DNA of 64,000 nucleotides from a virus. Location of the stretch: IMG/VR virus record IMGVR_UViG_3300027736_000001, positions 1-64,000 of that record. One strand, written 5' to 3'. Numbering within the stretch: the stretch's first letter is position 1; the number at the start of each line of letters is the position of its first letter. Made by a program: the position numbers and the translations under genes. This document shows positions 1-64,000 of this stretch, piece by piece. The notes under the pieces are model-generated. The model made no database searches. It was given only the letters and a program-made list of their open reading frames with translations, and had not been told where the DNA came from.

Positions 1-67
1 ACGTTTTGCTGCCTTGTGGTCAATGCAGGGTACAAAAAAGGAATGGCCGACCCGAAACTTCGCCCAG

Positions 68-2929
68 TTAATCCTGTACGTTACTGTCTCGATCTTCATT
101 CGCGTTTAGCATTACATCCATTTGCAGGAATTCTGAGGCCGAAGCATCAAACTTCAATACCCGCACGGGCGGTGACACGACCTTCATCCCTTTGGACATG
201 CGCTTGTTGACGGCTTCAAGGAAAATTTTCAGGTCGCCCAGTTGCTTGAGCAGGTTCTTATAGTTGGTCTGGTTCTTGACGCAGAAGTCTTTGAACTGTT
301 TGGCCGCAACAAACAGATGTTTTGTGTCTGGCTCGTAGCGTATCAGCAACTCTCCACGGGGCTCCCACAAAGGTAGCGGCACCATACTGCTCCGGGCATC
401 CACCTCGCCATTGACCACCAAAGCGTTGTTGATGTGGCTGTTGATGAACTCGCCAAGCGCAGTGACAGGGGAGGTCTGGGGTGGCTTCACATCGACGCGC
501 ATCTCACCCAACATGCCCTTCAACCACTCGTAGACCCTGGCAATGTCGTAGTTGTGCAGTTCAAGACCCTTGGCAATCAGGCCACCTGCAATGTTACAAG
601 CGGCTACCGCCGACCAGAACCGCTCCCGTGCGGTGAACTGGACTTCTCGGTCGATACGGGCCTGGACCTTCTTGACCAGCGCCTTGGCTTCTTCCAGATT
701 GTTGACCAGCCATGAAATGTAGATTTCCCCGGCGTGGCCGTAGTTGTCGTTCAATTGATGGTCGAACATCTCTTTGCCTCGGGCCACACCGATCACGTCG
801 TTGGGCTCTATCTTGTACTCAAGCAACCGCACTGACTCACCGTCTGGGGTGTTTTTCAACAAACCCAATTTTTCGTAGAAGCTGGCGTTGGATGAGCACA
901 GCGTCATGTTCTTCCATGACGTGTTGTTGATCCGCAGTGCGTTGGTCTGGGACATTTGCCTGTTCTTGCCCCGTCCGTGGCTGATGCCGTATGCCAAGTC
1001 CGAGAAGTCTTTCGGCGACATGTTGGTGATCTCGTCGATCGTGTTGGGTATGTTGTTCATCACCCCCAGTTGCTGCATCTTGGCGTTGAGCGTGTCCTTC
1101 TCGATTGCCATCAACTCTTTGGGCTGGCCATAGACGCTGTTGCACATACGCAGGATGGTGGACTTCCCTGACCCGGCGTGTTCGTAGATCACATTGATGA
1201 TTGCGCCATCCAATCCAGTGAACCCCATCAAGGGTGCGCCAAATGCTGTCAATGCGCCAAACGCATGAGGCTCCATGCCGGGGAGGCCGTACAGATTAAA
1301 GACCTCTTTCCACTTGTCAAGATCGCCCTTGGGGTGAATCTTGCTGGCGAAAAACTCGGTTGTCGATGACGGCGGGCTGTAGAACGTGCCGTCCTTTGTG
1401 ATCTCCCGGTCTCCCATGATGAATTTGCTGTCTCCCTCTACCCATCCAAATTGTGTTCTCATGATGTCTGCTTTCTTTGCGTACTGCAAATTTTTTACTG
1501 ATGTGATGACAAACGTCGCCAAGTTTTCGTATTGTTTGTGATGTGCCATCACGCCTTGTTGAGCAAGCTGTTTGCGCAACTCATCCTTCGATGAAATAGC
1601 GGCGGTGGTGACTGAAAATTCTTTGACTCCATCGTGGGGCAGGTGCAGTCTAAACAACGCAACCTCACCCAACTCCTTGTCCCGCATACGTTTGACCACA
1701 TACAGGTCATGCTCGTACACCAGCTTCGGCTCCGCCTCTTCATCCTCTTGAACTGGGCGCACATAGATGCCGCCGTTCTTGCCCCGAAAGAATGGAAATG
1801 GATACTCTGGAATCGTGTATTTCTGTTCCCCACCGTCCTCTTCTTCGACGGTTACTTCGTTGTCGGCCTCGTCGGCTTCTTCTATTTCTATGCCCAAAAC
1901 AATGGGCGACTTGATCTTGCCTTTGTGGATGCACCCATCACATCCGGTTGGATTACGCTCTTCAAATGTTGTGCAATGATGCGGCCCACCACGCTTTCTG
2001 ATGTTCATCAGTTTCAGGTCAACCTCTGTCGGGTCATAGTCTGGATACTGATCTGACATTTTGTGCGCAGCCCTGTCGCCATCTACACAGAACGCAGTAA
2101 TCGAAAGCGCCGACTGCCACAACGGCTCGTCAAGTTCGGCTTGATTTGCAAAACAGTAATTGAGTTGCGGGCAACCGTTCTCTGCTTTGAGCATGATGGC
2201 TTTGAACCGCTTGACCTTGTTGGCCATCAGTGCTTCCATCATCGGACTGATCGCGCTTGGGATGAAGTCGGGCTTGTCTTCTTCGGGTTCAGGTTCGGGT
2301 GCTCCCAGCAACTCCCGTACTTGCGCCACTGTCATCCTCGGCGAGACTTCGTTCCACATGCTGATTGGCTTGGTCTCCAAACCTTTCTTGTAGTTCAGTG
2401 TTCCGGGCGGGCGCAGGATACGCGATGCCTCAAACACCTTCTCATCAACAATCAGCCCGTGCTCTTTACACAGTTGTTTTAGCCGCTTGGCCAGAGGTTC
2501 CCACTCGGTGCGGGTCAATGTCTCTTCAAGCAACCAGTAGGCGTGAATGCCGTTTCCAGAATTCACCAGTATCGGTCTAGGTAAGCCGACTGTCTTGCAA
2601 AACTTCTTGAACTTGTCCAGCCCTGTCTGCTGGTCGATGTAGCCTTCAATCTTTCCTTTGGAATTGGGCACACCTTTGGTCGGGCCGCAGTCAATGTCCA
2701 GCCATAAGGCGCGGACAAAAGCTACGTTCTCATGCGTTCTGTTGTTCAGTGGGCCAAACTTGGCACACCCAAAATACGCATTGACCTGCTGCTGTTTAAA
2801 TTCCTCGATAAGTTCTTCGGCTTGTTCCCTCGTATCTGCAAAGCGTTGGTCTACATAGTCCCCAATCCCAACCACGCAGTACCGCCCATCCGTAGGCAGC
2901 ACGGTGTCGAGTAGATCGAAGTCGGACAT
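68..2929 (-). CDS. PrimPol-type primase fused to a P-loop helicase (DUF927-like)
   Basis: Probably makes primers and unwinds DNA at the phage fork. The N-terminal region has archaeo-eukaryotic primase features: LWLDIDCG (Asp78 and Asp80), SGNGIHAYW (124-132) and RILRPPGTLN (170-179). A cysteine patch follows (Cys319, Cys330, Cys333), as in primase C-terminal zinc regions. The C-terminal half resembles DUF927 ATPases, with Walker A GSGKST (586-591) and Walker B-like NTIDEI (629-634). It is the last gene of a minus-strand operon, 1 bp after a small HTH gene. The family assignment is from remembered motifs. A primase-helicase role is well supported, but the exact family is less certain. Confidence 0.85.
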   Translation of the reverse strand: MSDFDLLDTVLPTDGRYCVVGIGDYVDQRFADTREQAEELIEEFKQQQVNAYFGCAKFGPLNNRTHENVAFVRALWLDIDCGPTKGVPNSKGKIEGYIDQQTGLDKFKKFCKTVGLPRPILVNSGNGIHAYWLLEETLTRTEWEPLAKRLKQLCKEHGLIVDEKVFEASRILRPPGTLNYKKGLETKPISMWNEVSPRMTVAQVRELLGAPEPEPEEDKPDFIPSAISPMMEALMANKVKRFKAIMLKAENGCPQLNYCFANQAELDEPLWQSALSITAFCVDGDRAAHKMSDQYPDYDPTEVDLKLMNIRKRGGPHHCTTFEERNPTGCDGCIHKGKIKSPIVLGIEIEEADEADNEVTVEEEDGGEQKYTIPEYPFPFFRGKNGGIYVRPVQEDEEAEPKLVYEHDLYVVKRMRDKELGEVALFRLHLPHDGVKEFSVTTAAISSKDELRKQLAQQGVMAHHKQYENLATFVITSVKNLQYAKKADIMRTQFGWVEGDSKFIMGDREITKDGTFYSPPSSTTEFFASKIHPKGDLDKWKEVFNLYGLPGMEPHAFGALTAFGAPLMGFTGLDGAIINVIYEHAGSGKSTILRMCNSVYGQPKELMAIEKDTLNAKMQQLGVMNNIPNTIDEITNMSPKDFSDLAYGISHGRGKNRQMSQTNALRINNTSWKNMTLCSSNASFYEKLGLLKNTPDGESVRLLEYKIEPNDVIGVARGKEMFDHQLNDNYGHAGEIYISWLVNNLEEAKALVKKVQARIDREVQFTARERFWSAVAACNIAGGLIAKGLELHNYDIARVYEWLKGMLGEMRVDVKPPQTSPVTALGEFINSHINNALVVNGEVDARSSMVPLPLWEPRGELLIRYEPDTKHLFVAAKQFKDFCVKNQTNYKNLLKQLGDLKIFLEAVNKRMSKGMKVVSPPVRVLKFDASASEFLQMDVMLNANEDRDSNVQD

Positions 2930-2930
2930 G

Positions 2931-3170
2931 TTATTTGCGCTTCTTGTGTCGTGCTATGAATCGTTCGATCTGTTCGTTGTGGGCGCGGATTGGGACGGTG
3001 ACGCCCCAAAACCAGTTGTAAATCGTGGAGCGACTTACCCCCAGTGTTTCCGCAATGATGCCCACGGGAATCCCGTTCTCGATACACAGACGGCCCAAGG
3101 CTACGCCCAGAGACTCGGCATCGGCTTTTTTGTTGGCCTCCACCAAGTTCTGGCTGTAACCATAGCTCAT
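2931..3170 (-). CDS. Small helix-turn-helix DNA-binding protein
   Basis: A 79-residue protein with a clear helix-turn-helix at about residues 34-55 (IPVGIIAETLGVSRSTIYNW) and a basic C-terminus (RHKKRK). It sits between the SSB-like gene (2 bp gap) and the primase-helicase (1 bp gap), so it is co-transcribed with replication genes. It may be an initiator accessory factor or an early regulator. The target is unknown. Confidence 0.75.
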   Translation of the reverse strand: MSYGYSQNLVEANKKADAESLGVALGRLCIENGIPVGIIAETLGVSRSTIYNWFWGVTVPIRAHNEQIERFIARHKKRK

Positions 3171-3172
3171 GC

Positions 3173-4078
3173 TTATTCCTCGTCAGTCCATGCCGCAACC
3201 ACAGAATCCAAATTTTTCTTGGTAGTGGGTGCAGGGGTTTCAGCTTTCTTTGACTCGCGCTTCTTGGGCTCGTCAACCTCGGGTTCGGCGGCGGCTTGTG
3301 GAGCGGGGGTAGGAGCAGGGGCAGGGGCGGCTAACTTAGGCGCACGACCAGACATGTCTGCCTGATACGGGGTCATCGTCACCATCTTCTGCACCTCGGG
3401 CTTGGCGGCAACCTTGCTGGTCACTTCGTACTGCGCTTTGTCAATGAAACGCACGGGGGTGAACAACACAGATTGGTTGTCGTTGTCTTCGTTGAAGCTC
3501 ATCTGGGTAACCACGTAGTCCAAGCTCTTGCCGTTGTTGGCCAGATATTTGGTGTAGTTCTCAAACGTGTGGGTGTTGTCACCGACACCTTCGCCAAACA
3601 AAGACTTGGAAGCCAAGTTCATTTGGTACACCTCACCTTCGAGCGAAGTGCCAAAGTCCTCAACCAACGCCACAGCAATGCGGCGGGTGTAGCGGCAAGC
3701 CTTGGAGTTACCCATGCCTGAACCTTTGATGTTCTGTTGGCATGAATCACAACGATCAGACTGCTTGTTGACAGACCCCGCATCAGGCGCATTGCCGTCA
3801 TTGGAGAAGCAATCAGGTGCAGTCGGCTCGGCATCGGGGGTCCACTGCTTCACGTAGAAGATGCGGCCCACTTTGGGGGAGGCGCTGACAACGATAACGT
3901 CCATCGTGCCTTTCACTTTGCCCATCTCCTCGCCACCGACAACCTTGCGGAAGATGCCGTTCTTGGGGACGATGCGCTTAGTGCCAGTACGGCCAGCGAG
4001 TTGTTTGGTGAGGTCACTGACTCCAGCAGTTTGCAGGAAGTCGGGGAGGTCTTGGTTCAATAAAGCGATGTTGCTCAT
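3173..4078 (-). CDS. Predicted single-stranded DNA-binding-like protein
   Basis: About 301 residues. I chose the ATG at 4078 (MSNIALLNQ) because AAGGAAA lies just before it; a longer reading to 4129 would run into the upstream gene. The central part has a Cys cluster (Cys-x2-Cys in RCDSCQQN). The C-terminus is a low-complexity Pro/Ala stretch ending in an acidic tail (AAWTDEE), as in many SSBs that recruit partners through an acidic tip. Its place between helicase and primase genes fits. No OB fold can be proven by eye, so the function is inference. Confidence 0.55.
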   Translation of the reverse strand: MSNIALLNQDLPDFLQTAGVSDLTKQLAGRTGTKRIVPKNGIFRKVVGGEEMGKVKGTMDVIVVSASPKVGRIFYVKQWTPDAEPTAPDCFSNDGNAPDAGSVNKQSDRCDSCQQNIKGSGMGNSKACRYTRRIAVALVEDFGTSLEGEVYQMNLASKSLFGEGVGDNTHTFENYTKYLANNGKSLDYVVTQMSFNEDNDNQSVLFTPVRFIDKAQYEVTSKVAAKPEVQKMVTMTPYQADMSGRAPKLAAPAPAPTPAPQAAAEPEVDEPKKRESKKAETPAPTTKKNLDSVVAAWTDEE

Positions 4079-4079
4079 T

Positions 4080-4508
4080 TCAATTTTCCTTTGCGCGTCT
4101 AACAACCACGGTGTATGTGTTTTCGACATTCATCCCTTTCGGGTAAAGGTCTGGATTCTCTCCAAGAAACTCCTTCATGTGTGTTTGATGAATTCGTTTC
4201 TCTAGCAGGCCGAATGCACTGGTCTCCTCTATGAAGGTGTACATTGAATCCCAATCATTCGTCCAGTACCGTGACTTAACCGATCGAATAATTGTGCCGT
4301 GCGGGGTGCGCATACTCTCAACGCCCATGGACTTGCATGTATCAAGCATTTCTGTTTCGATCAAGCCCATTTGCTCTTCAAGTTCTGCGTGTTCTTTTTT
4401 GTATTTCGCCGTGAGGTCATCACGGGCATCTCGTATCCTCAAGTAAACCTTTGTCAAGTTATTGAGGTCTGGTGTAGAGGTGACTACCTCCTGAACTGCT
4501 TCGTCCAT
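4080..4508 (-). CDS. Conserved-looking phage protein next to the SSB-like gene
   Basis: A 142-residue protein with a charged helical N-terminal half (residues 20-55, heptad-like) and a more ordered C-terminus (GTIIRSVKSRYWTNDW and following). It ends 1 bp before the SSB-like gene and starts 28 bp below a good sigma70-type promoter, so it heads the primase operon. It recalls replication-associated proteins found beside phage SSBs, but I do not recognise a named family. Confidence 0.7.
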   Translation of the reverse strand: MDEAVQEVVTSTPDLNNLTKVYLRIRDARDDLTAKYKKEHAELEEQMGLIETEMLDTCKSMGVESMRTPHGTIIRSVKSRYWTNDWDSMYTFIEETSAFGLLEKRIHQTHMKEFLGENPDLYPKGMNVENTYTVVVRRAKEN

Positions 4509-4535
4509 GTGTTCGCTCCTGTTGTTGTGGGGATT

Positions 4536-4563
4536 AGTTTAGCACAAGATTGTACATTGTCAA
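4536..4563 (-). promoter_or_regulatory. Sigma70-type promoter for the SSB-primase operon
   Basis: Read on the minus strand: -35 TTGACA (4558-4563), 16-bp spacer, -10 TAAACT (4536-4541; 4 of 6 match TATAAT). The -35 lies inside the 3' end of the helicase gene. It would drive 4508 down to 68. No palindromic site follows it, unlike the promoters at 19.6, 22.9 and 24.1 kb. Confidence 0.6.
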
Positions 4564-5948
4564 GTCTCTTGTGAAGAAATTTCTTGACGGTACAAATCAA
4601 TCACTTGCTGGTGGTTGGCGATGTTGCCCCGCAGTAGCGAGTACATCCGGGTTTCCACCTGACTGCCAGTGATATGCACGATGGTCATTGGGTTGACCTG
4701 ACCGGGACGGTCAATACGGGCATTGGCTTGCAGGTACGTCTCTACGCTGGTGCAGGGAGCGTACCAAATAATTGTGTCGGCGGCGGTTAGGGTAAGCCCG
4801 TGGGATGCGGCCATTGGTTGAATGACAAGCACCTTTGGGTCAGGCTGGCTCTGGAACCGCTGGACAATATCCGAGCGCCGATTAACCGACACTGCGCCGT
4901 TGATAACGTCACACGTTATGCCGTTCTTGGTTAGATGCTTGGCCAACACTTCGATGGAGTGAGTGAACGGCACAAAGATCAGCACCTTGTTGCTCGACTC
5001 ATCAACGACTTCTTGCACCACATTCAGTCGGTTGGATACATCGAAGTCCACCACCTCGCCGTTGTCGGTGTAGATGGAGCCGCAAGCGATCTGAAGCAGC
5101 TTGTTGATCTTCACAGCCGCATTGACCGCAGAGACTTCTTCCCCCGCCGCTTCGATCAGCATCTCGTCCTTGAGGCGCTTGTAAAAACTCTTTTGCTGTG
5201 CCGTCATCGGGGCTTCGCGCTCGGTAAAAGTCACCGGGGGCAGGTCTAGGCACTGCTTCTTTTCAAAGCGTATGGCTGGCTGTAGGATAGTATGGACAGT
5301 CTGGGACGCATCCGGCTTCGGGAGCCACCGATACATGCTGACCTTGTTCATGACCTTATCGCGGAACTGCCCAAAAAACATTGGCACACCGCTGGGGTTG
5401 ACCAGCTTTGCTAGTCCGTAAGCATCCACAGGAGACTGCGCAGCAGGCGTACCCGTGAGCATCCACAGTCCTTTAATGACTCGTGTCAAATCGCGCAGGT
5501 CTTTCCACCGCACAGTCTGGGCGTTCTTGTAGGCTGATGCCTCGTCCACCACGATGAGATCAAACCCGCCGTCCATGATCTGCTTTTTGATGATGCCAAC
5601 ACCATCAAAGTTAACGACAACGAACTCGGCCCCAGCCTCAACAATCTCTTTGCGCTTCTTGGCTGAGCCATGCGCAACGGCCACTGTACGGTGGATGGCA
5701 AATTTGAACAAGTCGGCTTGCCACGCTGACTTCATGATGGACAGTGGACAAATCACTAACACTCGTTTGACCAAACCCAACTTCATCAAATAATCTACAG
5801 CCCAGATCACGGATGCTGTCTTGCCCGTGCCCTGCTCGTTAAAACAAAACGCTTTACGCTGATTCGCTAAAAACTCTGCTGTGACCTTCTGATGCGCGAA
5901 CGGTGTGAACCCCGGAGGCCGGGGCCACTCATACTCTGATAGATTCAT
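4560..5948 (-). CDS. SNF2/DEAD-box type DNA helicase
   Basis: A superfamily 2 helicase of 462 residues, about the size of phage SNF2-like helicases. Motif I is EQGTGKT (38-44), motif II is VVDEAS (133-138), motif III-like is LTGTPAAQSP. The C-terminal RecA lobe shows motif V/VI features (ANARIDRPGQ). It probably remodels or unwinds DNA during replication or recombination. It overlaps the next upstream gene by 4 bp, so translation is coupled. Confidence 0.9.
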   Translation of the reverse strand: MNLSEYEWPRPPGFTPFAHQKVTAEFLANQRKAFCFNEQGTGKTASVIWAVDYLMKLGLVKRVLVICPLSIMKSAWQADLFKFAIHRTVAVAHGSAKKRKEIVEAGAEFVVVNFDGVGIIKKQIMDGGFDLIVVDEASAYKNAQTVRWKDLRDLTRVIKGLWMLTGTPAAQSPVDAYGLAKLVNPSGVPMFFGQFRDKVMNKVSMYRWLPKPDASQTVHTILQPAIRFEKKQCLDLPPVTFTEREAPMTAQQKSFYKRLKDEMLIEAAGEEVSAVNAAVKINKLLQIACGSIYTDNGEVVDFDVSNRLNVVQEVVDESSNKVLIFVPFTHSIEVLAKHLTKNGITCDVINGAVSVNRRSDIVQRFQSQPDPKVLVIQPMAASHGLTLTAADTIIWYAPCTSVETYLQANARIDRPGQVNPMTIVHITGSQVETRMYSLLRGNIANHQQVIDLYRQEISSQET

Positions 5949-6259
5949 TTTTTCTTACGTTCCTTCGTACTGACTTCTGATACAACTTTGTGATTTGATC
6001 CGCGCTTGAATGATCTATTCGTGCTCGGGGCTTCCAAGCGTACACCATTTTTATTGGAGCCGCCTTTGGACAAGGCGACGCGGTGCGCAACGTCTTTGCC
6101 TTCTCTGATATCTGCACGTCTGTCGCCGTTGGCGTCAGTGTTTTTGTTGTCGATGTTTTCTCTGGCGCGTTGGCGCTCTAGCCTTGACTTGCCCTCACCT
6201 CGGGCAAGCTGTTGCTCGTATTCTTTTTTATAGGGTCGGGGTTTGTTCACGTATGGCAT
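5945..6259 (-). CDS. Small basic protein with a half-HNH-like motif
   Basis: A 104-residue, strongly basic protein. The segment KDVAHRVALSKGGSN followed by N-x10-N resembles the D-H-I-x-P-L-S-x-G-G-x-N-x-x-x-N-L core of HNH nucleases, but the normal cysteine pairs and the second catalytic His are missing. It overlaps the helicase by 4 bp and the upstream gene by 32 bp. It could be a degenerate or minimal HNH-fold DNA-binding protein. No activity is claimed. Confidence 0.7.
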   Translation of the reverse strand: MPYVNKPRPYKKEYEQQLARGEGKSRLERQRARENIDNKNTDANGDRRADIREGKDVAHRVALSKGGSNKNGVRLEAPSTNRSFKRGSNHKVVSEVSTKERKKK

Positions 6260-6539
6260 TTGGGTTTCCTATGCTGTGGGTGTTGAAGTCTTCACGGGTC
6301 AAGCCAAATTCTGCGGGGGTTGCTTCCCATAAAGGGTTGCGCCCCTCCTCTTCCATGACCCTCATCATCTTACCAACCGCGATGCTAATCTCCATCAGCA
6401 TGTTGGCTTTTTGGTCGGCAAACTGCCTTTCCATTGACTCCCGCACAACTTTGTGTACGACTTGGCCCAGTATTTCGGTCACTCGGCGTTTTAGTTCGCC
6501 CTCAAGAATCAAGGCGGTGTCAGTTTCTTCGTTTGTCAT
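6228..6539 (-). CDS. Hypothetical phage protein, acidic and helical
   Basis: A 103-residue protein, mostly predicted helix, with a methionine-rich centre and an acidic character. It overlaps the following small basic gene by 32 bp and lies 2 bp after the Cas4/RecB-like nuclease. I recognise no motif. The operon position suggests a nucleic-acid metabolism accessory. Confidence 0.65.
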   Translation of the reverse strand: MTNEETDTALILEGELKRRVTEILGQVVHKVVRESMERQFADQKANMLMEISIAVGKMMRVMEEEGRNPLWEATPAEFGLTREDFNTHSIGNPNAIREQTPTL

Positions 6540-6541
6540 GT

Positions 6542-7204
6542 CTAACTCCTGTTGTACTCACATTGCTTCACTGAACAGAATTTGCACAGTGGCCCTTGAA
6601 TGGGGTTCCACACCCCGTTTTTCAGTGCCGCCTCTATACGGGCAACATCTTGCGCTGGCTTCTCCACGTACTTGGGCATCATCTCCCGGTAGTGGGTGGC
6701 CTTCACAAACTCTTTACTCACCACGAAGATCAAAGCTGACTTCACCTTGTTGATCTGCGGAAACTTGGCAAAAAGGCCAGCCGCCACAAGATCGAGTTGC
6801 TTGACGTCCGCATACCGCGCACTCTTGCTGGTCTTGTAATCCACTGAGTGCGCCAACTGTTTCTCCTCGTTGATGACTACCAAATCGGCTATGCCATGCC
6901 ACCATACATTCGGTGCGCTGAAATCGCATGACTCCAAGTTCTTCGTTAAGCCCAACTTGACTTCGCATAGCTTCTTTCCTTGGATTACATCCAATGTCTC
7001 TAATACTGGCAACATGTACTTAAATGTGGGTGGGACAGGCTTGCCGTCTCGGATGTATTCCTCTGCCACAGTATGGGCAGTCTTGCCGTACAACGTCGCC
7101 TGTGTGTCGGGTTCAACAATATCCTTGGCTATCTTGGTGTGATAGTACTTTTTGGGGCACTGCTGAAATGTTTTCAGACTGCTGAACGACCAGACGATGC
7201 TCAT
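6542..7204 (-). CDS. PD-(D/E)XK nuclease, Cas4/RecB-like with four-cysteine cluster
   Basis: A 220-residue exonuclease-like protein. RecB-family motifs are present: GKTAH near residue 40, HGIADLV (metal-binding Asp) and VDYKTSK (the D-x-K signature). Four cysteines are placed as in Cas4/AddB iron-sulphur nucleases: Cys16 near the N-terminus, then Cys207, Cys210 and Cys215 at the C-terminus. It probably resects DNA ends during phage recombination. No cas1 or cas2 lies nearby, so a CRISPR role is unlikely. The start is supported by AAGGG upstream. Confidence 0.85.
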   Translation of the reverse strand: MSIVWSFSSLKTFQQCPKKYYHTKIAKDIVEPDTQATLYGKTAHTVAEEYIRDGKPVPPTFKYMLPVLETLDVIQGKKLCEVKLGLTKNLESCDFSAPNVWWHGIADLVVINEEKQLAHSVDYKTSKSARYADVKQLDLVAAGLFAKFPQINKVKSALIFVVSKEFVKATHYREMMPKYVEKPAQDVARIEAALKNGVWNPIQGPLCKFCSVKQCEYNRS

Positions 7205-7206
7205 TT

Positions 7207-7428
7207 TTATCCCTTTTCTTTAATTGCATCCGCTAGATACGTAATTGCATTAGCAATACTATCAAGTGAATACGCCACTCCGTCTATAGAGTGTCTTATT
7301 TCTTCCATGCCCTCATATGATTTTAAGCCGTGGGCTTCTATTGCTCCCATTGGTGTGCTTGCATTGCCGTTACCCAGCATGGAAGCGGCTCTTAAAATTG
7401 CGGCGGCGATTGCTTCTTCGTCTATCAT
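7207..7428 (-). CDS. Hypothetical phage protein
   Basis: A 73-residue protein with alanine-rich helices at both ends. It overlaps the next gene by 4 bp and sits 2 bp above the Cas4-like nuclease. No motif is recognised. Confidence 0.6.
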   Translation of the reverse strand: MIDEEAIAAAILRAASMLGNGNASTPMGAIEAHGLKSYEGMEEIRHSIDGVAYSLDSIANAITYLADAIKEKG

Positions 7429-7646
7429 GCTTGCACCTTGGTTTCTGGCTTAGCTTTGGTTTTCATAAAATCAATATCGGGTTGCTCTTTGCGTAGGTCA
7501 GCGTACTCAAGTTGCACTCGCTGTGCGTGAATGATTTTCCCTGCGGTATTGTTCATCTCGGCGGCGACCTTTACTTCAATCGTGCCGTTTTTCAGCCCTT
7601 CGTAGAGTGCGGACAGTTCTGTTGATAGTTCACTAATATGTTTCAT
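7425..7646 (-). CDS. Hypothetical phage protein
   Basis: A 73-residue, mostly helical protein beginning MKHISELSTEL, with a good Shine-Dalgarno (AAAGGAAA) before the ATG. It shares 4-bp overlaps with both neighbours. Function unknown; small proteins of this look are common in phage replication operons. Confidence 0.65.
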   Translation of the reverse strand: MKHISELSTELSALYEGLKNGTIEVKVAAEMNNTAGKIIHAQRVQLEYADLRKEQPDIDFMKTKAKPETKVQA

Positions 7647-8314
7647 GTTATTTCCTTTATTTGTTTGTTTCTTGCGCGATCTTTCGCACGGATTGTTTCT
7701 ACATTTGCGTAGTAATAAGCTATCTTGGCAGCTTTTAGTTCTTCGGGGGTGTGTTTCACCCTGCGCCCAAACTCATCAAACTTTCTTGGTGTGTAAGTTA
7801 ATCCTTTTCCATGTTTGTCCTTTCTTTTTTTCTCTCTGTTACATATCAAGCATTCATACGAATGCCCATCTTTGGTACCCCTGTTTCTACTAAACCCAAT
7901 TATCGACTTGTATTCTCTGCATGTACTGCATTTCTTCTCAGTGCGGTGCTTGTCTAGCTCTTGTACCACCCGCTTGATCTTTAACCGAATACGTTCAACT
8001 TCAATGATTTCAAGCGGCAGTGCGTCAGTTGGCATTTTAAGTAGTTGTGCTACGTAGCTATCCCTTAACTCAACTCGTTTTTGCCTAGCTTTTGTTTTTT
8101 CTATAGGGGCGCGTTTATCCCTAGCCTTCTGTTGCAGTTCACGTACGCGCTCAGGGTGGGCGGCTCTGTATCGCTCACCCCTTGCTTTTTCTAACGCACG
8201 ACCATGTTCCGTTTTTGCATCGGCGGCTTTCTTTGCGGCTATACGTTCCTTATTAGCCTCTCGATACACTTTACTTCTAGCGGCTTTGAGTGCTTTCTTT
8301 TCCTCGTCCGTCAT
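7643..8314 (-). CDS. Zinc-finger protein, HNH-associated type
   Basis: A 223-residue, very basic protein. The first 85 residues are Lys/Arg/Ala-rich helix with repeated RA-x2-P/N-x-ER motifs. A four-cysteine zinc finger follows at about residues 129-152 (CSTC near the start, CLIC at the end), of the type seen in phage endonuclease-like proteins. The C-terminal tail again has the YYANVETIRAKDR repeat. It probably binds nucleic acid. A nuclease function is possible but I do not see the full HNH residues. Confidence 0.7.
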   Translation of the reverse strand: MTDEEKKALKAARSKVYREANKERIAAKKAADAKTEHGRALEKARGERYRAAHPERVRELQQKARDKRAPIEKTKARQKRVELRDSYVAQLLKMPTDALPLEIIEVERIRLKIKRVVQELDKHRTEKKCSTCREYKSIIGFSRNRGTKDGHSYECLICNREKKRKDKHGKGLTYTPRKFDEFGRRVKHTPEELKAAKIAYYYANVETIRAKDRARNKQIKEIT

Positions 8315-8478
8315 TGGTTTTCTTTCATCTCTTTGATTGCGTTCAACATCAGTTTGACCTCGGCCATCGCTTTGAGCGTGTGCTCAATGGCTTCGTCATA
8401 TCCACGGTCAAGCATCGCATCATGGGCGTCCTTTAGGGCGCGTTCTGCCATCATGCAGGGGTAGGCGTAATCAACCAT
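8311..8478 (-). CDS. Hypothetical phage protein (restarted at 8478)
   Basis: About 55 residues. Longer readings reach 8514 or 8526 and would overlap the polymerase. The ATG at 8478 (MVDYAYPCMM) has AAAGGAG six bases upstream, directly after the polymerase stop at 8489, so this start is preferred. Helical protein, no known motif. It overlaps the zinc-finger gene by 4 bp. Confidence 0.65.
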   Translation of the reverse strand: MVDYAYPCMMAERALKDAHDAMLDRGYDEAIEHTLKAMAEVKLMLNAIKEMKENQ

Positions 8479-8488
8479 CAGTTCTCCT

Positions 8489-10306
8489 TTAACAATCACC
8501 ATAACTTTGTCCATATCCAGCCTCACAGTTCAAAGGTAACTCGGGTGCCCACGCAGGGCGCAGGCGCATACACAACTCAACAAACTCCTTGGCGGTTTCA
8601 GCCTCGGCCTCGGGCACGATGCAAGCGATAGCATCATGCACTGTCATCACTACTCGGTACTTCTTTGCGATCATCAGCATCTGCTCACCGATCACAATCC
8701 GGGCCAACGCTTGGCACACGTTCTCGACAACCTTGCCGCCGTAGATTCGGTTGGGGATGATTGCTCTGCCCTTCTTGGTGTCGTAGACGATCTCGGCTTT
8801 GCCTTCCTCATTCTCATATAGGCGCAAGTTCGGATACCGCAGGCGCAAACCATTGGGAAGAATAATACCGTTGTCGCCCTCAACCATCAACAGATCGTTC
8901 CGCCCTAAAGTGGTGTGCTGTTTCTGTAATATGGCTTTGAGGGCTTGACCCGCAGACTTCCACAGTTCGGGAATCATGGGGTACGTCAGTCGGTATGTGT
9001 CGATAATCCTCTTCGCTTCCGCGAGTTCGATATCCACGCCAAAGTTTTTAAGTTGCGTTTGAAACTTAGCCGCGCCCATGCCGTACCCCGCCCCAAGAAT
9101 GGTTGTCTTACCCACGAACCGCTCGTCCTTGGAAATTTGCGCAGTCGCCTTGCCATATATAGCCGATGCCATGATTTTGTATACGTCCTCGCCACGATCA
9201 AATGCCTCCACTAAGTCGTCTTGCCCAGCCAGCCATGCCAGCGTCCGTGCTTCAATTTGAGATGAGTCTGAATCCAGCAACACGTATCCTCTGGGTGGGA
9301 TGATTGCGTGTTTCAAGGGGGATTTGCGCGGCAGATTCTGCAAGTTCAGCTTGTCGTCCCCACCCCAGCGCCCAGTGTGTGCGGCGTAGTACCGCAGGGG
9401 TACAGGCAACGGCCCTCGGTCGGCAATCCCAATGAACCGCTCGGTGCGGGTCTCCTCGATCGTGGACTTTGTGCCTAGCCTCGCAGCCACAAGTGCTTGT
9501 ATCTCGTGCCGGGGGTGCTCCAACAATGCCTTGAAGTCCTCGTCACTTTTTGCAAACGCATAGGTCTGCTTGCCTGTGGCGGGGCTCTTCTTCATGGGCG
9601 GCTCAACACCAAATGTTCTGAGCAAATCAGCAAACTGCGGGTTGCTCATCAACGTGTCTTTGTCGAAGTTGTCCAGCAAGTCTTCTTTGCGCTGGCGCTC
9701 TTTGAGCAGATGAGTTTCCAGTGTCAGCTTGTGCAACTGCAACACCGGGTCGGTGAACATCTGGACAGTCAAGTCGATCAGCCGCAACTCAACCTTGGGA
9801 AAGTTCTCACTCATGGCATTGAACAGCGCCCATGTCAGGGTCACGTCATTCGCGCAATAACCTCCATAGTCGGCCAACTCCTCGGGCGTGAAGTCCTTGC
9901 GGAAATAGTTGATGTACTTTGCAACCTGCTCACCCTTGACACCCAACCCATAGTGGGAGGCTAAGACCGCAAGACTCCCGCCAACCTCAGTCCCATGCAG
10001 GGCGCGTCCCATACTCAGCGTATCCAGAAAGCCTTTCGGCTTCATGCCAAAAATCCAATTAAGAATGGCTCCATCGAACGGCGCGTTGTGCGCTAAGACC
10101 AAATGATTGGGCAGATCAAAGGGGGTGAGGAACTGGTGCAACTCTCGGTGGTTCCCGCTGAACCAAATGGGTACGCCGTCGTTTATCTGTACTGCAACAC
10201 CGATAACCTCGAACCTCGGGTCCCGAATGTATTCCTCGGTGGTCTGGGTCTTAAACCCAAGTGTCCCGCCGTAGGCAGTCTCAAAGTCGATCGTGAGGAT
10301 GTTCAT
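8489..10306 (-). CDS. DNA polymerase, family A, with 3'-5' exonuclease
   Basis: The replicative polymerase, 605 residues. The exonuclease domain has DFET (Asp7, Glu9), AHNAPFDG (72-79) and YCANDVTLTW (150-159). Polymerase motif A is LLDSDSSQIEAR (343-354), motif B is around RFVGKTTILGAGYGMG (396-411), and motif C is MTVHDA near residue 555. The length fits phage Pol A without a 5' nuclease domain. It overlaps the upstream gene by 4 bp. Confidence 0.95.
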   Translation of the reverse strand: MNILTIDFETAYGGTLGFKTQTTEEYIRDPRFEVIGVAVQINDGVPIWFSGNHRELHQFLTPFDLPNHLVLAHNAPFDGAILNWIFGMKPKGFLDTLSMGRALHGTEVGGSLAVLASHYGLGVKGEQVAKYINYFRKDFTPEELADYGGYCANDVTLTWALFNAMSENFPKVELRLIDLTVQMFTDPVLQLHKLTLETHLLKERQRKEDLLDNFDKDTLMSNPQFADLLRTFGVEPPMKKSPATGKQTYAFAKSDEDFKALLEHPRHEIQALVAARLGTKSTIEETRTERFIGIADRGPLPVPLRYYAAHTGRWGGDDKLNLQNLPRKSPLKHAIIPPRGYVLLDSDSSQIEARTLAWLAGQDDLVEAFDRGEDVYKIMASAIYGKATAQISKDERFVGKTTILGAGYGMGAAKFQTQLKNFGVDIELAEAKRIIDTYRLTYPMIPELWKSAGQALKAILQKQHTTLGRNDLLMVEGDNGIILPNGLRLRYPNLRLYENEEGKAEIVYDTKKGRAIIPNRIYGGKVVENVCQALARIVIGEQMLMIAKKYRVVMTVHDAIACIVPEAEAETAKEFVELCMRLRPAWAPELPLNCEAGYGQSYGDC

Positions 10307-10779
10307 CTGAAGATGCCCACAAGCCCAACCCCAAGAGAGTTCATGAGGCCACCGCCTGTGGAACCTATGCCGCCCTGTTGTGCGGCGTGAAATGCTTGTG
10401 CGGTTTGGGCTCGTATTTGCGCGGCTTGCATTTGCGTTTGCAAAGTAACGTGAGATTGGTGCTCTTTGCGTTGCCGCTCGATGTAGTGCTCATCAAACAC
10501 TCGCTCCATGATTTCTTTGTCAAACTTGGTTCGCTTCATTTCTTTGAACCCAGCAACCAAGGCTTGACGCTCCTCCTCAGTGAAGTAGCGCCACTCCTGC
10601 CACGAAATATCTTTGTCGTCATCGCATGAAATTACCTTCGTTAGCGACTTCGCAAATGAGTAGAACCGACCCTCAATGGATTTAAACGTATGGGTATCGA
10701 AATCAGTCCTCTCAAAGTCCTCGGGGTTGGACTTCATGCGCTCCAGCAAAATTTTTACCCCCGCACAAAACTCAGTCAT
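10303..10779 (-). CDS. Hypothetical phage protein upstream of DNA polymerase
   Basis: A 158-residue protein. The N-terminal 95 residues look globular and charged. The rest is a Gln/Ala-rich helix ending in a glycine-rich tail (GGIGSTGGG). It has a strong Shine-Dalgarno (GGAG) and 4-8 bp overlaps on both sides. No family is recognised; its position suggests a replication accessory. Confidence 0.65.
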   Translation of the reverse strand: MTEFCAGVKILLERMKSNPEDFERTDFDTHTFKSIEGRFYSFAKSLTKVISCDDDKDISWQEWRYFTEEERQALVAGFKEMKRTKFDKEIMERVFDEHYIERQRKEHQSHVTLQTQMQAAQIRAQTAQAFHAAQQGGIGSTGGGLMNSLGVGLVGIFR

Positions 10780-10987
10780 TTTCGTTCTCCAGTAATTTCA
10801 TCATTCCAGTTGCTGTTGTTTTGTCTAGCCCTTTGGCTAGTGTTGTTGATCTTCTTTCGCCCCATTTGGCTCGATACTCGTGTCGGTAGATGCTGTACTT
10901 GCCGTTCACAAACCTCATTGTGTAGTCAAACTCTTTTTCAAGCATCTGCAACGATTGTTGCGTGAGTTGTTGTATGGTCAGGGCCAT
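10772..10987 (-). CDS. Hypothetical phage protein
   Basis: A 71-residue basic protein. It touches the VRR-NUC gene by one base and overlaps the following gene by 8 bp. The middle part is tyrosine/arginine-rich (RFVNGKYSIYRHEYRAKWGE). No known motif. Confidence 0.6.
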   Translation of the reverse strand: MALTIQQLTQQSLQMLEKEFDYTMRFVNGKYSIYRHEYRAKWGERRSTTLAKGLDKTTATGMMKLLENEND

Positions 10988-11316
10988 TATTCACTCCAAG
11001 GCAAGTCACTTACAGGCAATTCACCTTTGAGCAATTTGATCTTCGCGTCCAGTTTCCCCAAGTTGTTTTCGTTGATGACCAAAGCTATGCCCTTTGCGGC
11101 TTCGATCTCGCGCATGTTTTTTTCTTGCAGTGCAGTGGCCTCGCCCTTGCCAGCCTTGGCTTCAATAGCCACAAACTTGCCGTTCACACAGCACAGGAAG
11201 TCGGGCACACCGCTGTTGCCGTAGCCAGTGCCGATGGGCATGGCGTAGTAGATGCTGTGGGCTTTGAGGATTGCCTTGATCTTTGCTTTGACCTTGGCCT
11301 CGGGGGTGGTTGCCAT
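10987..11316 (-). CDS. VRR-NUC domain nuclease
   Basis: A 109-residue protein, the size of a stand-alone VRR-NUC domain. It shows the PD-(D/E)XK signature: GVPDFLCC then a strand carrying AIEAKAGKGE. Family members are structure-specific or Holliday-junction-type nucleases, and phage copies process branched DNA before packaging. It is the first gene below the promoter at 11345-11372. Confidence 0.85.
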   Translation of the reverse strand: MATTPEAKVKAKIKAILKAHSIYYAMPIGTGYGNSGVPDFLCCVNGKFVAIEAKAGKGEATALQEKNMREIEAAKGIALVINENNLGKLDAKIKLLKGELPVSDLPWSE

Positions 11317-11344
11317 CTGATACTCCAGTTGTTTTCAAGCCCTC

Positions 11345-11372
11345 ATAGTACCACAACCTTGTACTTTGTCAA
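11345..11372 (-). promoter_or_regulatory. Sigma70-type promoter for the VRR-NUC/polymerase operon
   Basis: Minus strand: -35 TTGACA (11367-11372), 16-bp spacer, -10 TACTAT (11345-11350). It lies between the DUF3310 terminator and the VRR-NUC start and would drive the replication block from 11316 leftward. Confidence 0.7.
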
Positions 11373-11382
11373 CACCCAGACG

Positions 11383-11407
11383 AAAAAAAAGCCGCCCGAA
11401 GGCGGCT
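11383..11407 (-). terminator. Intrinsic terminator after the DUF3310 gene
   Basis: On the minus strand a stem AGCCGCC/GGCGGCT with a four-base loop is followed by eight T. It ends transcription from the small-gene train before the next promoter at 11345-11372. Confidence 0.9.
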
Positions 11408-11423
11408 AGGATTTACCCTTGGT

Positions 11424-11437
11424 CTAACAAATGTTAG
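11424..11437. repeat. Palindrome site 1: CTAACA-AA-TGTTAG
   Basis: Exact copy of the 14-bp palindrome. It contains the stop codon of the DUF3310 gene and lies 16 bp before the terminator stem. Confidence 0.85.
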
Positions 11438-11892
11438 ATCGATGCTTTCTCAATGGCTCGGTCGATGTACCACTTGGCCTTCTGCAAGTCTTGCAGTCGG
11501 TTGCCTTTGTGGTCGGCGCGGGTGATGTACTTCACGGCATTGCCCAAGTGATACCCCAGTGCCTTTGCTTCAATAAAGTCGATGGTCTCAATCCCGCCCA
11601 CCTTGTAGTGCTCAGGATGATTCACTGGGTCGGCCTTTGGTTCTTCTACGGCGATTTCAGGCATGGGTATCATTTTGGGGGGTTGCCATACCGCAATCCG
11701 TTTGAAGTTTCCAATCTTATTGGCAAGTTCCAGTTTGTTCTTGTCCATCTCTCGCTTCACCATGTACGCAATCTGATACGTGGTCTTGAATTTCTTCGCA
11801 ACTTCGTTGACGGTAGCCTCTGGGTTGCCGTTGTAGTACTGACGCATCAGGGATGCGCGGGATACCTTCTTTGCTTTTTTAGCTGTTGCCAT
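11434..11892 (-). CDS. DUF3310-domain protein
   Basis: A 152-residue protein. The C-terminal half is a recognisable DUF3310 domain: VNHPEHYKVGGIETIDFIEA, then LGNAVKYITRADHKGN and DLQKAKWYIDRA. The N-terminal 45 residues are basic with an HTH-like stretch (ATVNEVAKKFKTTYQIAYMV). DUF3310 is widespread in phages, often near nucleotide-metabolism genes, and has no settled activity. Strong Shine-Dalgarno AAGGAG. It is the last gene of its transcript; its stop codon lies inside a palindrome site. Confidence 0.85.
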   Translation of the reverse strand: MATAKKAKKVSRASLMRQYYNGNPEATVNEVAKKFKTTYQIAYMVKREMDKNKLELANKIGNFKRIAVWQPPKMIPMPEIAVEEPKADPVNHPEHYKVGGIETIDFIEAKALGYHLGNAVKYITRADHKGNRLQDLQKAKWYIDRAIEKASI

Positions 11893-12097
11893 TGTTTGCT
11901 CCTTGCATTTGGCTGTTGATGTACTCGGTAAGAATTTCTCTCATCTTGGCTTGCTTTGTATACGGATATTTGGTGTTGAAATAATCCATCACCTCCTTTG
12001 GTAGACGCAAGCTCGTGCAAAAAAGTGGCGGCTTCTTACCCAACCCCCGCCCCTTCTTTGGCTTTATCAGTTTCAGTTCCTCAATTCCCGTTGGCAT
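11879..12097 (-). CDS. Ribbon-helix-helix-like small protein
   Basis: A 72-residue protein with a basic N-terminus (KPKKGRGLGKK). A segment TSLRLPKEVMDYFNTKYPYT and a long helix (KMREILTEYINSQM) resemble ribbon-helix-helix repressors, where the TSLRLP strand reads DNA. Strong Shine-Dalgarno AAGGAGG. It overlaps the DUF3310 gene by 14 bp. It is one candidate for the factor that binds the palindrome repeats. Confidence 0.65.
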   Translation of the reverse strand: MPTGIEELKLIKPKKGRGLGKKPPLFCTSLRLPKEVMDYFNTKYPYTKQAKMREILTEYINSQMQGANNGNS

Positions 12098-12266
12098 GTT
12101 CTAACCTCCTTTGCTTCTTAAAAAAATATTTGATTACTTGCAAGTTCACGCCGAACCGCTCGGCGATTTCTCGCATTGATACTCCCTGCTTGTGTAGGCT
12201 CAAGGCTCTTCGCTCGTCGATCAGTGTTGGCTTACGCCCACTTCCCGGTCTTGCGCCCCCCTTCAT
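12081..12266 (-). CDS. Small helix-turn-helix protein
   Basis: A 61-residue protein with the phage-typical GGARPGSGRKP start. A resolvase-like helix-turn-helix follows (ALSLHKQGVSMREIAERFGV, residues 21-40) and then a basic tail (FFKKQRR). It overlaps its upstream neighbour by 4 bp and its downstream neighbour by 17 bp. A DNA-binding role is likely; the target is unknown. Confidence 0.75.
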   Translation of the reverse strand: MKGGARPGSGRKPTLIDERRALSLHKQGVSMREIAERFGVNLQVIKYFFKKQRRLEHANGN

Positions 12267-12409
12267 AGCTTCACCCCTTCATACCATCCGTCAACATACG
12301 CATCGTGGAAACCCCAAGCGAACAGCCATGTCCAACTCAACTTTTCATCGCGTGGGTAGTTGATCTTTGCCATCATCAGGCACAGTTCTTTACTCGGTGG
12401 TGGCATCAT
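12263..12409 (-). CDS. Hypothetical 48-residue phage protein
   Basis: A short gene starting MMPPPSKELCLMM and ending YEGVKL. The stop overlaps the HTH gene start (ATGA) and GGAGAAAAAAC precedes the ATG. It is rich in tryptophan and aromatics (SWTWLFAWGFHDAYVDGWY). Coding is supported by overlap and Shine-Dalgarno, not by family. Confidence 0.55.
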   Translation of the reverse strand: MMPPPSKELCLMMAKINYPRDEKLSWTWLFAWGFHDAYVDGWYEGVKL

Positions 12410-12671
12410 GTTTTTTCTCCATCTTGGTTTGCAACTCATCCATCTTCGCCTTTAGCTTGGGCGCGTATTGACCTATGCTGATAAGTGTTGACTTGATCGT
12501 GTTGGTGTTGTATCCATACTCAAGGTTCTGCCGCAGTTCAAGATGTGCGGACCCAAGCAACCCATAGATTTCGTCTCGTTCTGCTTTAAGTCTCGCAACG
12601 TCTCCTTCCAAACCTCTTATCACAATCTTGAACGCCGTGGCTTCGCAATGTTTTTCACATGTGTCAGTCAT
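12390..12671 (-). CDS. Hypothetical coiled-coil phage protein
   Basis: 93 residues from ATG 12671 (MTDTCEKH), chosen because GAGGGAAGC precedes it and ATGA overlaps the upstream stop. Two helical segments (RGLEGDVARLKAERDEIYGLL; KLKAKMDELQTKMEKKHD) look like coiled coil. Function unknown. Confidence 0.65.
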   Translation of the reverse strand: MTDTCEKHCEATAFKIVIRGLEGDVARLKAERDEIYGLLGSAHLELRQNLEYGYNTNTIKSTLISIGQYAPKLKAKMDELQTKMEKKHDATTE

Positions 12672-12949
12672 GCTTCCCTCGCTTTCAGCATTGCGTCTGC
12701 TAACGAATAGCAAAGCTCTGCTATTGCTTTATGCTCATCAGGTTCGGGGCTATAGTTAATCAAACCACTCAAAGCTTTTGCCGCAAAGTAATCCCGCAGG
12801 GTCATGCCCGTCATGTCAGTCCTGTGAGGGTTTGGGAATGCTTGTTCTATTTTGTCCATGATCTGTCTTTTCCTTGATCCTGATGTGTGTTGCCAATGAC
12901 CTTGCTTGAGTGCCAGTTCTTCAAATGCTTCGTCTTCTGGGTCAGTCAT
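12668..12949 (-). CDS. Conserved phage protein with MTLRDYFAAKAL motif
   Basis: A 93-residue protein. The segment GMTLRDYFAAKALSGL is a motif I recall from many phage and prophage hypothetical proteins; it is followed by a helical C-terminus. Strong Shine-Dalgarno AAAGGAG. No assigned function. Confidence 0.7.
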   Translation of the reverse strand: MTDPEDEAFEELALKQGHWQHTSGSRKRQIMDKIEQAFPNPHRTDMTGMTLRDYFAAKALSGLINYSPEPDEHKAIAELCYSLADAMLKAREA

Positions 12950-13136
12950 TCCATTTCTCCTTTAAAAACCTATCCACTTTTTCTTGCTCAAATTTTGCAT
13001 AGTGCTGGGCCGCCCCCCAAAACCCTTGCAGTGAGTCTTGGTTTACAAGCCACGCAAAACGGCGTATTGCAGGTGTCAACTCAACGCCAGCTTCGGCGGC
13101 AAGCCTGTCTAAATTTGTATCCAATCGTCTTGTCAT
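12942..13136 (-). CDS. Hypothetical phage protein
   Basis: A 64-residue helical protein preceded by GGAGAAGAC and overlapping both neighbours by 4-8 bp. No recognised motif. Confidence 0.6.
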   Translation of the reverse strand: MTRRLDTNLDRLAAEAGVELTPAIRRFAWLVNQDSLQGFWGAAQHYAKFEQEKVDRFLKEKWND

Positions 13137-13321
13137 GTCTTCTCCTGTGGTGTGGCGTGTACCACTGCTTCAAGGTATTTCATTTCAGTTGCATCCATGG
13201 GGCGTCCGTTCTCTTGTTTAAACTGATGCAACACTTTCCCCAGCCTAATCGTTTGGTCAAACAATTCACCTACGTCAGCACATCCAGATGTTTTAATCAG
13301 GGCTTCAATTTTTGGACTCAT
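13133..13321 (-). CDS. Hypothetical phage protein
   Basis: A 62-residue protein joined to both neighbours by ATGA overlaps, part of a translationally coupled train. It shows a helical N-terminus and a segment FKQENGRPMDATEMKYLEA. Function unknown. Confidence 0.6.
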   Translation of the reverse strand: MSPKIEALIKTSGCADVGELFDQTIRLGKVLHQFKQENGRPMDATEMKYLEAVVHATPQEKT

Positions 13322-13554
13322 GTGTTCTTCTCCTTCATCCGTTGAATCCGCTCCAGCCTCTTGTGGTGCGCTGTTATGTACACGATGTACTCCATGTATG
13401 AATACGCTTTATCCCAGTAAGTTCCTTTTGCTTCTTTTGGTGCATCCACAACGCCGTTGTCGGCATCCTGTCTGGCCTTGGCTTCGATGGTTCGCATCCG
13501 AGCATCCCCTACAACTTCTTTGCAGGTGTCAATGTCAAAACTTTGCGGGGTCAT
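13318..13554 (-). CDS. Hypothetical phage protein
   Basis: A 78-residue charged protein with a basic C-terminal helix (HHKRLERIQRMKEKNT). It is joined by ATGA overlaps on both sides. No recognised motif. Confidence 0.6.
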   Translation of the reverse strand: MTPQSFDIDTCKEVVGDARMRTIEAKARQDADNGVVDAPKEAKGTYWDKAYSYMEYIVYITAHHKRLERIQRMKEKNT

Positions 13555-13718
13555 GTCTTCTCCTTGATTGATTGCATTGCCGCTTTCAAATGTTTGTCTT
13601 GTTGTTTCTTTGCCTCTATCATGTCGGCAAGCAGTTGCTCTATTTCTGCGATTGAATACATACCCGCAGGCACATAAACTCGCATCGTGTCATATGTTTT
13701 GTGTGTGTATTCCGTCAT
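13551..13718 (-). CDS. Hypothetical 55-residue phage protein
   Basis: Starts MTEYTHKTYD and has a C-terminal amphipathic basic helix. GGAGAAGAGCAA precedes the ATG, and ATGA overlaps join it to both neighbours. The unbroken overlap chain supports it as a real gene. Confidence 0.6.
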   Translation of the reverse strand: MTEYTHKTYDTMRVYVPAGMYSIAEIEQLLADMIEAKKQQDKHLKAAMQSIKEKT

Positions 13719-13984
13719 TTGCTCTTCTCCTTCAAATAAAACTCCATTGCAATGCGGTATGGGTTAAACATGGACAACAGTAATTGTTGAGGGCCGTAGT
13801 AGTAATATTTCGGCTTGCTCTCATCCACTGATGTAACAACCGTCCCATCAACAACGTGGTGATACCTTGTTTCATCAACCCGAATGGCGTAGCCCTCTGC
13901 CTTTGCCACCGCCAGCTTCAACTCAAGGCTACCAATGGGAACCCAGTTCTTGATGGTGTCTTCTTTCCTGATTAGCTTATTCAT
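13715..13984 (-). CDS. Hypothetical phage protein
   Basis: 89 residues from ATG 13984 (MNKLIRKED), chosen for the purine-rich AAAGGGGGG upstream and overlap with the preceding stop. It has a tyrosine-rich centre (KPKYYYYGPQQ) and a basic end. Function unknown. Confidence 0.65.
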   Translation of the reverse strand: MNKLIRKEDTIKNWVPIGSLELKLAVAKAEGYAIRVDETRYHHVVDGTVVTSVDESKPKYYYYGPQQLLLSMFNPYRIAMEFYLKEKSK

Positions 13985-14106
13985 CTGTCCCCCCTTTCGT
14001 TCTCGTCCATCCAAAACCACAGGCGCATCAGCCCAATTAACACAAGGCCACAAACAATGAATCCCAGGCCACCCAAAAGGATTGTTGTTGCAATTGTTTC
14101 CATCAT
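13981..14106 (-). CDS. Small single-pass membrane protein
   Basis: About 41 residues. One hydrophobic segment (ILLGGLGFIVCGLVLIGLM) is followed by a charged tail (MDENERGDR). It has a Shine-Dalgarno GGGAGGA and overlaps both neighbours. A second ATG at 14103 gives 40 residues and better spacing. Probably an inner-membrane peptide; role unknown. Confidence 0.6.
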   Translation of the reverse strand: MMETIATTILLGGLGFIVCGLVLIGLMRLWFWMDENERGDR

Positions 14107-14306
14107 TCCTCCCCGCACTCGCTGAGTGCTGTGTTAGTTAACTCCCTGACCATCTCCAATACCTCCGTGGGGTTGGCGTCATGCTTGAAGTGACTGCGTA
14201 CCGCCATCTGAATGTCTATCAATGCGCTGATAGCCCTACTCCCATTGAGTGCGTGCCGTAGCTTGTCCTGATCTTCGGGGTATGTGAATTCAAGAATTGC
14301 TTTCAT
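14103..14306 (-). CDS. Hypothetical phage protein
   Basis: 67 residues from ATG 14306 (MKAILEFTYPEDQDKLRHAL), preceded by AAGGAAAA. The start MKAxLEFxYPEDExKLRxAL-like is a pattern I recall from phage hypothetical proteins. Helical; function unknown. It overlaps the upstream gene by 17 bp. Confidence 0.7.
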   Translation of the reverse strand: MKAILEFTYPEDQDKLRHALNGSRAISALIDIQMAVRSHFKHDANPTEVLEMVRELTNTALSECGEE

Positions 14307-14463
14307 CTTTTTTCCTTTCGGGTGGTTTCCACCCAAACTTAATCCATGTTGCTTGCACATCTGTCGATGCTGATGGGGTGTACTTAAACGCTGGGTCTAA
14401 GATACTCTTCGGTCTGTATGCCATACCTATCGGGGGTACAGCTTTGAGTTTTAGTTGTTTCAT
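14290..14463 (-). CDS. Hypothetical 57-residue phage protein
   Basis: Starts MKQLKLKAVPPIGMAYRPKS with AAGGAGCAACTGCA before the ATG, and ends inside the next gene. It contains a segment STDVQATWIKFGWKPP. The good Shine-Dalgarno and the filled space support it. No function recognised. Confidence 0.6.
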   Translation of the reverse strand: MKQLKLKAVPPIGMAYRPKSILDPAFKYTPSASTDVQATWIKFGWKPPERKKDESNS

Positions 14464-14479
14464 TGCAGTTGCTCCTTGT

Positions 14480-14493
14480 CTAATAGTTGTTAG
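14480..14493. repeat. Palindrome site 2: CTAATA-GT-TGTTAG
   Basis: One mismatch to the consensus. It holds the stop codon of the 278-residue gene, as site 1 does for DUF3310. Confidence 0.7.
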
Positions 14494-15326
14494 GTCTGCT
14501 CATCCAACACTAGGACAAACACTTCATCATTGACACGACACCCTACGTTGGATAGGAATGTCTCGGCCTCTACCAATTTCAACATACCCAACTTACTACG
14601 CATCTCGTGAGGGAGCGTATTATCATCGTAGAGTTGTACATTGTCACGCACTTTAACCAAGTATTTACCCGAATCTTTTATGACTAGGGCAACCTCTTCC
14701 TTCTCAAAGCGTTGGCGTATTGTCTCAATGGTGAGCATCTCGCCTTGCATTTCTTCGACCTTCTTCGCCGCTTTGAGAATGGGTGCGCTAACCGACGGGG
14801 GTTGTAACTCTATGTGTGCCATGAAATGTGCAAGCCCCGAACCTTTGAGGTAGTCTAGTGCCGCCCTTTGGATGGTGTTCTCCTCTTGGGCCTTGGTTCT
14901 CTCCCGCTTCCATATCTGCTCGGTAAATACATCTGTCGCCGCCTTCGCCGCCTTAGTGATGCGCTCGTCTGGCTTCAAACGAAAGAACATCTTCTTGGCT
15001 TTGAGTATGGCCTTCTCTGCATCTTCTGTGTGATACGTATCCCCGCGCAGTCGCCCCTTGGCGATGCGGTCGTTGCATATGCCGATCACATGAGTTCCAC
15101 CCCGATACGTTCGCGTGATTTCGCCTAGCTTCTCGCCCTGCTCAAACACATCGAACCCCATAGCTATTCTTGTGCCGTTAAAGCTAGTGTTCACGTCCTT
15201 TACTCGAAACGTCCACAGCGGGTTCAGTGTTGCCAGTCGATACACCACTTGGTTGATGGTGCCGCTAACCTCGTCCACCTTGCCATGCTTGTGTGTGTCA
15301 ATGTTGATTAGTTCCATTGTCTTCAT
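14490..15326 (-). CDS. Hypothetical phage protein of the MoxR-VWA block
   Basis: A 278-residue soluble protein. The N-terminal half is beta-rich (TLNPLWTFRVKDVNTSFNGT; GTHVIGICNDRIAKGRLRGD) and the middle is a basic helical stretch. AAGGAGTATTAG precedes the ATG. It is the last gene of the MoxR-VWA cluster. I recognise no family. Its stop codon is inside a palindrome site, suggesting shared regulation. Confidence 0.7.
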   Translation of the reverse strand: MKTMELINIDTHKHGKVDEVSGTINQVVYRLATLNPLWTFRVKDVNTSFNGTRIAMGFDVFEQGEKLGEITRTYRGGTHVIGICNDRIAKGRLRGDTYHTEDAEKAILKAKKMFFRLKPDERITKAAKAATDVFTEQIWKRERTKAQEENTIQRAALDYLKGSGLAHFMAHIELQPPSVSAPILKAAKKVEEMQGEMLTIETIRQRFEKEEVALVIKDSGKYLVKVRDNVQLYDDNTLPHEMRSKLGMLKLVEAETFLSNVGCRVNDEVFVLVLDEQT

Positions 15327-15336
15327 CTAATACTCC

Positions 15337-16191
15337 TTACCATTCAAACTTATTGATAATTGCGTCCACCTTGGACTTCAATTCACTGCGCGTGTCGGCA
15401 TCTTCCTTGATGCTCTCCATGTCCGCGTTCAACATGGCTACCTCTACTTGCCTACGGGCTTCCTCCAACTTCGGGTCGTTGGTGATGTTCAACTTGGTCA
15501 GAAGAGAACAGAGTTCCAAAGGATTGGTAAGCAACGTGTCGTGGTAACGCTTCTTGCCGTCATCCCCCTCAACATCAGTCAACTTCTCCGACATTGCCAC
15601 CAACGTCTTATGCAGACGCTCCCACGGCTCGCGCATTGCCTCTGCCAACTTGCGGTCTTGCTGTGACATAAACTCGCTGCGCATCTCCTCCAGGTCATAC
15701 GCAGGAATGTCTAAGCGAAAGTCACCAGCCTCGGGCACAGGCTTGACTGTGCGGCGAAAGCCAAACTTCAATCTAACATCTGTTAGTTCGGGGTAGTCCT
15801 CTGCCTTGTACAGCCCCTGCAACGCAGTCGGTGCCTCGGCAACCAAGCGCGGGTACTCAATGTAGAAGTTGTTGCACATCATGTTGAACGTCTGCTCGAA
15901 CCCATTCATGGTCTGCTTGTAGTCCATGAACAACGCAGTCGGTAACATGCGCTCACCCTTGTCGGCCCAGGGCAATGTGTGCTTGTTGTGATACAGGCGC
16001 ACTCGTGCGGCAAAGTCTGATATGTCTTTGCGTAGGCTCGTACCTGCAAACAAGTTCTTCTTGGTCTGCGATGCCCCACGCACCGCCCCCGCATCTGAGT
16101 TCACCTTGTCCGTGATCTCTCGGTCGATCTTGGACGCAGGCCACACACTGATGTTCAATTCCACTAACACTGCTGATGCACTGATACTCAT
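15337..16191 (-). CDS. MoxR-VWA-associated protein, possibly DUF3150-like
   Basis: 284 residues. It begins with a strand-rich ELNISVWPASKIDREITDKV, then a mostly helical body with charged segments. The start and its location near a MoxR ATPase and a VWA protein recall DUF3150-type proteins encoded beside such pairs in mobile elements; this match is from memory and unverified. A palindrome site lies inside the gene at 15773-15786. Good Shine-Dalgarno AAGGAG. Probably a partner of the ATPase module. Confidence 0.6.
   Translation of the reverse strand: MSISASAVLVELNISVWPASKIDREITDKVNSDAGAVRGASQTKKNLFAGTSLRKDISDFAARVRLYHNKHTLPWADKGERMLPTALFMDYKQTMNGFEQTFNMMCNNFYIEYPRLVAEAPTALQGLYKAEDYPELTDVRLKFGFRRTVKPVPEAGDFRLDIPAYDLEEMRSEFMSQQDRKLAEAMREPWERLHKTLVAMSEKLTDVEGDDGKKRYHDTLLTNPLELCSLLTKLNITNDPKLEEARRQVEVAMLNADMESIKEDADTRSELKSKVDAIINKFEW
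15773..15786. repeat. Palindrome site 3: CTAACA-TC-TGTTAG (inside a gene)
   Basis: Exact copy within the 284-residue gene, read there as codons for Leu-Thr-Asp-Val-Arg. Confidence 0.8.
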
Positions 16192-16213
16192 TTCATTTCT
16201 CCTTGGTTAAAAA

Positions 16214-16414
16214 TTACTTCTCTTTCGCTAACTCAAGCATCTGTGAGGCGGCTTTGAGGGTGAGCTCTCCAGCTATCACCTCTGTGCCAAATCTTGCCCC
16301 CGCCTTGACCCGCACAATGGCCCACACTCCGTCTCCGTTGTCGCGTAGCCGTAGTTCTTCCTTCGGAATCTGCGGCAGTCTTGTGTCAGTCCATCCGTAC
16401 TTGTATCTGCTCAT
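16214..16414 (-). CDS. Hypothetical phage protein
   Basis: 66 residues from ATG 16414 (MSRYKYGWTDTRLPQIP); GGAG lies 6 bp upstream. It has a beta-rich centre (GVWAIVRVKAGARFGTEVI). It lies 2 bp below the 83-residue gene. Function unknown. Confidence 0.65.
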   Translation of the reverse strand: MSRYKYGWTDTRLPQIPKEELRLRDNGDGVWAIVRVKAGARFGTEVIAGELTLKAASQMLELAKEK

Positions 16415-16416
16415 GT

Positions 16417-16668
16417 TCACTCCTTCACGGGCTTACCCGCCAGCTTCGACATCTGATACTGCGCGTTAGATATGACTTTCATGGTGAATTGTCTGTCTAA
16501 CGGAAATACGTGATAGGTGTAATCGGTGTCGATACCACTCTTCTCCTTCTCTTCTTTGGTGCGGTACTTCTCCTCGAAAGCCTCGGCCTTTGCCAGAATC
16601 TCAGCAAGTCGTATTGCATCCTCGGTCGGCAACACCACACTGCGATACCCCAAATCAATAACTACCAT
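16417..16668 (-). CDS. Hypothetical phage protein
   Basis: 83 residues from ATG 16668 (MVVIDLGYRSVVLPTEDAIRLAEIL); AGGAG precedes it. The Shine-Dalgarno runs into the end of palindrome site 4, so any factor on that site would cover the ribosome site. The opening strand-turn-helix layout looks like a small alpha/beta protein. No family recognised. Confidence 0.7.
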   Translation of the reverse strand: MVVIDLGYRSVVLPTEDAIRLAEILAKAEAFEEKYRTKEEKEKSGIDTDYTYHVFPLDRQFTMKVISNAQYQMSKLAGKPVKE

Positions 16669-16678
16669 GTTCGTTCTC

Positions 16679-16692
16679 CTAACAGTTGTTAG
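16679..16692. repeat. Palindrome site 4: CTAACA-GT-TGTTAG
   Basis: Exact copy between the VWA gene and the 83-residue gene. Its end overlaps the AGGAG ribosome site of the latter. Confidence 0.85.
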
Positions 16693-16702
16693 ATACCAGA
16701 TT

Positions 16703-17890
16703 TCAATCTCGAATATGAATCGTCTTGCCATTTGGCGCAACATCATCATTACCCCCCACAATCACCCACAACAGAGGTGCAGTCCACTCGTTACCCCAGT
16801 CGCTACCAACGTACCCATCGGTGAGCATGATGATGCACTCAGGCACGATGTGCTTGTCCTTGAGATATGTGGATACGCAACTAGGTGAAGTACCTCCACC
16901 GCCCGCTGGCCTGGTTGACTGCACGATGCTAGATACAGTAGCGCCTGTATAGGTCTCATGCCCCGCCACCTCGCCGTCCCAGTAGAGCAAGTCCACTACC
17001 TCGGGGCTTACTTCCTCTGCGATACCCTTAACCTCGGAGAGAAACTCGGCGAGTTCCTTCCCGCCCACCGAACCGGACGTGTCAACACCGATCACCAAGT
17101 GACCCACCTTCTCACCTATCAGCGTAGGCATGTACACGCCTGTGGATAAGAATCTGCGGTTGACCCTGCGCCATGAGGACTTGTCCTTGGCACTGCACGT
17201 TGACTTCACAAACTCACGCAACACTTCGCGCCAATCGACTTTGGGCTCCATCAAGCCTTCAAGTTCGCGGTCAAGGCCACCTGTATTAGTTCCCGCTTTC
17301 TTGGCGGAGATGAGTCCTTGGCGTATCGCTTGGTCAATCTCTCGTGCGAGTACCTTCTTCTCTTCCTCGGTCATGTCCTTGGCACCATCCCAATCGTGGA
17401 TGTCGAACCCATCGCCCTCGCCTTCGCCGTCATCCTCCTCCTTGAGTATGTCGAACACTTGCTTGGCATTCATGCCTCGGAATCGCTCGTCCACCAAGCC
17501 CATCACCTTGCCCTTGTTCGGCCCATCGGTATAGCGTGGCATGGCAATCACTGTCTCGCTCGGGTCCAAGTCCTTGAGCATGAGGTTAATCACGTAGTCA
17601 CAAGCGGAATTCGCCAAGTGGCGGTTCTCGTCATGCAACTTGCGCCATGTAGTGAGATGCCGATACATCTTGTGCGCGTTCTCATGCGCCACCACAAACG
17701 CCAACTCGGGGTCGCGTAGCTTCTTCACAAACTCGCGCCCATACCGCTCGTCTCGCCCATTGGTACAGGCGGTCGGGATGTTGTCATCCACTCTAGTACG
17801 CCCAACCATCATGATGCCGCTCAGCAATGCGAATTTGGAATTGCGCATCAAACTGATCTTTGCCTTCTGCACTTTGCGTTCTTCTAACAT
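16703..17890 (-). CDS. Metallopeptidase-like plus VWA domain protein (DUF2201 type)
   Basis: 395 residues in two parts. The N-terminal part has a zincin motif HENAH (69-73) inside a helix. An acidic linker follows (EEDDGEGEGDG, about 151-161). The C-terminal VWA domain has an intact MIDAS: DTSGS (270-274), a downstream Thr in GGGGTSP and Asp in LTDG. This matches the DUF2201 metallopeptidase/VWA arrangement, whose members pair with MoxR-type AAA+ ATPases; such an ATPase is encoded about 0.5 kb upstream in the same operon. It probably recognises or cleaves a target protein when remodelled by the ATPase. The start codon lies in palindrome site 5. Confidence 0.85.
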   Translation of the reverse strand: MLEERKVQKAKISLMRNSKFALLSGIMMVGRTRVDDNIPTACTNGRDERYGREFVKKLRDPELAFVVAHENAHKMYRHLTTWRKLHDENRHLANSACDYVINLMLKDLDPSETVIAMPRYTDGPNKGKVMGLVDERFRGMNAKQVFDILKEEDDGEGEGDGFDIHDWDGAKDMTEEEKKVLAREIDQAIRQGLISAKKAGTNTGGLDRELEGLMEPKVDWREVLREFVKSTCSAKDKSSWRRVNRRFLSTGVYMPTLIGEKVGHLVIGVDTSGSVGGKELAEFLSEVKGIAEEVSPEVVDLLYWDGEVAGHETYTGATVSSIVQSTRPAGGGGTSPSCVSTYLKDKHIVPECIIMLTDGYVGSDWGNEWTAPLLWVIVGGNDDVAPNGKTIHIRD

Positions 17891-17897
17891 TTGTTAG
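17884..17897. repeat. Palindrome site 5 on the VWA start codon
   Basis: Exact CTAACA-TT-TGTTAG. Read on the minus strand it is GGAG then CTAACAAATGTTAG, with the ATG of the VWA gene inside. Confidence 0.9.
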
Positions 17898-18190
17898 CTC
17901 CTTTGTTTCACTTCAGTTTCTTCAATACTTATAAGCATCTTCAATGCCGATGCCATCTGCTCTATGTCGTGTGTCTCAAGCAACACGTTTCTTTTGGAAG
18001 TGTCCCCTGATACATGCTCCCGCTTCAACAACACAAATCGATACTCTGGTAGGTCTTGCGATTCAAACATCCGGCGCTCCAACTCCACTCGGTAGTGGTA
18101 ATTGCTGTTCTTGAGTTTCTTCTCCAGATACTCAATCTCCTCCATCCTCAACGGCCAAGCCACCTTGCTGTATACCGCCGCATATAACAT
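17894..18190 (-). CDS. Hypothetical protein between MoxR and VWA genes
   Basis: A 98-residue charged helical protein (MEEIEYLEKKLKNSNYHYRVELERR). Starts Met-Leu with its ATG inside palindrome site 6. It is co-encoded with the MoxR and VWA genes, so perhaps an adaptor. No family recognised. Confidence 0.65.
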   Translation of the reverse strand: MLYAAVYSKVAWPLRMEEIEYLEKKLKNSNYHYRVELERRMFESQDLPEYRFVLLKREHVSGDTSKRNVLLETHDIEQMASALKMLISIEETEVKQRS

Positions 18191-18197
18191 TTGTTAG
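18184..18197. repeat. Palindrome site 6: ATAACA-TT-TGTTAG
   Basis: One mismatch at the outer base. It covers the start codon of the 98-residue gene. Confidence 0.8.
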
Positions 18198-18433
18198 CCT
18201 CCTTCCTCTGGTATCAGTAGCTTCACCATGTTGTTTAACTCCTCTGGGGTGTCAAACTCATGGACGATCGTGAACATACCCGCACCCACGCCGCTCTGCT
18301 CCAAGCGGTACAGCGCATACTTGGATACACCCTTGTCGATGTACCCTCCTACTGTGTACCCTGCGTCTCGCAGTCGCTTGGAGGTGCGGGTATGCGACAC
18401 CCATCCGTTGTCTACTTCAAGGTCTCGAGTCAC
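18194..18433 (-). CDS. Hypothetical protein overlapping the MoxR gene
   Basis: 79 residues with a GTG start whose GTGA overlaps the MoxR stop; no in-frame ATG suits better. Alpha/beta pattern (DAGYTVGGYIDKGVSKYALYRL; FTIVHEFDTPEELNNMVKLL). Translation is probably coupled to the ATPase. Function unknown. Confidence 0.65.
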   Translation of the reverse strand: MTRDLEVDNGWVSHTRTSKRLRDAGYTVGGYIDKGVSKYALYRLEQSGVGAGMFTIVHEFDTPEELNNMVKLLIPEEGG

Positions 18434-19494
18434 AGCAGGTCTTGGTTCTTTGCTACCCAGTTGCTGAACGCCTGACAGCTAAACGCAATGGCTTGCTTGT
18501 CTCGGTTCTTGGCAATGTTGATAGCGAACACGGCTTGCCACTCGGCATCGAACCGCTCCACATACTCCATGAATGGGGTGATGCTTTGCTTGTCGATACG
18601 TGCAATGGCACCGAACACAACGATCGCACATGCGCCAGGGCTTGTGGGTACCTTGGTGTGCTTAGGGTCTCGGATGGTCGCCTCCCATGTCGGCAATTGA
18701 TCTGAGAATTCAATGTACGCTTGCATGTCACGCGCACCACTCTCACCGATAGCACCTGTCAACGCCGCAATCACCGCATCGGTGTCGTTCTCTCTGCGAG
18801 TTCTAACAATGTTAGATGCCGTCTCCAATGAGCGTGGGGTTACGAACGCCGTCATAGTCTTGCGGGGGTTGAAGATGTAGGGGTTGTCGGCTTGCCCACC
18901 ATCGGTGTAGCTTGCAAGTACGTGGGGAAAACGATTCACCCATGCAATCACCTCGGGCTCGATACCCTTGTTGATAGCCCACTCAATCCACTGCTCGGCA
19001 TCGGGCTTGGCTACGTTGAGAGACACAAGGCGGTTCAAGCTATGCGCCTTCAACACATCGCCCACGCCATCGGTCGTTAGATTACCTGTCAAGAAGATGG
19101 GGCTACGATTGTCAATGGTGATGTCACCAAGGCGAGGGTTCGCCTTCTCAAGCATTGGATGTAGCATGTTCTTCACAGGGTCGGCACCTTTTGAGTACTC
19201 GTCCAGCATGATGACGACAGGCTTGCCCTCGTGCAGTTTGAACCGCGCATTGGGGTAGTAGCGGGTGGTCTTGGTCTCGTGGTCGATCACAGGCATCGCA
19301 ATGTCGCCCAAATCCATATTGGGTACGTCAATATACGCATAGTCGTACCCCAAGTCCCCAGCGATCGACTCCAGCAGGGATGACTTGCCGATGCCGGGCT
19401 CACCTCGTAACATGAACCTCGTGGTCGGGTTCGTTTTGATAAGCGTTGCCGCTTGCTTCAAGGTCACAGTTTTTCCAAAAGTTACTTCTGACAT
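18430..19494 (-). CDS. MoxR-type AAA+ ATPase
   Basis: 354 residues from ATG 19494, with GGAG upstream. Walker A is GEPGIGKSS (31-39), Walker B is VVIMLDEY (93-100), and sensor 1 is TGNLTTDG. The compact MoxR/CbbQ-like layout continues with VTPRSLETASNIV. MoxR ATPases work with VWA proteins to remodel or mature target complexes, and this one shares an operon with a VWA-metallopeptidase. It is the first gene below a consensus promoter with a palindrome in the leader. Confidence 0.9.
   Translation of the reverse strand: MSEVTFGKTVTLKQAATLIKTNPTTRFMLRGEPGIGKSSLLESIAGDLGYDYAYIDVPNMDLGDIAMPVIDHETKTTRYYPNARFKLHEGKPVVIMLDEYSKGADPVKNMLHPMLEKANPRLGDITIDNRSPIFLTGNLTTDGVGDVLKAHSLNRLVSLNVAKPDAEQWIEWAINKGIEPEVIAWVNRFPHVLASYTDGGQADNPYIFNPRKTMTAFVTPRSLETASNIVRTRRENDTDAVIAALTGAIGESGARDMQAYIEFSDQLPTWEATIRDPKHTKVPTSPGACAIVVFGAIARIDKQSITPFMEYVERFDAEWQAVFAINIAKNRDKQAIAFSCQAFSNWVAKNQDLL
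18803..18815. repeat. Palindrome variant inside MoxR gene: CTAACA-A-TGTTAG
   Basis: 13-bp form with a one-base centre, read as codons for Ser-Asn-Ile-Val-Arg. Confidence 0.6.
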
Positions 19495-19521
19495 TTTCAA
19501 ACTCCATCTGATGTGCCGTTT

Positions 19522-19535
19522 CTAACAGTTGTTAG
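19522..19535. repeat. Palindrome site 7 in the MoxR leader
   Basis: Exact CTAACA-GT-TGTTAG, 43 bp downstream of the -10 box and about 28 bp before the MoxR start. Confidence 0.9.
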
Positions 19536-19577
19536 ATTCGGCGGGTTACAAACAAACACTTCTACTTACCAACCTAT

Positions 19578-19606
19578 ATTATACCACAATGTTATGGATA
19601 TGTCAA
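19578..19606 (-). promoter_or_regulatory. Consensus sigma70 promoter for the MoxR-VWA operon
   Basis: Minus strand: TTGACA (19601-19606), 17-bp spacer, TATAAT (19578-19583): a perfect match at ideal spacing. The end of the spacer and the -10 (TTGTGGTATAATATA) are shared with the promoter at 22.9 kb. Confidence 0.9.
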
Positions 19607-19615
19607 GTTTATAGG

Positions 19616-20674
19616 TCACACTATCTCTGATATCCACTTGGCGTACTTCGGGTTGGGAGTCTTCCCCACCTCCAGCGCCACATGCTCCAGCACCTCCTCG
19701 GCGTGGTACTTCAATATGGCTTCGTCCACCATGAGCATCCACGCATTCACATCGACCCACCCATCCATCTCGTAGTCGTGCAGTACCCACTCATTGTTGT
19801 GAGTGGCCCTACTCTCCCAATACCCTTCTACCAATAACGCTATCGCACCTCGGTAGAAGTTCTCGTGCCGCACATCCTCGGGCTGTCCGTTTACGATCGT
19901 GTCGGTGAACGTTTTCATGTTCTCCTCATACTTGCGTATCGCATCGCGGTAATCTTGCTTTTGCACCTCCGTTGGGTTGAAGAAATACAGCTTTGTCGGC
20001 TTGCCAAAGATGCAGTCGGTCTTCTCGCGGTTCAGTGCTTTGGCATCGTTGTATGCGCTGTCCATCACACCAAACATATTCACCGCCTCCTGTATGCCAA
20101 AATTGATTACATTGAACCTTCGCTCGTATGCCCTGCCCTGATGTAACACACGCTCCTCTTGGCGTAGGTTTATGAACCCACTCAGATACTTGCGGAATTC
20201 AGAGTAGCGCGATCTAACATTTGTTAGAGCCTTGCGATTTGCTTTGTACCCATAAAGCGTTTCGTGCTCCAGCACTCTCCATGCGTTAGTCCCCTCATGG
20301 CCCATCGTCAGCGTGTTGTCGCCTGTCATGGTGTAGTATCGGTTGCCCAATCGCAAGATACTGCTCCCGTTTTTCCCATGCGCAGGTATGCTTAACACTT
20401 GTTGGATGAATTGGTGCGATGACACACTCGCCCACCCATTGGTGCGTAGCACGATCTTGCCGTTGGCCTTGTATGTGATGACCGGAGTCTTATACAAAAC
20501 AAACTCCACATCATCGCCGTTCATGCGCACAGAGTAGCTGTCCACATCCTTGCGATTACCCAAGGGTCGAATCTCGGGCACTCGTCCCCTGATTGGTAGA
20601 GCGGTGTCGTGTACCTGTTTGGCGTCCGCATAGTCTGTCACCCTCGGTACTCTCTTCACTGTTGCGTATCCCAT
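19616..20674 (-). CDS. Hypothetical 352-residue phage protein
   Basis: A soluble protein. The N-terminal third is beta-rich (VDSYSVRMNGDDVEFVLYKTPVI; KIVLRTNGWASVSSHQFI) and the rest is helical and charged, ending NPKYAKWISEIV. Shine-Dalgarno GGGGG. It contains an internal palindrome (20214-20227). No family recognised. It is the last gene of the 22.9 kb operon and stops just above the MoxR promoter. Confidence 0.7.
   Translation of the reverse strand: MGYATVKRVPRVTDYADAKQVHDTALPIRGRVPEIRPLGNRKDVDSYSVRMNGDDVEFVLYKTPVITYKANGKIVLRTNGWASVSSHQFIQQVLSIPAHGKNGSSILRLGNRYYTMTGDNTLTMGHEGTNAWRVLEHETLYGYKANRKALTNVRSRYSEFRKYLSGFINLRQEERVLHQGRAYERRFNVINFGIQEAVNMFGVMDSAYNDAKALNREKTDCIFGKPTKLYFFNPTEVQKQDYRDAIRKYEENMKTFTDTIVNGQPEDVRHENFYRGAIALLVEGYWESRATHNNEWVLHDYEMDGWVDVNAWMLMVDEAILKYHAEEVLEHVALEVGKTPNPKYAKWISEIV
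20214..20227. repeat. Palindrome site 8: CTAACA-TT-TGTTAG (inside a gene)
   Basis: Exact copy inside the 352-residue gene, read as Leu-Thr-Asn-Val-Arg codons, nearly the same peptide as site 3. Confidence 0.8.
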
Positions 20675-20675
20675 C

Positions 20676-20840
20676 TCATTCCCCCTGTGCGCGTACTCGG
20701 TACGCTTTAAGTTTTTTCAGCGTTGGATATGTTGCTTTGAACATCTCCTTGGCCACCTGTTTACTGCGGCATTCGATCGACTCGGCAACCCATTGCCCGA
20801 ACCTGTCGCACCACCCTGTCACGTAGTATCTAGCTAACAT
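20676..20840 (-). CDS. Hypothetical 54-residue protein with palindrome start
   Basis: Begins MLARYYVTGWCDRF, with GGAG followed by palindrome site 9, whose ATG is the start codon. The stop lies 1 bp before the 352-residue gene. It is a basic helical protein. Small but well supported by Shine-Dalgarno, site and spacing. Confidence 0.65.
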   Translation of the reverse strand: MLARYYVTGWCDRFGQWVAESIECRSKQVAKEMFKATYPTLKKLKAYRVRAQGE

Positions 20841-20847
20841 TTGTTAG
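20834..20847. repeat. Palindrome site 9 on a start codon
   Basis: Exact CTAACA-TT-TGTTAG enclosing the ATG of the 54-residue gene. Confidence 0.9.
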
Positions 20848-21341
20848 TCTCCTTTTTCTGCTTCGATTGTGTATTCCCCAAGAGCTATGCACTCCATCAT
20901 TCGGCGTATCTCAGCATCCACAAACTCCCATGTGCGGTAGCTTGTAGTCGGGGGCCATGAAGCCTTCCCGCTGTGGTTGACCATGCGCATCTTGATATAG
21001 AGTCCGGGCAAAAAGTCCTCGCTGTGGGCACAGTCAAACCCGAACCACCACACGTTGCCCTCCCTGCCGCTGTACGTCAGCCCACCATGCGGAGTGTTGT
21101 CGTCCATCTCCACTCGGTTGTAGTCCACCCCCACCAACTCCCCAGTGGTTACACCCACGTAACCACAAAGCGTATGCGTTATGGTGTTGCGCATGATGTG
21201 CCCATGCAGTCCAGTGCTCTCGTCCACCCACTCGGCATGGTCGGGCTCCCCCTCCCAGGGTCGGTGTGGTTCGATCAGTTTGTACTGGTCGTAGATGGAT
21301 ACCAGCATGTCGGGCATCCCAGGTGCTTTAATTTCTAACAT
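20844..21341 (-). CDS. Conserved-looking phage protein (HGGLTYSG type)
   Basis: A 165-residue protein. The core HGGLTYSGREGNVWWFGFDCAH is a pattern I recall from many unrelated phages, in proteins of unknown function. It has a tryptophan/aspartate-rich centre. Starts Met-Leu inside palindrome site 10. Likely a host-takeover or early accessory protein; function not known. Confidence 0.7.
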   Translation of the reverse strand: MLEIKAPGMPDMLVSIYDQYKLIEPHRPWEGEPDHAEWVDESTGLHGHIMRNTITHTLCGYVGVTTGELVGVDYNRVEMDDNTPHGGLTYSGREGNVWWFGFDCAHSEDFLPGLYIKMRMVNHSGKASWPPTTSYRTWEFVDAEIRRMMECIALGEYTIEAEKGD

Positions 21342-21348
21342 CTGTTAG
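21335..21348. repeat. Palindrome site 10 on a start codon
   Basis: Exact CTAACA-TC-TGTTAG covering the ATG of the 165-residue gene. Confidence 0.9.
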
Positions 21349-21619
21349 TCTCCTCATGTCTCTCGTACATGTTGTACTCGGCACGATGCCAAGGGTGAAA
21401 CAGTGTTTTACTGTCATTGGGATACTTCTTGCGAAGCATGGTCACGGCATCGCACAACCGCTCATGGATGTTCAACTTTATGTCGCACACGTCCATCAGC
21501 CTGTCCTGCACACCGCGCACCTCGGGGTTGCGCATCAACTCCAGCGTCAGCTTGTCGGCTTGGTCGCGTTTGTCGATCAACACTTTGAATCGGTCTCGGG
21601 CTTCTCTTACATCCATCAT
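21335..21619 (-). CDS. Hypothetical phage protein
   Basis: A 94-residue charged helical protein (ARDRFKVLIDKRDQADKLTLEL). GGAGG precedes tandem ATG codons (21619, 21616); the second has better spacing. Its 3' end runs through palindrome site 10. Function unknown. Confidence 0.6.
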   Translation of the reverse strand: MMDVREARDRFKVLIDKRDQADKLTLELMRNPEVRGVQDRLMDVCDIKLNIHERLCDAVTMLRKKYPNDSKTLFHPWHRAEYNMYERHEETNRC

Positions 21620-21723
21620 GGCCTCCAGATCAAAACATCAGCACATACCACAATAAGTGCAACCAAAAACACCACGCGCAGTACGCGCTCGGACAGTTTG
21701 TAATCATTTGTTCCCTTGTTCAT
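21616..21723 (-). CDS. Very small single-pass membrane protein
   Basis: 35 residues: a hydrophilic start (MNKGTNDYKLSERVL), one membrane segment (RVVFLVALIVVCADVLIW) and stop. GAGGAGG lies upstream, with 4-bp overlaps to both neighbours. Coding is supported by overlaps and the clean hydrophobic pattern. Confidence 0.55.
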   Translation of the reverse strand: MNKGTNDYKLSERVLRVVFLVALIVVCADVLIWRP

Positions 21724-21908
21724 TCCTCTTCCTCCTCGGTTGCCTCTACACCGCAGAGGGTCATGACTTCTACTAGCGCATGATGGACATCTTCAAAGTA
21801 CTCGGGATGGATTCCATCGGGGTCGCGCAAGTAGTTGCGCAAGTCCTCGTCTATCGCTTGCAACAGCTTGTGTAGGCGCTCGATCTGGTCTAGGTCAAAA
21901 TCTAACAT
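21720..21908 (-). CDS. Hypothetical small acidic protein
   Basis: A 62-residue, strongly acidic helical protein ending in EATEEEEE. Starts Met-Leu inside palindrome site 11. The acidity would suit a DNA mimic, but this is only a thought; no family recognised. Confidence 0.6.
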   Translation of the reverse strand: MLDFDLDQIERLHKLLQAIDEDLRNYLRDPDGIHPEYFEDVHHALVEVMTLCGVEATEEEEE

Positions 21909-21915
21909 TTGTTAG
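21902..21915. repeat. Palindrome site 11 on a start codon
   Basis: Exact CTAACA-TT-TGTTAG covering the ATG of the 62-residue gene. Confidence 0.9.
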
Positions 21916-21955
21916 TTCCCTTTCATTGGTTGTTTCGGTTGGTTGTTTCGGTTGT

Positions 21956-22156
21956 TCACTTCGCTTTGGCCCCAGGTTCGAGTTCAAACCCACCCTCGGT
22001 TGGGATGACGGCAATCTCGCCTCTGGATACTTTGAAGAGTAAAGCAAGGGTGAGGCTCATGTGGAAGCGCAACTCCCATCGCATTTTGAAGTACAGAATA
22101 GTCATCACGACAAAGCCAATGAGTGACACGAGTTCGAGTTCGGTCATGGTTATCAT
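21956..22156 (-). CDS. Small membrane protein
   Basis: 66 residues: an N-terminal membrane helix (LVSLIGFVVMTILYFKM), then a basic loop and a soluble tail with GEIAVIPTEGGF. AAGGAGAACC precedes the ATG. Phages often carry such one-helix proteins; role unknown. Confidence 0.65.
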   Translation of the reverse strand: MITMTELELVSLIGFVVMTILYFKMRWELRFHMSLTLALLFKVSRGEIAVIPTEGGFELEPGAKAK

Positions 22157-22168
22157 TCTTGGTTCTCC

Positions 22169-22351
22169 TTATGAATAAGTGTTTGCTTTGGCTTGCTCGT
22201 TGTAGAGATTGACCATGCGTTTTTGCACATCCTCCCAACCATCGCCCCAGTACAGCATTTGCATTGCCATACCAATAGACCAGCGCACATCGCTTTCGTC
22301 TTCCATGTGTTTGACTGCTTCGGCAATCAACTCGTCAATATTTATCTCCAT
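22169..22351 (-). CDS. Hypothetical phage protein
   Basis: 60 residues from ATG 22351 (MEINIDELIAEAVKHM), with AAGGAGAGATGT upstream and overlap with the preceding stop. Acidic, helical. No family. Confidence 0.6.
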   Translation of the reverse strand: MEINIDELIAEAVKHMEDESDVRWSIGMAMQMLYWGDGWEDVQKRMVNLYNEQAKANTYS

Positions 22352-22593
22352 CACATCTCTCCTTGTGGGGGGAAGTCTTCTTCTTGCAAGGGGGGCAACT
22401 CCATTGCTTCCTTCATCATGTGCCACACATCGCCGAATGTCTCCATGTCCTCTGCCCCAAGGCAGGGGTCGCCGTACCCATCGGGCTTACCATCGTAGTA
22501 AGTCACCTCTTGTATGCAGTACCAATCCTCCCCGCCATTGGCAGTCTTGGTGTTGACAATTCTGTAGTTCCAATAAAAATCAAAGTCGCTCAT
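22351..22593 (-). CDS. Hypothetical phage protein
   Basis: 80 residues, aromatic and acidic (MSDFDFYWNYRIV; GEDWYCIQEVTYYDG). Its opening looks like a small beta-sheet protein. GGAG precedes the ATG. It overlaps both neighbours. Function unknown. Confidence 0.65.
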   Translation of the reverse strand: MSDFDFYWNYRIVNTKTANGGEDWYCIQEVTYYDGKPDGYGDPCLGAEDMETFGDVWHMMKEAMELPPLQEEDFPPQGEM

Positions 22594-22823
22594 GCTCGGT
22601 TCTCCTTTGGGTTAGTCTGCTTCAGCGTTGTGGGTGCGCTGTTAGCGGTAACGTATTGATAGTTGCCTTTTGTGTATTCCTGCACAATGCACCACGATGT
22701 ACGTTCCTCTTGGGCACTGTGTTCTCGGTCACGTTCGCAAAAGATGCAGAACGCTTGATACCTTGCGGTCGGTACGTCATCGCCGCAGTCGATGCATTCT
22801 TTCCAGTCTAAGTCCATCATCAT
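22590..22823 (-). CDS. Small zinc-binding-like protein, first gene of its operon
   Basis: A 77-residue protein with two Cys-x2-Cys pairs (CIDCG, CIFC), like DksA-type or other treble-clef zinc fingers. The conserved-looking tail is YQYVTANSAPTTLKQTNPKE. It is the first gene after the promoter at 22919-22947 with a palindrome in the leader. It could modulate host transcription; this is inference. Confidence 0.65.
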   Translation of the reverse strand: MMMDLDWKECIDCGDDVPTARYQAFCIFCERDREHSAQEERTSWCIVQEYTKGNYQYVTANSAPTTLKQTNPKENRA

Positions 22824-22854
22824 CTAACCTTTCTTTCTTTGTTACGTTATGAAT

Positions 22855-22868
22855 CTAACAGTTGTTAG
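22855..22868. repeat. Palindrome site 12 in the 22.8 kb leader
   Basis: Exact CTAACA-GT-TGTTAG, 51 bp downstream of the -10 box and about 32 bp before the first gene. Confidence 0.9.
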
Positions 22869-22918
22869 ATTCGGGGATTGGTCGGGGGCTTTGTTACATT
22901 TATCCCTAACCAGCTTAT

Positions 22919-22947
22919 ATTATACCACAAAGTTACAGACTTGTCAA
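22919..22947 (-). promoter_or_regulatory. Consensus sigma70 promoter for the 22.8-19.6 kb operon
   Basis: Minus strand: TTGACA (22942-22947), 17-bp spacer, TATAAT (22919-22924). The spacer end and -10 match the MoxR promoter almost base for base. Confidence 0.9.
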
Positions 22948-22949
22948 GT

Positions 22950-23398
22950 TTTTAGCTGGAGGGCTGTCTTTGATTTGCGACCAAAGTTACGGAATTTATG
23001 TAACAAAAGGGGAAACGTAACGCAAAAACATAACGCGAAAACTTCAATGGAATCAGGGGGTTAGAGTGTTTGTGTATGTATATGTTATAATGTTATTAGA
23101 GAAAAAGGGTATACGAGCCTGGTGGCTTTTGGTGTGTGGTGCAAATTGCGCTTTCTGCCTTGCTTGGAACTTGACGGACCTTCATACACCCCGCGTAACA
23201 TTGTAACATATAACATTGCTTTAAAATCAACAACTTACGTGTGGTACGTTATAACATTACAACGCCGAAACATAACAACATAACATTTGTTAGATTTGGG
23301 GGGCACTGTGTTTATGTACAATACATTGTGGATGCTCGCGTATACACAAGGTTGCTACGCCCACCCGAAGAACTGGTGCAAGCAAAATCGGGTTAACC
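22950..23398. other. Intergenic region rich in TAACA/TGTTA half-sites
   Basis: No convincing gene here. It is AT-rich with more than ten TAAC or GTTA words, many as TAACAT or CATAAC and several in clusters (for example around 23200-23225 and 23265-23293). A possible plus-strand extended -10 (TGTTATAAT, 23083-23091) is present. It could be an origin, a cluster of operator half-sites, or both. Confidence 0.5.
23280..23293. repeat. Palindrome site 13: ATAACA-TT-TGTTAG
   Basis: One outer mismatch, in the intergenic half-site cluster. Confidence 0.75.
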
Positions 23399-23411
23399 CT
23401 AACAATGTTAT
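23399..23411. repeat. Palindrome variant: CTAACA-A-TGTTAT
   Basis: 13-bp form with one outer mismatch, 24 bp from the next site. Weakest of the set. Confidence 0.5.
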
Positions 23412-23422
23412 GTTCCACCAAC

Positions 23423-23456
23423 AAAAAAGCCCGACCTAACAAATGTTAGATCGGGC
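23423..23456 (-). terminator. Intrinsic terminator whose stem contains a palindrome site
   Basis: On the minus strand, GCCCGA pairs with TCGGGC around an entire CTAACA..TGTTAG core, giving a stem of about 12 bp with one mismatch, then TTTTTT. It is the second of two tandem terminators after the 23.5-24.0 kb gene. Confidence 0.8.
23436..23449. repeat. Palindrome site 14 inside a terminator stem
   Basis: Exact CTAACA-AA-TGTTAG forming the upper stem of the terminator at 23423-23456. Confidence 0.9.
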
Positions 23457-23460
23457 AAAC

Positions 23461-23486
23461 AAAAAAGCCCCGCATGAGCGGGGCTT
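23461..23486 (-). terminator. Intrinsic terminator, first of tandem pair
   Basis: Stem AAGCCCCGC/GCGGGGCTT with a four-base loop, then TTTTTT on the minus strand, about 20 bp after the stop at 23506. Confidence 0.95.
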
Positions 23487-23505
23487 AGGGGTGCGAGGGG
23501 AGGGG

Positions 23506-24015
23506 TTAACCCAACTTGTCGATATCACCGCCGAGGGATTCGAAAACCTCCATCAATGTGCCTTTGTAATCGCTAGCGATACATGACACGCCTTCTTCTT
23601 CGGCCTTAAATATACGATTGATAATCGTTTTCAATTCGGCCTTGGTTTTGTCGTCAATGTCAGTTGACCCCTTGACACGGTTTCCCGCTGTAACATAACC
23701 CGATGCTTCTTTGACACGTTGCCAATAAACATCAATGGTAGGTTTGCCAAACCCCTCCGCTGTCATTGCGGCCACAAATGCTTCCCTCTCCGCCTTGATA
23801 CCCTTCTTCAATGCGCCTTTGAGGTCGAACCATTTGGTTGTCACTTGACCCTGGTTGTCGGTCAAGTCAAACGTGGCACACAAGGCCAGGGCGTAAACCT
23901 TGACCACTTGACCGGTTTTCTTGGCCGCGCCGACTAAGGCGGTGCGAGAATCGATCAAGCTGTTGACGCCCTGGGCGATGGGGGAAACGACACTAACGCT
24001 TTGGATGTTATCCAT
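23506..24015 (-). CDS. Hypothetical protein with its own promoter and terminators; possible regulator
   Basis: 169 residues from ATG 24015 (MDNIQSVSVVSPIAQGVN), which has AAAAGG at good spacing; an alternative ATG at 24036, inside palindrome site 15, lacks a Shine-Dalgarno. It is basic and helical, with a segment KAEREAFVAAMTAEGFGKPTIDVYWQRVKEA that could be a DNA-binding region. It is the only single-gene transcript in the early arm. First gene left of the divergence point, so a regulator of the palindrome network is plausible but unproven. Confidence 0.7.
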   Translation of the reverse strand: MDNIQSVSVVSPIAQGVNSLIDSRTALVGAAKKTGQVVKVYALALCATFDLTDNQGQVTTKWFDLKGALKKGIKAEREAFVAAMTAEGFGKPTIDVYWQRVKEASGYVTAGNRVKGSTDIDDKTKAELKTIINRIFKAEEEGVSCIASDYKGTLMEVFESLGGDIDKLG

Positions 24016-24029
24016 GATACTAACCTTTT

Positions 24030-24043
24030 CTAACATCTGTTAG
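24030..24043. repeat. Palindrome site 15 in leader of the 24.0 kb gene
   Basis: Exact CTAACA-TC-TGTTAG, 63 bp below the -10 box. It encloses an upstream in-frame ATG. Confidence 0.85.
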
Positions 24044-24105
24044 GTTTGCACATTGCGCTACCTATCTTGAGCATACATACAAGGTTATCTTGTTTGCATG
24101 ACTGG

Positions 24106-24134
24106 ATTATACCATTTTGTGGTGCAAAATGCAA
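24106..24134 (-). promoter_or_regulatory. Sigma70-type promoter for the 23.5-24.0 kb gene
   Basis: Minus strand: -35 TTGCAT (24129-24134), 17-bp spacer, -10 TATAAT (24106-24111). The -10 is perfect and the -35 is weaker than in the two operon promoters. Confidence 0.75.
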
Positions 24135-24174
24135 GTTTTTAGGGAAACAATAATTTCTCTTGGGGGGAATGGGC

Positions 24175-24187
24175 ATAACAATGTTAG
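24175..24187. repeat. Palindrome variant upstream of the 24.1 kb promoter
   Basis: 13-bp ATAACA-A-TGTTAG, about 40 bp upstream of the -35, between the divergent early and late arms. Confidence 0.55.
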
Positions 24188-24280
24188 TTGTCATTCTGAC
24201 AAGCGACCCACCCACCCAAAACTACGACAAAGGGAGGTGGGGACCCCTTACACTCTGTGTCACACACCCGATACCAACAT

Positions 24281-24346
24281 CCATACTTTCTATAACGGCG
24301 TAGTATATTTTGAATACTAGATACCCACCCCCATACTTTTTATAAC
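24281..24346 (+). promoter_or_regulatory. Candidate late promoter/packaging region: two 16-bp repeats 50 bp apart
   Basis: CCATACTTTCTATAAC (24281-24296) and CCATACTTTTTATAAC (24331-24346) differ at one base. Between them is an inverted repeat TAGTAT-N7-ATACTA (24301-24319). They precede the terminase genes in a gene-free stretch (24037-24466) that also has C-runs. Tandem late promoters or operator sites are the simplest reading; a pac-type site is possible. Confidence 0.5.
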
Positions 24347-24466
24347 AATACCCCCCTCCCCCCTATATATTTTTGAAAACACCCCCCGTCAAAGGGACCC
24401 ACAAAAAGCTTGCACCCACTATATTTTTTCTGTTACATTCGGCCATCTCCCGTTTACTCGGTGCCC

Positions 24467-25078
24467 ATGATAGAACTACAGCCCACTGCGGAACATCCGG
24501 TTCCATACGACTTGTCCGACGAGCAGCCCAAGACTCATGCGGACAGCATTGCCATTGCAATAAACACAGTAGACCTAATCAACGAGCTTGGGCCTACTAT
24601 AGATTTCGATGAAGGTGACCTGCACAGAGCAAGTGACCTGATTACGGGTGCTGAGAAACCCAAAGACAAAAAGACGTTCTCCAAGTCGGCAGAGGCTGCG
24701 GCTGCACATTACCTCGTCAAGAAGTTTGACTTCCAAGCATTCTCGGATGCGTTGCAAGCCAGGAACTTCATCACCAACAAATTGATCGCGCTGGCCGACA
24801 GTGGCGACCCAAAGATTGAAATCAAAGCGCTGGAGTTGCTGGGCAAGCACTCAGACATTGGGCTATTTACCGAGCGCAGCGAGATCACAATCAACCACAC
24901 CACGTCCACTGCACTGGAGAACTCTATTAAAGAGAGAGTGAAACGCCTGCTCAACAGCGACGTGGTAGACATAACCCCCCTGGACGATTTGGATGCGCAG
25001 TTAGGGCCGACCAAACCCGTCGAGGCGTTTGAAGAAGTAAAAGATACCCCGGAATCCGAGGTAGAGAACAATGAGTGA
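24467..25078 (+). CDS. Probable terminase small subunit
   Basis: 203 residues from ATG 24467 (MIELQPTAEH); readings further upstream are not preferred because they enter the regulatory region. Helical protein with an acidic start and a C-terminal part resembling terminase small subunits (LADSGDPKIEIKALELLGKHSDIGLFTER). It overlaps the large subunit by 8 bp. Called mainly from position and this helical motif. Confidence 0.7.
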   Translation: MIELQPTAEHPVPYDLSDEQPKTHADSIAIAINTVDLINELGPTIDFDEGDLHRASDLITGAEKPKDKKTFSKSAEAAAAHYLVKKFDFQAFSDALQARNFITNKLIALADSGDPKIEIKALELLGKHSDIGLFTERSEITINHTTSTALENSIKERVKRLLNSDVVDITPLDDLDAQLGPTKPVEAFEEVKDTPESEVENNE

Positions 25079-26594
25079 CATCTCCCTCAAGGACATTGAA
25101 GCCCTGATTGACAGCGGCAAGTTGTCTGAGTCGGACATGCGGGTGCTGGAGGCCCAGCTAACCAAGTTAGAGAAGCTCAAAGACCGGGAACTTTCGCAGG
25201 AAAGGTTCATCAAGTTCGTGGAGAGGGTCTGGCCGACCTTCATTTCGGGCGCTCACCACAAAAGAATGGCCAATGCGTTCGAGCGGGTGGCCGCTGGGAC
25301 ATGCAAACGGCTCATAATTAACATGCCACCCCGGCATACCAAGTCAGAATTTGCGTCCTACCTGCTCCCGGCTTGGTTTTTGGGCAAATTTCCGCACAAA
25401 AAAGTGATTCAGGCGTCCCACACAGCCGAGTTGGCCACGGGATTCGGTAGAAAAGTGCGAAATTTGGTGGATACGGAGCTTTACCACGAGATTTTTCCTG
25501 ATTTGACGCTCCAGCAGGACTCAAAAGCGGCTGGACGGTGGAATACCAGCAAGGGCGGTGACTATTTCGCCATTGGTGTGGGCGGTGCGGTGACGGGTAA
25601 GGGCGCTGATGTGCTCATTATTGACGACCCACACTCAGAACAAGAGGCGGCGATGGCCGCAAGCAACCCCGATGTGTATGACAAGGTGTATGAGTGGTAC
25701 ACGTCAGGTCCGCGTCAGCGTTTGCAGCCGGGTGGGGCGATCGTTATCGTGATGACGCGCTGGGCACAGCGAGATTTGACTGGCCAAGTGCTCAAAGCTG
25801 CCGCTGCGCGGGGCGGTGAGGAGTGGGAGGTCATTGAGTTCCCGGCCATCCTGCCTTCGGGAAACCCCTTATGGCCACAGTTCTGGAGTCTGGACGAGTT
25901 GTCTGCGCTCAAGGAAGAACTGCCTAATAGTAAGTGGCAGGCTCAGTATCAGCAGAACCCAGTAGGCAATGAGTCAGCTATTGTCAAGCGTGATTGGTGG
26001 CAGTGGTGGGAGGAGGAAGACCCGCCTCAGTGCGACTACATCCTTCAGACGTGGGACACGGCCTTTGAGAAAAACCAGCGGGCCGACTTCTCCGCTGGGA
26101 CGACATGGGGAGTGTTCAACCACAAAGGCGACGGCAACAGGCCCAACATCATCTTGCTCAATACGTACAAGAAGCGCGTTGAGTGGGTGGAGTTGAAACG
26201 GGACGTGCTCAAGGAGTACAACGACTTTGAGCCTGATGGATTGCTTATTGAAAAGAAAGCAACAGGAGCGCCGTTGATCTATGAACTCCGGGCGATGGGC
26301 ATACCTGTGCAGGAGTACACGCCAAGTAAGGGGCAGGATAAGATTGCGAGATTGAATTCGGTGAGCGATATCATTGCGTCAGGGAAAGTCTGGGTGCCCA
26401 AAACAAGGTGGGCAGAAGAGTTAGTAGACGAGATTGCTGCGTTTCCATCGGGCGAACACGATGACTTGGTGGACGCAACAACTCTGGCGCTCATGCGGTT
26501 CAGGCAGGGTGGGTTCCTCCGTCTTCCGATTGACGAGCCCGAAGAGATTCAATGGTTTAAGAGCCCGCGCAGAGAGCGGTTCTACACAGTTTGA
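25071..26594 (+). CDS. terL: Terminase large subunit
   Basis: 507 residues. ATPase Walker A-like NMPPRHTKSE (84-93) and Walker B LIIDDPHSEQEA. The nuclease half has DTAFEKNQRADFSAGTTWG and an acidic motif near the end (FPSGEHDDLVDA). Typical size. It cuts concatemers and powers DNA into the prohead. The unusual N-terminal 45 residues are highly charged. Confidence 0.95.
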   Translation: MSDISLKDIEALIDSGKLSESDMRVLEAQLTKLEKLKDRELSQERFIKFVERVWPTFISGAHHKRMANAFERVAAGTCKRLIINMPPRHTKSEFASYLLPAWFLGKFPHKKVIQASHTAELATGFGRKVRNLVDTELYHEIFPDLTLQQDSKAAGRWNTSKGGDYFAIGVGGAVTGKGADVLIIDDPHSEQEAAMAASNPDVYDKVYEWYTSGPRQRLQPGGAIVIVMTRWAQRDLTGQVLKAAAARGGEEWEVIEFPAILPSGNPLWPQFWSLDELSALKEELPNSKWQAQYQQNPVGNESAIVKRDWWQWWEEEDPPQCDYILQTWDTAFEKNQRADFSAGTTWGVFNHKGDGNRPNIILLNTYKKRVEWVELKRDVLKEYNDFEPDGLLIEKKATGAPLIYELRAMGIPVQEYTPSKGQDKIARLNSVSDIIASGKVWVPKTRWAEELVDEIAAFPSGEHDDLVDATTLALMRFRQGGFLRLPIDEPEEIQWFKSPRRERFYTV

Positions 26595-26610
26595 TTTTTA
26601 AGGACACAAA

Positions 26611-29103
26611 ATGGCCACAAGTTCAATGGACAAAGGTTTGTATGCAGCCCCTATGGGGATGATGGACGAGGTTGGACCCTCCATCGAAATTGAGATTGAA
26701 GACCCCGAAGAAGTCACCATTGGTATGGGCGACGTTGAAGTCCAACTTAGGCCAGAAAAAGACACCGATGAGGAGTTTGATGCCAACTTGGCCGAGTTCA
26801 TGGACGACAGCGAGTTGCAGTCCTTGGGCGAAGAGTTGGTTGAAGAGTTTGGTAAAGACATCAATGACCGCAAGGACTGGATGCAGACCTATGTGGACGG
26901 GCTCAAACTACTGGGTTTGAAGTACGAAGACCGCACGGAGCCGTGGCAAGGTGCTTGTGGTGTGTTTCACCCCATGCTGACCGAGAGCGTAGTTAGGTTT
27001 CAGAGCGAGGGTATCACCGAGACGTTCCCAGCCGCTGGGCCTGTGAAGACTGTCATTCTTGGCAAGGACACTCCAGAGGTAGAAGAAGCGGCGGCGCGAG
27101 TTCGTGAGGACATGAACTATCAGTTGACCGACGTGATGTATGAGTATCGCCCCGAGCACGAGAAGATGCTGTGGAACCTGCCCATTGCAGGCAGTGCGTT
27201 CAAAAAGGTGTACTACGACCCAAGCAAGGGCCGTCAGATGGCGGTGTTCATCCCCGCTGAAGACATCGTGGTGCCCTATGGCGCGAGTAATTTAGAAACA
27301 GCCGAGCGGGTCACGCACGTCATGCGCAAGACCAAGAATGAAGTGGCCAAGCTCATGGAGGCTGGGTTCTACATGGACGTAGACCTGGGCGAGCCCACGT
27401 ATGATTTGGACGACATTGAGAAGCAGAAGGCCGAGGAGATGGGCATGTCTGCGATCCAGGATGACCGGTATAGGTTCCTTGAGATGCACGTCGATCTGGA
27501 CTTGGCTGGGTATGAAGACGCTGATAAGAAAGGCCGACTGACTGGTATCGCACTGCCATACGTTGTGACTGTTGAGAAGGGCACACGCAAGATTGTGGCC
27601 ATACGGAGAAATTGGTATGAAGACGACAAGCTCCACATCAAACGTCAACACTTTGTCCACTATCAGTACATCCCAGGGTTTGGGTTCTACGGGTACGGGC
27701 TCATCCACCTTATCGGTGGGTACGCCAAATCAGCCACCATGCTCATTCGTCAACTTGTCGATGCAGGAACGCTGTCGAACCTCCCAGGAGGTCTCAAATC
27801 TCGTGGACTTCGGATTAAGGGGGACGACACACCGATTCAGCCCGGCGAGTTCAGGGACGTAGATGTTCCCAGTGGCTCCATCAGGGACAACATCCTGCCC
27901 CTGCCGTACAAAGAGCCAAGCCAAGTGCTGTATCAGTTGTTTGACCGCATCGTCCAAGAGGGGCGTTCGTTTGCCTCCAGCGGAGACATGAAGGTCAGCG
28001 ACATGAGCAGCCAAGCCCCCGTGGGCACCACACTGGCTATCCTTGAGCGCACCCTGAAAGTAATGGGGGCCGTGCAAGCGCGGATGCACTTCACGATGAA
28101 ACAAGAGTTCAAGCTTTTGAAGGTCATCATTGCCGACTACACCCCCGAAGAATACGACTACGAGCCCGTGGACGGTAGCCGCAAGGCCAAAAAAGCTGAC
28201 TACGACTTGGTGGACGTGATCCCCGTGAGTGATCCCAATGCCAGCACGATGGCCCAAAAGGTTGTGCAGTATCAGGCAGTCCTCCAGCTTGCCCAATCAG
28301 CCCCGCAGTTGTACAACTTGCCCTTGTTGCACCGTCAGATGATTGAGGTGCTGGGGGTTAAGAACGCTGCCAAGCTGGTGCCCGTGGAGGACGACTTGAC
28401 CCCTGTAGACCCTGTGCTGGAGAACCAGAATCTGTTGACGGGCAAACCTGTCAAAGCGTTTATTGAGCAGAACCATGAGGCCCACATCCAGGCGCACATG
28501 GCTGCAATCCAGAATCCAAAGATTCAGCAAATGATGCAGATGAATCCGCAGGCGCAGGCAATCATGGCAGCGGCAATGGCGCACATCAACGAACACATAG
28601 CGTTCGAGTATCGCAAACAAGTCGAGATGGCGATTGGTGTACCACTTCCCACCGAGGAACAGAACAAGCACATTCCACCCGAGATTGCGGACAAGATTGC
28701 GATGATGGTGGCCCAGGCGTCGCAGAAACTTACACAACAAGCACAACAGGAAGCTCAGCAACAGCAGGCTCAACAGCAAATGCAAGACCCCATCGTTCAG
28801 ATGCAGATGCAGGAACTTCAGATCAAGATGGAGGAGTTGAAGCTCAAGCAGCAAAAACAACAAATCGACGCTGCGGCCAAAGCCGACCAGATGCGAATCG
28901 AAGAGTCACGTATTGCGTCTCAAAAAGAGATTGCGGCAATGCAAGTCGCGGCTACAGCAGCCGCTGCAAAAGACAAGCTCAATCGCCAAGGTGAGATTGA
29001 AGGAGTTCGTATGGGCATGGACGCGGCCAAACACCGCGCTCAAATGGCCGTACAGCAAGCGCAACGGGCAGCGCAGAAATCGCCTAGTAAACCCAAGGAG
29101 TGA
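26611..29103 (+). CDS. Portal protein
   Basis: 830 residues, in the size range of P22-type portals. Features include YEDRTEPWQGACGVFHPMLTE-like conserved blocks, IPAEDIVVPYGASNLETAERV and a glutamine-rich helical C-terminus (about 690-780) that would form a barrel/crown. It lies directly after terL. It forms the ring through which DNA enters and exits the head. Confidence 0.9.
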   Translation: MATSSMDKGLYAAPMGMMDEVGPSIEIEIEDPEEVTIGMGDVEVQLRPEKDTDEEFDANLAEFMDDSELQSLGEELVEEFGKDINDRKDWMQTYVDGLKLLGLKYEDRTEPWQGACGVFHPMLTESVVRFQSEGITETFPAAGPVKTVILGKDTPEVEEAAARVREDMNYQLTDVMYEYRPEHEKMLWNLPIAGSAFKKVYYDPSKGRQMAVFIPAEDIVVPYGASNLETAERVTHVMRKTKNEVAKLMEAGFYMDVDLGEPTYDLDDIEKQKAEEMGMSAIQDDRYRFLEMHVDLDLAGYEDADKKGRLTGIALPYVVTVEKGTRKIVAIRRNWYEDDKLHIKRQHFVHYQYIPGFGFYGYGLIHLIGGYAKSATMLIRQLVDAGTLSNLPGGLKSRGLRIKGDDTPIQPGEFRDVDVPSGSIRDNILPLPYKEPSQVLYQLFDRIVQEGRSFASSGDMKVSDMSSQAPVGTTLAILERTLKVMGAVQARMHFTMKQEFKLLKVIIADYTPEEYDYEPVDGSRKAKKADYDLVDVIPVSDPNASTMAQKVVQYQAVLQLAQSAPQLYNLPLLHRQMIEVLGVKNAAKLVPVEDDLTPVDPVLENQNLLTGKPVKAFIEQNHEAHIQAHMAAIQNPKIQQMMQMNPQAQAIMAAAMAHINEHIAFEYRKQVEMAIGVPLPTEEQNKHIPPEIADKIAMMVAQASQKLTQQAQQEAQQQQAQQQMQDPIVQMQMQELQIKMEELKLKQQKQQIDAAAKADQMRIEESRIASQKEIAAMQVAATAAAAKDKLNRQGEIEGVRMGMDAAKHRAQMAVQQAQRAAQKSPSKPKE

Positions 29104-29105
29104 GA

Positions 29106-29303
29106 TTGAACGACTACAAGTTGTTGGCTGTAGCCGCCAAAGAGATCGAGAAGATGCGACAGGAGCAAATTGCTTTCGTCGCTGCAAGTCGAGCCGATAC
29201 CTTTGACGAGTACAAAAAAGTCTGCGGAGTCATCCGGGGTCTGAACCTCGCAGAAAACGTAATTAACGACCTTGTGCAAAAAATGGAGAAGTCTGATGAC
29301 TGA
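29106..29303 (+). CDS. Small conserved-looking phage protein
   Basis: About 65 residues. Start is probably TTG at 29106: AAGGAG (29095-29100) lies five bases before it, while a GTG at 29100 overlaps that Shine-Dalgarno. Helical and acidic (NDYKLLAVAAKEIEKMRQEQ). It sits between the portal and GroES-like genes. Role unknown; such genes are common in this position. Confidence 0.65.
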   Translation: MNDYKLLAVAAKEIEKMRQEQIAFVAASRADTFDEYKKVCGVIRGLNLAENVINDLVQKMEKSDD

Positions 29304-29706
29304 GTTTGACGTAGCGGCAGTAGACCTGTCTGGAATTTTGAACACCACTGCGGAGCAAAAAGCCAAGCAGTTGCCTGACCCCAAAAGGTTCATGATGTTG
29401 TGTGTTGTTCCCGAAGCAATGGAAGAGTATCACGACAGTGAAGTGGGGTTGATTAAAGACTCCAAGACAATGCACTATGAGGAAGTACTCACTCCGATCT
29501 TATTTGTTGTAAAGCTTGGCCCCGACTGCTACCAAGACCCTACCCGGTTCCCCAGTGGACCGTCGTGCAAGGAAGGTGATTTTGTCATCGTCCGACCCAA
29601 TTCAGGCACCCGCCTGAAGATTCATGGCCGTGAATTCCGCATCATCAACGATGACTCGGTTGAAGCAGTTGTGGAAGACCCCCGTGGCATTACACGAGCA
29701 TCATAA
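29296..29706 (+). CDS. GroES-like co-chaperonin
   Basis: 136 residues from ATG 29296. Residues about 33-126 match the GroES layout: an opening strand RFMMLCVVPEA, a mobile-loop-like region with DSEVGLIKDSKT, ILFVVKLGPDCY, then EGDFVIVRPNSGTRLKIHGREFRIINDDSVEAVV. A 30-residue N-terminal extension is unusual. Placed between portal and scaffold, as for phage GroES homologues that help the host GroEL fold the capsid (T4 gp31 analogy). Confidence 0.75.
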   Translation: MTEFDVAAVDLSGILNTTAEQKAKQLPDPKRFMMLCVVPEAMEEYHDSEVGLIKDSKTMHYEEVLTPILFVVKLGPDCYQDPTRFPSGPSCKEGDFVIVRPNSGTRLKIHGREFRIINDDSVEAVVEDPRGITRAS

Positions 29707-29715
29707 GGAGTAATC

Positions 29716-30705
29716 ATGGCAACATTGCCTGCGTTTAAAGGTGAAGAATACAAGTTTCCTGACGAACAGGAGGCCGTTGTTGAAGACAAGTTTGAGGTAG
29801 AAATCGAGGACGATACCCCTCCAGAGGACCGTGGGCGCAAGCCTATGAAGGAGCCCGTGGAAGACCCGACCGAAGACGAACTAGCTTCTTACGACGAAAA
29901 GGTTCAGGCCCGCATCAAGAAGTTCACTCGTGGCTACCACGACGAACGCCGCGCCAAAGAGGAAGCTCAGCGCGAACGAGAAGCTGCCGAAACCTTTGCC
30001 CGACAAGTGTTTGAGGAGAACAAACGTCTCCAACAGCAGCTTTCTACGGGTAGCAAGGCGTTTATTGAACAGACGCAATCCACTGCTGAAATTGAGCTTG
30101 GTGCCGCCAAAAAACGGTACAAAGAGGCTTATGAATCAGGGGATGTGGACGCATTTACCGAAGCGCAAGCGGATATCGCCAAAGCTACCTTGAAAATAGA
30201 CAAAGCTTCCGGAATGCAGCCTATCGAAGTAAACGATAAGCAATTTGTCCCTGCACAACCCGCCGCTCCTAAGCTGGACCGCCGCACTCAGAAGTGGATA
30301 GATTCCAACAAAGACTGGTGGGGGGTAGACGATGAGATGACTATGACTGCTATGGGGCTTGACAAGAAGTTACAGAAGCAGTATGGTGCCGACTATATAG
30401 GTACTGAAGAGTACTTTGAAACCATCGATAAAACGATGCGCAAGAGATTTCCTGAGCAGTTTGAAGACGCTCAGAGCGACGAGGATGACGAACCGCCTCC
30501 AAAGAAAAGAACGTCAGAACCGGCCTATGAGGATGATCCTCCACGCCGTGCAACAAAACCCGCTGCGGTTGTGGCTCCGGCCTCCCGTAGCACCCCGCCT
30601 AACCGTATTAAGTTAAAGGGGTCCGAAGCTGCGATTGCTCGCAGGCTTGGGGTCCCGATTGAAGAATACGCTAAACAGGTTGCCAAACTAAGAAGAGGTG
30701 AATAA
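29716..30705 (+). CDS. Probable scaffold protein
   Basis: 329 residues, acidic N-terminus (EEYKFPDEQEAVVEDK), long helical stretch with RAKEEAQREREAAETFARQV, low-complexity linker and basic C-terminal segment. This layout and position before the capsid gene fit a head scaffold. No sequence family is claimed. Confidence 0.7.
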   Translation: MATLPAFKGEEYKFPDEQEAVVEDKFEVEIEDDTPPEDRGRKPMKEPVEDPTEDELASYDEKVQARIKKFTRGYHDERRAKEEAQREREAAETFARQVFEENKRLQQQLSTGSKAFIEQTQSTAEIELGAAKKRYKEAYESGDVDAFTEAQADIAKATLKIDKASGMQPIEVNDKQFVPAQPAAPKLDRRTQKWIDSNKDWWGVDDEMTMTAMGLDKKLQKQYGADYIGTEEYFETIDKTMRKRFPEQFEDAQSDEDDEPPPKKRTSEPAYEDDPPRRATKPAAVVAPASRSTPPNRIKLKGSEAAIARRLGVPIEEYAKQVAKLRRGE

Positions 30706-31184
30706 TGGATCAAATGCAAGTCAAAGCTGCTGAAAAAGCACAAAATCGTATGAGTCGTGAGTTGGACTCTCGTGCCGTGATGCAACGCCCAACAGCGTGG
30801 CGTCCGCCTGAGACGCTTCCTATGCCGGATGACCGTCCGGGGTGGAAGCACCGCTACGTTCGCATCAGTACGATGGGCGTCGCTGATCCAAGCAACATTT
30901 CTTCAAAGTTACGCGAAGGTTACGAGCCGTGTAAAGCGGACGAGTATCCCGAGCTAATGATGCACGCTACCACCGAAGGCCGCTTTAAAGGCTGCGTTGA
31001 GGTGGGTGGACTGTTGCTTTGCCGCATTCCTGAAGAGTTTTTGGCCCAGCGTATGAAATACTACGACAACCAAAATCGCGCACAGATGGAATCGGTGGAC
31101 AACAATTTTCTTCGTGATAGTGATCCTCGTATGCCTCTGTTCTCAGAGAAAAAGACGAAGGTTACTTTCGGTTCTGGTTCATAA
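30705..31184 (+). CDS. Head-associated hypothetical protein
   Basis: 159 residues, basic start (MDQMQVKAAEKAQNRMSREL), then a mixed region with cysteines (EPCKADE, KGCVEVGGLLLCR). It touches the scaffold gene by one base and lies before the capsid-type genes. Probably structural or assembly-related. No family recognised. Confidence 0.65.
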   Translation: MDQMQVKAAEKAQNRMSRELDSRAVMQRPTAWRPPETLPMPDDRPGWKHRYVRISTMGVADPSNISSKLREGYEPCKADEYPELMMHATTEGRFKGCVEVGGLLLCRIPEEFLAQRMKYYDNQNRAQMESVDNNFLRDSDPRMPLFSEKKTKVTFGSGS

Positions 31185-31198
31185 ACTTGGAGTCTTAA

Positions 31199-31855
31199 AT
31201 GGCATATCCTACGATCGACAAGCCTTACGGCTTGAAGCCGATCAATCTGTATGGCGGTACCCCCTTCGCGGGCGCTACTCGCCAGTATCGGATTGCTTCT
31301 GGCTACAACACTGCAATTTTTTACGGCGACGTTGTTGAGATGATTAACGATGGCACGATTATCAAATCTGCTATCACGACCGCTCGCGCAACCGTAACGA
31401 CCTCGCAGGTCATTGGCATTTTTATGGGTTGTTCATACGTGAACGCTCAAGGCCAAGTGATTTTCGCGCAGTACTTCCCTGCAAACACCACGGCTCCCAC
31501 GGGTACGTTCATTACCGCTAACATCGTTAATGACCCCAACACCCTGTTCAAAGCTGTGATTGCCGCAGGCGCAACTGCCGATGACGCAACCTCCGGTTTG
31601 CTGCCTTCCAGCACTACGCAATTTACCGTTGTCGGTACTAACGTAGCCTTGGTGCAGAACACTGGTTTGACGACTACTGGCGATAGCCGCGTAGCCGTTG
31701 CATCGTCTGCAACCACTGGAACACTGCCCCTAAACGTTGTTGACGTTGTTCAAGACACGTCTTATGTCAACGGTTCTGGCAACGTTGTGTTCCCCGAGAT
31801 CATCGTTCGTTGGAACTTTGAAATTCATACCACCACTATCGCTTCTGGCGTTTAA
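31199..31855 (+). CDS. Probable head decoration or accessory protein
   Basis: 218 residues, Thr/Ala/Val-rich beta protein (AYPTIDKPYGLKPINLYGG start; TSQVIGIFMGCSYVNAQGQVI). It is immediately before the major capsid gene, and its composition suits a head decoration/stabilising protein. No family recognised. Confidence 0.6.
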   Translation: MAYPTIDKPYGLKPINLYGGTPFAGATRQYRIASGYNTAIFYGDVVEMINDGTIIKSAITTARATVTTSQVIGIFMGCSYVNAQGQVIFAQYFPANTTAPTGTFITANIVNDPNTLFKAVIAAGATADDATSGLLPSSTTQFTVVGTNVALVQNTGLTTTGDSRVAVASSATTGTLPLNVVDVVQDTSYVNGSGNVVFPEIIVRWNFEIHTTTIASGV

Positions 31856-31871
31856 TCAAGGAGCTTAAATC

Positions 31872-32783
31872 ATGGCTATTTCACGCGCACAACTGCTGAA
31901 AGAGTTGCTCCCAGGTCTGAACGCTTTGTTCGGTATGGAGTATTCTCGTTACGGCGAAGAACACAAAGAGATCTACGAAACTGAGACCTCTGAGCGTTCG
32001 TTTGAAGAAGAGACCAAACTGTCTGGATTCTCCGCCGCTCCGGTGAAGAACGAAGGCTCCGCAATTGCTTATGACAATGCGCAGGAAGCTTGGTCAACCC
32101 GCTATACGCACGAAACCATCGCCTTGGGTTTCTCGATCACTGAAGAAGCGGTCGAAGATAACTTGTACGACAGCTTGTCTGCTCGCTACACCAAGTCGCT
32201 GGCTCGCGCTATGGCTTACACCAAGCAAGTCAAGGCTGCTTCGGTCATTAACAACGGTTTCTCCAGCACCTACGCAGGTGGTGATGGCGTTTCTCTGTTC
32301 AATGCTAGCCACCCCTTGATCTCTGGTGGTGTCAACAGCAACACTCCTTCTACCCAAGTTGATTTGAACGAGACTTCTTTGGAAGCTGCCGTTATTCAGA
32401 TTGCCGCTTGGACGGATGAGCGTGGTTTGTTGATCGCAGCCAAGCCCAAGAAGATGGTTGTTCCTCCTGCCCTGATGTTCGTGGCCAAGCGTTTGCTGGA
32501 CACCGAACTGCGGGTCTCTACTGCTGATAACGATATCAACGCTATTAAGCAGATGGGCGCAATCCCTGAAGGCTACTGTGTCAATCACTTCTTGACTGAC
32601 ACCAATGGCTGGTATCTGACCACTGACGTGCCCAACGGCATGAAGCACTTTGTCCGTACTCCTCTCCAGAACTCAATGGATGGTGATTTCGACACTGGCA
32701 ACGTCCGTTACAAGGCTCGTGAGCGTTACAGCTTCGGCTGGTCTGACCCCTTGGGTATGTGGGGTTCTTCAGGTTCGACCTGA
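31872..32783 (+). CDS. Major capsid protein
   Basis: 303 residues, HK97-fold-like layout: helical N-terminus (AQLLKELLPGLNALFG), then ETSERSFEEETKLSGF and a long middle, ending with RYKARERYSFGWSDPLGMWG. The motif ITEEAVEDNLYDSLSARYTKSLARAM and position resemble Mu gpT-type capsid proteins. Strong Shine-Dalgarno and a terminator right after suggest high expression. Confidence 0.85.
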   Translation: MAISRAQLLKELLPGLNALFGMEYSRYGEEHKEIYETETSERSFEEETKLSGFSAAPVKNEGSAIAYDNAQEAWSTRYTHETIALGFSITEEAVEDNLYDSLSARYTKSLARAMAYTKQVKAASVINNGFSSTYAGGDGVSLFNASHPLISGGVNSNTPSTQVDLNETSLEAAVIQIAAWTDERGLLIAAKPKKMVVPPALMFVAKRLLDTELRVSTADNDINAIKQMGAIPEGYCVNHFLTDTNGWYLTTDVPNGMKHFVRTPLQNSMDGDFDTGNVRYKARERYSFGWSDPLGMWGSSGST

Positions 32784-32791
32784 TGAGACTG

Positions 32792-32820
32792 AAAAAGGGG
32801 CCTTGTGCCCCTTTTTCTTT
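32792..32820 (+). terminator. Intrinsic terminator after the capsid gene
   Basis: Stem AAAAAGGGGC/GCCCCTTTTT with a five-base loop, then CTTT. It isolates capsid expression from the genes after it. Confidence 0.9.
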
Positions 32821-32919
32821 TAGTGTATATTGGCCACATTCCGGGGTTCCCGGTGTATCTGACAGTCCCGGCTGACGACATGCAGACAGATACGCCCCAC
32901 TTGCATGTAAGGAAAAATC

Positions 32920-33459
32920 ATGGCACGCACTACGTTTCAGGGCCCAATTCGTTCTTTGGGCGGCATCTATCAGCAAGGCCCAGCCGCTGTTATTGACATC
33001 ACTTCTAGCACCACTCTGAACCCCGTTGACCACGGCGGTCGAATCATTTCTGTTGGTGGGTCGTTGGCCGCAGCACTTACGCTGACTTTGCCAACTATCA
33101 ACGCATCTACCAACCCCGCAACTTCTGGCCCTGGCCAAGACCCCAACACCATCAACAACGAAGGCGTTGTCTACACCATCTGGGTTCCCACCACCATCTC
33201 CACTAGCGCGTTAAAAATTGGCACTGACGGTACCGATAAATACATTGGCGCTGTGTTGTCTATTGACACCGATACCTCTGGTGCCGCTGTAGGGTTTACC
33301 GCAGGCGCAAGTGATGACTTCATCAACTTGAACGGCACTACCACTGGCGGTGTCGCTGGAACTTTTGTTCAGATTGTTGCTGTTGCTGCTCTGAAATACA
33401 TGGTCACTGGCACTGTGTTGGGTTCTGGCACTGTTGCCACCCCGTTTGCTACTTCTTAA
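32920..33459 (+). CDS. Structural hypothetical protein, beta-rich
   Basis: 179 residues, Gly/Ser/Thr-rich (MARTTFQGPIRSLGGIYQQG start). Reads like a decoration or fibre-type beta protein. It follows the capsid terminator across a 136-bp gap that has only weak promoter-like sequence. Confidence 0.65.
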   Translation: MARTTFQGPIRSLGGIYQQGPAAVIDITSSTTLNPVDHGGRIISVGGSLAAALTLTLPTINASTNPATSGPGQDPNTINNEGVVYTIWVPTTISTSALKIGTDGTDKYIGAVLSIDTDTSGAAVGFTAGASDDFINLNGTTTGGVAGTFVQIVAVAALKYMVTGTVLGSGTVATPFATS

Positions 33460-33472
33460 TTAGGAGCCAAAT

Positions 33473-34015
33473 ATGGCTATGCAAACGGACGTTAAGTCAG
33501 CACACTTAAATGTGACTGGCATCGCGGTCAGTGGTAGAACTCGCTTTCGCGGGTTGTTCTATACCAGCGGTACTTCCGCAGGTACGCTCAATGTATGGGA
33601 CACCCTCAGTGCTGTGACGGCCATCACGTCGTATACGCGCACGGGTAACACCATTACCGTCACTTTGGCAAGCCACGGTTTGAACACTGGGGATCAGATT
33701 GGCTTGAGTTTCAGCTCTGGTACGGGTGGATACGGGACAAACGGCACTTACATTGTCACTGTCACCAACTCCAGCACCTACACCGTGCAAGACATCAACT
33801 CGGGCACGATCACTTCTGGCACGGGTGGGACTCAAACTGTCGCTGGCGGGCGTTGGCTGTTCTCTATGGACACGGCTGGCCAAACCACTTCAGGTCAACC
33901 CGGTATAACCAGCGTATTGATCCCTGGTGAAGGTATTCTTGCGCAAACTGGCATTTATGCCCAGATGGGTACGTCTGGAACAAACCAGAATGGTTTGACA
34001 ATCTTCTATGGCTAA
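33473..34015 (+). CDS. Structural hypothetical protein with Ig/tail-like motif
   Basis: 180 residues, Thr/Gly-rich. The segment TITVTLASHGLNTGDQIGLSFSSG resembles the small beta domain common in phage tail and decoration proteins (also seen in the 825-residue tail protein at 51.2 kb). Overlaps the next gene by 8 bp. Confidence 0.65.
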   Translation: MAMQTDVKSAHLNVTGIAVSGRTRFRGLFYTSGTSAGTLNVWDTLSAVTAITSYTRTGNTITVTLASHGLNTGDQIGLSFSSGTGGYGTNGTYIVTVTNSSTYTVQDINSGTITSGTGGTQTVAGGRWLFSMDTAGQTTSGQPGITSVLIPGEGILAQTGIYAQMGTSGTNQNGLTIFYG

Positions 34016-34331
34016 GTCTCCTGCATGGCAACGCAAGGAAGGCAAATCCGAGAAGGGCGGCTTGAACGCCAAGGGGCGGGCTTCCTACAATGCAGCCAAT
34101 CCGGGCAAACCGGGGTTAAAAGCCCCGCAGCCCGAGGGCGGCAGCAGGCGCGACTCTTTCTGTGCAAGGATGAGTGGGATGAAGAAAAAGCTGACATCCG
34201 AGAAGACAGCCAACGACCCAAACAGCCGGATTAACAAAAGCCTCCGGGCTTGGAATTGCGCCGAGGGTGGGTATGTGAATTCAGCAGACGGTATTGCCCA
34301 ACGGGGCAAAACTAAAGGAAAGATGTACTGA
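34008..34331 (+). CDS. Conserved phage small protein with C-terminal RGKTKG motif
   Basis: 107 residues, basic: SPAWQRKEGKSEKGGLNAKGRASY and CARMSGMKKKLTSEKTANDPNSR. I recall this family from many phages as unknown function (possibly DUF6321, unsure). Ends ADGIAQRGKTKGKMY, shared with later proteins at 35.0 and 35.7 kb. Confidence 0.75.
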   Translation: MAKSPAWQRKEGKSEKGGLNAKGRASYNAANPGKPGLKAPQPEGGSRRDSFCARMSGMKKKLTSEKTANDPNSRINKSLRAWNCAEGGYVNSADGIAQRGKTKGKMY

Positions 34332-34332
34332 C

Positions 34333-34521
34333 ATGAACCACGATGTAAAAACAATGACTGATGGCGCGGCAGTTGTGATGGGCCTTGGGGGTTTCTTAGG
34401 GTGGATGACTCCTGTGGTGACACTTATTGGCGGCGTGTTGACCATCGTGTGGATGGTTATCCGTATCTGGGAAACCGATACCGTACAGCGGTGGGCATAT
34501 AAAGATGCCGTCAACAAGTAA
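34333..34521 (+). CDS. Small membrane protein
   Basis: 62 residues from ATG 34333 (MNHDVKTMTDGAAV), with two hydrophobic stretches (AAVVMGLGGFLGWM; PVVTLIGGVLTIVWMVI) and a charged tail. Holin-like size and topology, but it is far from the lysis cassette, so it may be a virion or membrane accessory. Confidence 0.65.
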   Translation: MNHDVKTMTDGAAVVMGLGGFLGWMTPVVTLIGGVLTIVWMVIRIWETDTVQRWAYKDAVNK

Positions 34522-35014
34522 AAAACAACACAACTTTATGGCGGCGGTGGCCCACAATCCGGCGTTTGCCAAAAAGGTTGGAGTCCCCCAAAGCGTAGGG
34601 CAAGATTTTGCCACCGCTGACAAAGGCAAAAAGTTTGGCGCGGGTACCCGTGCTGATTTGCAAGGTGTGAACAAGCCCAAAACCGATCAGGGCAAAAATG
34701 AACTTTTCAACAAAGGTGGTGATACTATGGCAGGCAAAATGAATCCCGGTTTTATGGCAATGATGGCCAAGAAAAAGAGCGCACAGGAAGGCTCTAAAGC
34801 TGACATGGCGGCTGACAAAAAACAAATGATGGGCATGAAAAAGGGCGGCATGAAAAAAATGGCTTCGGGCGGTATGACTGCCTCGAAAATGGGTTCTGTT
34901 AAGACCGCCGCTCCTAGTGTGGACGGACTTGCTGCCAAGGGTAAAACCAAAGGCACTCAAGTCAAGATGACTGGTAGCAAACCTCTGGGTATGAAAAAGG
35001 GCGGCAAAGCCTAA
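34505..35014 (+). CDS. DUF3008-like Lys/Gly-rich protein
   Basis: 169 residues. The start PSTSKKQHNFMAAVAHNPAF resembles DUF3008 proteins. The centre is Met/Lys/Gly repeat (MKKGGMKKMASGGM). It has the internal motif VDGLAAKGKTKGTQV, a variant of the RGKTKG motif of its neighbours. Possibly virion-associated, DNA-binding; inference from composition. Confidence 0.65.
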   Translation: MPSTSKKQHNFMAAVAHNPAFAKKVGVPQSVGQDFATADKGKKFGAGTRADLQGVNKPKTDQGKNELFNKGGDTMAGKMNPGFMAMMAKKKSAQEGSKADMAADKKQMMGMKKGGMKKMASGGMTASKMGSVKTAAPSVDGLAAKGKTKGTQVKMTGSKPLGMKKGGKA

Positions 35015-35026
35015 AAGGAGCCTGAC

Positions 35027-35707
35027 ATGGCACGAGGACAAGATTTAGCTGGGCTTGCAGCCCTTGCTGGGTTGGCCTATATGGCCAACAGGAAAAGCAA
35101 AAAAAGCCAAGAGACCACCGGGGTTGATCCCGGTGCGGCTATGGGCGCGACTCCTTCCGAAGACGCTGGTAGTTTTGGCTACGGCGACGCTGGTGCGGCG
35201 GTTGATGCCGCGTCAATGGCTGATATGGGGCCTAGCGGCTCCCGTACCAAAGTCAACCCAGAGACGGGCGATCTGTACTATCCAGAAGGCGCTCCCGCGC
35301 CCGCTCGCGCCGCTCCTACTCGCTCTGCGGCCTCTGCCCGCGCTCCCGCTGCCCAAGCTCCAGCCCGCGATCCTCGTGATCTGGAACAAAACCTGTATGT
35401 GTCCAGAGGTGCTCGCCCTGCTAAGTTTAGAGAGACTCAAGCTCCCGCCCAAGCTCCCGCCCAAGCCCCCGCTCGTCCTTCTGCTGCTGGGCAAAAGTAC
35501 TCCGCTGATCCCGATGCAACCATTGGTAAATTTGTTCCCGGCATAGGGTATGTAGATGTCAACGGGAATATCATGTCTCGCAATAGGCAGTACAAAAAAG
35601 GCGGCGCAGTCAAGGCTAAGAAGATGGCCAGCGGCGGCGTGACTTCGGCTTCTAAACGCGCTGACGGTATTGCTTCTCGTGGCAAAACCAAGTGCAAAAT
35701 GTATTGA
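35027..35707 (+). CDS. Pro/Ala-rich protein with C-terminal RGKTKG motif
   Basis: 226 residues with an N-terminal hydrophobic region (GLAALAGLAYMANRKSKK), a long Ala/Pro linker (APAPARAAPTRS and AQAPAQAPAR repeats), and a basic C-terminus KKMASGGVTSASKRADGIASRGKTKCKMY-type tail. Probably virion structural or DNA-associated. Family not recognised. Confidence 0.6.
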   Translation: MARGQDLAGLAALAGLAYMANRKSKKSQETTGVDPGAAMGATPSEDAGSFGYGDAGAAVDAASMADMGPSGSRTKVNPETGDLYYPEGAPAPARAAPTRSAASARAPAAQAPARDPRDLEQNLYVSRGARPAKFRETQAPAQAPAQAPARPSAAGQKYSADPDATIGKFVPGIGYVDVNGNIMSRNRQYKKGGAVKAKKMASGGVTSASKRADGIASRGKTKCKMY

Positions 35708-35715
35708 GGTGAATC

Positions 35716-36147
35716 ATGAAAGATGAATACGAGCCCCGAGGGTTGAAAAAAATGCGGGATATGGATATGTCCCCAGAGGACGTAGCTGAAGATAAAGCGG
35801 CTAAAAAAGCTACAGAGGCTTACAACAAAGCAATGCCTGAAGCCGATACAACTTTTGGCAAGCTAAAAAAGTTTGCGTCCAATAAAAAGGACGAAATGGA
35901 GTCTGCCGCTAAAAACTTTGATGTTAATGGAGCCGCAAGAACAACACTTTATACCAATCCTGTCACTGCCCCTGGGATAGCCGCGTATGACACTGTTAAA
36001 GCCCTTCGTGAAGAAGGCAAAAACAGAAAAGCCCCAAGGCTTAATGAGATGGGTGATGCCTACAAAAAAGGTGGTAGCGTTGGTACTGCCTCAAGCCGTG
36101 CTGATGGCATCGCTCAGCGGGGTAAAACCCGTGGAACATTTGTATGA
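35716..36147 (+). CDS. Charged protein with C-terminal RGKTRG motif
   Basis: 143 residues, highly charged helical body (KKATEAYNKAMPEADTTFGK) and tail ADGIAQRGKTRGTFV. Same small gene group. No function recognised. Confidence 0.65.
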   Translation: MKDEYEPRGLKKMRDMDMSPEDVAEDKAAKKATEAYNKAMPEADTTFGKLKKFASNKKDEMESAAKNFDVNGAARTTLYTNPVTAPGIAAYDTVKALREEGKNRKAPRLNEMGDAYKKGGSVGTASSRADGIAQRGKTRGTFV

Positions 36148-36644
36148 TGGCAAGCCGTGGGATGGGGGCGATCAACCCCAAGAAGATGCCGACCAAGAAG
36201 GTCATCCATCGCACGGATAACCCTGACGATGTGGACATGTACAAAGAGGGCGGGTCTATTCGTGGGCCTAGTGGCCCTGGATCAGTTGATGGAGTTGGTG
36301 GCCCTGGTAAACCGAAACAGACTGGTAGTTTGGCAGGTAAGTACAGTACGCTAGTTTCAAGCGACCTTCAAAACGCCAAAGCAAAAGCTGAAAGTTTAGG
36401 ATTGCAGCAAGACGTGCAAAATATTACCGCCGAAGAAAATTTGCGGGCTCGGTTAAAAGGGCAGAAAAATGGCGGTAAAGTAAACGCTGCTGGCAACTAC
36501 ACCAAACCGGGTATGCGTAAGTCGCTGTTTAATTCCATCAAGAATTCAGCAACGCAGGGTACGGCGGCAGGCCAGTGGTCAGCCAGAAAAGCGCAGTTGC
36601 TGGCCAAGAGGTACAAGGCCGCAGGTGGGGGCTATCGAGATTGA
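36144..36644 (+). CDS. Conserved phage protein, Gly/Lys-rich
   Basis: 166 residues. Starts MMASRGMGAINPKKMPTKKV (a pattern I recall from phages) and ends GNYTKPGMRKSLFNSIKNS and QWSARKAQLLAKRYKAAGGGYRD, a conserved block whose DUF I cannot place with certainty. Overlaps its upstream neighbour by 4 bp. Confidence 0.7.
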   Translation: MMASRGMGAINPKKMPTKKVIHRTDNPDDVDMYKEGGSIRGPSGPGSVDGVGGPGKPKQTGSLAGKYSTLVSSDLQNAKAKAESLGLQQDVQNITAEENLRARLKGQKNGGKVNAAGNYTKPGMRKSLFNSIKNSATQGTAAGQWSARKAQLLAKRYKAAGGGYRD

Positions 36645-36874
36645 AAGCGCCACAGACTTCCCTCAAAAATTGGACAGACCAGAAATGGAGGACCAAAAGT
36701 GGAAAACCGTCTAGCAAAACAGGTGAACGATATCTTCCAGAAGCTGCGATCAAAAGTCTTAGCCCTGCTGAGTACGCTGCGACAACGCGGGCAAAACGAG
36801 CAGGCAAAAAAGCCGGAAAACAATTTGTAGCGCAACCAAAGAGCATTGCAAAGAAAACAGCAGGGTTTAGATAA
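36641..36874 (+). CDS. Conserved phage protein (possibly DUF5872)
   Basis: About 77 residues; likely TTG start at 36641 overlapping the upstream stop (TTGA). Body SLKNWTDQKWRTKSGKPSSK and GERYLPEAAIKSLSPAEYAA is a conserved phage motif I associate with DUF5872; very basic. Function unknown. Confidence 0.75.
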   Translation: MKAPQTSLKNWTDQKWRTKSGKPSSKTGERYLPEAAIKSLSPAEYAATTRAKRAGKKAGKQFVAQPKSIAKKTAGFR

Positions 36875-37803
36875 TGGCAGTCACATCTGGCGCAACATCA
36901 TTCAACCTTGACCTGACAGAGTTGGTCGAGGAAGCTTACGAGCGTGCTGGCTCGGAGTTGCGCACGGGTTACGACCTGCGTACAGCGCGGCGTAGCCTTA
37001 ACATCATGTTTGCAGATTGGGCCAGTCGCGGCATCAATATGTGGACGTTTGAGCCGGGCATCATCAACTTGGTTCAAGGGCAAAACACCTACGCACTGCC
37101 AGACGACACCATTGACCTGCTGGAGCATGTGATTCGCACGGGCGGGAACGTGGCGGCAACGCAGGCCGATCTGACCATCACTCGTATCAGTGTTTCTACC
37201 TACGCTACGATTCCCAACAAGATTCAACAAGCTCGCCCAATTCAAGTGTGGGTGCAGCGATTCAATGGCCAGAATTCGCCCGTGAGTGCAACCCTGAGCA
37301 CCACAATCACTTCGTCGTCCACTGAGATTGTGCTGAGCAATGTGGTCAACTTACCCGCATCTGGGTTTATCAAGCTCGACAGTGAGATCATCAACTACGG
37401 ATACATATCAGGGAATACCCTGTATAACTGCTTTCGGGGGCAACAAAACACCACTGCGGCGGCTCACACTGCTGGCGCAACTGTGTATTGGGCGCAAGTC
37501 CCTGCCGTCACGGTTTGGCCAACCCCTGACAATGCCCAGACATATCAGTTTGTGTACTGGAGGCTGCGCCGCACCCAAGATGCAGGTGGCGGTGTCAACG
37601 TCATGGATGTGCCGTTCAGGTTCATTCCCTGCATGGCGGCTGGCTTGTCGTACTACATTGCTGGCAAGATTCCTTCTGGTTTTGAGCGGATACCCATGTT
37701 GAAATCTCAGTACGACGAAGCATGGCAGATAGCGGCTGGCGAAGACCAAGAGAAAGCGTCTGTTCGCTTTGTGCCGAGACAGCAGTTTATTGGTGGGGCT
37801 TAA
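36874..37803 (+). CDS. Head-tail adaptor or neck protein
   Basis: 309 residues. N-terminal helical bundle (LTELVEEAYERAGSELRTGYDLRTARRSLNIMFADWASRG) typical of head-completion proteins. An inserted beta motif SGFIKLDSEIINYGYISGN follows. Probably forms the ring under the portal (P22 gp4 analogy). Same inserted motif occurs twice in the 825-residue tail protein. Confidence 0.7.
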   Translation: MAVTSGATSFNLDLTELVEEAYERAGSELRTGYDLRTARRSLNIMFADWASRGINMWTFEPGIINLVQGQNTYALPDDTIDLLEHVIRTGGNVAATQADLTITRISVSTYATIPNKIQQARPIQVWVQRFNGQNSPVSATLSTTITSSSTEIVLSNVVNLPASGFIKLDSEIINYGYISGNTLYNCFRGQQNTTAAAHTAGATVYWAQVPAVTVWPTPDNAQTYQFVYWRLRRTQDAGGGVNVMDVPFRFIPCMAAGLSYYIAGKIPSGFERIPMLKSQYDEAWQIAAGEDQEKASVRFVPRQQFIGGA

Positions 37804-38231
37804 TGGGGAATAGGTTCGCCTCTGGTAAAAATGCGATCTCCCAGTGCGATCGCTGTGACCAGCGTTTTAAGCTCACGCTTTTGAAGCGTGAAGTCATCAA
37901 GGGGCGTAACTACGATCTTTTGGTTTGCCCGGAGTGCTGGGACCCGGATCAGCCACAATTGCACTTGGGCGAGTTTCCAGTAGACGACCCACAAGGCTTG
38001 CGTAATCCCCGTCCTGACCGAAGCTATGTGCTGTCGGGGACAAGCGGGTTGCAGACCAATGTGAATGGCGGTACTGGGCCAACGGGCACTGGGACTGTGG
38101 AAGCGGGTAGCCGAATCTTTCAGTGGGGGTGGAGCCCTGTGGGGGGGTCATCATTTTTTGACGCAGCACTCACACCAAATAACTTGGTTTTGGGCGTGCA
38201 ATTGGGTACAGTATCGGTATCAACGACATAA
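37803..38231 (+). CDS. Zinc-ribbon structural protein
   Basis: 142 residues from ATG 37803. Zinc-ribbon pattern CDRC (around residue 14) and CPEC (around 41), then a Gly/Thr-rich tail. Similar zinc-ribbon proteins occur beside adaptor genes in uncultured podovirus genomes. Role unknown. Confidence 0.65.
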   Translation: MGNRFASGKNAISQCDRCDQRFKLTLLKREVIKGRNYDLLVCPECWDPDQPQLHLGEFPVDDPQGLRNPRPDRSYVLSGTSGLQTNVNGGTGPTGTGTVEAGSRIFQWGWSPVGGSSFFDAALTPNNLVLGVQLGTVSVSTT

Positions 38232-38240
38232 GGAGTCGAA

Positions 38241-38438
38241 ATGGACAAGAAAGACTTGGCACAAGACAAAGCCCTCATCAAGAAGGCTTTCAAACAGCAC
38301 GATAAACAAGAGCACAAAGGCGGTAAAGGCACTGCTTTGAAATTGCGTGCTGGCGGTAAAACCAACAGCGATATGCTCAAGTACGGGCGCGGTATGGCCA
38401 AAGTGATGAACCAGCGTAGTTCTGGTCGTGGAGGTTAA
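38241..38438 (+). CDS. Small conserved-looking basic protein
   Basis: 65 residues, very basic (MDKKDLAQDKALIKKAFKQH; NSDMLKYGRGMAKVMNQ). I recall this pattern from phage proteins between neck and tail genes. Function unknown. Confidence 0.7.
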   Translation: MDKKDLAQDKALIKKAFKQHDKQEHKGGKGTALKLRAGGKTNSDMLKYGRGMAKVMNQRSSGRGG

Positions 38439-38439
38439 T

Positions 38440-38640
38440 ATGGCAACGTACAAAGTACCAAAAAAAGTAGCCACCGTGGTTGTTGGTGAAGAGCCAGCAA
38501 AAGAGACAATGCGTAAAGCAAACGTGTCTGTGGCTAACACACGCAGTCAAGACTATCCCCCCACCAAAACCAGCGGCATCAAAATCCGTGGTACTGGTGC
38601 AGCCACTAAAGGTCTGATGGCCAGAGGCCCGATGGCATGA
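38440..38640 (+). CDS. Small hypothetical structural-cluster protein
   Basis: 66 residues from ATG 38440 (MATYKVPKKVAT), chosen for GAGG upstream. C-terminus KIRGTGAATKGLMARGPMA has the RGTGAATKG motif common in virion-cluster small proteins. Overlaps the next gene by 4 bp. Confidence 0.65.
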   Translation: MATYKVPKKVATVVVGEEPAKETMRKANVSVANTRSQDYPPTKTSGIKIRGTGAATKGLMARGPMA

Positions 38641-39350
38641 ACTACACCGAGTTGTACAACACAATTCAGTCGTACACCGAGAATCAATTCCCCGATGTGT
38701 ACCTTGCGAGTGGGAGTACTGTGTCTGCAACGACACAGATAAATACTTTCATCACGCAGGCTGAGCAACGTATATACAACTCGGTTCAGTTTCCATCGTT
38801 GCGCAAGAACGTAACCGGGTTCACAACCACAAGTAATAAGTACTTGGCTTGCCCGTCTGACTTCTTGGCAACGTATTCAATGGCTGTGATTGCCGCAGAC
38901 GGCTCATATGAGTATTTGCTGAACAAAGATGTCAACTTCATCCGTCAGGCATACCCGCAGCCCACAGACACGGCTATCCCGAAGTACTACGCGCTTTTTG
39001 GTCCGTCATACAGCAACAGCGACGAGTTGTCGTTCATCCTTGGCCCCACGCCTGATGCCGTGTATAACATGGAGTTGCACTACTTCTTCTATCCAGATTC
39101 AATCACTGTTGCTGCTGATGGCCGCACTTGGCTGGGCGACAACTTTGACTCGGTGCTGCTGTACGGGTCTTTGGTTGAGGCATACACCTTTATGAAGGGT
39201 GAAGTGGACATCATCACCGGCTACAACCAGAAATACATGGAAGCACTTGCATTGGCCAAACGTCTGGGCGATGGGCTTGAGCGCAGCGATGCGTACCGCA
39301 GTGGGCAGTACCGCACACCCGCACTGCCACAGAATACTGGGGTTGTGTAA
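38637..39350 (+). CDS. Neck or tail adaptor protein
   Basis: 237 residues, helical N-terminus (YNTIQSYTENQF), then FITQAEQRIYNSVQFPSLRKNV and a beta-rich centre (LHYFFYPDSITVAADGRTWLG). It recalls the phage adaptor/gatekeeper proteins joining head and tail. Position beside the 309-residue adaptor supports this. Confidence 0.7.
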   Translation: MNYTELYNTIQSYTENQFPDVYLASGSTVSATTQINTFITQAEQRIYNSVQFPSLRKNVTGFTTTSNKYLACPSDFLATYSMAVIAADGSYEYLLNKDVNFIRQAYPQPTDTAIPKYYALFGPSYSNSDELSFILGPTPDAVYNMELHYFFYPDSITVAADGRTWLGDNFDSVLLYGSLVEAYTFMKGEVDIITGYNQKYMEALALAKRLGDGLERSDAYRSGQYRTPALPQNTGVV

Positions 39351-39772
39351 TGGCGTTTACGGGCAACTACAGTTGCAACACTCTTCGGTCAGGGCTGGCA
39401 AGCGGGTCGTTCAATTTCTCGACGGATACGTTTCGTTTGGCGTTGTACACCAACGCAGCAACGCTTGATGAGACTACCACTGCGTACACTACGGACGGTG
39501 AAGCATCGGGGGGCAATTACGCCGCTGGGGGGCAAGTTGTTACCGCTACTGTAGGCACGGAAACCACCTCCGCTGGAAGCATTGTGTTCATCAATTTCTC
39601 ATCCCCCGCTTGGACGGGTGCGATCACTGCCAGGGGTGCTTTGATCTACAAGGCCGGGGCCAATGGCGCTGTGTGCGTCTTAGACTTTGGGTCTAACAAA
39701 ACATCTACCAACACTTTCACTGTGACGATGCCTGCAAACACAAGCACATCGGCACTCATTCGGCTTGTTTAA
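39350..39772 (+). CDS. Tail structural protein, beta-rich
   Basis: 140 residues, Thr/Ala/Gly-rich beta protein (MAFTGNYSCNTLRSGLASGS start). It resembles small phage tail or fibre-connecting proteins. No family named. Confidence 0.65.
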   Translation: MAFTGNYSCNTLRSGLASGSFNFSTDTFRLALYTNAATLDETTTAYTTDGEASGGNYAAGGQVVTATVGTETTSAGSIVFINFSSPAWTGAITARGALIYKAGANGAVCVLDFGSNKTSTNTFTVTMPANTSTSALIRLV

Positions 39773-39781
39773 GGAGCGACC

Positions 39782-40360
39782 ATGTTCAACGATAAAGTTA
39801 AATCCAAAGATGTTGCCTCAAGCAGCTTGGTTGCTGGTGGCTCCGCCGCTGATAGCGCAAGCGCAAAAGGCGTGTACAAAATCCAGTGCCATGATGCACA
39901 AGGAAACTTGAAGTGGGAAGACGAAGCCCCCAATCTGGTGGTCAACGTCGGTCTGCAAGACATGAACGCCAAGTACTTCACGGGCAGCGCATACACCGCA
40001 GCTTGGTACATCGGTCTTTATGGCGCAGCCGCCACTAACAACCCCGCCGCTGGTGACACCATGTCTTCCCATGCGGGTTGGACTGAAGTTGTGGCCTACA
40101 GCCAAGCCACACGGCCTGCTTGCACGTTTGGAACCCCCACGACTGCTAACCCTTCAGTGGCTACCAACTCAGCTTCACCAGCAACGTTTAGCATCAACGC
40201 AACAACGACTGTGGGCGGGGCTTTCCTGACCAGCAACAGCACCAAGAGTGGTACGACTGGTACGTTGTACTCAGCCGCTGACTTCAGTTCTCCTGGAGAT
40301 CGTGCTGTCACTAACGGTGACACATTGTCCGTAACTTACACACTCAGCTTGGCAGGTTAA
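39782..40360 (+). CDS. Tail structural protein, beta-rich
   Basis: 192 residues. The N-terminus includes KGVYKIQCHDAQGNLKWEDEAPNLVVNVGL, a motif I recall in phage tail or baseplate proteins. Thr/Ala/Ser-rich C-terminus. Likely part of the tail tip/fibre set. Confidence 0.65.
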   Translation: MFNDKVKSKDVASSSLVAGGSAADSASAKGVYKIQCHDAQGNLKWEDEAPNLVVNVGLQDMNAKYFTGSAYTAAWYIGLYGAAATNNPAAGDTMSSHAGWTEVVAYSQATRPACTFGTPTTANPSVATNSASPATFSINATTTVGGAFLTSNSTKSGTTGTLYSAADFSSPGDRAVTNGDTLSVTYTLSLAG

Positions 40361-40362
40361 TC

Positions 40363-40542
40363 ATGGCAACAACTTTTAAAAAAGGCGACGTTGTTAAGGC
40401 GATCGCAGTCATCCCCCAAGGCCCGGTGCTTGCTCTGCGTATGAGCGAAGATGGTGTGTTTTCATATCTGATCGAGTGGACGGATACCGATGGAGCAACT
40501 CAACAACGCTGGTTTGAAGAGTCTCAACTGACAGGAGCATGA
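40363..40542 (+). CDS. Small DUF2158-like protein
   Basis: 59 residues, starting MATTFKKGDVVKAIAVIPQG. The FKKGDVV ... QQRWFEESQL layout resembles DUF2158 proteins (a small beta fold). Adjacent to tail genes. Function unknown. Confidence 0.6.
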   Translation: MATTFKKGDVVKAIAVIPQGPVLALRMSEDGVFSYLIEWTDTDGATQQRWFEESQLTGA

Positions 40543-40545
40543 TCT

Positions 40546-41358
40546 ATGGCGCTCGTCCTCGCAGACCGGGTAAGGGAAACTACCACCACTACAGGCACTG
40601 GCTCTGTAACGCTAGGTGGCGCGTACACGGGCTTTCAGACTTTTCTTGCTGGTATTGGCAACAGTAACAGCACCTACTACACCATTGCCAACGTAACCAC
40701 AGGCGAGTATGAGGTGGGGATTGGCACGTACACCACAGCGGGTAACCTACTCTCTCGTACAACTGTCCTAAATTCCAGCAACTCAAATGCGTTGGTAAAT
40801 TTTGCTGCGGGATCAAAAGATGTGTTTGTCACACAGCCTGCCGAACGGGCGGTGTACATAGACTCTGCGGGTACTACGGTTGATGTAAACATCCTGGCCG
40901 CTTCGGGGGACTCATCGTTCAACTCCACGGGTGCGTTAAAAATCTCGGCGGGTACGACAGGCCAGCGGCCTACGGGTGCAGTGGGCAAGATTCGTTGGAA
41001 CAGCACGTTGTCCCAGTATGAGGGGTATGACGGCGCAAACTGGACGCTTCTGGGCGGGGCGGTGATTTCCAACGACACAAGCACGGCGAGTAATTTATAT
41101 CCAGTGTTTTCCAGCGTCACGACTGGCAACGCTTCCACTTTATATACGGGCAACGCCTATTTGCTGTACAAGCCCTCAACGGGTGAATTGCAATCCAGAG
41201 TGCCAGTGGCAAGCAACGGGATTGTGGTGAACAGTTTGACAGTGGCTACCAGCTACACGATTGCGGCTGGGTACTCAGGCTCATCAACAGGCCCGATCAC
41301 CGTGTCGAGTGGTGCAGTCGTGACGGTTTCCAGCGGCTCCCGCTGGGTTGTCATTTAA
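40546..41358 (+). CDS. Tail fibre-type protein
   Basis: 270 residues, Thr/Ser/Gly/Asn-rich beta protein. The start MALVLADRVRETTTTTGTGS and the region GVGKIRWNSTLSQYEGYDGANWTLL-like (about 145-175) resemble phage tail-fibre modules found beside S74 fibres. Confidence 0.7.
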   Translation: MALVLADRVRETTTTTGTGSVTLGGAYTGFQTFLAGIGNSNSTYYTIANVTTGEYEVGIGTYTTAGNLLSRTTVLNSSNSNALVNFAAGSKDVFVTQPAERAVYIDSAGTTVDVNILAASGDSSFNSTGALKISAGTTGQRPTGAVGKIRWNSTLSQYEGYDGANWTLLGGAVISNDTSTASNLYPVFSSVTTGNASTLYTGNAYLLYKPSTGELQSRVPVASNGIVVNSLTVATSYTIAAGYSGSSTGPITVSSGAVVTVSSGSRWVVI

Positions 41359-41367
41359 GGAAAGAAT

Positions 41368-43179
41368 ATGAGTTCAATTGTTGTTTCAGGCGATACATCA
41401 GGGGCAGTGACTCTGAGCGCACCAGCAGTGGCTGGTACTGTGACTGTGACCTTGCCGTCCGCATCGGGGACGATGGCTGTGACGGGCGGCTCTCCTTCTT
41501 TTGCGGCCCTGACGGTCACGGGAGATGCCACCATTGATGGACTTACTGTTGGTCAAGGCGGCGGTAATGTAGCCACCAACACTGCGGTGGGTGCTAGTGC
41601 TTTGGCGGCAAATACGACAGGAAATTTTAACGCTGCTGGGGGTTATCAGGCTTTAATTTTGAATGCTGGAGGTCAATATAATACAGCTTTTGGTGCGGTG
41701 TCTTTAGCTGCCAATGCTGGCGGTACAGATAATTCTGCGTTTGGTACTGGCGCTTTAAATGCCAATACATCTGGAAGCTACAACACTGGGCTTGGTCGAT
41801 CCGCTCTTCAGTCCAACACCACAGCCTCAAACAACACTGCTGTAGGTTATCAGGCGGGGTATAGCATTACTGGTTCGCAATACAACACTTCAATGGGTTC
41901 GGGTGCTTTGTATTCGCACACAACTGGCAACGGTGCCTTTGGTTACAATGCACTTCGCCTGACAACTACTGCCGAATCTGTTACAGCTGTAGGAACAAAC
42001 GCTGGGTATAGCAATACAACTGGTAATTACAACTCTGCTTTTGGTAAAGACGCCCTCTACTCCAACACCACAGCCTCAAGCCTTGTTGCCGTGGGTTATA
42101 CAGCCGCGTATAAAAATACATCTGGCGCAAGCAATGTTGCCGTAGGTGCTTCTGCCCTGTATCAAAATACAACAAGCAGTAACAACACGGCTATTGGCGC
42201 AAATGCTTTAGCAAATATTACAGGCTCAAGCAACACTGGCGTTGGGCAAGGTGTTATGTACAACACAAGCTCTGGCTCATACAACACTGGTGTGGGAGAT
42301 TCTGCTTTAGGTAATGTAACTGGAAGCAACAATACCGCAGTTGGGTATCAAGCACTTACAGCCAACACCACAGCCTCATACAACACTGCTGTAGGTTATC
42401 AGGCGGGGTATAGCCAAACAACAGGGGGAGCTTCTGCTGGATACAACGCTTATTTTGGACAAAACGCAGGATATGCTTCAACTGGATACCAAAATACTTT
42501 AATTGGTCGAAATGCTGGCTCGGCAATAACAACAGGAAACGCCAATACGATTCTTGGTCAGTACAACGGCAACCAAGGCGGCGTAGACATTCGCACAGCA
42601 AGCAACATCATCGTGCTGTCTGATGGGGATGGGAATCCCCGTGCGTATCGAGATGCTACTACATGGATTCTTAGCGGCGCTACAAAAACATCAGAATATT
42701 TTTGGGCTGCTGGTATAGGAACCGCTGGTGGTCTTTATTTAGGTTCTGCTGGTTCTTCCAATGGTCTTATTTCGCAAGGTTCAAGTGGTACTGGAACGAC
42801 TACCACATACATTGGTAATGCGGCTATTACAACAGTATCTGATGTTCGATTAAAAGAAAACATTGTTGATACACAGCGCAATGCTCTTAATATTCTTGAT
42901 CAATTAAGAGTGGTAGACCATACATGGAATGACCCAAGCGACCAGTGCGAAAACAACCGCAACAGCCGTGGCACATGGATGGGTTTAATTGCTCAAGAAG
43001 CACAACCAGTCATTCCTTGGTTAGTAAACAAGCCAACAGCAGATGTTGACGAAAATGGCGACCCACAATATTGGCACATGGATTACGGCTACGCTGTACC
43101 CTTGCTTGTCAAAGCTATCCAAGAACTCAAAGCAGAGGTTGACAGCCTCAAAGCCCAAATCAACGGAGCATCAGCATGA
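41368..43179 (+). CDS. Tail fibre/spike with S74 intramolecular chaperone
   Basis: 603 residues. The middle (about 75-410) is made of repeats of the form NTAxGxxAL-xx-NTTG, like trimeric-autotransporter head repeats forming a beta-solenoid. Residues about 491-603 form a peptidase S74 domain: SDVRLKEN with its catalytic Ser491, then the long helix LVKAIQELKAEVDSLKAQI. In that family the C-terminus is cut off by itself after trimer folding. Probable receptor-binding protein. Confidence 0.85.
   Translation: MSSIVVSGDTSGAVTLSAPAVAGTVTVTLPSASGTMAVTGGSPSFAALTVTGDATIDGLTVGQGGGNVATNTAVGASALAANTTGNFNAAGGYQALILNAGGQYNTAFGAVSLAANAGGTDNSAFGTGALNANTSGSYNTGLGRSALQSNTTASNNTAVGYQAGYSITGSQYNTSMGSGALYSHTTGNGAFGYNALRLTTTAESVTAVGTNAGYSNTTGNYNSAFGKDALYSNTTASSLVAVGYTAAYKNTSGASNVAVGASALYQNTTSSNNTAIGANALANITGSSNTGVGQGVMYNTSSGSYNTGVGDSALGNVTGSNNTAVGYQALTANTTASYNTAVGYQAGYSQTTGGASAGYNAYFGQNAGYASTGYQNTLIGRNAGSAITTGNANTILGQYNGNQGGVDIRTASNIIVLSDGDGNPRAYRDATTWILSGATKTSEYFWAAGIGTAGGLYLGSAGSSNGLISQGSSGTGTTTTYIGNAAITTVSDVRLKENIVDTQRNALNILDQLRVVDHTWNDPSDQCENNRNSRGTWMGLIAQEAQPVIPWLVNKPTADVDENGDPQYWHMDYGYAVPLLVKAIQELKAEVDSLKAQINGASA
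41813..42414 (+). repeat. 53-bp near-identical duplication in the S74 fibre
   Basis: Segments 41813-41865 and 42362-42414 differ at one base, and a shorter copy begins near 42061. They code for the NTTAS-NTAVGYQAGYS repeat. Confidence 0.75.
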
Positions 43180-43490
43180 CAATTTTTACCACCACCATAA
43201 CTTCAATGTACACCTTGCAACAGCCCGACCCCAACTATGTGGTCAACGCTTTGTGGCAGGTCACGGGCGTGGACGGACAATACACCGCCAAGATCGGTGG
43301 CAACACCACCTTTGATTCCAATCAGGCCGAAACTTTCATCCCGTATGCAGACCTGACAGAAGCCATCGTCATTGGCTGGATTCCAGAACAAGCTATGGCA
43401 AGCGCACAAGCCTGTGTGCAGGGCCAGATCGACAGCATGATTACCCCACCTGTCAGCCCACAGAACACCCCTCTTCCTTGGAGCGCATAA
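43176..43490 (+). CDS. Tail fibre-associated protein
   Basis: 104 residues, starting MTIFTTTITSMYTLQQPDP and ending PPVSPQNTPLPW. Common conserved type next to fibre genes in phages (tentatively DUF7936, unverified). Overlaps the S74 fibre gene by 4 bp. Possibly a fibre assembly helper. Confidence 0.65.
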   Translation: MTIFTTTITSMYTLQQPDPNYVVNALWQVTGVDGQYTAKIGGNTTFDSNQAETFIPYADLTEAIVIGWIPEQAMASAQACVQGQIDSMITPPVSPQNTPLPWSA

Positions 43491-44498
43491 ATGGCCTCAT
43501 CAATCAACGCATCCACTACCGCCGGGGTAGTAACGACTGCTGACACTTCGGGCGTGTTAAACATTCAAACTGCCGGGACAACGGCGATCTCCATTGACGC
43601 AAGCCAAGCAGTATCGTTTACCAACGCACCCACAGTCACAGGCGGCACAGCCAATGGTGTGGCCTATCTCAATGGCTCAAAGGTGCTGACCACGGGTAGT
43701 GCGTTGGTGTTTGATGGTACGAATGTTGGACAAAATGGTGCGGCGAGTGCATGGGCTGGTGCTGGTCGATATGCTTACCAAATCAACGACACAGTTGTTG
43801 GTTATTTCTCCGCAAAAACTAGAGCTGAATTTACCTGCAACTATTACTACAACGGCTCTTTAGATAAATATATCCAAAATGGATACGCAGGTCTGTACTT
43901 GATTGACAGTACAACTGGAAACCACACTTGGTATACCGCACCAAATAATACTTCTGGTGCTAATGCAACAATGACCACCACCCAAGCAATGACCCTTAAC
44001 GCCAATGGCGCATTGGCTTTGCTAGGTGCATCAACATCAGCTACAGGTATCGGCATCACCTTCCCCGCAACTCAATCAGCATCATCTGACGCAAGCACGC
44101 TGGATGATTATGAGGAGGGGACTTGGACTCCTACATTGGGTGGAACCAGCACGTACACCATTCAAGCTGGAACTTATGTAAAAGTCGGAAAAATGGTTAC
44201 TGTGTGGTTTGATTTTGCCGTAGCCGCAATGGGTACTGGTCGCACCAACGGCTCAATTACTGGCTTACCTTTTTCTTCAAGGGTTTCTTCTTATCCACAA
44301 GGAATGGGGGGTTGTATAGGGTACTTTGCTCTTTTAGGTTTAAATGTTTATGCTGTTTTTGCTAGAACTGATAACAACTCATCAACTATTCAAATATCTT
44401 GTTCAACAGCCGCCGCAACTACTGTTAATGATGGGCCAAACATATTTGTAGCAAGTAGCCGAATTACAGGCACTATGACTTATGAAGCAAATGCTTAA
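43491..44498 (+). CDS. Tail fibre-type protein
   Basis: 335 residues. Opening MASSINASTTAGVVTTADTS and a central repetitive, Thr/Ser/Gly-rich stretch resemble fibres; the C-terminal domain has a jelly-roll-like look (DDYEEGTWTPTLGGTSTYTI, then GRTNGSITGLPFSS). No S74 domain. Probably an alternative or accessory fibre. Confidence 0.7.
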   Translation: MASSINASTTAGVVTTADTSGVLNIQTAGTTAISIDASQAVSFTNAPTVTGGTANGVAYLNGSKVLTTGSALVFDGTNVGQNGAASAWAGAGRYAYQINDTVVGYFSAKTRAEFTCNYYYNGSLDKYIQNGYAGLYLIDSTTGNHTWYTAPNNTSGANATMTTTQAMTLNANGALALLGASTSATGIGITFPATQSASSDASTLDDYEEGTWTPTLGGTSTYTIQAGTYVKVGKMVTVWFDFAVAAMGTGRTNGSITGLPFSSRVSSYPQGMGGCIGYFALLGLNVYAVFARTDNNSSTIQISCSTAAATTVNDGPNIFVASSRITGTMTYEANA

Positions 44499-44533
44499 TT
44501 AAAACAGTTTGACTATACACAAAGGAGCACACC

Positions 44534-44788
44534 ATGTCACTCACCAAAACCACCGCTGTCGATCAAATCACCGTCACTGAGAACGGCATCGTGCTGTACC
44601 GTGAAGCTACACGCATCATGGAAGATGGCAATAAATTGAGCGAAACCTACCATCGCTCTAGCCTCACTCCGGGCCAAGACTTGACGGGAATCCCTGCCAA
44701 TGTTGCGGCAATCTGCAATGTGGCTTGGACTGCTGAAGTCATTGCGGCGTATCAGGCTCAAGTGGCGGCACAATCACAAGGAGCATAA
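44534..44788 (+). CDS. Tail fibre-associated small protein
   Basis: 84 residues, with a strand-rich start (KTTAVDQITVTENGIVLYREATRIMED). Similar small proteins occur between fibre genes in related phages. Strong Shine-Dalgarno AAAGGAG. Confidence 0.65.
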   Translation: MSLTKTTAVDQITVTENGIVLYREATRIMEDGNKLSETYHRSSLTPGQDLTGIPANVAAICNVAWTAEVIAAYQAQVAAQSQGA

Positions 44789-44790
44789 CC

Positions 44791-46083
44791 ATGGCGATCA
44801 CGCTAGACGGAACCACTGGGATCACCACCCCAGGACTTACAAACACAGGCTCAACGACCATTGTTGCCCTGACCACCACAGGCAACACCATCCTTGGGGA
44901 TGCCAGCACAGACACGCTCAATGTGGGCAACGGCAATCTGGTGACTGATGCAAGCGGGAATGTGGGTGTGGGTGTTACGCCTAGTGCTTGGGCAACCTAT
45001 AAAGCAATTGATGTTTTAGGCTATGCCAGCTTTTCAAGCTACAACGGCAATGAAGCTGATATGTCAACCAATGCGTATTACAACGCAGGATGGAAATATA
45101 AAAACACTGCGGCGGCAACTTTATATCAGCAAGATGCTGGTGTTCATCGTTGGCAATATGCTACTTCGGGTACGGCAGGAAATGCTATTACTTGGACTCA
45201 AGCAATGACCCTTGATGCGTCTGGAAATATGTTTTTGGGTGCCACAAGCGCAAGCATGGGTACGCCTAGATTTTTTGCAACGGGATCAAGAGCAAATGAT
45301 GGTGTCGTAAACTTTCAAAACACCACCAACACAAGTGATGTAAATCACGGCGTTATTAACATAATTAATTCTGCTACTGGTGCGACTGGTAATGATGCCC
45401 GTGTCATGTTTTCATTCAGACAAGTTGGAGCGACTACGGGTCTTGACCCAATGGCTAGTATGGGGGCAGTCAAAGAAGCTGGAGATATGGCGGCGGCTTT
45501 GCAATTTAATACTCGATCTGCCAGTGGTTCATATTCTGAAAAAGCCCGTATCGACGCCAGCGGTAACTTGTGCGTTGGAAATACAAACACTGCCCCCGGT
45601 TCTGGAAACACTGTAACTGGGTGTACGCTTAATGGGGGTTTGGGTATTGGTTATTTTAGTCGCTCAAACGATTCATCTTTAATCATAAATACCAACGCTA
45701 ATGGTAAAGTGTCTCGCATTTACCGTTCTGGAAGTGAAGTTGGAGACATTACTGTTACGACTACAACTACATCATTTAATTCAACATCAGATTACCGCTT
45801 AAAAACTGTTGTTGGCGCAGTATCTGATTCTGGCTCTCGCATTGATGCACTTGAGCCTATTGAGTACACATGGAACTCAACTGGTTTACGCACCCGTGGT
45901 TTTTTGGCGCACAAGTTTCAAGAAGTTTATGCAAATAGCGTAAACGGCACAAAAGACGCTATTGATGCAAATGGAAATCCAGAATACCAATCAATGCAGG
46001 CAGGAAGTTCTGAAGTTATTGCAGACCTTGTTGCTGAAATTCAATCCCTTCGTAAACGCCTTGCGGCACTGGAGTCAGCATGA
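44791..46083 (+). CDS. Second tail fibre with S74 chaperone
   Basis: 430 residues. Thr/Gly/Asn-rich fibre body and a C-terminal S74 domain (about 333-430) with SDYRLKTVVG, IEYTWNST, GFLAHKFQEVY and a final coiled coil (ADLVAEIQSLRKRLAALES). A second S74 protein in one phage suggests two fibres or alternative receptors. The fibre bodies of the two S74 genes are unlike each other. Confidence 0.85.
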   Translation: MAITLDGTTGITTPGLTNTGSTTIVALTTTGNTILGDASTDTLNVGNGNLVTDASGNVGVGVTPSAWATYKAIDVLGYASFSSYNGNEADMSTNAYYNAGWKYKNTAAATLYQQDAGVHRWQYATSGTAGNAITWTQAMTLDASGNMFLGATSASMGTPRFFATGSRANDGVVNFQNTTNTSDVNHGVINIINSATGATGNDARVMFSFRQVGATTGLDPMASMGAVKEAGDMAAALQFNTRSASGSYSEKARIDASGNLCVGNTNTAPGSGNTVTGCTLNGGLGIGYFSRSNDSSLIINTNANGKVSRIYRSGSEVGDITVTTTTTSFNSTSDYRLKTVVGAVSDSGSRIDALEPIEYTWNSTGLRTRGFLAHKFQEVYANSVNGTKDAIDANGNPEYQSMQAGSSEVIADLVAEIQSLRKRLAALESA

Positions 46084-46241
46084 TTAAACTGGAACTGCCA
46101 ATTGACGCTGTAAACATGATCCTTGGGGCTTTGGGGGAACTTCCATCCAAGACCAATGCAATGGCCCTGATGTTGCTCATCAAAGAGCAGGCCGACCCCC
46201 AAGTGCCCAAAGAAGAACCCATAGCTGAAACTGTGCAATGA
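46080..46241 (+). CDS. Small conserved-looking phage protein
   Basis: 53 residues (MIKLELPIDAVNMILGALGE start), with ATGA overlaps at both ends. The IKLELPxxAVNxILGALGELP-like pattern is one I recall from podovirus tail clusters. Function unknown. Confidence 0.65.
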   Translation: MIKLELPIDAVNMILGALGELPSKTNAMALMLLIKEQADPQVPKEEPIAETVQ

Positions 46242-47164
46242 TCTTTGGAGCAGCGGCATTTGCTCAAGCACCGTTCGCTGCGGCGGCGGGGAACTTCTTC
46301 GCTTGTGAAGTTGCTGAAACTGCCACTGCCACCGACTCCATAGAGGCTCTCGCCACCTTTGCCACCAACTTTGCCGATACTGCAACAGCCACGGACGCTA
46401 CGGCGTCCAGCTTCCAAATCAACTCATCGGTCAGTGAAACCTCAACCGCAACGGACAGTACGGCCTCCCTTGTAACGGTCAACGCTGCGGTCGATGAAAC
46501 AGCCACGGCAACGGACACCACTGCTTCCACCGCCACATTTGGCACGGCTGTCAGCGAAACCGCCACAGCCACAGACAACATATCCAGCTTGCCAACCTAC
46601 GCCGTGTCCACCTCCGACACTGCCTCGGCCTCTGATGCCACTGAAGCTGGCGCTGTGTTCACCCCGCAAATCAACGAGACAGCCACGGCAACGGATGCCA
46701 CTTCGTCCATATTCATATTCCTCTGCGCGGTAGATGAGACCTCAACTGCCACAGACACGCCGTCATCAAAAACCACGTTCCCAACCGCAGTCAGCGAAGC
46801 CACATCCGCTGCCGACACTACTGCATCCAAACACACAGCCATTTGCTCTGTCAGCGAGTCCGTCACTGCCACCGACACAGTAACCACAGCCGCCACAGTC
46901 TTGGCGTCCGTTCAGGAATCCGTCACTGCGGCTGATGCTTTTGTGCGCCGACTGCTCTGGGAGCCGATAGATGACGATCAGTCTCCAGGCTGGACAAGCA
47001 TCCCTGCAACGGTGACAATCAGCGATGTAGCCACATTTGGTAGTTTGGTGTTTGGGGATGTGTCTATAGCGGGTCAATTCAACGAGACCTGGGCACCTGA
47101 CAACTCCCAGTGGACTCAAATCAATGACACGCAAACCCCCACATGGACAGAAGTTGTTCAATAA
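46238..47164 (+). CDS. Thr/Ala repeat fibre-like protein
   Basis: 308 residues. About ten tandem units of around 22 residues with core SETATATDxTAS (for example at 31-33, 48-52, 66-74) make most of the protein, followed by a C-terminal domain with Trp/Asp-rich DDDQSPGWTSIPATV. Likely a fibrous shaft or adhesin-like tail part. No named family. Confidence 0.65.
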   Translation: MIFGAAAFAQAPFAAAAGNFFACEVAETATATDSIEALATFATNFADTATATDATASSFQINSSVSETSTATDSTASLVTVNAAVDETATATDTTASTATFGTAVSETATATDNISSLPTYAVSTSDTASASDATEAGAVFTPQINETATATDATSSIFIFLCAVDETSTATDTPSSKTTFPTAVSEATSAADTTASKHTAICSVSESVTATDTVTTAATVLASVQESVTAADAFVRRLLWEPIDDDQSPGWTSIPATVTISDVATFGSLVFGDVSIAGQFNETWAPDNSQWTQINDTQTPTWTEVVQ

Positions 47165-47173
47165 GGAAAACCA

Positions 47174-48682
47174 ATGAGTACGTATTCATCAAGTCTTCGG
47201 ATAGAACTTCCCAGTGATGGCACCCAGGCGGGTACGTGGGGAGACACGACCAACAGTAATCTGGCATACATCCTAGACACATCCGTTGCCGGGTACCAGA
47301 CGGTCAGTGTCACTGCCGCCAGCCAAGCCCTGACATTTACCAACGGCCCAACGTCCACGGCAGCAAGCAATCAAGCTGTGTATGCCATGTTGCGGTTCAC
47401 CACCACGACTGGGGCAGCTTTTGCTGTCTATGCGCCGCCAAACTCCAAGGCATATATTATTTGGAACAACAGCGGATACTCGTTGACCATCTACAACTCG
47501 ACTGTGATTGGCAATACCACAGCAGCGGGTACTGGGGTTACGGTTACCAATGGCTCCAAAATCATGGTCTGGTCTGATGCAACCAATTTCTATGAACTGC
47601 AAGCAGCCAATCTGACAGGTACTTTGGCCGTTGCCAATGGTGGTACGGGCGCAACCACAGCAGCCAGCGCAAGAACAAACTTAGGGTTAACCATTGGTAC
47701 GGATGTTCCAGCCCCCACCGGTACGGGCGCATCTGGTACTTGGGGCATTTCTATCTCTGGCAACGCTGCCACGGCCACGAACGGACTGACTACAGGCAAT
47801 TACAACAGCTATGCACCTACGCTGACAGGCACGGGGGCGTCGGGTACTTGGGGTATTAGCATTTCTGGCAACGCTGCCACTGCCACAAACGGTTTAACTA
47901 CAGGTAACTACAACAGCTACGCGCCTACGCTGACAGGCACAGGTGCGTCGGGTACATGGGGCATTTCTATTTCTGGCAACGCTGCCACCGCCACAAGTGC
48001 AACTTCGGCTACAAACGCCACCAATGCAACAAACGCAACCAATTCAACTTATGCCACAAACCCGGCATCTGGTGGGTCTTTCATAACTTCCAGCAACATT
48101 GCTTCCCAGTCTGTTGCCTCTGCTACAAACGCCACCAATGCAACAAACGCCACAAACGCTACGAACGCTACCAACTCAACCTATGCTACAAATCCAGCTT
48201 CGGGCGGGTCTTTCATAACTTCCAGCAACATTGCTTCACAGTCCGTTGCTTTTGCTACAAACGCCACCAATGCAACAAATGCTACCAATGCAACAAGTGC
48301 TACTAACGCAACAAGTGCAACCACTGCCACAACTGCCACAGCCCTTACCACGGCTTCAGGCTCAGCCCCTTCATACTCCGCCAGAGCGTGGATTATGTAT
48401 GACGATACTGGCGCTTCACCCACAATTACAGCCAGCGCTAATGTGAGCAGTATTACGGACGGGGGGGCTGCAATAGTTACTATTAACTTTTCAACAGCCA
48501 TGCCAGACGCCAATTATGTTGTTCTAGGTTGCGCCAGTGATGACAATGCGGCAAATCGTGGGGTCAATGTTTTTGGAACACCCGCAGCAAATCAGTTGGC
48601 AGGTAGTGTAAAAATTACCACTTACACCCCATTTTCAGGGGCAAGCCCAGCAACGGGCACATACGTTGCAATAATCCGATAA
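47174..48682 (+). CDS. Long fibre protein with tandem repeats
   Basis: 502 residues. Conserved fibre N-terminal domain (STYSSSLRIELPSDGTQAGTWGDTTN), a 36-residue unit repeated three times (GTGASGTWGISISGNAATAT ... NYNSYAPTLT), then long ATNATN-type stretches and a globular C-terminal domain (AWIMYDDTG onward). The start resembles the conserved head-attachment part of phage tail fibres. Confidence 0.75.
   Translation: MSTYSSSLRIELPSDGTQAGTWGDTTNSNLAYILDTSVAGYQTVSVTAASQALTFTNGPTSTAASNQAVYAMLRFTTTTGAAFAVYAPPNSKAYIIWNNSGYSLTIYNSTVIGNTTAAGTGVTVTNGSKIMVWSDATNFYELQAANLTGTLAVANGGTGATTAASARTNLGLTIGTDVPAPTGTGASGTWGISISGNAATATNGLTTGNYNSYAPTLTGTGASGTWGISISGNAATATNGLTTGNYNSYAPTLTGTGASGTWGISISGNAATATSATSATNATNATNATNSTYATNPASGGSFITSSNIASQSVASATNATNATNATNATNATNSTYATNPASGGSFITSSNIASQSVAFATNATNATNATNATSATNATSATTATTATALTTASGSAPSYSARAWIMYDDTGASPTITASANVSSITDGGAAIVTINFSTAMPDANYVVLGCASDDNAANRGVNVFGTPAANQLAGSVKITTYTPFSGASPATGTYVAIIR
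47720..47999 (+). repeat. 108-bp tandem repeat in the fibre gene
   Basis: Three units begin at 47720, 47828 and 47936 (period 108 bp = 36 residues). The third is partial. Confidence 0.8.
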
Positions 48683-48693
48683 AAGGACGCATC

Positions 48694-48897
48694 ATGACAA
48701 AACACATTATTTACCCAACAGATGAAGGCGGCGTGGCTGTAGTCACTCCCACGCCTGAGTGGTTGTCCCACGCAGGAAACACAATAGAAGCGCTTGCGGC
48801 CAAAGACGTTCCTGCGGGCAAACCCTTTAAGATAATTAATGTGGCAGACCTACCTACTGACCGTACATTTCGGGACGCATGGGAGTATCAAGCATGA
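48694..48897 (+). CDS. Tail fibre assembly-associated protein
   Basis: 67 residues, starting MTKHIIYPTDEGGVAVVTPT; a pattern I recall from phage tail clusters (xxxIIYPTDxGGVAVxxP). Probably a small fibre accessory. Overlaps the next gene by 4 bp. Confidence 0.7.
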   Translation: MTKHIIYPTDEGGVAVVTPTPEWLSHAGNTIEALAAKDVPAGKPFKIINVADLPTDRTFRDAWEYQA

Positions 48898-49127
48898 GCA
48901 TAGTAATCAACATTACGAAAGCAAAAGCCATTGCGCACGGGCTACGCCGAAACGCCCGTGAAAAAGAATTTAAGCCCTATGACGAGATCATAATGAAGCA
49001 AATTCCAGGCAACGACTACGTTGCAGCAGAAGCGCGGCGTCAAGAATTAAGAGAAAAATACGAGGCGATGCAGATGGCTATTGATACTGCTACAACCATT
49101 GACAAAATTAAAACAGCTTTGGGGTAA
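48894..49127 (+). CDS. Tail cluster hypothetical protein
   Basis: 77 residues from ATG 48894 (MSIVINITKAKAIAHGLRRN). Basic N-terminal helix and a C-terminal helix. ATGA overlap with the previous gene. The motif NITKAKxIxHxxRRxxRExEFxPYDExI is one I recall from phages. It ends TAA just before the gene with an ATT start. Confidence 0.7.
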   Translation: MSIVINITKAKAIAHGLRRNAREKEFKPYDEIIMKQIPGNDYVAAEARRQELREKYEAMQMAIDTATTIDKIKTALG

Positions 49128-49130
49128 CAA

Positions 49131-49700
49131 ATTGATCCCATCACGGCATTCGCACTTTGCAAGGGAGCCTATGAAGGCATAAAGGGGTGCGTTGCCGTTT
49201 ATCAAGACCTGAAGAAGACAGGCAATGATCTGACAAAGATCACCACGGAAGTGGGTGGGGCGCTCTCAAAGTTTTTCAAAGGCCACGCAGAGCTTGAAGC
49301 CAGCCACGAAAAAGCAGAAGTACAACGGGAAGACAACCAGAAAAAGGGGATTAAAGACGACCTTGCCACACAAGCCATAGACAATGTGATGTATCTGCGG
49401 CAGACCAAGCAGTTTTACGCCGACCTTGAGAAAATGGTGCGCTGGGAGATGGGAATGCCTGATATGTGGCGTGACATCGTAGAAGAGTACCAGCGGCTCT
49501 TGGATCAGAAATCGGAACAAGCGGCTCGTGAACTGTACGAAAAGCGGGTGAAAGCATGGCGGCGACAAAGGTTAAAAAATCAGATACTGGACAGGGTGCT
49601 GGAAACGGTGGTGGTGGTTTTCGTAATCGGATACCTGATATGCCTAATGTGGATAATCAGTCTTCATCATCGGGGTCGTTTGGATACCTTTTTGTCCTGA
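49131..49700 (+). CDS. Membrane protein of lysis region, probable ATT start
   Basis: 189 residues if ATT at 49131 is the start (read as Met-Asp-Pro-Ile-Thr-Ala). The frame is clearly coding from there: DPITAFALCKGAYEGIKGCV matches the MDPxTA start I recall for phage proteins of this type, and there is no in-frame ATG or TTG before GTG 49251. A UAA readthrough from the upstream gene (same frame) is the alternative. Ends with one membrane helix (VVVVFVIGYLICLMWIISL). Overlaps the next membrane gene by 145 bp. Confidence 0.6.
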   Translation: MDPITAFALCKGAYEGIKGCVAVYQDLKKTGNDLTKITTEVGGALSKFFKGHAELEASHEKAEVQREDNQKKGIKDDLATQAIDNVMYLRQTKQFYADLEKMVRWEMGMPDMWRDIVEEYQRLLDQKSEQAARELYEKRVKAWRRQRLKNQILDRVLETVVVVFVIGYLICLMWIISLHHRGRLDTFLS

Positions 49701-49882
49701 CACTGTTCGCACTGGTCTTTGTGCTGATGATCCCTCTGGTGGGGATGCTATATGTGGATACCATGGTTGTGAAACGGGAGGCCCGAGCGCAGATGGAAAA
49801 AACCGAAAAACTGCGCAAGCAGATTGAAGACGAAAGGAAAAAAGATGACGGAAAAACTGGAAGCCAAATCGGCCCTCATTGA
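49556..49882 (+). CDS. Small membrane protein of lysis region
   Basis: 108 residues. Gly/Asn-rich soluble start, one strong membrane helix (YLFVLTLFALVFVLMIPLVGMLYV), then a charged coiled-coil-like tail (ARAQMEKTEKLRKQIEDERKK). It overlaps the previous gene by 145 bp in another frame and the next by 38 bp. May be part of lysis or inner-membrane remodelling. Confidence 0.6.
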   Translation: MAATKVKKSDTGQGAGNGGGGFRNRIPDMPNVDNQSSSSGSFGYLFVLTLFALVFVLMIPLVGMLYVDTMVVKREARAQMEKTEKLRKQIEDERKKDDGKTGSQIGPH

Positions 49883-50174
49883 AAAAACGGCTTTTGCCCT
49901 TTTGCCCATTCTGTTCACCTGTGTCGTGTACCTGATGAATGCCCTCTCCACCCTGGCGCATGAGGTGACCATCCTGAACAACAAGATCAGTCTGGTGGTG
50001 ACCTCAGACAATAAGCAGGCCAGCAACACTGGAGCGGAGCTTGCCCGCGAGAAATTGCGCCAAGACTTGGAAAAAGAAGTGCAAAAAAACCGGGATGACA
50101 TTCAAGTCAACCGGATGCACATCGCCATTCTTGAAGAAAAAATTGGTGTCACTCAACGCATAAAAGGAAAATAA
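49845..50174 (+). CDS. Membrane protein with coiled coil, possible spanin-like or holin partner
   Basis: 109 residues from ATG 49845, with AAAGGAAAAAAG. One membrane segment (FALLPILFTCVVYLMNAL) and a long predicted coiled coil (REKLRQDLEKEVQKNRDDI). No lipobox-bearing partner is visible, so a spanin pair is not proven. Part of a lysis-region set of membrane proteins. Confidence 0.6.
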   Translation: MTEKLEAKSALIEKTAFALLPILFTCVVYLMNALSTLAHEVTILNNKISLVVTSDNKQASNTGAELAREKLRQDLEKEVQKNRDDIQVNRMHIAILEEKIGVTQRIKGK

Positions 50175-50680
50175 TGCTCACTCTATTCTCATCCCTCATC
50201 AGCTTCCTGATGGGCGGACTCCCAAAAATCCTTGAGTTCTTCCAAGACCGGGCCGACAAGAAGCATGAGTTGGCGCTTGCCGCCATGCAGACAGAGCGGG
50301 AACTGACGCTAAAGAAAGCTGGCCTGGAGGCACAGGAACGCATTGAGCATATCCAGACCGAGCAGATTCAGATCAACGCAGAGGTCACCAATGCTCAGAC
50401 CGCAATGCAGGAGCGCCAAGCCCTGTATGCACACGATATAGCCTTGGGCCAAGGGGCCAGCACTTGGGTTATCAATATGCGTGCGGCCACCAGAAGCGTC
50501 ATCACTTACGGCATGTTTGTGATGTTCATGTTTGTTGAGATTTTTGGCTTCTATTACGCTTGGCATACAAATGTGGCCTTTGATGTGGCGATCAACCAGC
50601 TTTGGGATGATGAAACACAAATCATCTGGAGTTGTATCGTGAGCTTCTGGTTTGGCGGTCAGGCGTTTAAATCAAAATGA
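50174..50680 (+). CDS. Probable holin (GTA-type three-helix family)
   Basis: 168 residues: an amphipathic/hydrophobic N-terminal start (MLTLFSSLISFLMGGLPKIL), a charged helical middle (about 27-90), then two C-terminal hydrophobic segments (SVITYGMFVMFMFVEIFGFYY; IIWSCIVSFWFGG). This matches the GTA holin layout I know. It directly precedes the endolysin and overlaps it by 4 bp. Confidence 0.7.
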   Translation: MLTLFSSLISFLMGGLPKILEFFQDRADKKHELALAAMQTERELTLKKAGLEAQERIEHIQTEQIQINAEVTNAQTAMQERQALYAHDIALGQGASTWVINMRAATRSVITYGMFVMFMFVEIFGFYYAWHTNVAFDVAINQLWDDETQIIWSCIVSFWFGGQAFKSK

Positions 50681-51153
50681 ACGTCAGCCCAGAGGCCATC
50701 AAGGTCATCTGCCACCATGAGGGCATTCGGTATAAACCCTACCGCTGCCCGGCAAAGCTCTGGACTGTGGGCGTGGGCCACGTTTTGTACCCCGAACAAG
50801 GCAAGCTAAAAATTGAAGACCGGGATGGATTTGCCCTGCGCCCGGAAGACAACAGACAATTCACCAAGGAAGAAGTAGATGGGATTCTCAGGTTTGATCT
50901 TGCAAGGTTCGAGCGTGGAGTTGTTCAGTTTTGCCCCGTTCCTCTTACACAAGGCATGTATGATGGCCTTGTTAGCTTTAGTTTTAATGTCGGTCTTGGA
51001 ACACTCCAGCGTTCAACGCTTCGTCAAAAGCTGCTTCGGGGCGATAAAGCGGGCGCTGCGGAAGAACTCTTGAAGTATTGCATGGCTGGTGGGAAAATAC
51101 TCAAAGGGCTGCAAAACCGTCGGATTGACGAACGCGCCATGTTCTTGTCATAG
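50677..51153 (+). CDS. Endolysin, GH24 lysozyme family
   Basis: 158 residues. Triad spacing E-8-C-5-T, as in P21-like endolysins: Glu15 in HHEGIRY, Cys24 in YRCP and Thr30 in TVGVGH. Cleaves peptidoglycan at the end of infection. No signal peptide or SAR sequence, so it depends on the holin for release. Confidence 0.9.
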   Translation: MNVSPEAIKVICHHEGIRYKPYRCPAKLWTVGVGHVLYPEQGKLKIEDRDGFALRPEDNRQFTKEEVDGILRFDLARFERGVVQFCPVPLTQGMYDGLVSFSFNVGLGTLQRSTLRQKLLRGDKAGAAEELLKYCMAGGKILKGLQNRRIDERAMFLS

Positions 51154-51161
51154 GAATCGAA

Positions 51162-53639
51162 ATGCCCTTACAGAAACTTGCATTCAGGCCGGGAACCAAC
51201 CGAGAAAGCACCAACTACGCCAATGAAGGCGGTTGGTATCAAACCAACAAGGTGCGCTTTCGTTCGGGCCAACCAGAGAAAATTGGCGGCTGGGATAGAG
51301 ATGCGGGGGCTTTGTCTACTGATGTTGCCGGAGTAAGCACTGCAATTGTTTATCCCACCACAGGCGTGTTGTGGGGTGTTGTGCGTTCCATGTGGAACTG
51401 GATAACGTTGTCTAGCTTTAACTTGCTGGCTCTTGGCTCCAGTCTTAAATACTATATACAGAGTAGCCCTGGTGGCAACTTCTTTGATGTGACGCCTATA
51501 CGGGCTACTTCGGGGGTGGGTGGGGCTACATTTGCGGCAACCACAGGGTCATCGACCATCACAGTAACTGACGCAGGGCACGGCGCTCAGACTGGGGACT
51601 TTGTAACTTTCAGTGGAGCAGTGAGTCTTGGTGGCAACGTAACCGCGCTTATTCTCAATGCTGAATTTCAAATCACATATCTCTCTTCAAGCACATACAG
51701 CATTACGGTATCTGTTGTAGCTACAGCAGGAGATTCAGGAAATGGCGGGGGCTCGGTGTTAGCCACGTATCAAGCCACGACTGGGGGTGCTACGTACACG
51801 TTTGGTACGGGTTGGGGCGCTGGTGGGTGGGGCGGCTCTAATGGACCGTCAGTTACAACAACACTAACAGGCGCATTGGCTACTGTTGGTAACAGCATAC
51901 TCTCTGCATCAATAAGCAGTTCTGTTACCACGATAGGCGTTGCCAGTACGGCAACTCTTGCGGCTTCGGGTAGTGTCTTAATTGACAGCGAGATCATTTC
52001 TTACACAGGGGTAACCGCTACAACTTTGACGGGCTGTACACGGGGGGCAAGCGCTACTGTTGCCGCTTCGCATCCTTCGGCTACGGGCGTTATCCAGTAC
52101 TCCACAGTAACAATCAACGTCACATCCACAACAGGCTTCTCTGCTTCTGGTACTTTTAGTGTCACTGGAGAAGTGATTTCTTACACTGGGGTAACTGCTA
52201 CAACCTTTACCGGGTGTGTACGCGGGTACGCAGGGTTTGTAACGACACACGCTATTGCAGACAGTGTTCGTCAGTATGCAGCTTCTGCCACCGGGTGGGG
52301 AGTTGCGGCTACAACAGGAATTGGAATTCAGCTACGAACATGGAGCCAGTCAAACTTTGGTGAAGACCTTGTGTTTAATGCGCGTGGCGGTCCCTTGTAC
52401 TACTGGGAAGTTAACAACAATCCCAATATTTTTGATCGGGGTGTGATAGTTCTTGCAGGTACGGGAGGGGTAGATGCTACGTGCCCATCTCTTGTCAACT
52501 ACGTACTGGTATCCGACGCATCTAGGTTTGTTATTGCTTTTGGCGCGAATGATCCAACTGGGGTGTATGCCACCGTTGCGCTTGATCCCATGCAAATTCG
52601 TTGGTCAAACCAAGAAGATTACAAAACCTGGACGCCTGCTATTACCAACCAAGCAGGGGATTACAGGCTTAGTCGTGGGTCTGCAATTATCACGGCCCAA
52701 CAAACTCGACAAGAGATTTTGGTGTTTACTGATGCGGCAATTTACTCCATGCAATATATTGGCCCACCCTACGTGTGGAGCTTCCAGATATTGGGTGACA
52801 ACATTTCCATTGCTGGCCCCAATGCTGTGGCAACCGCTACCAACATCACGTACTGGATGGGGTTAGACCAGTTCTACCAATACTCTGGTCGAGTAGATAT
52901 TTTGCCATCTACGCTGCGTGAATATGTATTTACCGACATCAACAGAACACAGTCTTTTCAGTTTGTGGCTGGAACCAATGAAGGCTACAACGAGGTCTGG
53001 TGGCAGTACTGCTCAACCAACTCCACCGTAATTGATCGGTATGTGATCTACAACTACAAAGACAATGTTTGGTATTACGGTGACTGGACAAACTACACGG
53101 GCACAGCTTACCAAGGGCGTACAGCATGGCTTGATAGTCCGTTGCGGTATTCTCCAATGGCGGTTGCCTATGGGTCTGCTGGCGGAAGTGAAAATGGTTT
53201 GTTGGTTTACCACGAAGACGGTGTAGATGACGGCACGGTTAATCCGCCTGTCCCAATTGTGGCCAATGTGCAGTCATCCGACTTTGACATTGGGGATGGC
53301 AACAACTTTGGGTTTGTGTGGCGCTTGATTCCTGATCTGACGTTTGACGGCTCTAACGTTAACCAGCCGACTGCGTATTTCACGGCACTTCCAAGAACTT
53401 TTCCTGGCGCGGCGTATGGGAACTCAAACGATCCGGCGGTGACCAGCACCCAGAACTACCAGAACCAGATCACGTACAACATACAGCAGTTCACTCAGCA
53501 GGTCTATGTACGGATTCGTGGACGGCAGATGGCGTTTAAAGTCAGTTCTGGCACTGCCGGATCAACGACAGACGGCTTGGGGGTGCAGTGGCAACTGGGC
53601 GCTCCTCGTATTGACATTCGTCCTGATGGGAGGAGATAA
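51162..53639 (+). CDS. Large tail/DNA-stabilisation protein
   Basis: 825 residues. Conserved start LAFRPGTNRESTNYANEGGW(Y) typical of podovirus tail/stabilisation proteins (P22 gp10 analogy). It carries two copies of the beta motif SEIISYTGVTATTxTGCxRG (about residues 275-350), also found in the adaptor at 36.9 kb. C-terminal beta-propeller-like repeats (WSNQEDYKTWTPAITNQAGDYRLS region). Probably the tail hub/nozzle. Confidence 0.75.
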   Translation: MPLQKLAFRPGTNRESTNYANEGGWYQTNKVRFRSGQPEKIGGWDRDAGALSTDVAGVSTAIVYPTTGVLWGVVRSMWNWITLSSFNLLALGSSLKYYIQSSPGGNFFDVTPIRATSGVGGATFAATTGSSTITVTDAGHGAQTGDFVTFSGAVSLGGNVTALILNAEFQITYLSSSTYSITVSVVATAGDSGNGGGSVLATYQATTGGATYTFGTGWGAGGWGGSNGPSVTTTLTGALATVGNSILSASISSSVTTIGVASTATLAASGSVLIDSEIISYTGVTATTLTGCTRGASATVAASHPSATGVIQYSTVTINVTSTTGFSASGTFSVTGEVISYTGVTATTFTGCVRGYAGFVTTHAIADSVRQYAASATGWGVAATTGIGIQLRTWSQSNFGEDLVFNARGGPLYYWEVNNNPNIFDRGVIVLAGTGGVDATCPSLVNYVLVSDASRFVIAFGANDPTGVYATVALDPMQIRWSNQEDYKTWTPAITNQAGDYRLSRGSAIITAQQTRQEILVFTDAAIYSMQYIGPPYVWSFQILGDNISIAGPNAVATATNITYWMGLDQFYQYSGRVDILPSTLREYVFTDINRTQSFQFVAGTNEGYNEVWWQYCSTNSTVIDRYVIYNYKDNVWYYGDWTNYTGTAYQGRTAWLDSPLRYSPMAVAYGSAGGSENGLLVYHEDGVDDGTVNPPVPIVANVQSSDFDIGDGNNFGFVWRLIPDLTFDGSNVNQPTAYFTALPRTFPGAAYGNSNDPAVTSTQNYQNQITYNIQQFTQQVYVRIRGRQMAFKVSSGTAGSTTDGLGVQWQLGAPRIDIRPDGRR

Positions 53640-53640
53640 C

Positions 53641-53967
53641 ATGGGCTTTAAAACCGTTACCCCACCGCGCCTGCCCTCGGCTCCAACTGAGTACAACGCT
53701 CAGTATCAAGAGCAATTTATGAATATCTTGCGGCTGTACTTTAACCAGATAAACGCCCCGCTGCCTGCAATATTTGCGTCTGCCGGAGTAGGGACTACCG
53801 GGGTGGTGGCGGGTTTAACTTTTGCCCAACCAAGTTCTACTACATCTGGACAGTTCGTTATCAGCTTACCCACGCAAGCCGACTTTGCCAACCTGCGTTC
53901 TGGTGACATTTACTACGATACTTCGGGCGGTGTGGCAACCAGCTACCCTTTGCGGATAAAAGCCTGA
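53641..53967 (+). CDS. Small tail structural protein
   Basis: 108 residues from ATG 53641, with GGGAGGAG upstream. PPRLPSAPTEYNAQYQEQFMNILRLYFNQINAP is a conserved pattern I recall from podovirus tail clusters. Probably helps join the hub and fibres. Confidence 0.7.
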   Translation: MGFKTVTPPRLPSAPTEYNAQYQEQFMNILRLYFNQINAPLPAIFASAGVGTTGVVAGLTFAQPSSTTSGQFVISLPTQADFANLRSGDIYYDTSGGVATSYPLRIKA

Positions 53968-54006
53968 CATGATACGATCAACCAACCCCCCATTTACGAG
54001 GCAAAA

Positions 54007-55659
54007 ATGAGCCTTCAACAAGCCGCACAACATCTCGCCGCCCAAGGGCGAGGCAAAGACACGACCTTGGTCCACATGACCCCCAACGAGGTTCGTGGGC
54101 TGCAACAAATTGCTATGGCCGCTGGGGGGTCTTTGACCATTAACCCTTCTACGGGTTTACCCGAAGCTGGGTTTCTTGAAGACATGTTGCCCATGATTAT
54201 TGGCGGTGGCTTGGCGGTTGCTACAGGCGGAACTTCGCTTGCTTTAACCCCCGGAATGATTGGCCTTGGGGTTGGTGGTATTCAAGCTTTGCGTACTGGC
54301 AACTTGATGGATGGCGTTAAAGCAGGTTTAGGTGCTTATGGCGGCGCGGGGCTGGGCGCAGGGATGCTTGGTTTAGGTACTCAAGAATTGGGCACTCAAG
54401 CGGCACTTTCTGGCGGGAACGCCGCCCAAGCAGTTACCACGGCACAAGCAAGTCCGTTTGCCACTGCTGGTAAAGGCTTGGAGACTATGTTTGGCGGTGG
54501 TAACACCGCAGCGGGTGCTTCTGGTTTAAGTGCCGGAGTTGATGCTATGGGCGGTATTTCGGGTCTTGCCAAGTCTGGGTTGGCAGGGTTAGCCCCCATG
54601 ATGATGCACGAATCAGAAGCCCCACCCCCTGTAACCCCCGACAAAGATATGGGTCAGCGGTATTCCTACAGCGCAGGGCCGACTACGCCGTTCCCGCAGC
54701 CCAACGTACCACGGGCTGGGTCTCCAGAGCAGTTCCAAAGCTTTGGCAGAGAGCAACGCTACTTCACTCCGGGCTACACCAAAATTGGTGCAGACCAAGC
54801 CAAATCGTTATACGGGTTTGCCGAAGGTGGAGAAACCACAATTAAATACGATCCGGGCAAACAACAGTACGAGGCCATCAAACAAGGTCAGAGTCGTAGC
54901 CCAACCACTCAGGAATTGGTAGACGCCGGAAATGGCGGCGGTGGCGGTGGCGGTGGTGGCGGTGGTAGTTCTACTGGCTCTTCTAGTTCTTCTAGTTCTT
55001 CTGGCTATGGAGATTTTGGCATGGGCGCAATTGGCGCAGGCCAAGCCCTGTCGGGTTACGGTTCCATGTTGGGTGGTTTGGCTCCTGGCGGTATGTTGGC
55101 GGGTTTGATCGGTGCTGGGATGCTGGCTCATGGTATTGGGCAATTGGGGGAAGCGGAAGGCGCGGCAGCAACTATGGGCGGTGTTGCCGATAGCAGTGGA
55201 AGTTATGGCGGCAGTGCTGCTGGCGATGCGGCCATAGGTGGTTGGGGCGGTGGTGAGGGTGGCGCTGAAGGCGGTGGCGATGCTGGCGGTGGAGGCGGTG
55301 GAGGCGGCGATGCTGGCGGTGGCGGGGAGGCTCATGGTGGTTTGATGCACGCCTATGCTGCCGGTGGCGGATATAACCTCGGCGATTACTCCGATGGTGG
55401 CCGACTGCTTCGTGGCCCCGGAGATGGCGTGTCTGACTCTATTCCTGCCACAATCGGTAAAAAACAACCTGCTCGTTTAGCCGACGGTGAATTTGTGGTG
55501 CCTGCACGTATCGTGTCCGAGTTGGGCAATGGCTCGACCGAAGCAGGTGCGCGTAAGTTGTACGCAATGATGAATAGAGTTCAATCGGCCCGTGGCAAAA
55601 CTGTGGGCAATGGCAAGGTTGCCAAAAACAGCCGAGCCGAACGCTTTTTGCCAGCATGA
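54007..55659 (+). CDS. Probable ejection protein with hydrophobic N-terminal region
   Basis: 550 residues. N-terminal Gly/Ala-rich hydrophobic region (about 55-130), a Gly-run and Ser-run linker (about 300-335), another Gly/Ala region, and a conserved C-terminus with DGVSDSIPATIGKKQPARLADGEFVVPARIVSELGNGST. That C-terminal block is one I recall from phage virion proteins that carry a tail-tip or membrane-interacting function. A role in DNA ejection is likely. Confidence 0.65.
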   Translation: MSLQQAAQHLAAQGRGKDTTLVHMTPNEVRGLQQIAMAAGGSLTINPSTGLPEAGFLEDMLPMIIGGGLAVATGGTSLALTPGMIGLGVGGIQALRTGNLMDGVKAGLGAYGGAGLGAGMLGLGTQELGTQAALSGGNAAQAVTTAQASPFATAGKGLETMFGGGNTAAGASGLSAGVDAMGGISGLAKSGLAGLAPMMMHESEAPPPVTPDKDMGQRYSYSAGPTTPFPQPNVPRAGSPEQFQSFGREQRYFTPGYTKIGADQAKSLYGFAEGGETTIKYDPGKQQYEAIKQGQSRSPTTQELVDAGNGGGGGGGGGGGSSTGSSSSSSSSGYGDFGMGAIGAGQALSGYGSMLGGLAPGGMLAGLIGAGMLAHGIGQLGEAEGAAATMGGVADSSGSYGGSAAGDAAIGGWGGGEGGAEGGGDAGGGGGGGGDAGGGGEAHGGLMHAYAAGGGYNLGDYSDGGRLLRGPGDGVSDSIPATIGKKQPARLADGEFVVPARIVSELGNGSTEAGARKLYAMMNRVQSARGKTVGNGKVAKNSRAERFLPA

Positions 55660-56060
55660 AAATTGAAGCCGTAGATACTGGGCACGTCCATCAGGTTTGG
55701 CCGATGGTTGAGGGCTTTATTGACTCTGCGCTCAAGTTTTCCAAAGGGGACTACGATACCCAAGCTGCTAAAGTACTTGTATCTACCGGCCAATGGTCGT
55801 TGCTTGTTGCCGTAAATGACGAAGGCGTACAAGGCGCGGCAACCGTATCTTTTTATAACCGCCCGAATGATCGGGTTGCTTTCATCACTGCTATTGGCGG
55901 CAAACTAATCAGCAGCCCAGAAACTTTTGCGCAATTGAAACAAGTTTTGTCCCGATATGGGGCAACTTGTATTGAAGGCGCAGCCCGTGATTCGATTGCT
56001 CGTCTGTGGACACGCTACGGGTTTTCGGAAAAATACAAAATTGTTGGGGTCAGCATATGA
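55656..56060 (+). CDS. GNAT-like acetyltransferase fold protein
   Basis: 134 residues. FITAIGGKLISSP, then FAQLKQVLSRYGATCIEG and RDSIARLWTRYGFSEKYKIVG match the C-terminal part of GNAT enzymes (A-motif-like region weak). It lies between ejection-type genes, overlapping both by 4 bp, so it may be packaged or modify virion/host proteins. Whether acetyl-CoA binding is intact cannot be said. Confidence 0.65.
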   Translation: MKIEAVDTGHVHQVWPMVEGFIDSALKFSKGDYDTQAAKVLVSTGQWSLLVAVNDEGVQGAATVSFYNRPNDRVAFITAIGGKLISSPETFAQLKQVLSRYGATCIEGAARDSIARLWTRYGFSEKYKIVGVSI

Positions 56061-58915
56061 ACTACTCTCGTCGTCAGCTTTATGCAGTAGGTGAACTTTT
56101 GGGCGAGTGCGTAACTCGCAAAGAAGGTGGTCGTGTCATTTACGGCGGTGGCGGTTCTGGCGGTGGTGGCGGCACTCCTTCACAAACAACTCAAATTACT
56201 GAATTGCCTGAGTGGGCACGGGGGTACGCCAAAGACACGCTAGCCAAAACATCAGCGTTGACGGACATTAACCAGAATCCATATAAAACCTACGATGCAA
56301 ACCGCATTGCTGGGTTCTCTCCGTTGCAGCAACAAGCCATGACACAAGCCGGAAACATGGGTACTGCTCCTCAGTTGGATACCGCCTCTGGGTTGGCTGG
56401 GTTGGCTGGCCAACGGGCTATGGGGACGAGCTATAACGCGGGACGGTTTGGTAATCAATTTCAAGCACCTGCTGCCTATCAGGCTGGGCAATTCAACGCC
56501 CAACAAGTCAATGCACCTGGACTACAAGATTATCAGATGCAAGGGCCGTCAGATGTAAATGCGCCTGGGCTACAACAATATAAGATGGACCCAGCCCAAC
56601 AAGTAGGCACGCAAGACTACACAGGCTCAAACGTCAGCCAGTACATGAACCCCTACATGCAGAATGTGGTGGATATTCAGCAGCGCGAAGCCCAACGCCA
56701 AGCCGACATTGCTGGAACTCAACGTGGTGCCCAGGCAGCTAGGTCAGGGGCATTTGGCGGTTCTCGTGCGGCCATTATGGATGCAGAAGCTGCACGTAAC
56801 TTGGCTACCCAAAAGGGCGACATTCAAGCATCCGGGCAGAACGCCGCGTTTCAAAACGCTCAGCAGCAATTCAACGCCCAGCAACAGGCCAATCTGCAAG
56901 CGCAGCAAGCTAACCAAGGCGCGGGCCTTACGGTTGGACAACAGAATCTTGGCGCTCAATTGGGCATACAACAACTGGGCGCAGGGCAAAATCTTCAGTC
57001 TCAGCTTGCTAATCAGCAGATGGGCTACAACGTACGCCAGCAAAATCTTGGTGCGCAGTTACAAACTCAACAACTTGGCGCTGGGCAAAACCTCCAGGCA
57101 CAGTTGGCCAATCAACAGCAAGGCATGGCCGCGCAACAATTGGGGGAACAGTCTCGGCAGTTTGGCGCTGGTCAAGGCATGACTGCTGCTCAGCAACGCG
57201 CACAGTATGGGCTATCAGGCCAACAACTTGGCGAACAATCTCGTCAGTACGGCGCTGGTCTGGGTATGCAAGGCTTGCAAACCGGCTTGCAAGCTGCGGG
57301 GCAGTTGGGGCAATTGGGTGGCCAACAGTTTGCCCAAGGTATGGATATCAACAAGCTGCAAAATGCTTACGGCACACAACAGCAAGCGTTGGAACAGCAG
57401 GGTTTGAGTCAGTCGTATCAAGACTTCTTGAATCAGCAGAACTACCCGTACAAACAGTTGGGCTTCATGTCTGACATTTTGCGCGGTACGCCTACGGGTT
57501 CGTCGTCTGTTACACAGATGTACCAAGCTCAGCCCGGTGGGTTGCAGCAGTTGGCGGGTTTAGGTATGGGCGCTTATGGCGTTAGCCAGTTGATGAAGGC
57601 TGACGGCGGTTTTGTGCATGAGTATGCTGATGGTGGCTCGGTCACAAGTGATTACAACACCGCCGACATCATTGACAAACTGAGCGATCAGCAATTGCAA
57701 GCAGCCCGGCAAAATGCGCAGGCCCGCAAAGACATGGGCACGCTTGAACTCATCGACGAGGAACTAGCACAAAGGGCTTCCGATCGTGGCGGCATGTCTG
57801 CTGCGTTTAACCAGCTTCCCCCCAATGCGCAAGAGAATATGTACAAGGCTGCAAACGGCGGTATCGTAGCCTTTGCTGGTGGTGGGTCTTATGGGAAACA
57901 GGCTCAAGAAGCCATTTCTGGTCTGAGTGGAATGTCGCTTACTACTCCAACGCCCGAAGAATACGAACAAGGCGTGAACGCCCGTATGCCGTTCATTGAG
58001 AAAATGTATGGCGCAGATACTTTGGCCCCGTATTTGGCTGAGACTAAAGCTGAACGGGAGAAGTTAAGGAGCGGTAAAGACGTAGATGAAGCCAAAGGTC
58101 TCGGCGCGTTGTTGGCTGCGGCCAAGATGATTAGCGCCCCCAACATATACCAAGGCGCTGGAGGCGCAATTGAAGCGTTTACTGGCGAAGTTGCCCGAGT
58201 CAAGAAAGACAACAAAGAGGCTGAGCGTTTGTTGCGTTCTTCTGAGATTCAATTGGCTACTGCCGCACAAGCCCGTAAAGAAGGCATGACTAGCAAAGCT
58301 ATGTCGTTGCAAGACAAGGCCGAAACCAAAGAAATGGAAGCCCAAAAACTTAGAGTCGGCGTGCAAGAAAAGACCGCTCAATTGCTGGGTGGTCTGGCTC
58401 AATCTGAAATGACTGCTCAAAGCCATTTGCAAGCTGCGGGTATCTCTGCAAACAAACCCACGGACTTAGCTCGTCAAACGGACATTGTGTATCAAGGGAT
58501 GCTCGAAGCTGGAGCACCTGCTAACAAACAGACGCTGGCCAAAGCTGCTGCTCAAGCCGCAAGTGATCTTGGTCGGTATCCAGGTGAAGCTCGTGCTGCC
58601 GCTGCGCAAGAAGGGCAGAAAGCAAAAGATAGAAAAGCAGCCATAGAGGCATGGAATGATAATAAACTATCAGATAAAGAGTACAAAAATTTAAAGAAAG
58701 CCGACCCGGATCGGGCCGAAGCGTATCGAGATGCGTGGATTGAGCGGGAGATGGGCGTCGGTAAACCTGCCCCCCAAGGAGCCCCAACGCCAACACCAGC
58801 GCCAGTACGGGGAGCGCCTGCAACGCAAAGCGGTCCAAAACCGGGTACAGTACAACAGGGGTATCGTTATAAAGGCGGCGACCCTGCAAATCCATCAAGC
58901 TGGGAAAAGGTATAA
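56057..58915 (+). CDS. Large internal virion/ejection protein, Gln-rich
   Basis: 952 residues from ATG 56057 (MNYSRRQLYAVGELLGECV). Central repeats of QQNLGAQL-QQLGAGQNLQ and QLGEQSRQxGAG type (about 280-430) and a Q/N-rich composition suggest a long helical virion protein. C-terminal half helical with a basic end. Its place before the giant polyvalent protein fits P22/T7-type ejection proteins, which form a DNA channel. No enzyme motif seen. Confidence 0.7.
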   Translation: MNYSRRQLYAVGELLGECVTRKEGGRVIYGGGGSGGGGGTPSQTTQITELPEWARGYAKDTLAKTSALTDINQNPYKTYDANRIAGFSPLQQQAMTQAGNMGTAPQLDTASGLAGLAGQRAMGTSYNAGRFGNQFQAPAAYQAGQFNAQQVNAPGLQDYQMQGPSDVNAPGLQQYKMDPAQQVGTQDYTGSNVSQYMNPYMQNVVDIQQREAQRQADIAGTQRGAQAARSGAFGGSRAAIMDAEAARNLATQKGDIQASGQNAAFQNAQQQFNAQQQANLQAQQANQGAGLTVGQQNLGAQLGIQQLGAGQNLQSQLANQQMGYNVRQQNLGAQLQTQQLGAGQNLQAQLANQQQGMAAQQLGEQSRQFGAGQGMTAAQQRAQYGLSGQQLGEQSRQYGAGLGMQGLQTGLQAAGQLGQLGGQQFAQGMDINKLQNAYGTQQQALEQQGLSQSYQDFLNQQNYPYKQLGFMSDILRGTPTGSSSVTQMYQAQPGGLQQLAGLGMGAYGVSQLMKADGGFVHEYADGGSVTSDYNTADIIDKLSDQQLQAARQNAQARKDMGTLELIDEELAQRASDRGGMSAAFNQLPPNAQENMYKAANGGIVAFAGGGSYGKQAQEAISGLSGMSLTTPTPEEYEQGVNARMPFIEKMYGADTLAPYLAETKAEREKLRSGKDVDEAKGLGALLAAAKMISAPNIYQGAGGAIEAFTGEVARVKKDNKEAERLLRSSEIQLATAAQARKEGMTSKAMSLQDKAETKEMEAQKLRVGVQEKTAQLLGGLAQSEMTAQSHLQAAGISANKPTDLARQTDIVYQGMLEAGAPANKQTLAKAAAQAASDLGRYPGEARAAAAQEGQKAKDRKAAIEAWNDNKLSDKEYKNLKKADPDRAEAYRDAWIEREMGVGKPAPQGAPTPTPAPVRGAPATQSGPKPGTVQQGYRYKGGDPANPSSWEKV

Positions 58916-58918
58916 AGT

Positions 58919-61900
58919 ATGGCAACCGGACCTTGGGACGCATACAAATCAGACGCATCCCAAGGGCCTTGGGCGCAATACGCCGCTCAGCCAGAACCTG
59001 TTTCTGAAGGCCCTTGGACCCAGTATGCTGTTGCGCCTAAAGTAGAGGCCGAGGAAAAGCCGCAAGCAACCACATCAAACCCGTTTATGGGAATGATTGG
59101 TCGTACCGCATCTTTGACTGGTGCAGGTGTTGGGGCCGTGGCAGAAGTTGCCGAGCGAATTGGTGATAAGTTGGAATTGGCTGTGCCGCTGTCCGGTATC
59201 AGTGAAGAAGACATAAAGAACAAGAAGCAGCTTCAACCCCTGTTTGATTGGGCTAAATCGCTTAAAGATTTTGACGAGAGTATCGGCTATCAACCTAGCA
59301 CGCAACTTAAAGAGTTGGGTAGCAACCCCCTCAAGGCTGTACCGTTCATTGCCGAGCGCGTGCTGACTTCTTCTCCAGATATGGTGGCAGCGGCAGGGGT
59401 TTTCCCTGCTTATATCATGGCGCGTACCAAAGAAATTTTGGACGAGCGCGTTAAAAATGACGAGAAGACGCTTGATGACGCCACTGTCGGAGACGTAATT
59501 GCTGCGGCTACTGCCGCTATTGTAGAAGGCACGTTTGAACGCTTTGCCACCAAAGGACTTTTAAAACCCACTGTTGGTAAAACGGGCGCTGGGCGCATTG
59601 GAAAAGAGACAGCTATTCAAGCTGGTACTGAGGCTTTGGAAGAAGAAGCGGCGTACCTTGGTGAAGCTGCGGGGACCAAGAAAGGTCTCAGCGCAGAAGA
59701 GGCGTTGAATCGTGGCTTGGAAGCTGCGATCGTTGGTGGTGGTCTTGGCGCTGGCGTGCAGGGCACAAAAGAATATCTCAACCGCAAACCCGAAGCTGCC
59801 TCAGAGGCACCTGCACAAACAGTTGCCGGACAACCAACGACTGCCCCTACCGTAGAAGAAGCTGCTGCTGCGCCAACGCCCGGTGTGCCACAAATTGATC
59901 CTGCGCGTGTGGAGCAATTAAAAACCACATTTACGGATATGGGGCTGACGCCCGCCGAGGCTGAAATCAAAGCCGTGGAAGCGGCTACTTTAGAGGCAGA
60001 AGATGATGCGGCTTACGAAAGAACAGCGCAAGGAGCAGAAAATGTTGCAGGAACTGACACTACAGCAGGTGGAGCAGGCGCTCCAGTGGTTGGACAGCCC
60101 GGTGCAGTCAGCGCCCCCGCAGGAGTTGGAGCAGTTGAGCCAAGTGGAGTGGTACCTGTTGGACAAAATGTTGCAGCAACTCCTGCTGGAGAAGCGGTTC
60201 AGCAGCCTGCATTAACACTTGATGAACGGGTTGCTTTAGACGAAGCCGAGCAAGCCAAGTCTGAAGCAAAACGCGCTGAAGCCCAGCAAGTTGCAAAAAC
60301 TAATTTTGACGCTGCTCTTGACCAAGTAAACAGTCCTGAGTACAACGGGGATGTCAATGCGGCTCTTGACTCCTACCGCCAAAACACAATTGACACGCTT
60401 GTGGATAATGGGGAGACCGATCAGTTTGTAATTCGCCAAGCTGAAGATACGTTTGATCGTCTAGCCACAGAATACAAAACCAAACAAACCCCCGCAACTG
60501 AAACCGCAGAAGGCATCCCGCCTGTTGAAGAGCAAGCTGCACTGCAAGAAGAACTTGCCGCAGAACAAGCCAAGACGGACGTTGACCACGCCGAGGAAGC
60601 CCCCATCCCTGATTCAGTTGCCAACGTGATTGGCGATCTGGCTGACCTTGCGCCTGAGATCGAGGCCGAGACCCAAGCTGAAACTGAAGCTGCGCCTAAA
60701 GGCAAACGCGGGCCGAAGGGCGCTCGGCTAACACCAGAGCAAAGGGCCGCGTCAGATCAAAGGCGTGAGCAACAGCGCAAAGATTGGAAGTCCAACAGCA
60801 AAGCAGTAGATGCTGCGGATGCGGCACTTAATAATGCACTGACACCCTTGGACCCCAGCGGCTACGACAGTCTTGAGGCCGCGCAAGAAGCGGTTGAGAG
60901 CCAACGAATTGGCAAAATTCAAGCAATCAAATCATTGTTGTTGTTGGGGCGCGTGCTTAAAGGTACGCAGCTAGGCGCTAGAGTTGATGCGTTGCTTAAA
61001 AATCCGGCAATCACTGCCAGGGAACTTGCTGATATCAAAACAGGCATTGCTGCCCAAGTATCCAAGTCTGCTGCTCAAGTCAAAACGGGTCGGGCCGATA
61101 CCAGATTCAACAAGATGACCACTGGCCAGCAAGCGTTGCGGCACGTCATCAAAACAGGTAATCCATTCCAAAAGTTTTTGGCCCAGCGCCTGCTGCCGTT
61201 TGTCAAAGACGTTCGCTTCCAAGTCATCGAGGAGGATGCTCCTCTGCCCCCGCAAATTACTGAGGGCGGCGCTGTTGAAGACTGGGATATGTCTCGTGGG
61301 TTGTTTCTGCGTGTTGTCTCTACAGGCGAGCGATTTGTATTTGTCCGGGGCGTGACTGGGGGTCCAAGCCAAGGCATAAACAACGTCACTGTGCTGCACG
61401 AGATGCTGCACGCCGCCCTAAACAAGAAAATGGACATGGCGCTTAGTGCGTTGCAATCCGGGTCTATTTTTGAGCGTCGGTCCGATTTGGGTAAGGCTTA
61501 CAACGCCTTGTTGGATACGATGAACCTGACGGTCAATCGAGTAAATGAAATGCGCGAAGCGGGCACTTTGCCCGACTTCATGGAGGATTTAATCGCCTCC
61601 AACATTTTTGGAGACCCCCGCGAGTTTGTTGCGTATGCAATGTCGGACCCCACCTTTCAAAAGTTCCTGATGGACACGCCGGGGGTGTTGAAGCAGTCAT
61701 TGTTCACTCGCTTCGTCAACAATGTGCGGCAGTTCTTCAACATGGGGCCGATGCACACAAGTGCCCTGTCAGATGTAATCAACCTCACCGACAAGATGCT
61801 GACGTCTCGTATGACGCCTTTGATGCAAGCCGAGGTTAAGAACGAACAGTTGACAGCAAAAGAAGCCGAGGTTTCTTCCCAACTCAAGACCAAAAAGAAG

Positions 61901-64000
61901 AAGGCCAACGCAACGGAAACCAAGATTGAGAAGAGCAATACTGCCGACACGTTCCGTGATCTGGGCACGTTGACCAACCTGCGCAGCATGAACGATTTTG
62001 TAAATGTGATGCTGTTGCGGGGCAAAGTTTTTTCAAACGCAGCGTTGCGTCAACTTCTACCTGCGCTGCAAACCAGTGCGGTTGTGCAGTGGGCCGACCG
62101 ACTCGGTATCAAAGGCATCAAAGAATCTTGGCAGTACCTGGGCGATATGGCTGCGATGCGCAATGAGCGCACCAATGCTCTGTTCCCTATATCTGATAAG
62201 CTGGCGAAGCTGCATCGCACATCTATCAAGCAGTTCAAGGCTTTGGCTGACGTGATGCACTATTCCACGCTGTTGTCGCGGGACCCAACCAAGCCGTTCT
62301 ATCTGCTTGCTGGTACGGGCAAAGACCGTATCTCCATGTCTTTTGCCACTGCTGCCGAGCGTGACACTTACGCAAAAGCCAACGCCCAAAAGTTACAAGA
62401 CTTGGGCGGCAAACGTGAGTTCACCGATCCTACGTTGGAGCGACTGTGGAAAGGGTTAACCCCCGACGTTAAAAAACTTTATTCGGACGTGCGTGACTTC
62501 TACATAAACAACCACGACATGTACCAAGATTTGCTCCAGCAGCAGATCAATACGTCCAAGCTTGACCCCACGGCGCAAAAGAAAGTTATCGCCGAACTCA
62601 AGAAGATGTACGAGGACGGCAAGAAGCTGTATCCGTACTTCCCCCTCATGCGTTACGGGCAGTATTGGCTGCGTGTCGGTAAAGGTAAGAACCGTGAGTT
62701 CTACATGTTTGAAAGCGAGATCAATCGAGACTTGTTTGCGCAAGAACGGGCAAAGCAGTTAGGTGAAAGCTTAGACGACCTGAAGCAACGCAAAGAAGTG
62801 GACGCTGGTAACGACCTGTCGGATGCGCGTAAGAATGACCAAGAACCCAGCAGTATGCTAAAGAAGATGTTTGAGGCCATTGACAACGGCGCGGTAGCGC
62901 AATCTGTTACGGACGATCAAGGGAACTTAGTGTCCACAGGTATGTCCAAAATTGACGTTGATCGCCTCAAGGATGAGATTTACCAGATGTACTTGCAGAC
63001 GTTGCCCGATCGCAATTTCCGCAGGCAGTTCATGCACCGCCAAGGCACGACGGGTTTCACTGGAGACATTGCCCGCAACTTTGCTGTGACGGGTACAAAC
63101 ATGGCCAATCAATTGGCCCGCATCAAGTACGGCCCAAAGATCATGGGGCAGCTTGACCGCGCCAGCGACTCCCTCCAAGGGAATCCAAATAAAGCCAGAC
63201 TTGGTGAGTTTGTGACTGAGATGCGTATGCGTGCAGAGACGCAGGTGCGCCCTGATCCCGAAGACAGTGCTATGTACGGGGCATCCGCTTTTGTGAACCA
63301 ATCGGCGTATCTGTGGCTGATGACTTCGGTGAAAACTGCTGTGGCACAGTTAACGGCCATTCCAATTTTTGTTGGCCCAGTGCTCACTTCCAATCACGGA
63401 TTTAACCCAGCCAAAGTTGCGGCGTCTTTGGGGAAATCTTTGGCCATCTTTGGCTCCACTGGCGTTACACGCACTGCTGCGGACGGCACGTCCACTTACG
63501 AGTTTCCATCTATGCTCAACAACCAATTGGTGAAGTTGACTGGGGACGAACAACTTGCGGCTCAGTACATGGCGGACCGAGGGATTAGCGATACCACGTT
63601 GGCTTATGACTTGGGTAATCGTAGAGCAAAGCCTACACAAGCAACTCAAGGGGCAGTAGCCCGGACTTGGCGGGTTACAACTAACACCATGACGGCGTTG
63701 TTCCATCACACCGAACGCATGGTGCGGGAAGTCACGTTCATGACTTCGTATCGTTTGTATCGAAGTGAAATAAACCCCGACACAAAGAAAAAGTACACCC
63801 ACGAAGAAGCCCTGCCATTGGCCGAAGCCGAAACATATCAGGCGCTGGGTAACTATCACGCATCAGAGCGTCCTCGTGGCTTGCTTGCTACCGCAGAGCG
63901 GAGTGTTTTAATCAACGCTCACAAGCCGCTCGAAAGGGCGCTGTTGCAGTTCAAAATGTTCCCAGCGTTTGTGACCACGTTCTTCCTTCGCAACGCTTAC
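58919..64000 (+). CDS. Giant polyvalent virion protein, incomplete at the window edge
   Basis: At least 1694 codons and still open at the right edge. It starts with three GPWxxY motifs in the first 40 residues, then a Gly-rich hydrophobic stretch, long Ala/Glu helical regions, and HEMLH (827-831), a zincin-type metal site, in a domain typical of polyvalent proteins carried into the cell. Near the edge PLERALLQFKMFPAFVTTFFLRNAY resembles conserved C-terminal parts of such proteins. Probably ejected with the DNA; it may carry peptidase and other activities. Confidence 0.8.
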   Translation, partial: MATGPWDAYKSDASQGPWAQYAAQPEPVSEGPWTQYAVAPKVEAEEKPQATTSNPFMGMIGRTASLTGAGVGAVAEVAERIGDKLELAVPLSGISEEDIKNKKQLQPLFDWAKSLKDFDESIGYQPSTQLKELGSNPLKAVPFIAERVLTSSPDMVAAAGVFPAYIMARTKEILDERVKNDEKTLDDATVGDVIAAATAAIVEGTFERFATKGLLKPTVGKTGAGRIGKETAIQAGTEALEEEAAYLGEAAGTKKGLSAEEALNRGLEAAIVGGGLGAGVQGTKEYLNRKPEAASEAPAQTVAGQPTTAPTVEEAAAAPTPGVPQIDPARVEQLKTTFTDMGLTPAEAEIKAVEAATLEAEDDAAYERTAQGAENVAGTDTTAGGAGAPVVGQPGAVSAPAGVGAVEPSGVVPVGQNVAATPAGEAVQQPALTLDERVALDEAEQAKSEAKRAEAQQVAKTNFDAALDQVNSPEYNGDVNAALDSYRQNTIDTLVDNGETDQFVIRQAEDTFDRLATEYKTKQTPATETAEGIPPVEEQAALQEELAAEQAKTDVDHAEEAPIPDSVANVIGDLADLAPEIEAETQAETEAAPKGKRGPKGARLTPEQRAASDQRREQQRKDWKSNSKAVDAADAALNNALTPLDPSGYDSLEAAQEAVESQRIGKIQAIKSLLLLGRVLKGTQLGARVDALLKNPAITARELADIKTGIAAQVSKSAAQVKTGRADTRFNKMTTGQQALRHVIKTGNPFQKFLAQRLLPFVKDVRFQVIEEDAPLPPQITEGGAVEDWDMSRGLFLRVVSTGERFVFVRGVTGGPSQGINNVTVLHEMLHAALNKKMDMALSALQSGSIFERRSDLGKAYNALLDTMNLTVNRVNEMREAGTLPDFMEDLIASNIFGDPREFVAYAMSDPTFQKFLMDTPGVLKQSLFTRFVNNVRQFFNMGPMHTSALSDVINLTDKMLTSRMTPLMQAEVKNEQLTAKEAEVSSQLKTKKKKANATETKIEKSNTADTFRDLGTLTNLRSMNDFVNVMLLRGKVFSNAALRQLLPALQTSAVVQWADRLGIKGIKESWQYLGDMAAMRNERTNALFPISDKLAKLHRTSIKQFKALADVMHYSTLLSRDPTKPFYLLAGTGKDRISMSFATAAERDTYAKANAQKLQDLGGKREFTDPTLERLWKGLTPDVKKLYSDVRDFYINNHDMYQDLLQQQINTSKLDPTAQKKVIAELKKMYEDGKKLYPYFPLMRYGQYWLRVGKGKNREFYMFESEINRDLFAQERAKQLGESLDDLKQRKEVDAGNDLSDARKNDQEPSSMLKKMFEAIDNGAVAQSVTDDQGNLVSTGMSKIDVDRLKDEIYQMYLQTLPDRNFRRQFMHRQGTTGFTGDIARNFAVTGTNMANQLARIKYGPKIMGQLDRASDSLQGNPNKARLGEFVTEMRMRAETQVRPDPEDSAMYGASAFVNQSAYLWLMTSVKTAVAQLTAIPIFVGPVLTSNHGFNPAKVAASLGKSLAIFGSTGVTRTAADGTSTYEFPSMLNNQLVKLTGDEQLAAQYMADRGISDTTLAYDLGNRRAKPTQATQGAVARTWRVTTNTMTALFHHTERMVREVTFMTSYRLYRSEINPDTKKKYTHEEALPLAEAETYQALGNYHASERPRGLLATAERSVLINAHKPLERALLQFKMFPAFVTTFFLRNAY

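Follow-up and report, generated by a model that had tools for sequence, protein, structure and literature searches.

A MoxR ATPase, a HExxH-VWA protein and a DUF3150-like protein encoded together in phages and on conjugative plasmids: a candidate ternary machine of mobile genetic elements

Which task might an aquatic phage assign to a MoxR-type ATPase and a partner protein that joins a HExxH motif to a VWA domain, and is this task peculiar to phages? The question is raised by the 64-kb stretch of phage DNA analyzed here (referred to as the window), in which the genes for a MoxR ATPase, a HExxH-VWA protein of the DUF2201 type and a DUF3150-like protein are all located on the minus strand. In the direction of transcription, the MoxR gene is followed by two small open reading frames (ORFs), the gene for the VWA protein, two further small ORFs, the DUF3150-like gene, and a gene for a product of 278 amino acids. 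The features of this region are:

19578-19606, minus strand: sigma-70 extended -10 promoter (TTGACA, 17 bases, TATAAT, with TG before the -10 element; 12 of 12 consensus matches)
18430-19494, minus strand: MoxR-type AAA+ ATPase, 354 aa (PHROG 1297, Pfam AAA, motifs; relative of N4 gp24)
18194-18433, minus strand: small ORF, 79 aa, not conserved (in 26 of 119 related loci)
17894-18190, minus strand: small ORF, 98 aa, not conserved (in 43 of 119 related loci)
16703-17890, minus strand: HExxH metallopeptidase-like domain plus VWA domain (DUF2201_N + DUF2201), 395 aa (Pfam, motifs; relative of N4 gp25)
16417-16761, minus strand: small ORF, 114 aa (in 62 of 119 related loci; PHROG 23585 matched weakly)
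16214-16420, minus strand: small ORF, 68 aa, rare (in 3 of 119 related loci)
15337-16191, minus strand: DUF3150-like third component, 284 aa (profile-profile match to PF11348 members)
14490-15326, minus strand: clade-specific gene after the trio, 278 aa (directly behind DUF3150 in 117 of 119 related loci)

The assignment of the MoxR ATPase is based on matches to PHROG 1297 (labeled 'ATPase'; E 4e-48 across 346 aa) and to Pfam AAA (E 1e-5, over the cut-off; AAA_5, at E 4e-4, falls just under it), and on intact Walker A (GEPGIGKS) and Walker B (VIMLDE) motifs and a conserved GN at sensor 1. The protein is thus a member of the AAA+ ATPases, as a preliminary description made from the DNA letters had held on the basis of these same three motifs. 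Its partner, in which that description had recognized two domains with a HENAH motif and an intact MIDAS, belongs to DUF2201 (PF13203 + PF09967), with both of its domains scoring well above the curated cut-offs: DUF2201_N at E 2e-29 and 103 bits (cut-off 23.2), and the VWA-like DUF2201 domain at E 5e-16 and 59 bits (cut-off 26.4). HENAH lies at residue 69 and the MIDAS motif DTSGS at residue 270; across 22 diverse homologues, H69, E70, H73, H78 and the downstream acidic residue D98 are invariant or nearly so, and the MIDAS motif is conserved as well. The third metal ligand may plausibly be D98, and the motifs suggest that the HExxH domain could act as a protease. The HExxH motif is missing from the VWA protein of one Variovorax plasmid and from one chromosomal relative, and catalysis may therefore not always be needed. 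PHROGs and several database records label the VWA protein an 'HNH endonuclease' (PHROG 1314, matched at E 2e-86); this identity is unsupported, since the domains present are DUF2201_N and VWA, and the label is misleading.

The third protein required a more sensitive comparison. The Pfam model of DUF3150 (PF11348) gives no direct match to the window protein, even at E 1, and only two of 23 relatives graze the curated cut-off (best E 0.0015). Nevertheless, profile-profile comparison of the DUF3150-like family with true PF11348 members yields a probability of 97% (E 1e-10) over 226 columns, which bears out the DUF3150-like neighbor that had been suspected from the sequence. We therefore file the protein as DUF3150-like and not as a PF11348 member: it is homologous by profile and stays under the curated cut-off. 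Its structure model is mainly helical (pLDDT 81) and has no significant match in the PDB, with matches limited to DUF3150-like and uncharacterized viral proteins. For the 79-aa and 98-aa ORFs, Pfam and PHROG searches returned no family. No relative of the gene at 14490-15326 was found outside this phage clade, and the confident model of its product (pLDDT 94) has no significant PDB match.

That the genes from MoxR to the DUF3150-like protein form one operon, as proposed initially, is supported by their close spacing and the single promoter upstream of them. This promoter, located 84 bases upstream of the MoxR start, combines perfect -35 and -10 elements with a 17-base spacer and the TG of the extended -10 type; the 64 kb contain only two perfect sites of this kind. 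It is kept in relatives: among 74 distinct upstream regions of homologous loci, 72 contain a site with 10 or more of the 12 consensus bases, and none of the 215 control regions upstream of the VWA, DUF3150 and 14490 genes does so. The operon shares its strand with the genes for a primase/helicase, a helicase, an exonuclease and a DNA polymerase A, while the terminase, portal, head and tail genes lie on the opposite strand. This arrangement is most naturally read as early expression by the host's RNA polymerase, and on the early-type promoter the preliminary description was right.

Among phages, the three genes are tightly linked. A search with MoxR alone supplied 80 viral loci; 70 of them extend at least 4.5 kb downstream, and every one of these 70 contains DUF3150 and likewise the VWA gene; conversely, the 80 loci fetched with DUF3150 alone include 40 with 4.5 kb of upstream sequence, and MoxR and VWA are present in all 40. 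The VWA gene is linked to MoxR in 119 of 119 related loci that hold MoxR and DUF3150, whereas the small genes between the trio members come and go. The order can differ, as in Synechococcus phage MinM2, where it is MoxR-DUF3150-VWA. The initial proposal thus withstands the test that it set itself: profiles detect both the MoxR and the VWA domain, and all relatives examined have the two genes side by side.

The pair itself is not new. It is a relative of gp24 (AAA+) and gp25 (vWFA) of phage N4, the same two proteins encoded adjacently, in the same order and in the early/middle region. These N4 genes are middle genes (PMC4193335), they are listed among the core genes of N4-like phages (PMC4193335, PMC7650795), and the pair was noted in roseophages in 2009 (PMC2784036). 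In a tblastn search of 50,697 phage records, 673 proved to contain a relative of the VWA protein and 323 a relative of the ATPase, so that the pair can no longer be viewed as an oddity of one phage. N4 differs from the window in that DUF3150 is not detectable there; its proteins are 20-24% identical to those of the window, and N4 is no close relative of the window phage. DUF3150 is likewise not detectable in phages SBP1, PA5oct, S-TIM5 and RHph_TM3_14A, which like N4 carry the pair, and it is consequently not obligatory; nor was it detected in pSYSA or pREL1, or at the chromosomal DUF2201 loci inspected. In trees of the MoxR and VWA proteins, the members of ternary and binary systems cluster, yet neither forms one clade; the MoxR tree requires at least two changes between the ternary and binary states. 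In these trees, many of the deep branches are weak or long.

Synteny within a single clade is weak evidence by itself, and the survey was widened to bacteria and plasmids. When genomes were scanned with the alignment of DUF3150, 49 loci were obtained; with one viral locus added, the full trio is present in 44 of these 50 (42 in the order MoxR-DUF3150-VWA, two in the order MoxR-VWA-DUF3150); in five of the six incomplete loci, the absent gene would fall beyond the end of a short contig. The sixth, an ICE-like contig (L209), carries DUF3150 with neither MoxR nor VWA nearby. The hosts comprise Burkholderiales, Chitinophagaceae (Bacteroidota), and Cloacimonadota and Armatimonadota represented by contigs of metagenome-assembled genomes. 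Plasmid records from Burkholderiales and Rhodovastum contain the same tight trio, at times beside PRTRC or type IV secretion genes. DUF2201_N occurs in only 14 of 398 sampled Pseudomonadota genomes, and chance adjacency of the three genes is therefore not credible. Although identity is down to 25-35% and the gene order varies, the trio has been maintained in phages, on plasmids and in several phyla.

A diverged branch of the same arrangement is found around true PF11348 members. All five that were inspected adjoin a gene for a CobT-like VWA protein with an N-terminal HExxH motif, and four adjoin a CobS-like AAA+ gene; no AAA+ gene was found within the stretch examined for the fifth. CobS-like AAA+, true DUF3150 and HExxH-VWA genes lie near one another on IncC-like, IncHI2, Xanthomonas, Geoalkalibacter and pCAR1 (IncP-7) plasmids, and a DUF3150 query matches 2035 of 72,556 plasmid records. 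Profiles of the phage-type VWA proteins and those of the diverged plasmid branch match over the HExxH region (E 3e-6), and HExxH and MIDAS are conserved in both branches. On pCAR1, the three proteins are ORF101-103, which lie within a single, strongly transcribed unit, ORF100-109; the authors of that study, who reported the cassette to be conserved in R478, Rts1, SXT and R391, thought that it might function in transfer (PMC2642839). The trio of this branch frequently neighbors SSB, Bet or RecT and an exonuclease, lambda-type exonuclease and YqaJ being among the neighbors seen, and the IncC-like plasmid with the trio has the IncC-type ssb-bet-exo region; this link to DNA recombination is one of gene neighborhood, and such neighbors are missing at several loci.

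How does the trio compare with systems already described? NorQ/NorD, CbbQ/CbbO and RavA/ViaA follow the same logic of a MoxR AAA+ protein with a VWA partner, with the finger-in-pore mechanism that we propose for the trio as well; they differ in having defined cellular clients. These three systems are not known to contain a HExxH domain or DUF3150. The MoxR-vWA pair of jumbo phages described by Iyer et al. (2021) has the same domain architecture as the window pair, including the N-terminal metallopeptidase, and was proposed to be a chaperone for virion assembly (PMC7824862); a third component is not described there. The ternary conflict systems of Kaur et al. (2020) likewise consist of MoxR, VWA and a third conserved protein; they come from multicellular bacteria, however, and their third protein is VMAP, iSTAND, FtsH-type or a beta-propeller, whereas that of the window is DUF3150-like. 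The cassette of pCAR1, R478, Rts1, SXT and R391 encodes AAA+, DUF3150 and HExxH-VWA proteins as the window does; in pCAR1, the AAA+ protein is CobS-like and the VWA protein CobT-like, and the publication names MoxR and VWA and not the middle protein. The plasmid operons of Burkholderiales and Rhodovastum contain the same three families as the window, MoxR, DUF3150 and DUF2201; they differ in their tight order, with DUF3150 in the middle, and in their location on plasmids, where PRTRC or type IV secretion genes adjoin them, and no description of them was found. PADLOC has no model for the trio; it gave weak P-loop matches for the window's MoxR protein and nothing for the others, and with no significant full-length match there, we reject a known anti-phage defense system. 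No phenotype for N4 gp24/gp25 was found in the literature searched. Within this limited body of literature, in which DUF3150 is not mentioned, there appears to be no description of the ternary association or of how it is spread among phages and conjugative plasmids.

We give an even chance to the view that the MoxR, HExxH-VWA and DUF3150-like proteins constitute one ternary remodeling machine that acts early for mobile elements. In recent structures of NorQ-NorD, the VWA protein inserts a finger into the AAA+ pore and its linker is twisted, and their authors presume that this holds generally for AAA+/VWA pairs (PMC13036017). The analysis itself shows the domains and their motifs, the conservation of the trio, the promoter and the distribution; complex formation, the adaptor role, proteolysis, timing and target we infer along these lines. 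By analogy with NorQD, the VWA protein would extend a finger into the pore of the MoxR hexamer, which would hold it there and twist this protein with ATP. Recruiting or clamping the substrate could be the task of the mostly helical DUF3150 protein, as an adaptor, and a protein exposed by the motor might be cut or held by the N-terminal HExxH...D domain. Produced early after entry from a host-type promoter, the machine would be directed at a nucleoprotein or host complex that is important while the mobile element establishes itself or recombines its DNA. In its full form, this proposal describes an as yet unnamed ternary machine, present in phages and thousands of large conjugative plasmids, that remodels or cleaves a protein complex of the recipient cell and thereby allows the incoming DNA to become established or to recombine; in this form we advance it tentatively, as one possibility.

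The trio might instead be a device for counter-defense or host takeover that, at an early stage of infection or conjugation, disassembles or cleaves a complex with which the host defends or maintains itself. This would suit the early-type promoter, the occurrence in both phages and conjugative plasmids, two classes of elements that face bacterial defenses, and the ssb-bet-exo neighborhood, which the title of Roy et al. (2020; cited in PMC11541004) connects with repair of CRISPR-Cas cuts in IncC and SXT/R391 conjugation. We nevertheless consider it unlikely, for the similarity detected by PADLOC does not go beyond the P-loop, the pair is nearly universal among N4-like phages, as would be expected of a core function rather than of a variable weapon, and a study of anti-defense genes in plasmid leading regions names neither VWA nor DUF3150. 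For the plasmid versions, a general role in mobile elements is at least as good a fit as the one suggested in the preliminary description, in which a host complex is disabled or reprogrammed or a defense system countered.

Somewhat more doubtful still, in our judgment, is a chaperone for virion assembly whose protease would process structural proteins, by analogy with the system of the Acidianus two-tailed virus. It has been published as a proposal for the same two-domain pair (PMC7824862); in addition, the PA5oct ATPase carries a note of detection by mass spectrometry, as do structural proteins of that record, and a second structural module lies near gp24/gp25 in some N4-like roseophages (PMC4193335). 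On the other hand, the window genes are located behind a host-type promoter on the strand of the replication genes, opposite the head and tail genes; N4 gp24/gp25 are middle genes (PMC4193335); and the trio also occurs on conjugative plasmids. Plasmids make no virions, and virion assembly therefore cannot explain the whole family.

We regard it as improbable that the trio inserts metal, in the manner of CobS/CobT or NorQ/NorD, to mature a metalloenzyme encoded by the element. The CobS-like and CobT-like profiles of the plasmid branch, a ribonucleotide reductase gene behind the trio in one plasmid, and YfaE nearby in an IncC-like plasmid would be in keeping with it, but no common metalloenzyme partner was seen. 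CobN (PF02514) is absent from nine of nine elements in searches with positive controls, which speaks against the cobaltochelatase CobNST, and ribonucleotide reductase is rejected as a client, the large-subunit profile used being missing from eight elements. Least probable of all is that the DUF3150 link is mere clade synteny, with the MoxR-VWA pair as the working unit and DUF3150 a neighbor: N4-like phages, jumbo phages and chromosomes do harbor binary pairs that lack DUF3150, but the trio persists at 25-35% identity and in changed gene order from phages to plasmids and across phyla, and it recurs in the diverged CobS/CobT-like branch.

Since the trio is common to plasmids and phages, it probably serves a need of DNA elements that enter a cell. 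The N4-like pair has stood in gene lists since at least 2009 as a conserved pair without an assigned role; its links to a third conserved protein and to the AAA+-DUF3150-VWA cassette of IncC-like, IncHI2, pCAR1 and similar plasmids turn several such orphan genes into a single testable problem, which can be taken up at once in the laboratory phage N4 and in pCAR1, an environmental plasmid, and they point to a machine of mobile elements rather than to a weapon of phages only.

Two genes of the same strand lie on either side of the genes for the MoxR ATPase, the HExxH-VWA protein and the DUF3150-like protein:

14490-15326, minus strand, unknown 278-aa protein
19616-20674, minus strand, unknown 352-aa protein, immediately upstream of the MoxR promoter

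The former directly follows the DUF3150 gene in 117 of the 119 related phages, and its product, predicted with high confidence (pLDDT 94) to fold into helices and beta structure, has no match in the PDB. The latter is present in 84 of the 119 related loci.

The MoxR operon promoter and a second one at 22919-22947 (minus strand), which resembles it and shares its end, TTGTGGTATAAT, are the only perfect extended -10 sites in the window. Downstream of this second promoter lies a run of small early genes, and upstream of the run is placed a further element:

23429-23486, minus strand, tandem pair of strong terminator-like hairpins with T runs

On plasmids, the trio is followed by a ribonucleoside triphosphate reductase gene in pGSUB1 (L258:9578-11746), lies close to a YfaE-like gene in an IncC-like plasmid (L255:12957-13181), and has PRTRC (ThiF-type) genes within a few kb in Burkholderiales plasmids (L156, L158).

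In phage records, the HExxH-VWA family (16703-17890 in the window; PHROG 1314) is commonly annotated as 'HNH endonuclease', apparently a mislabel that has spread between records.
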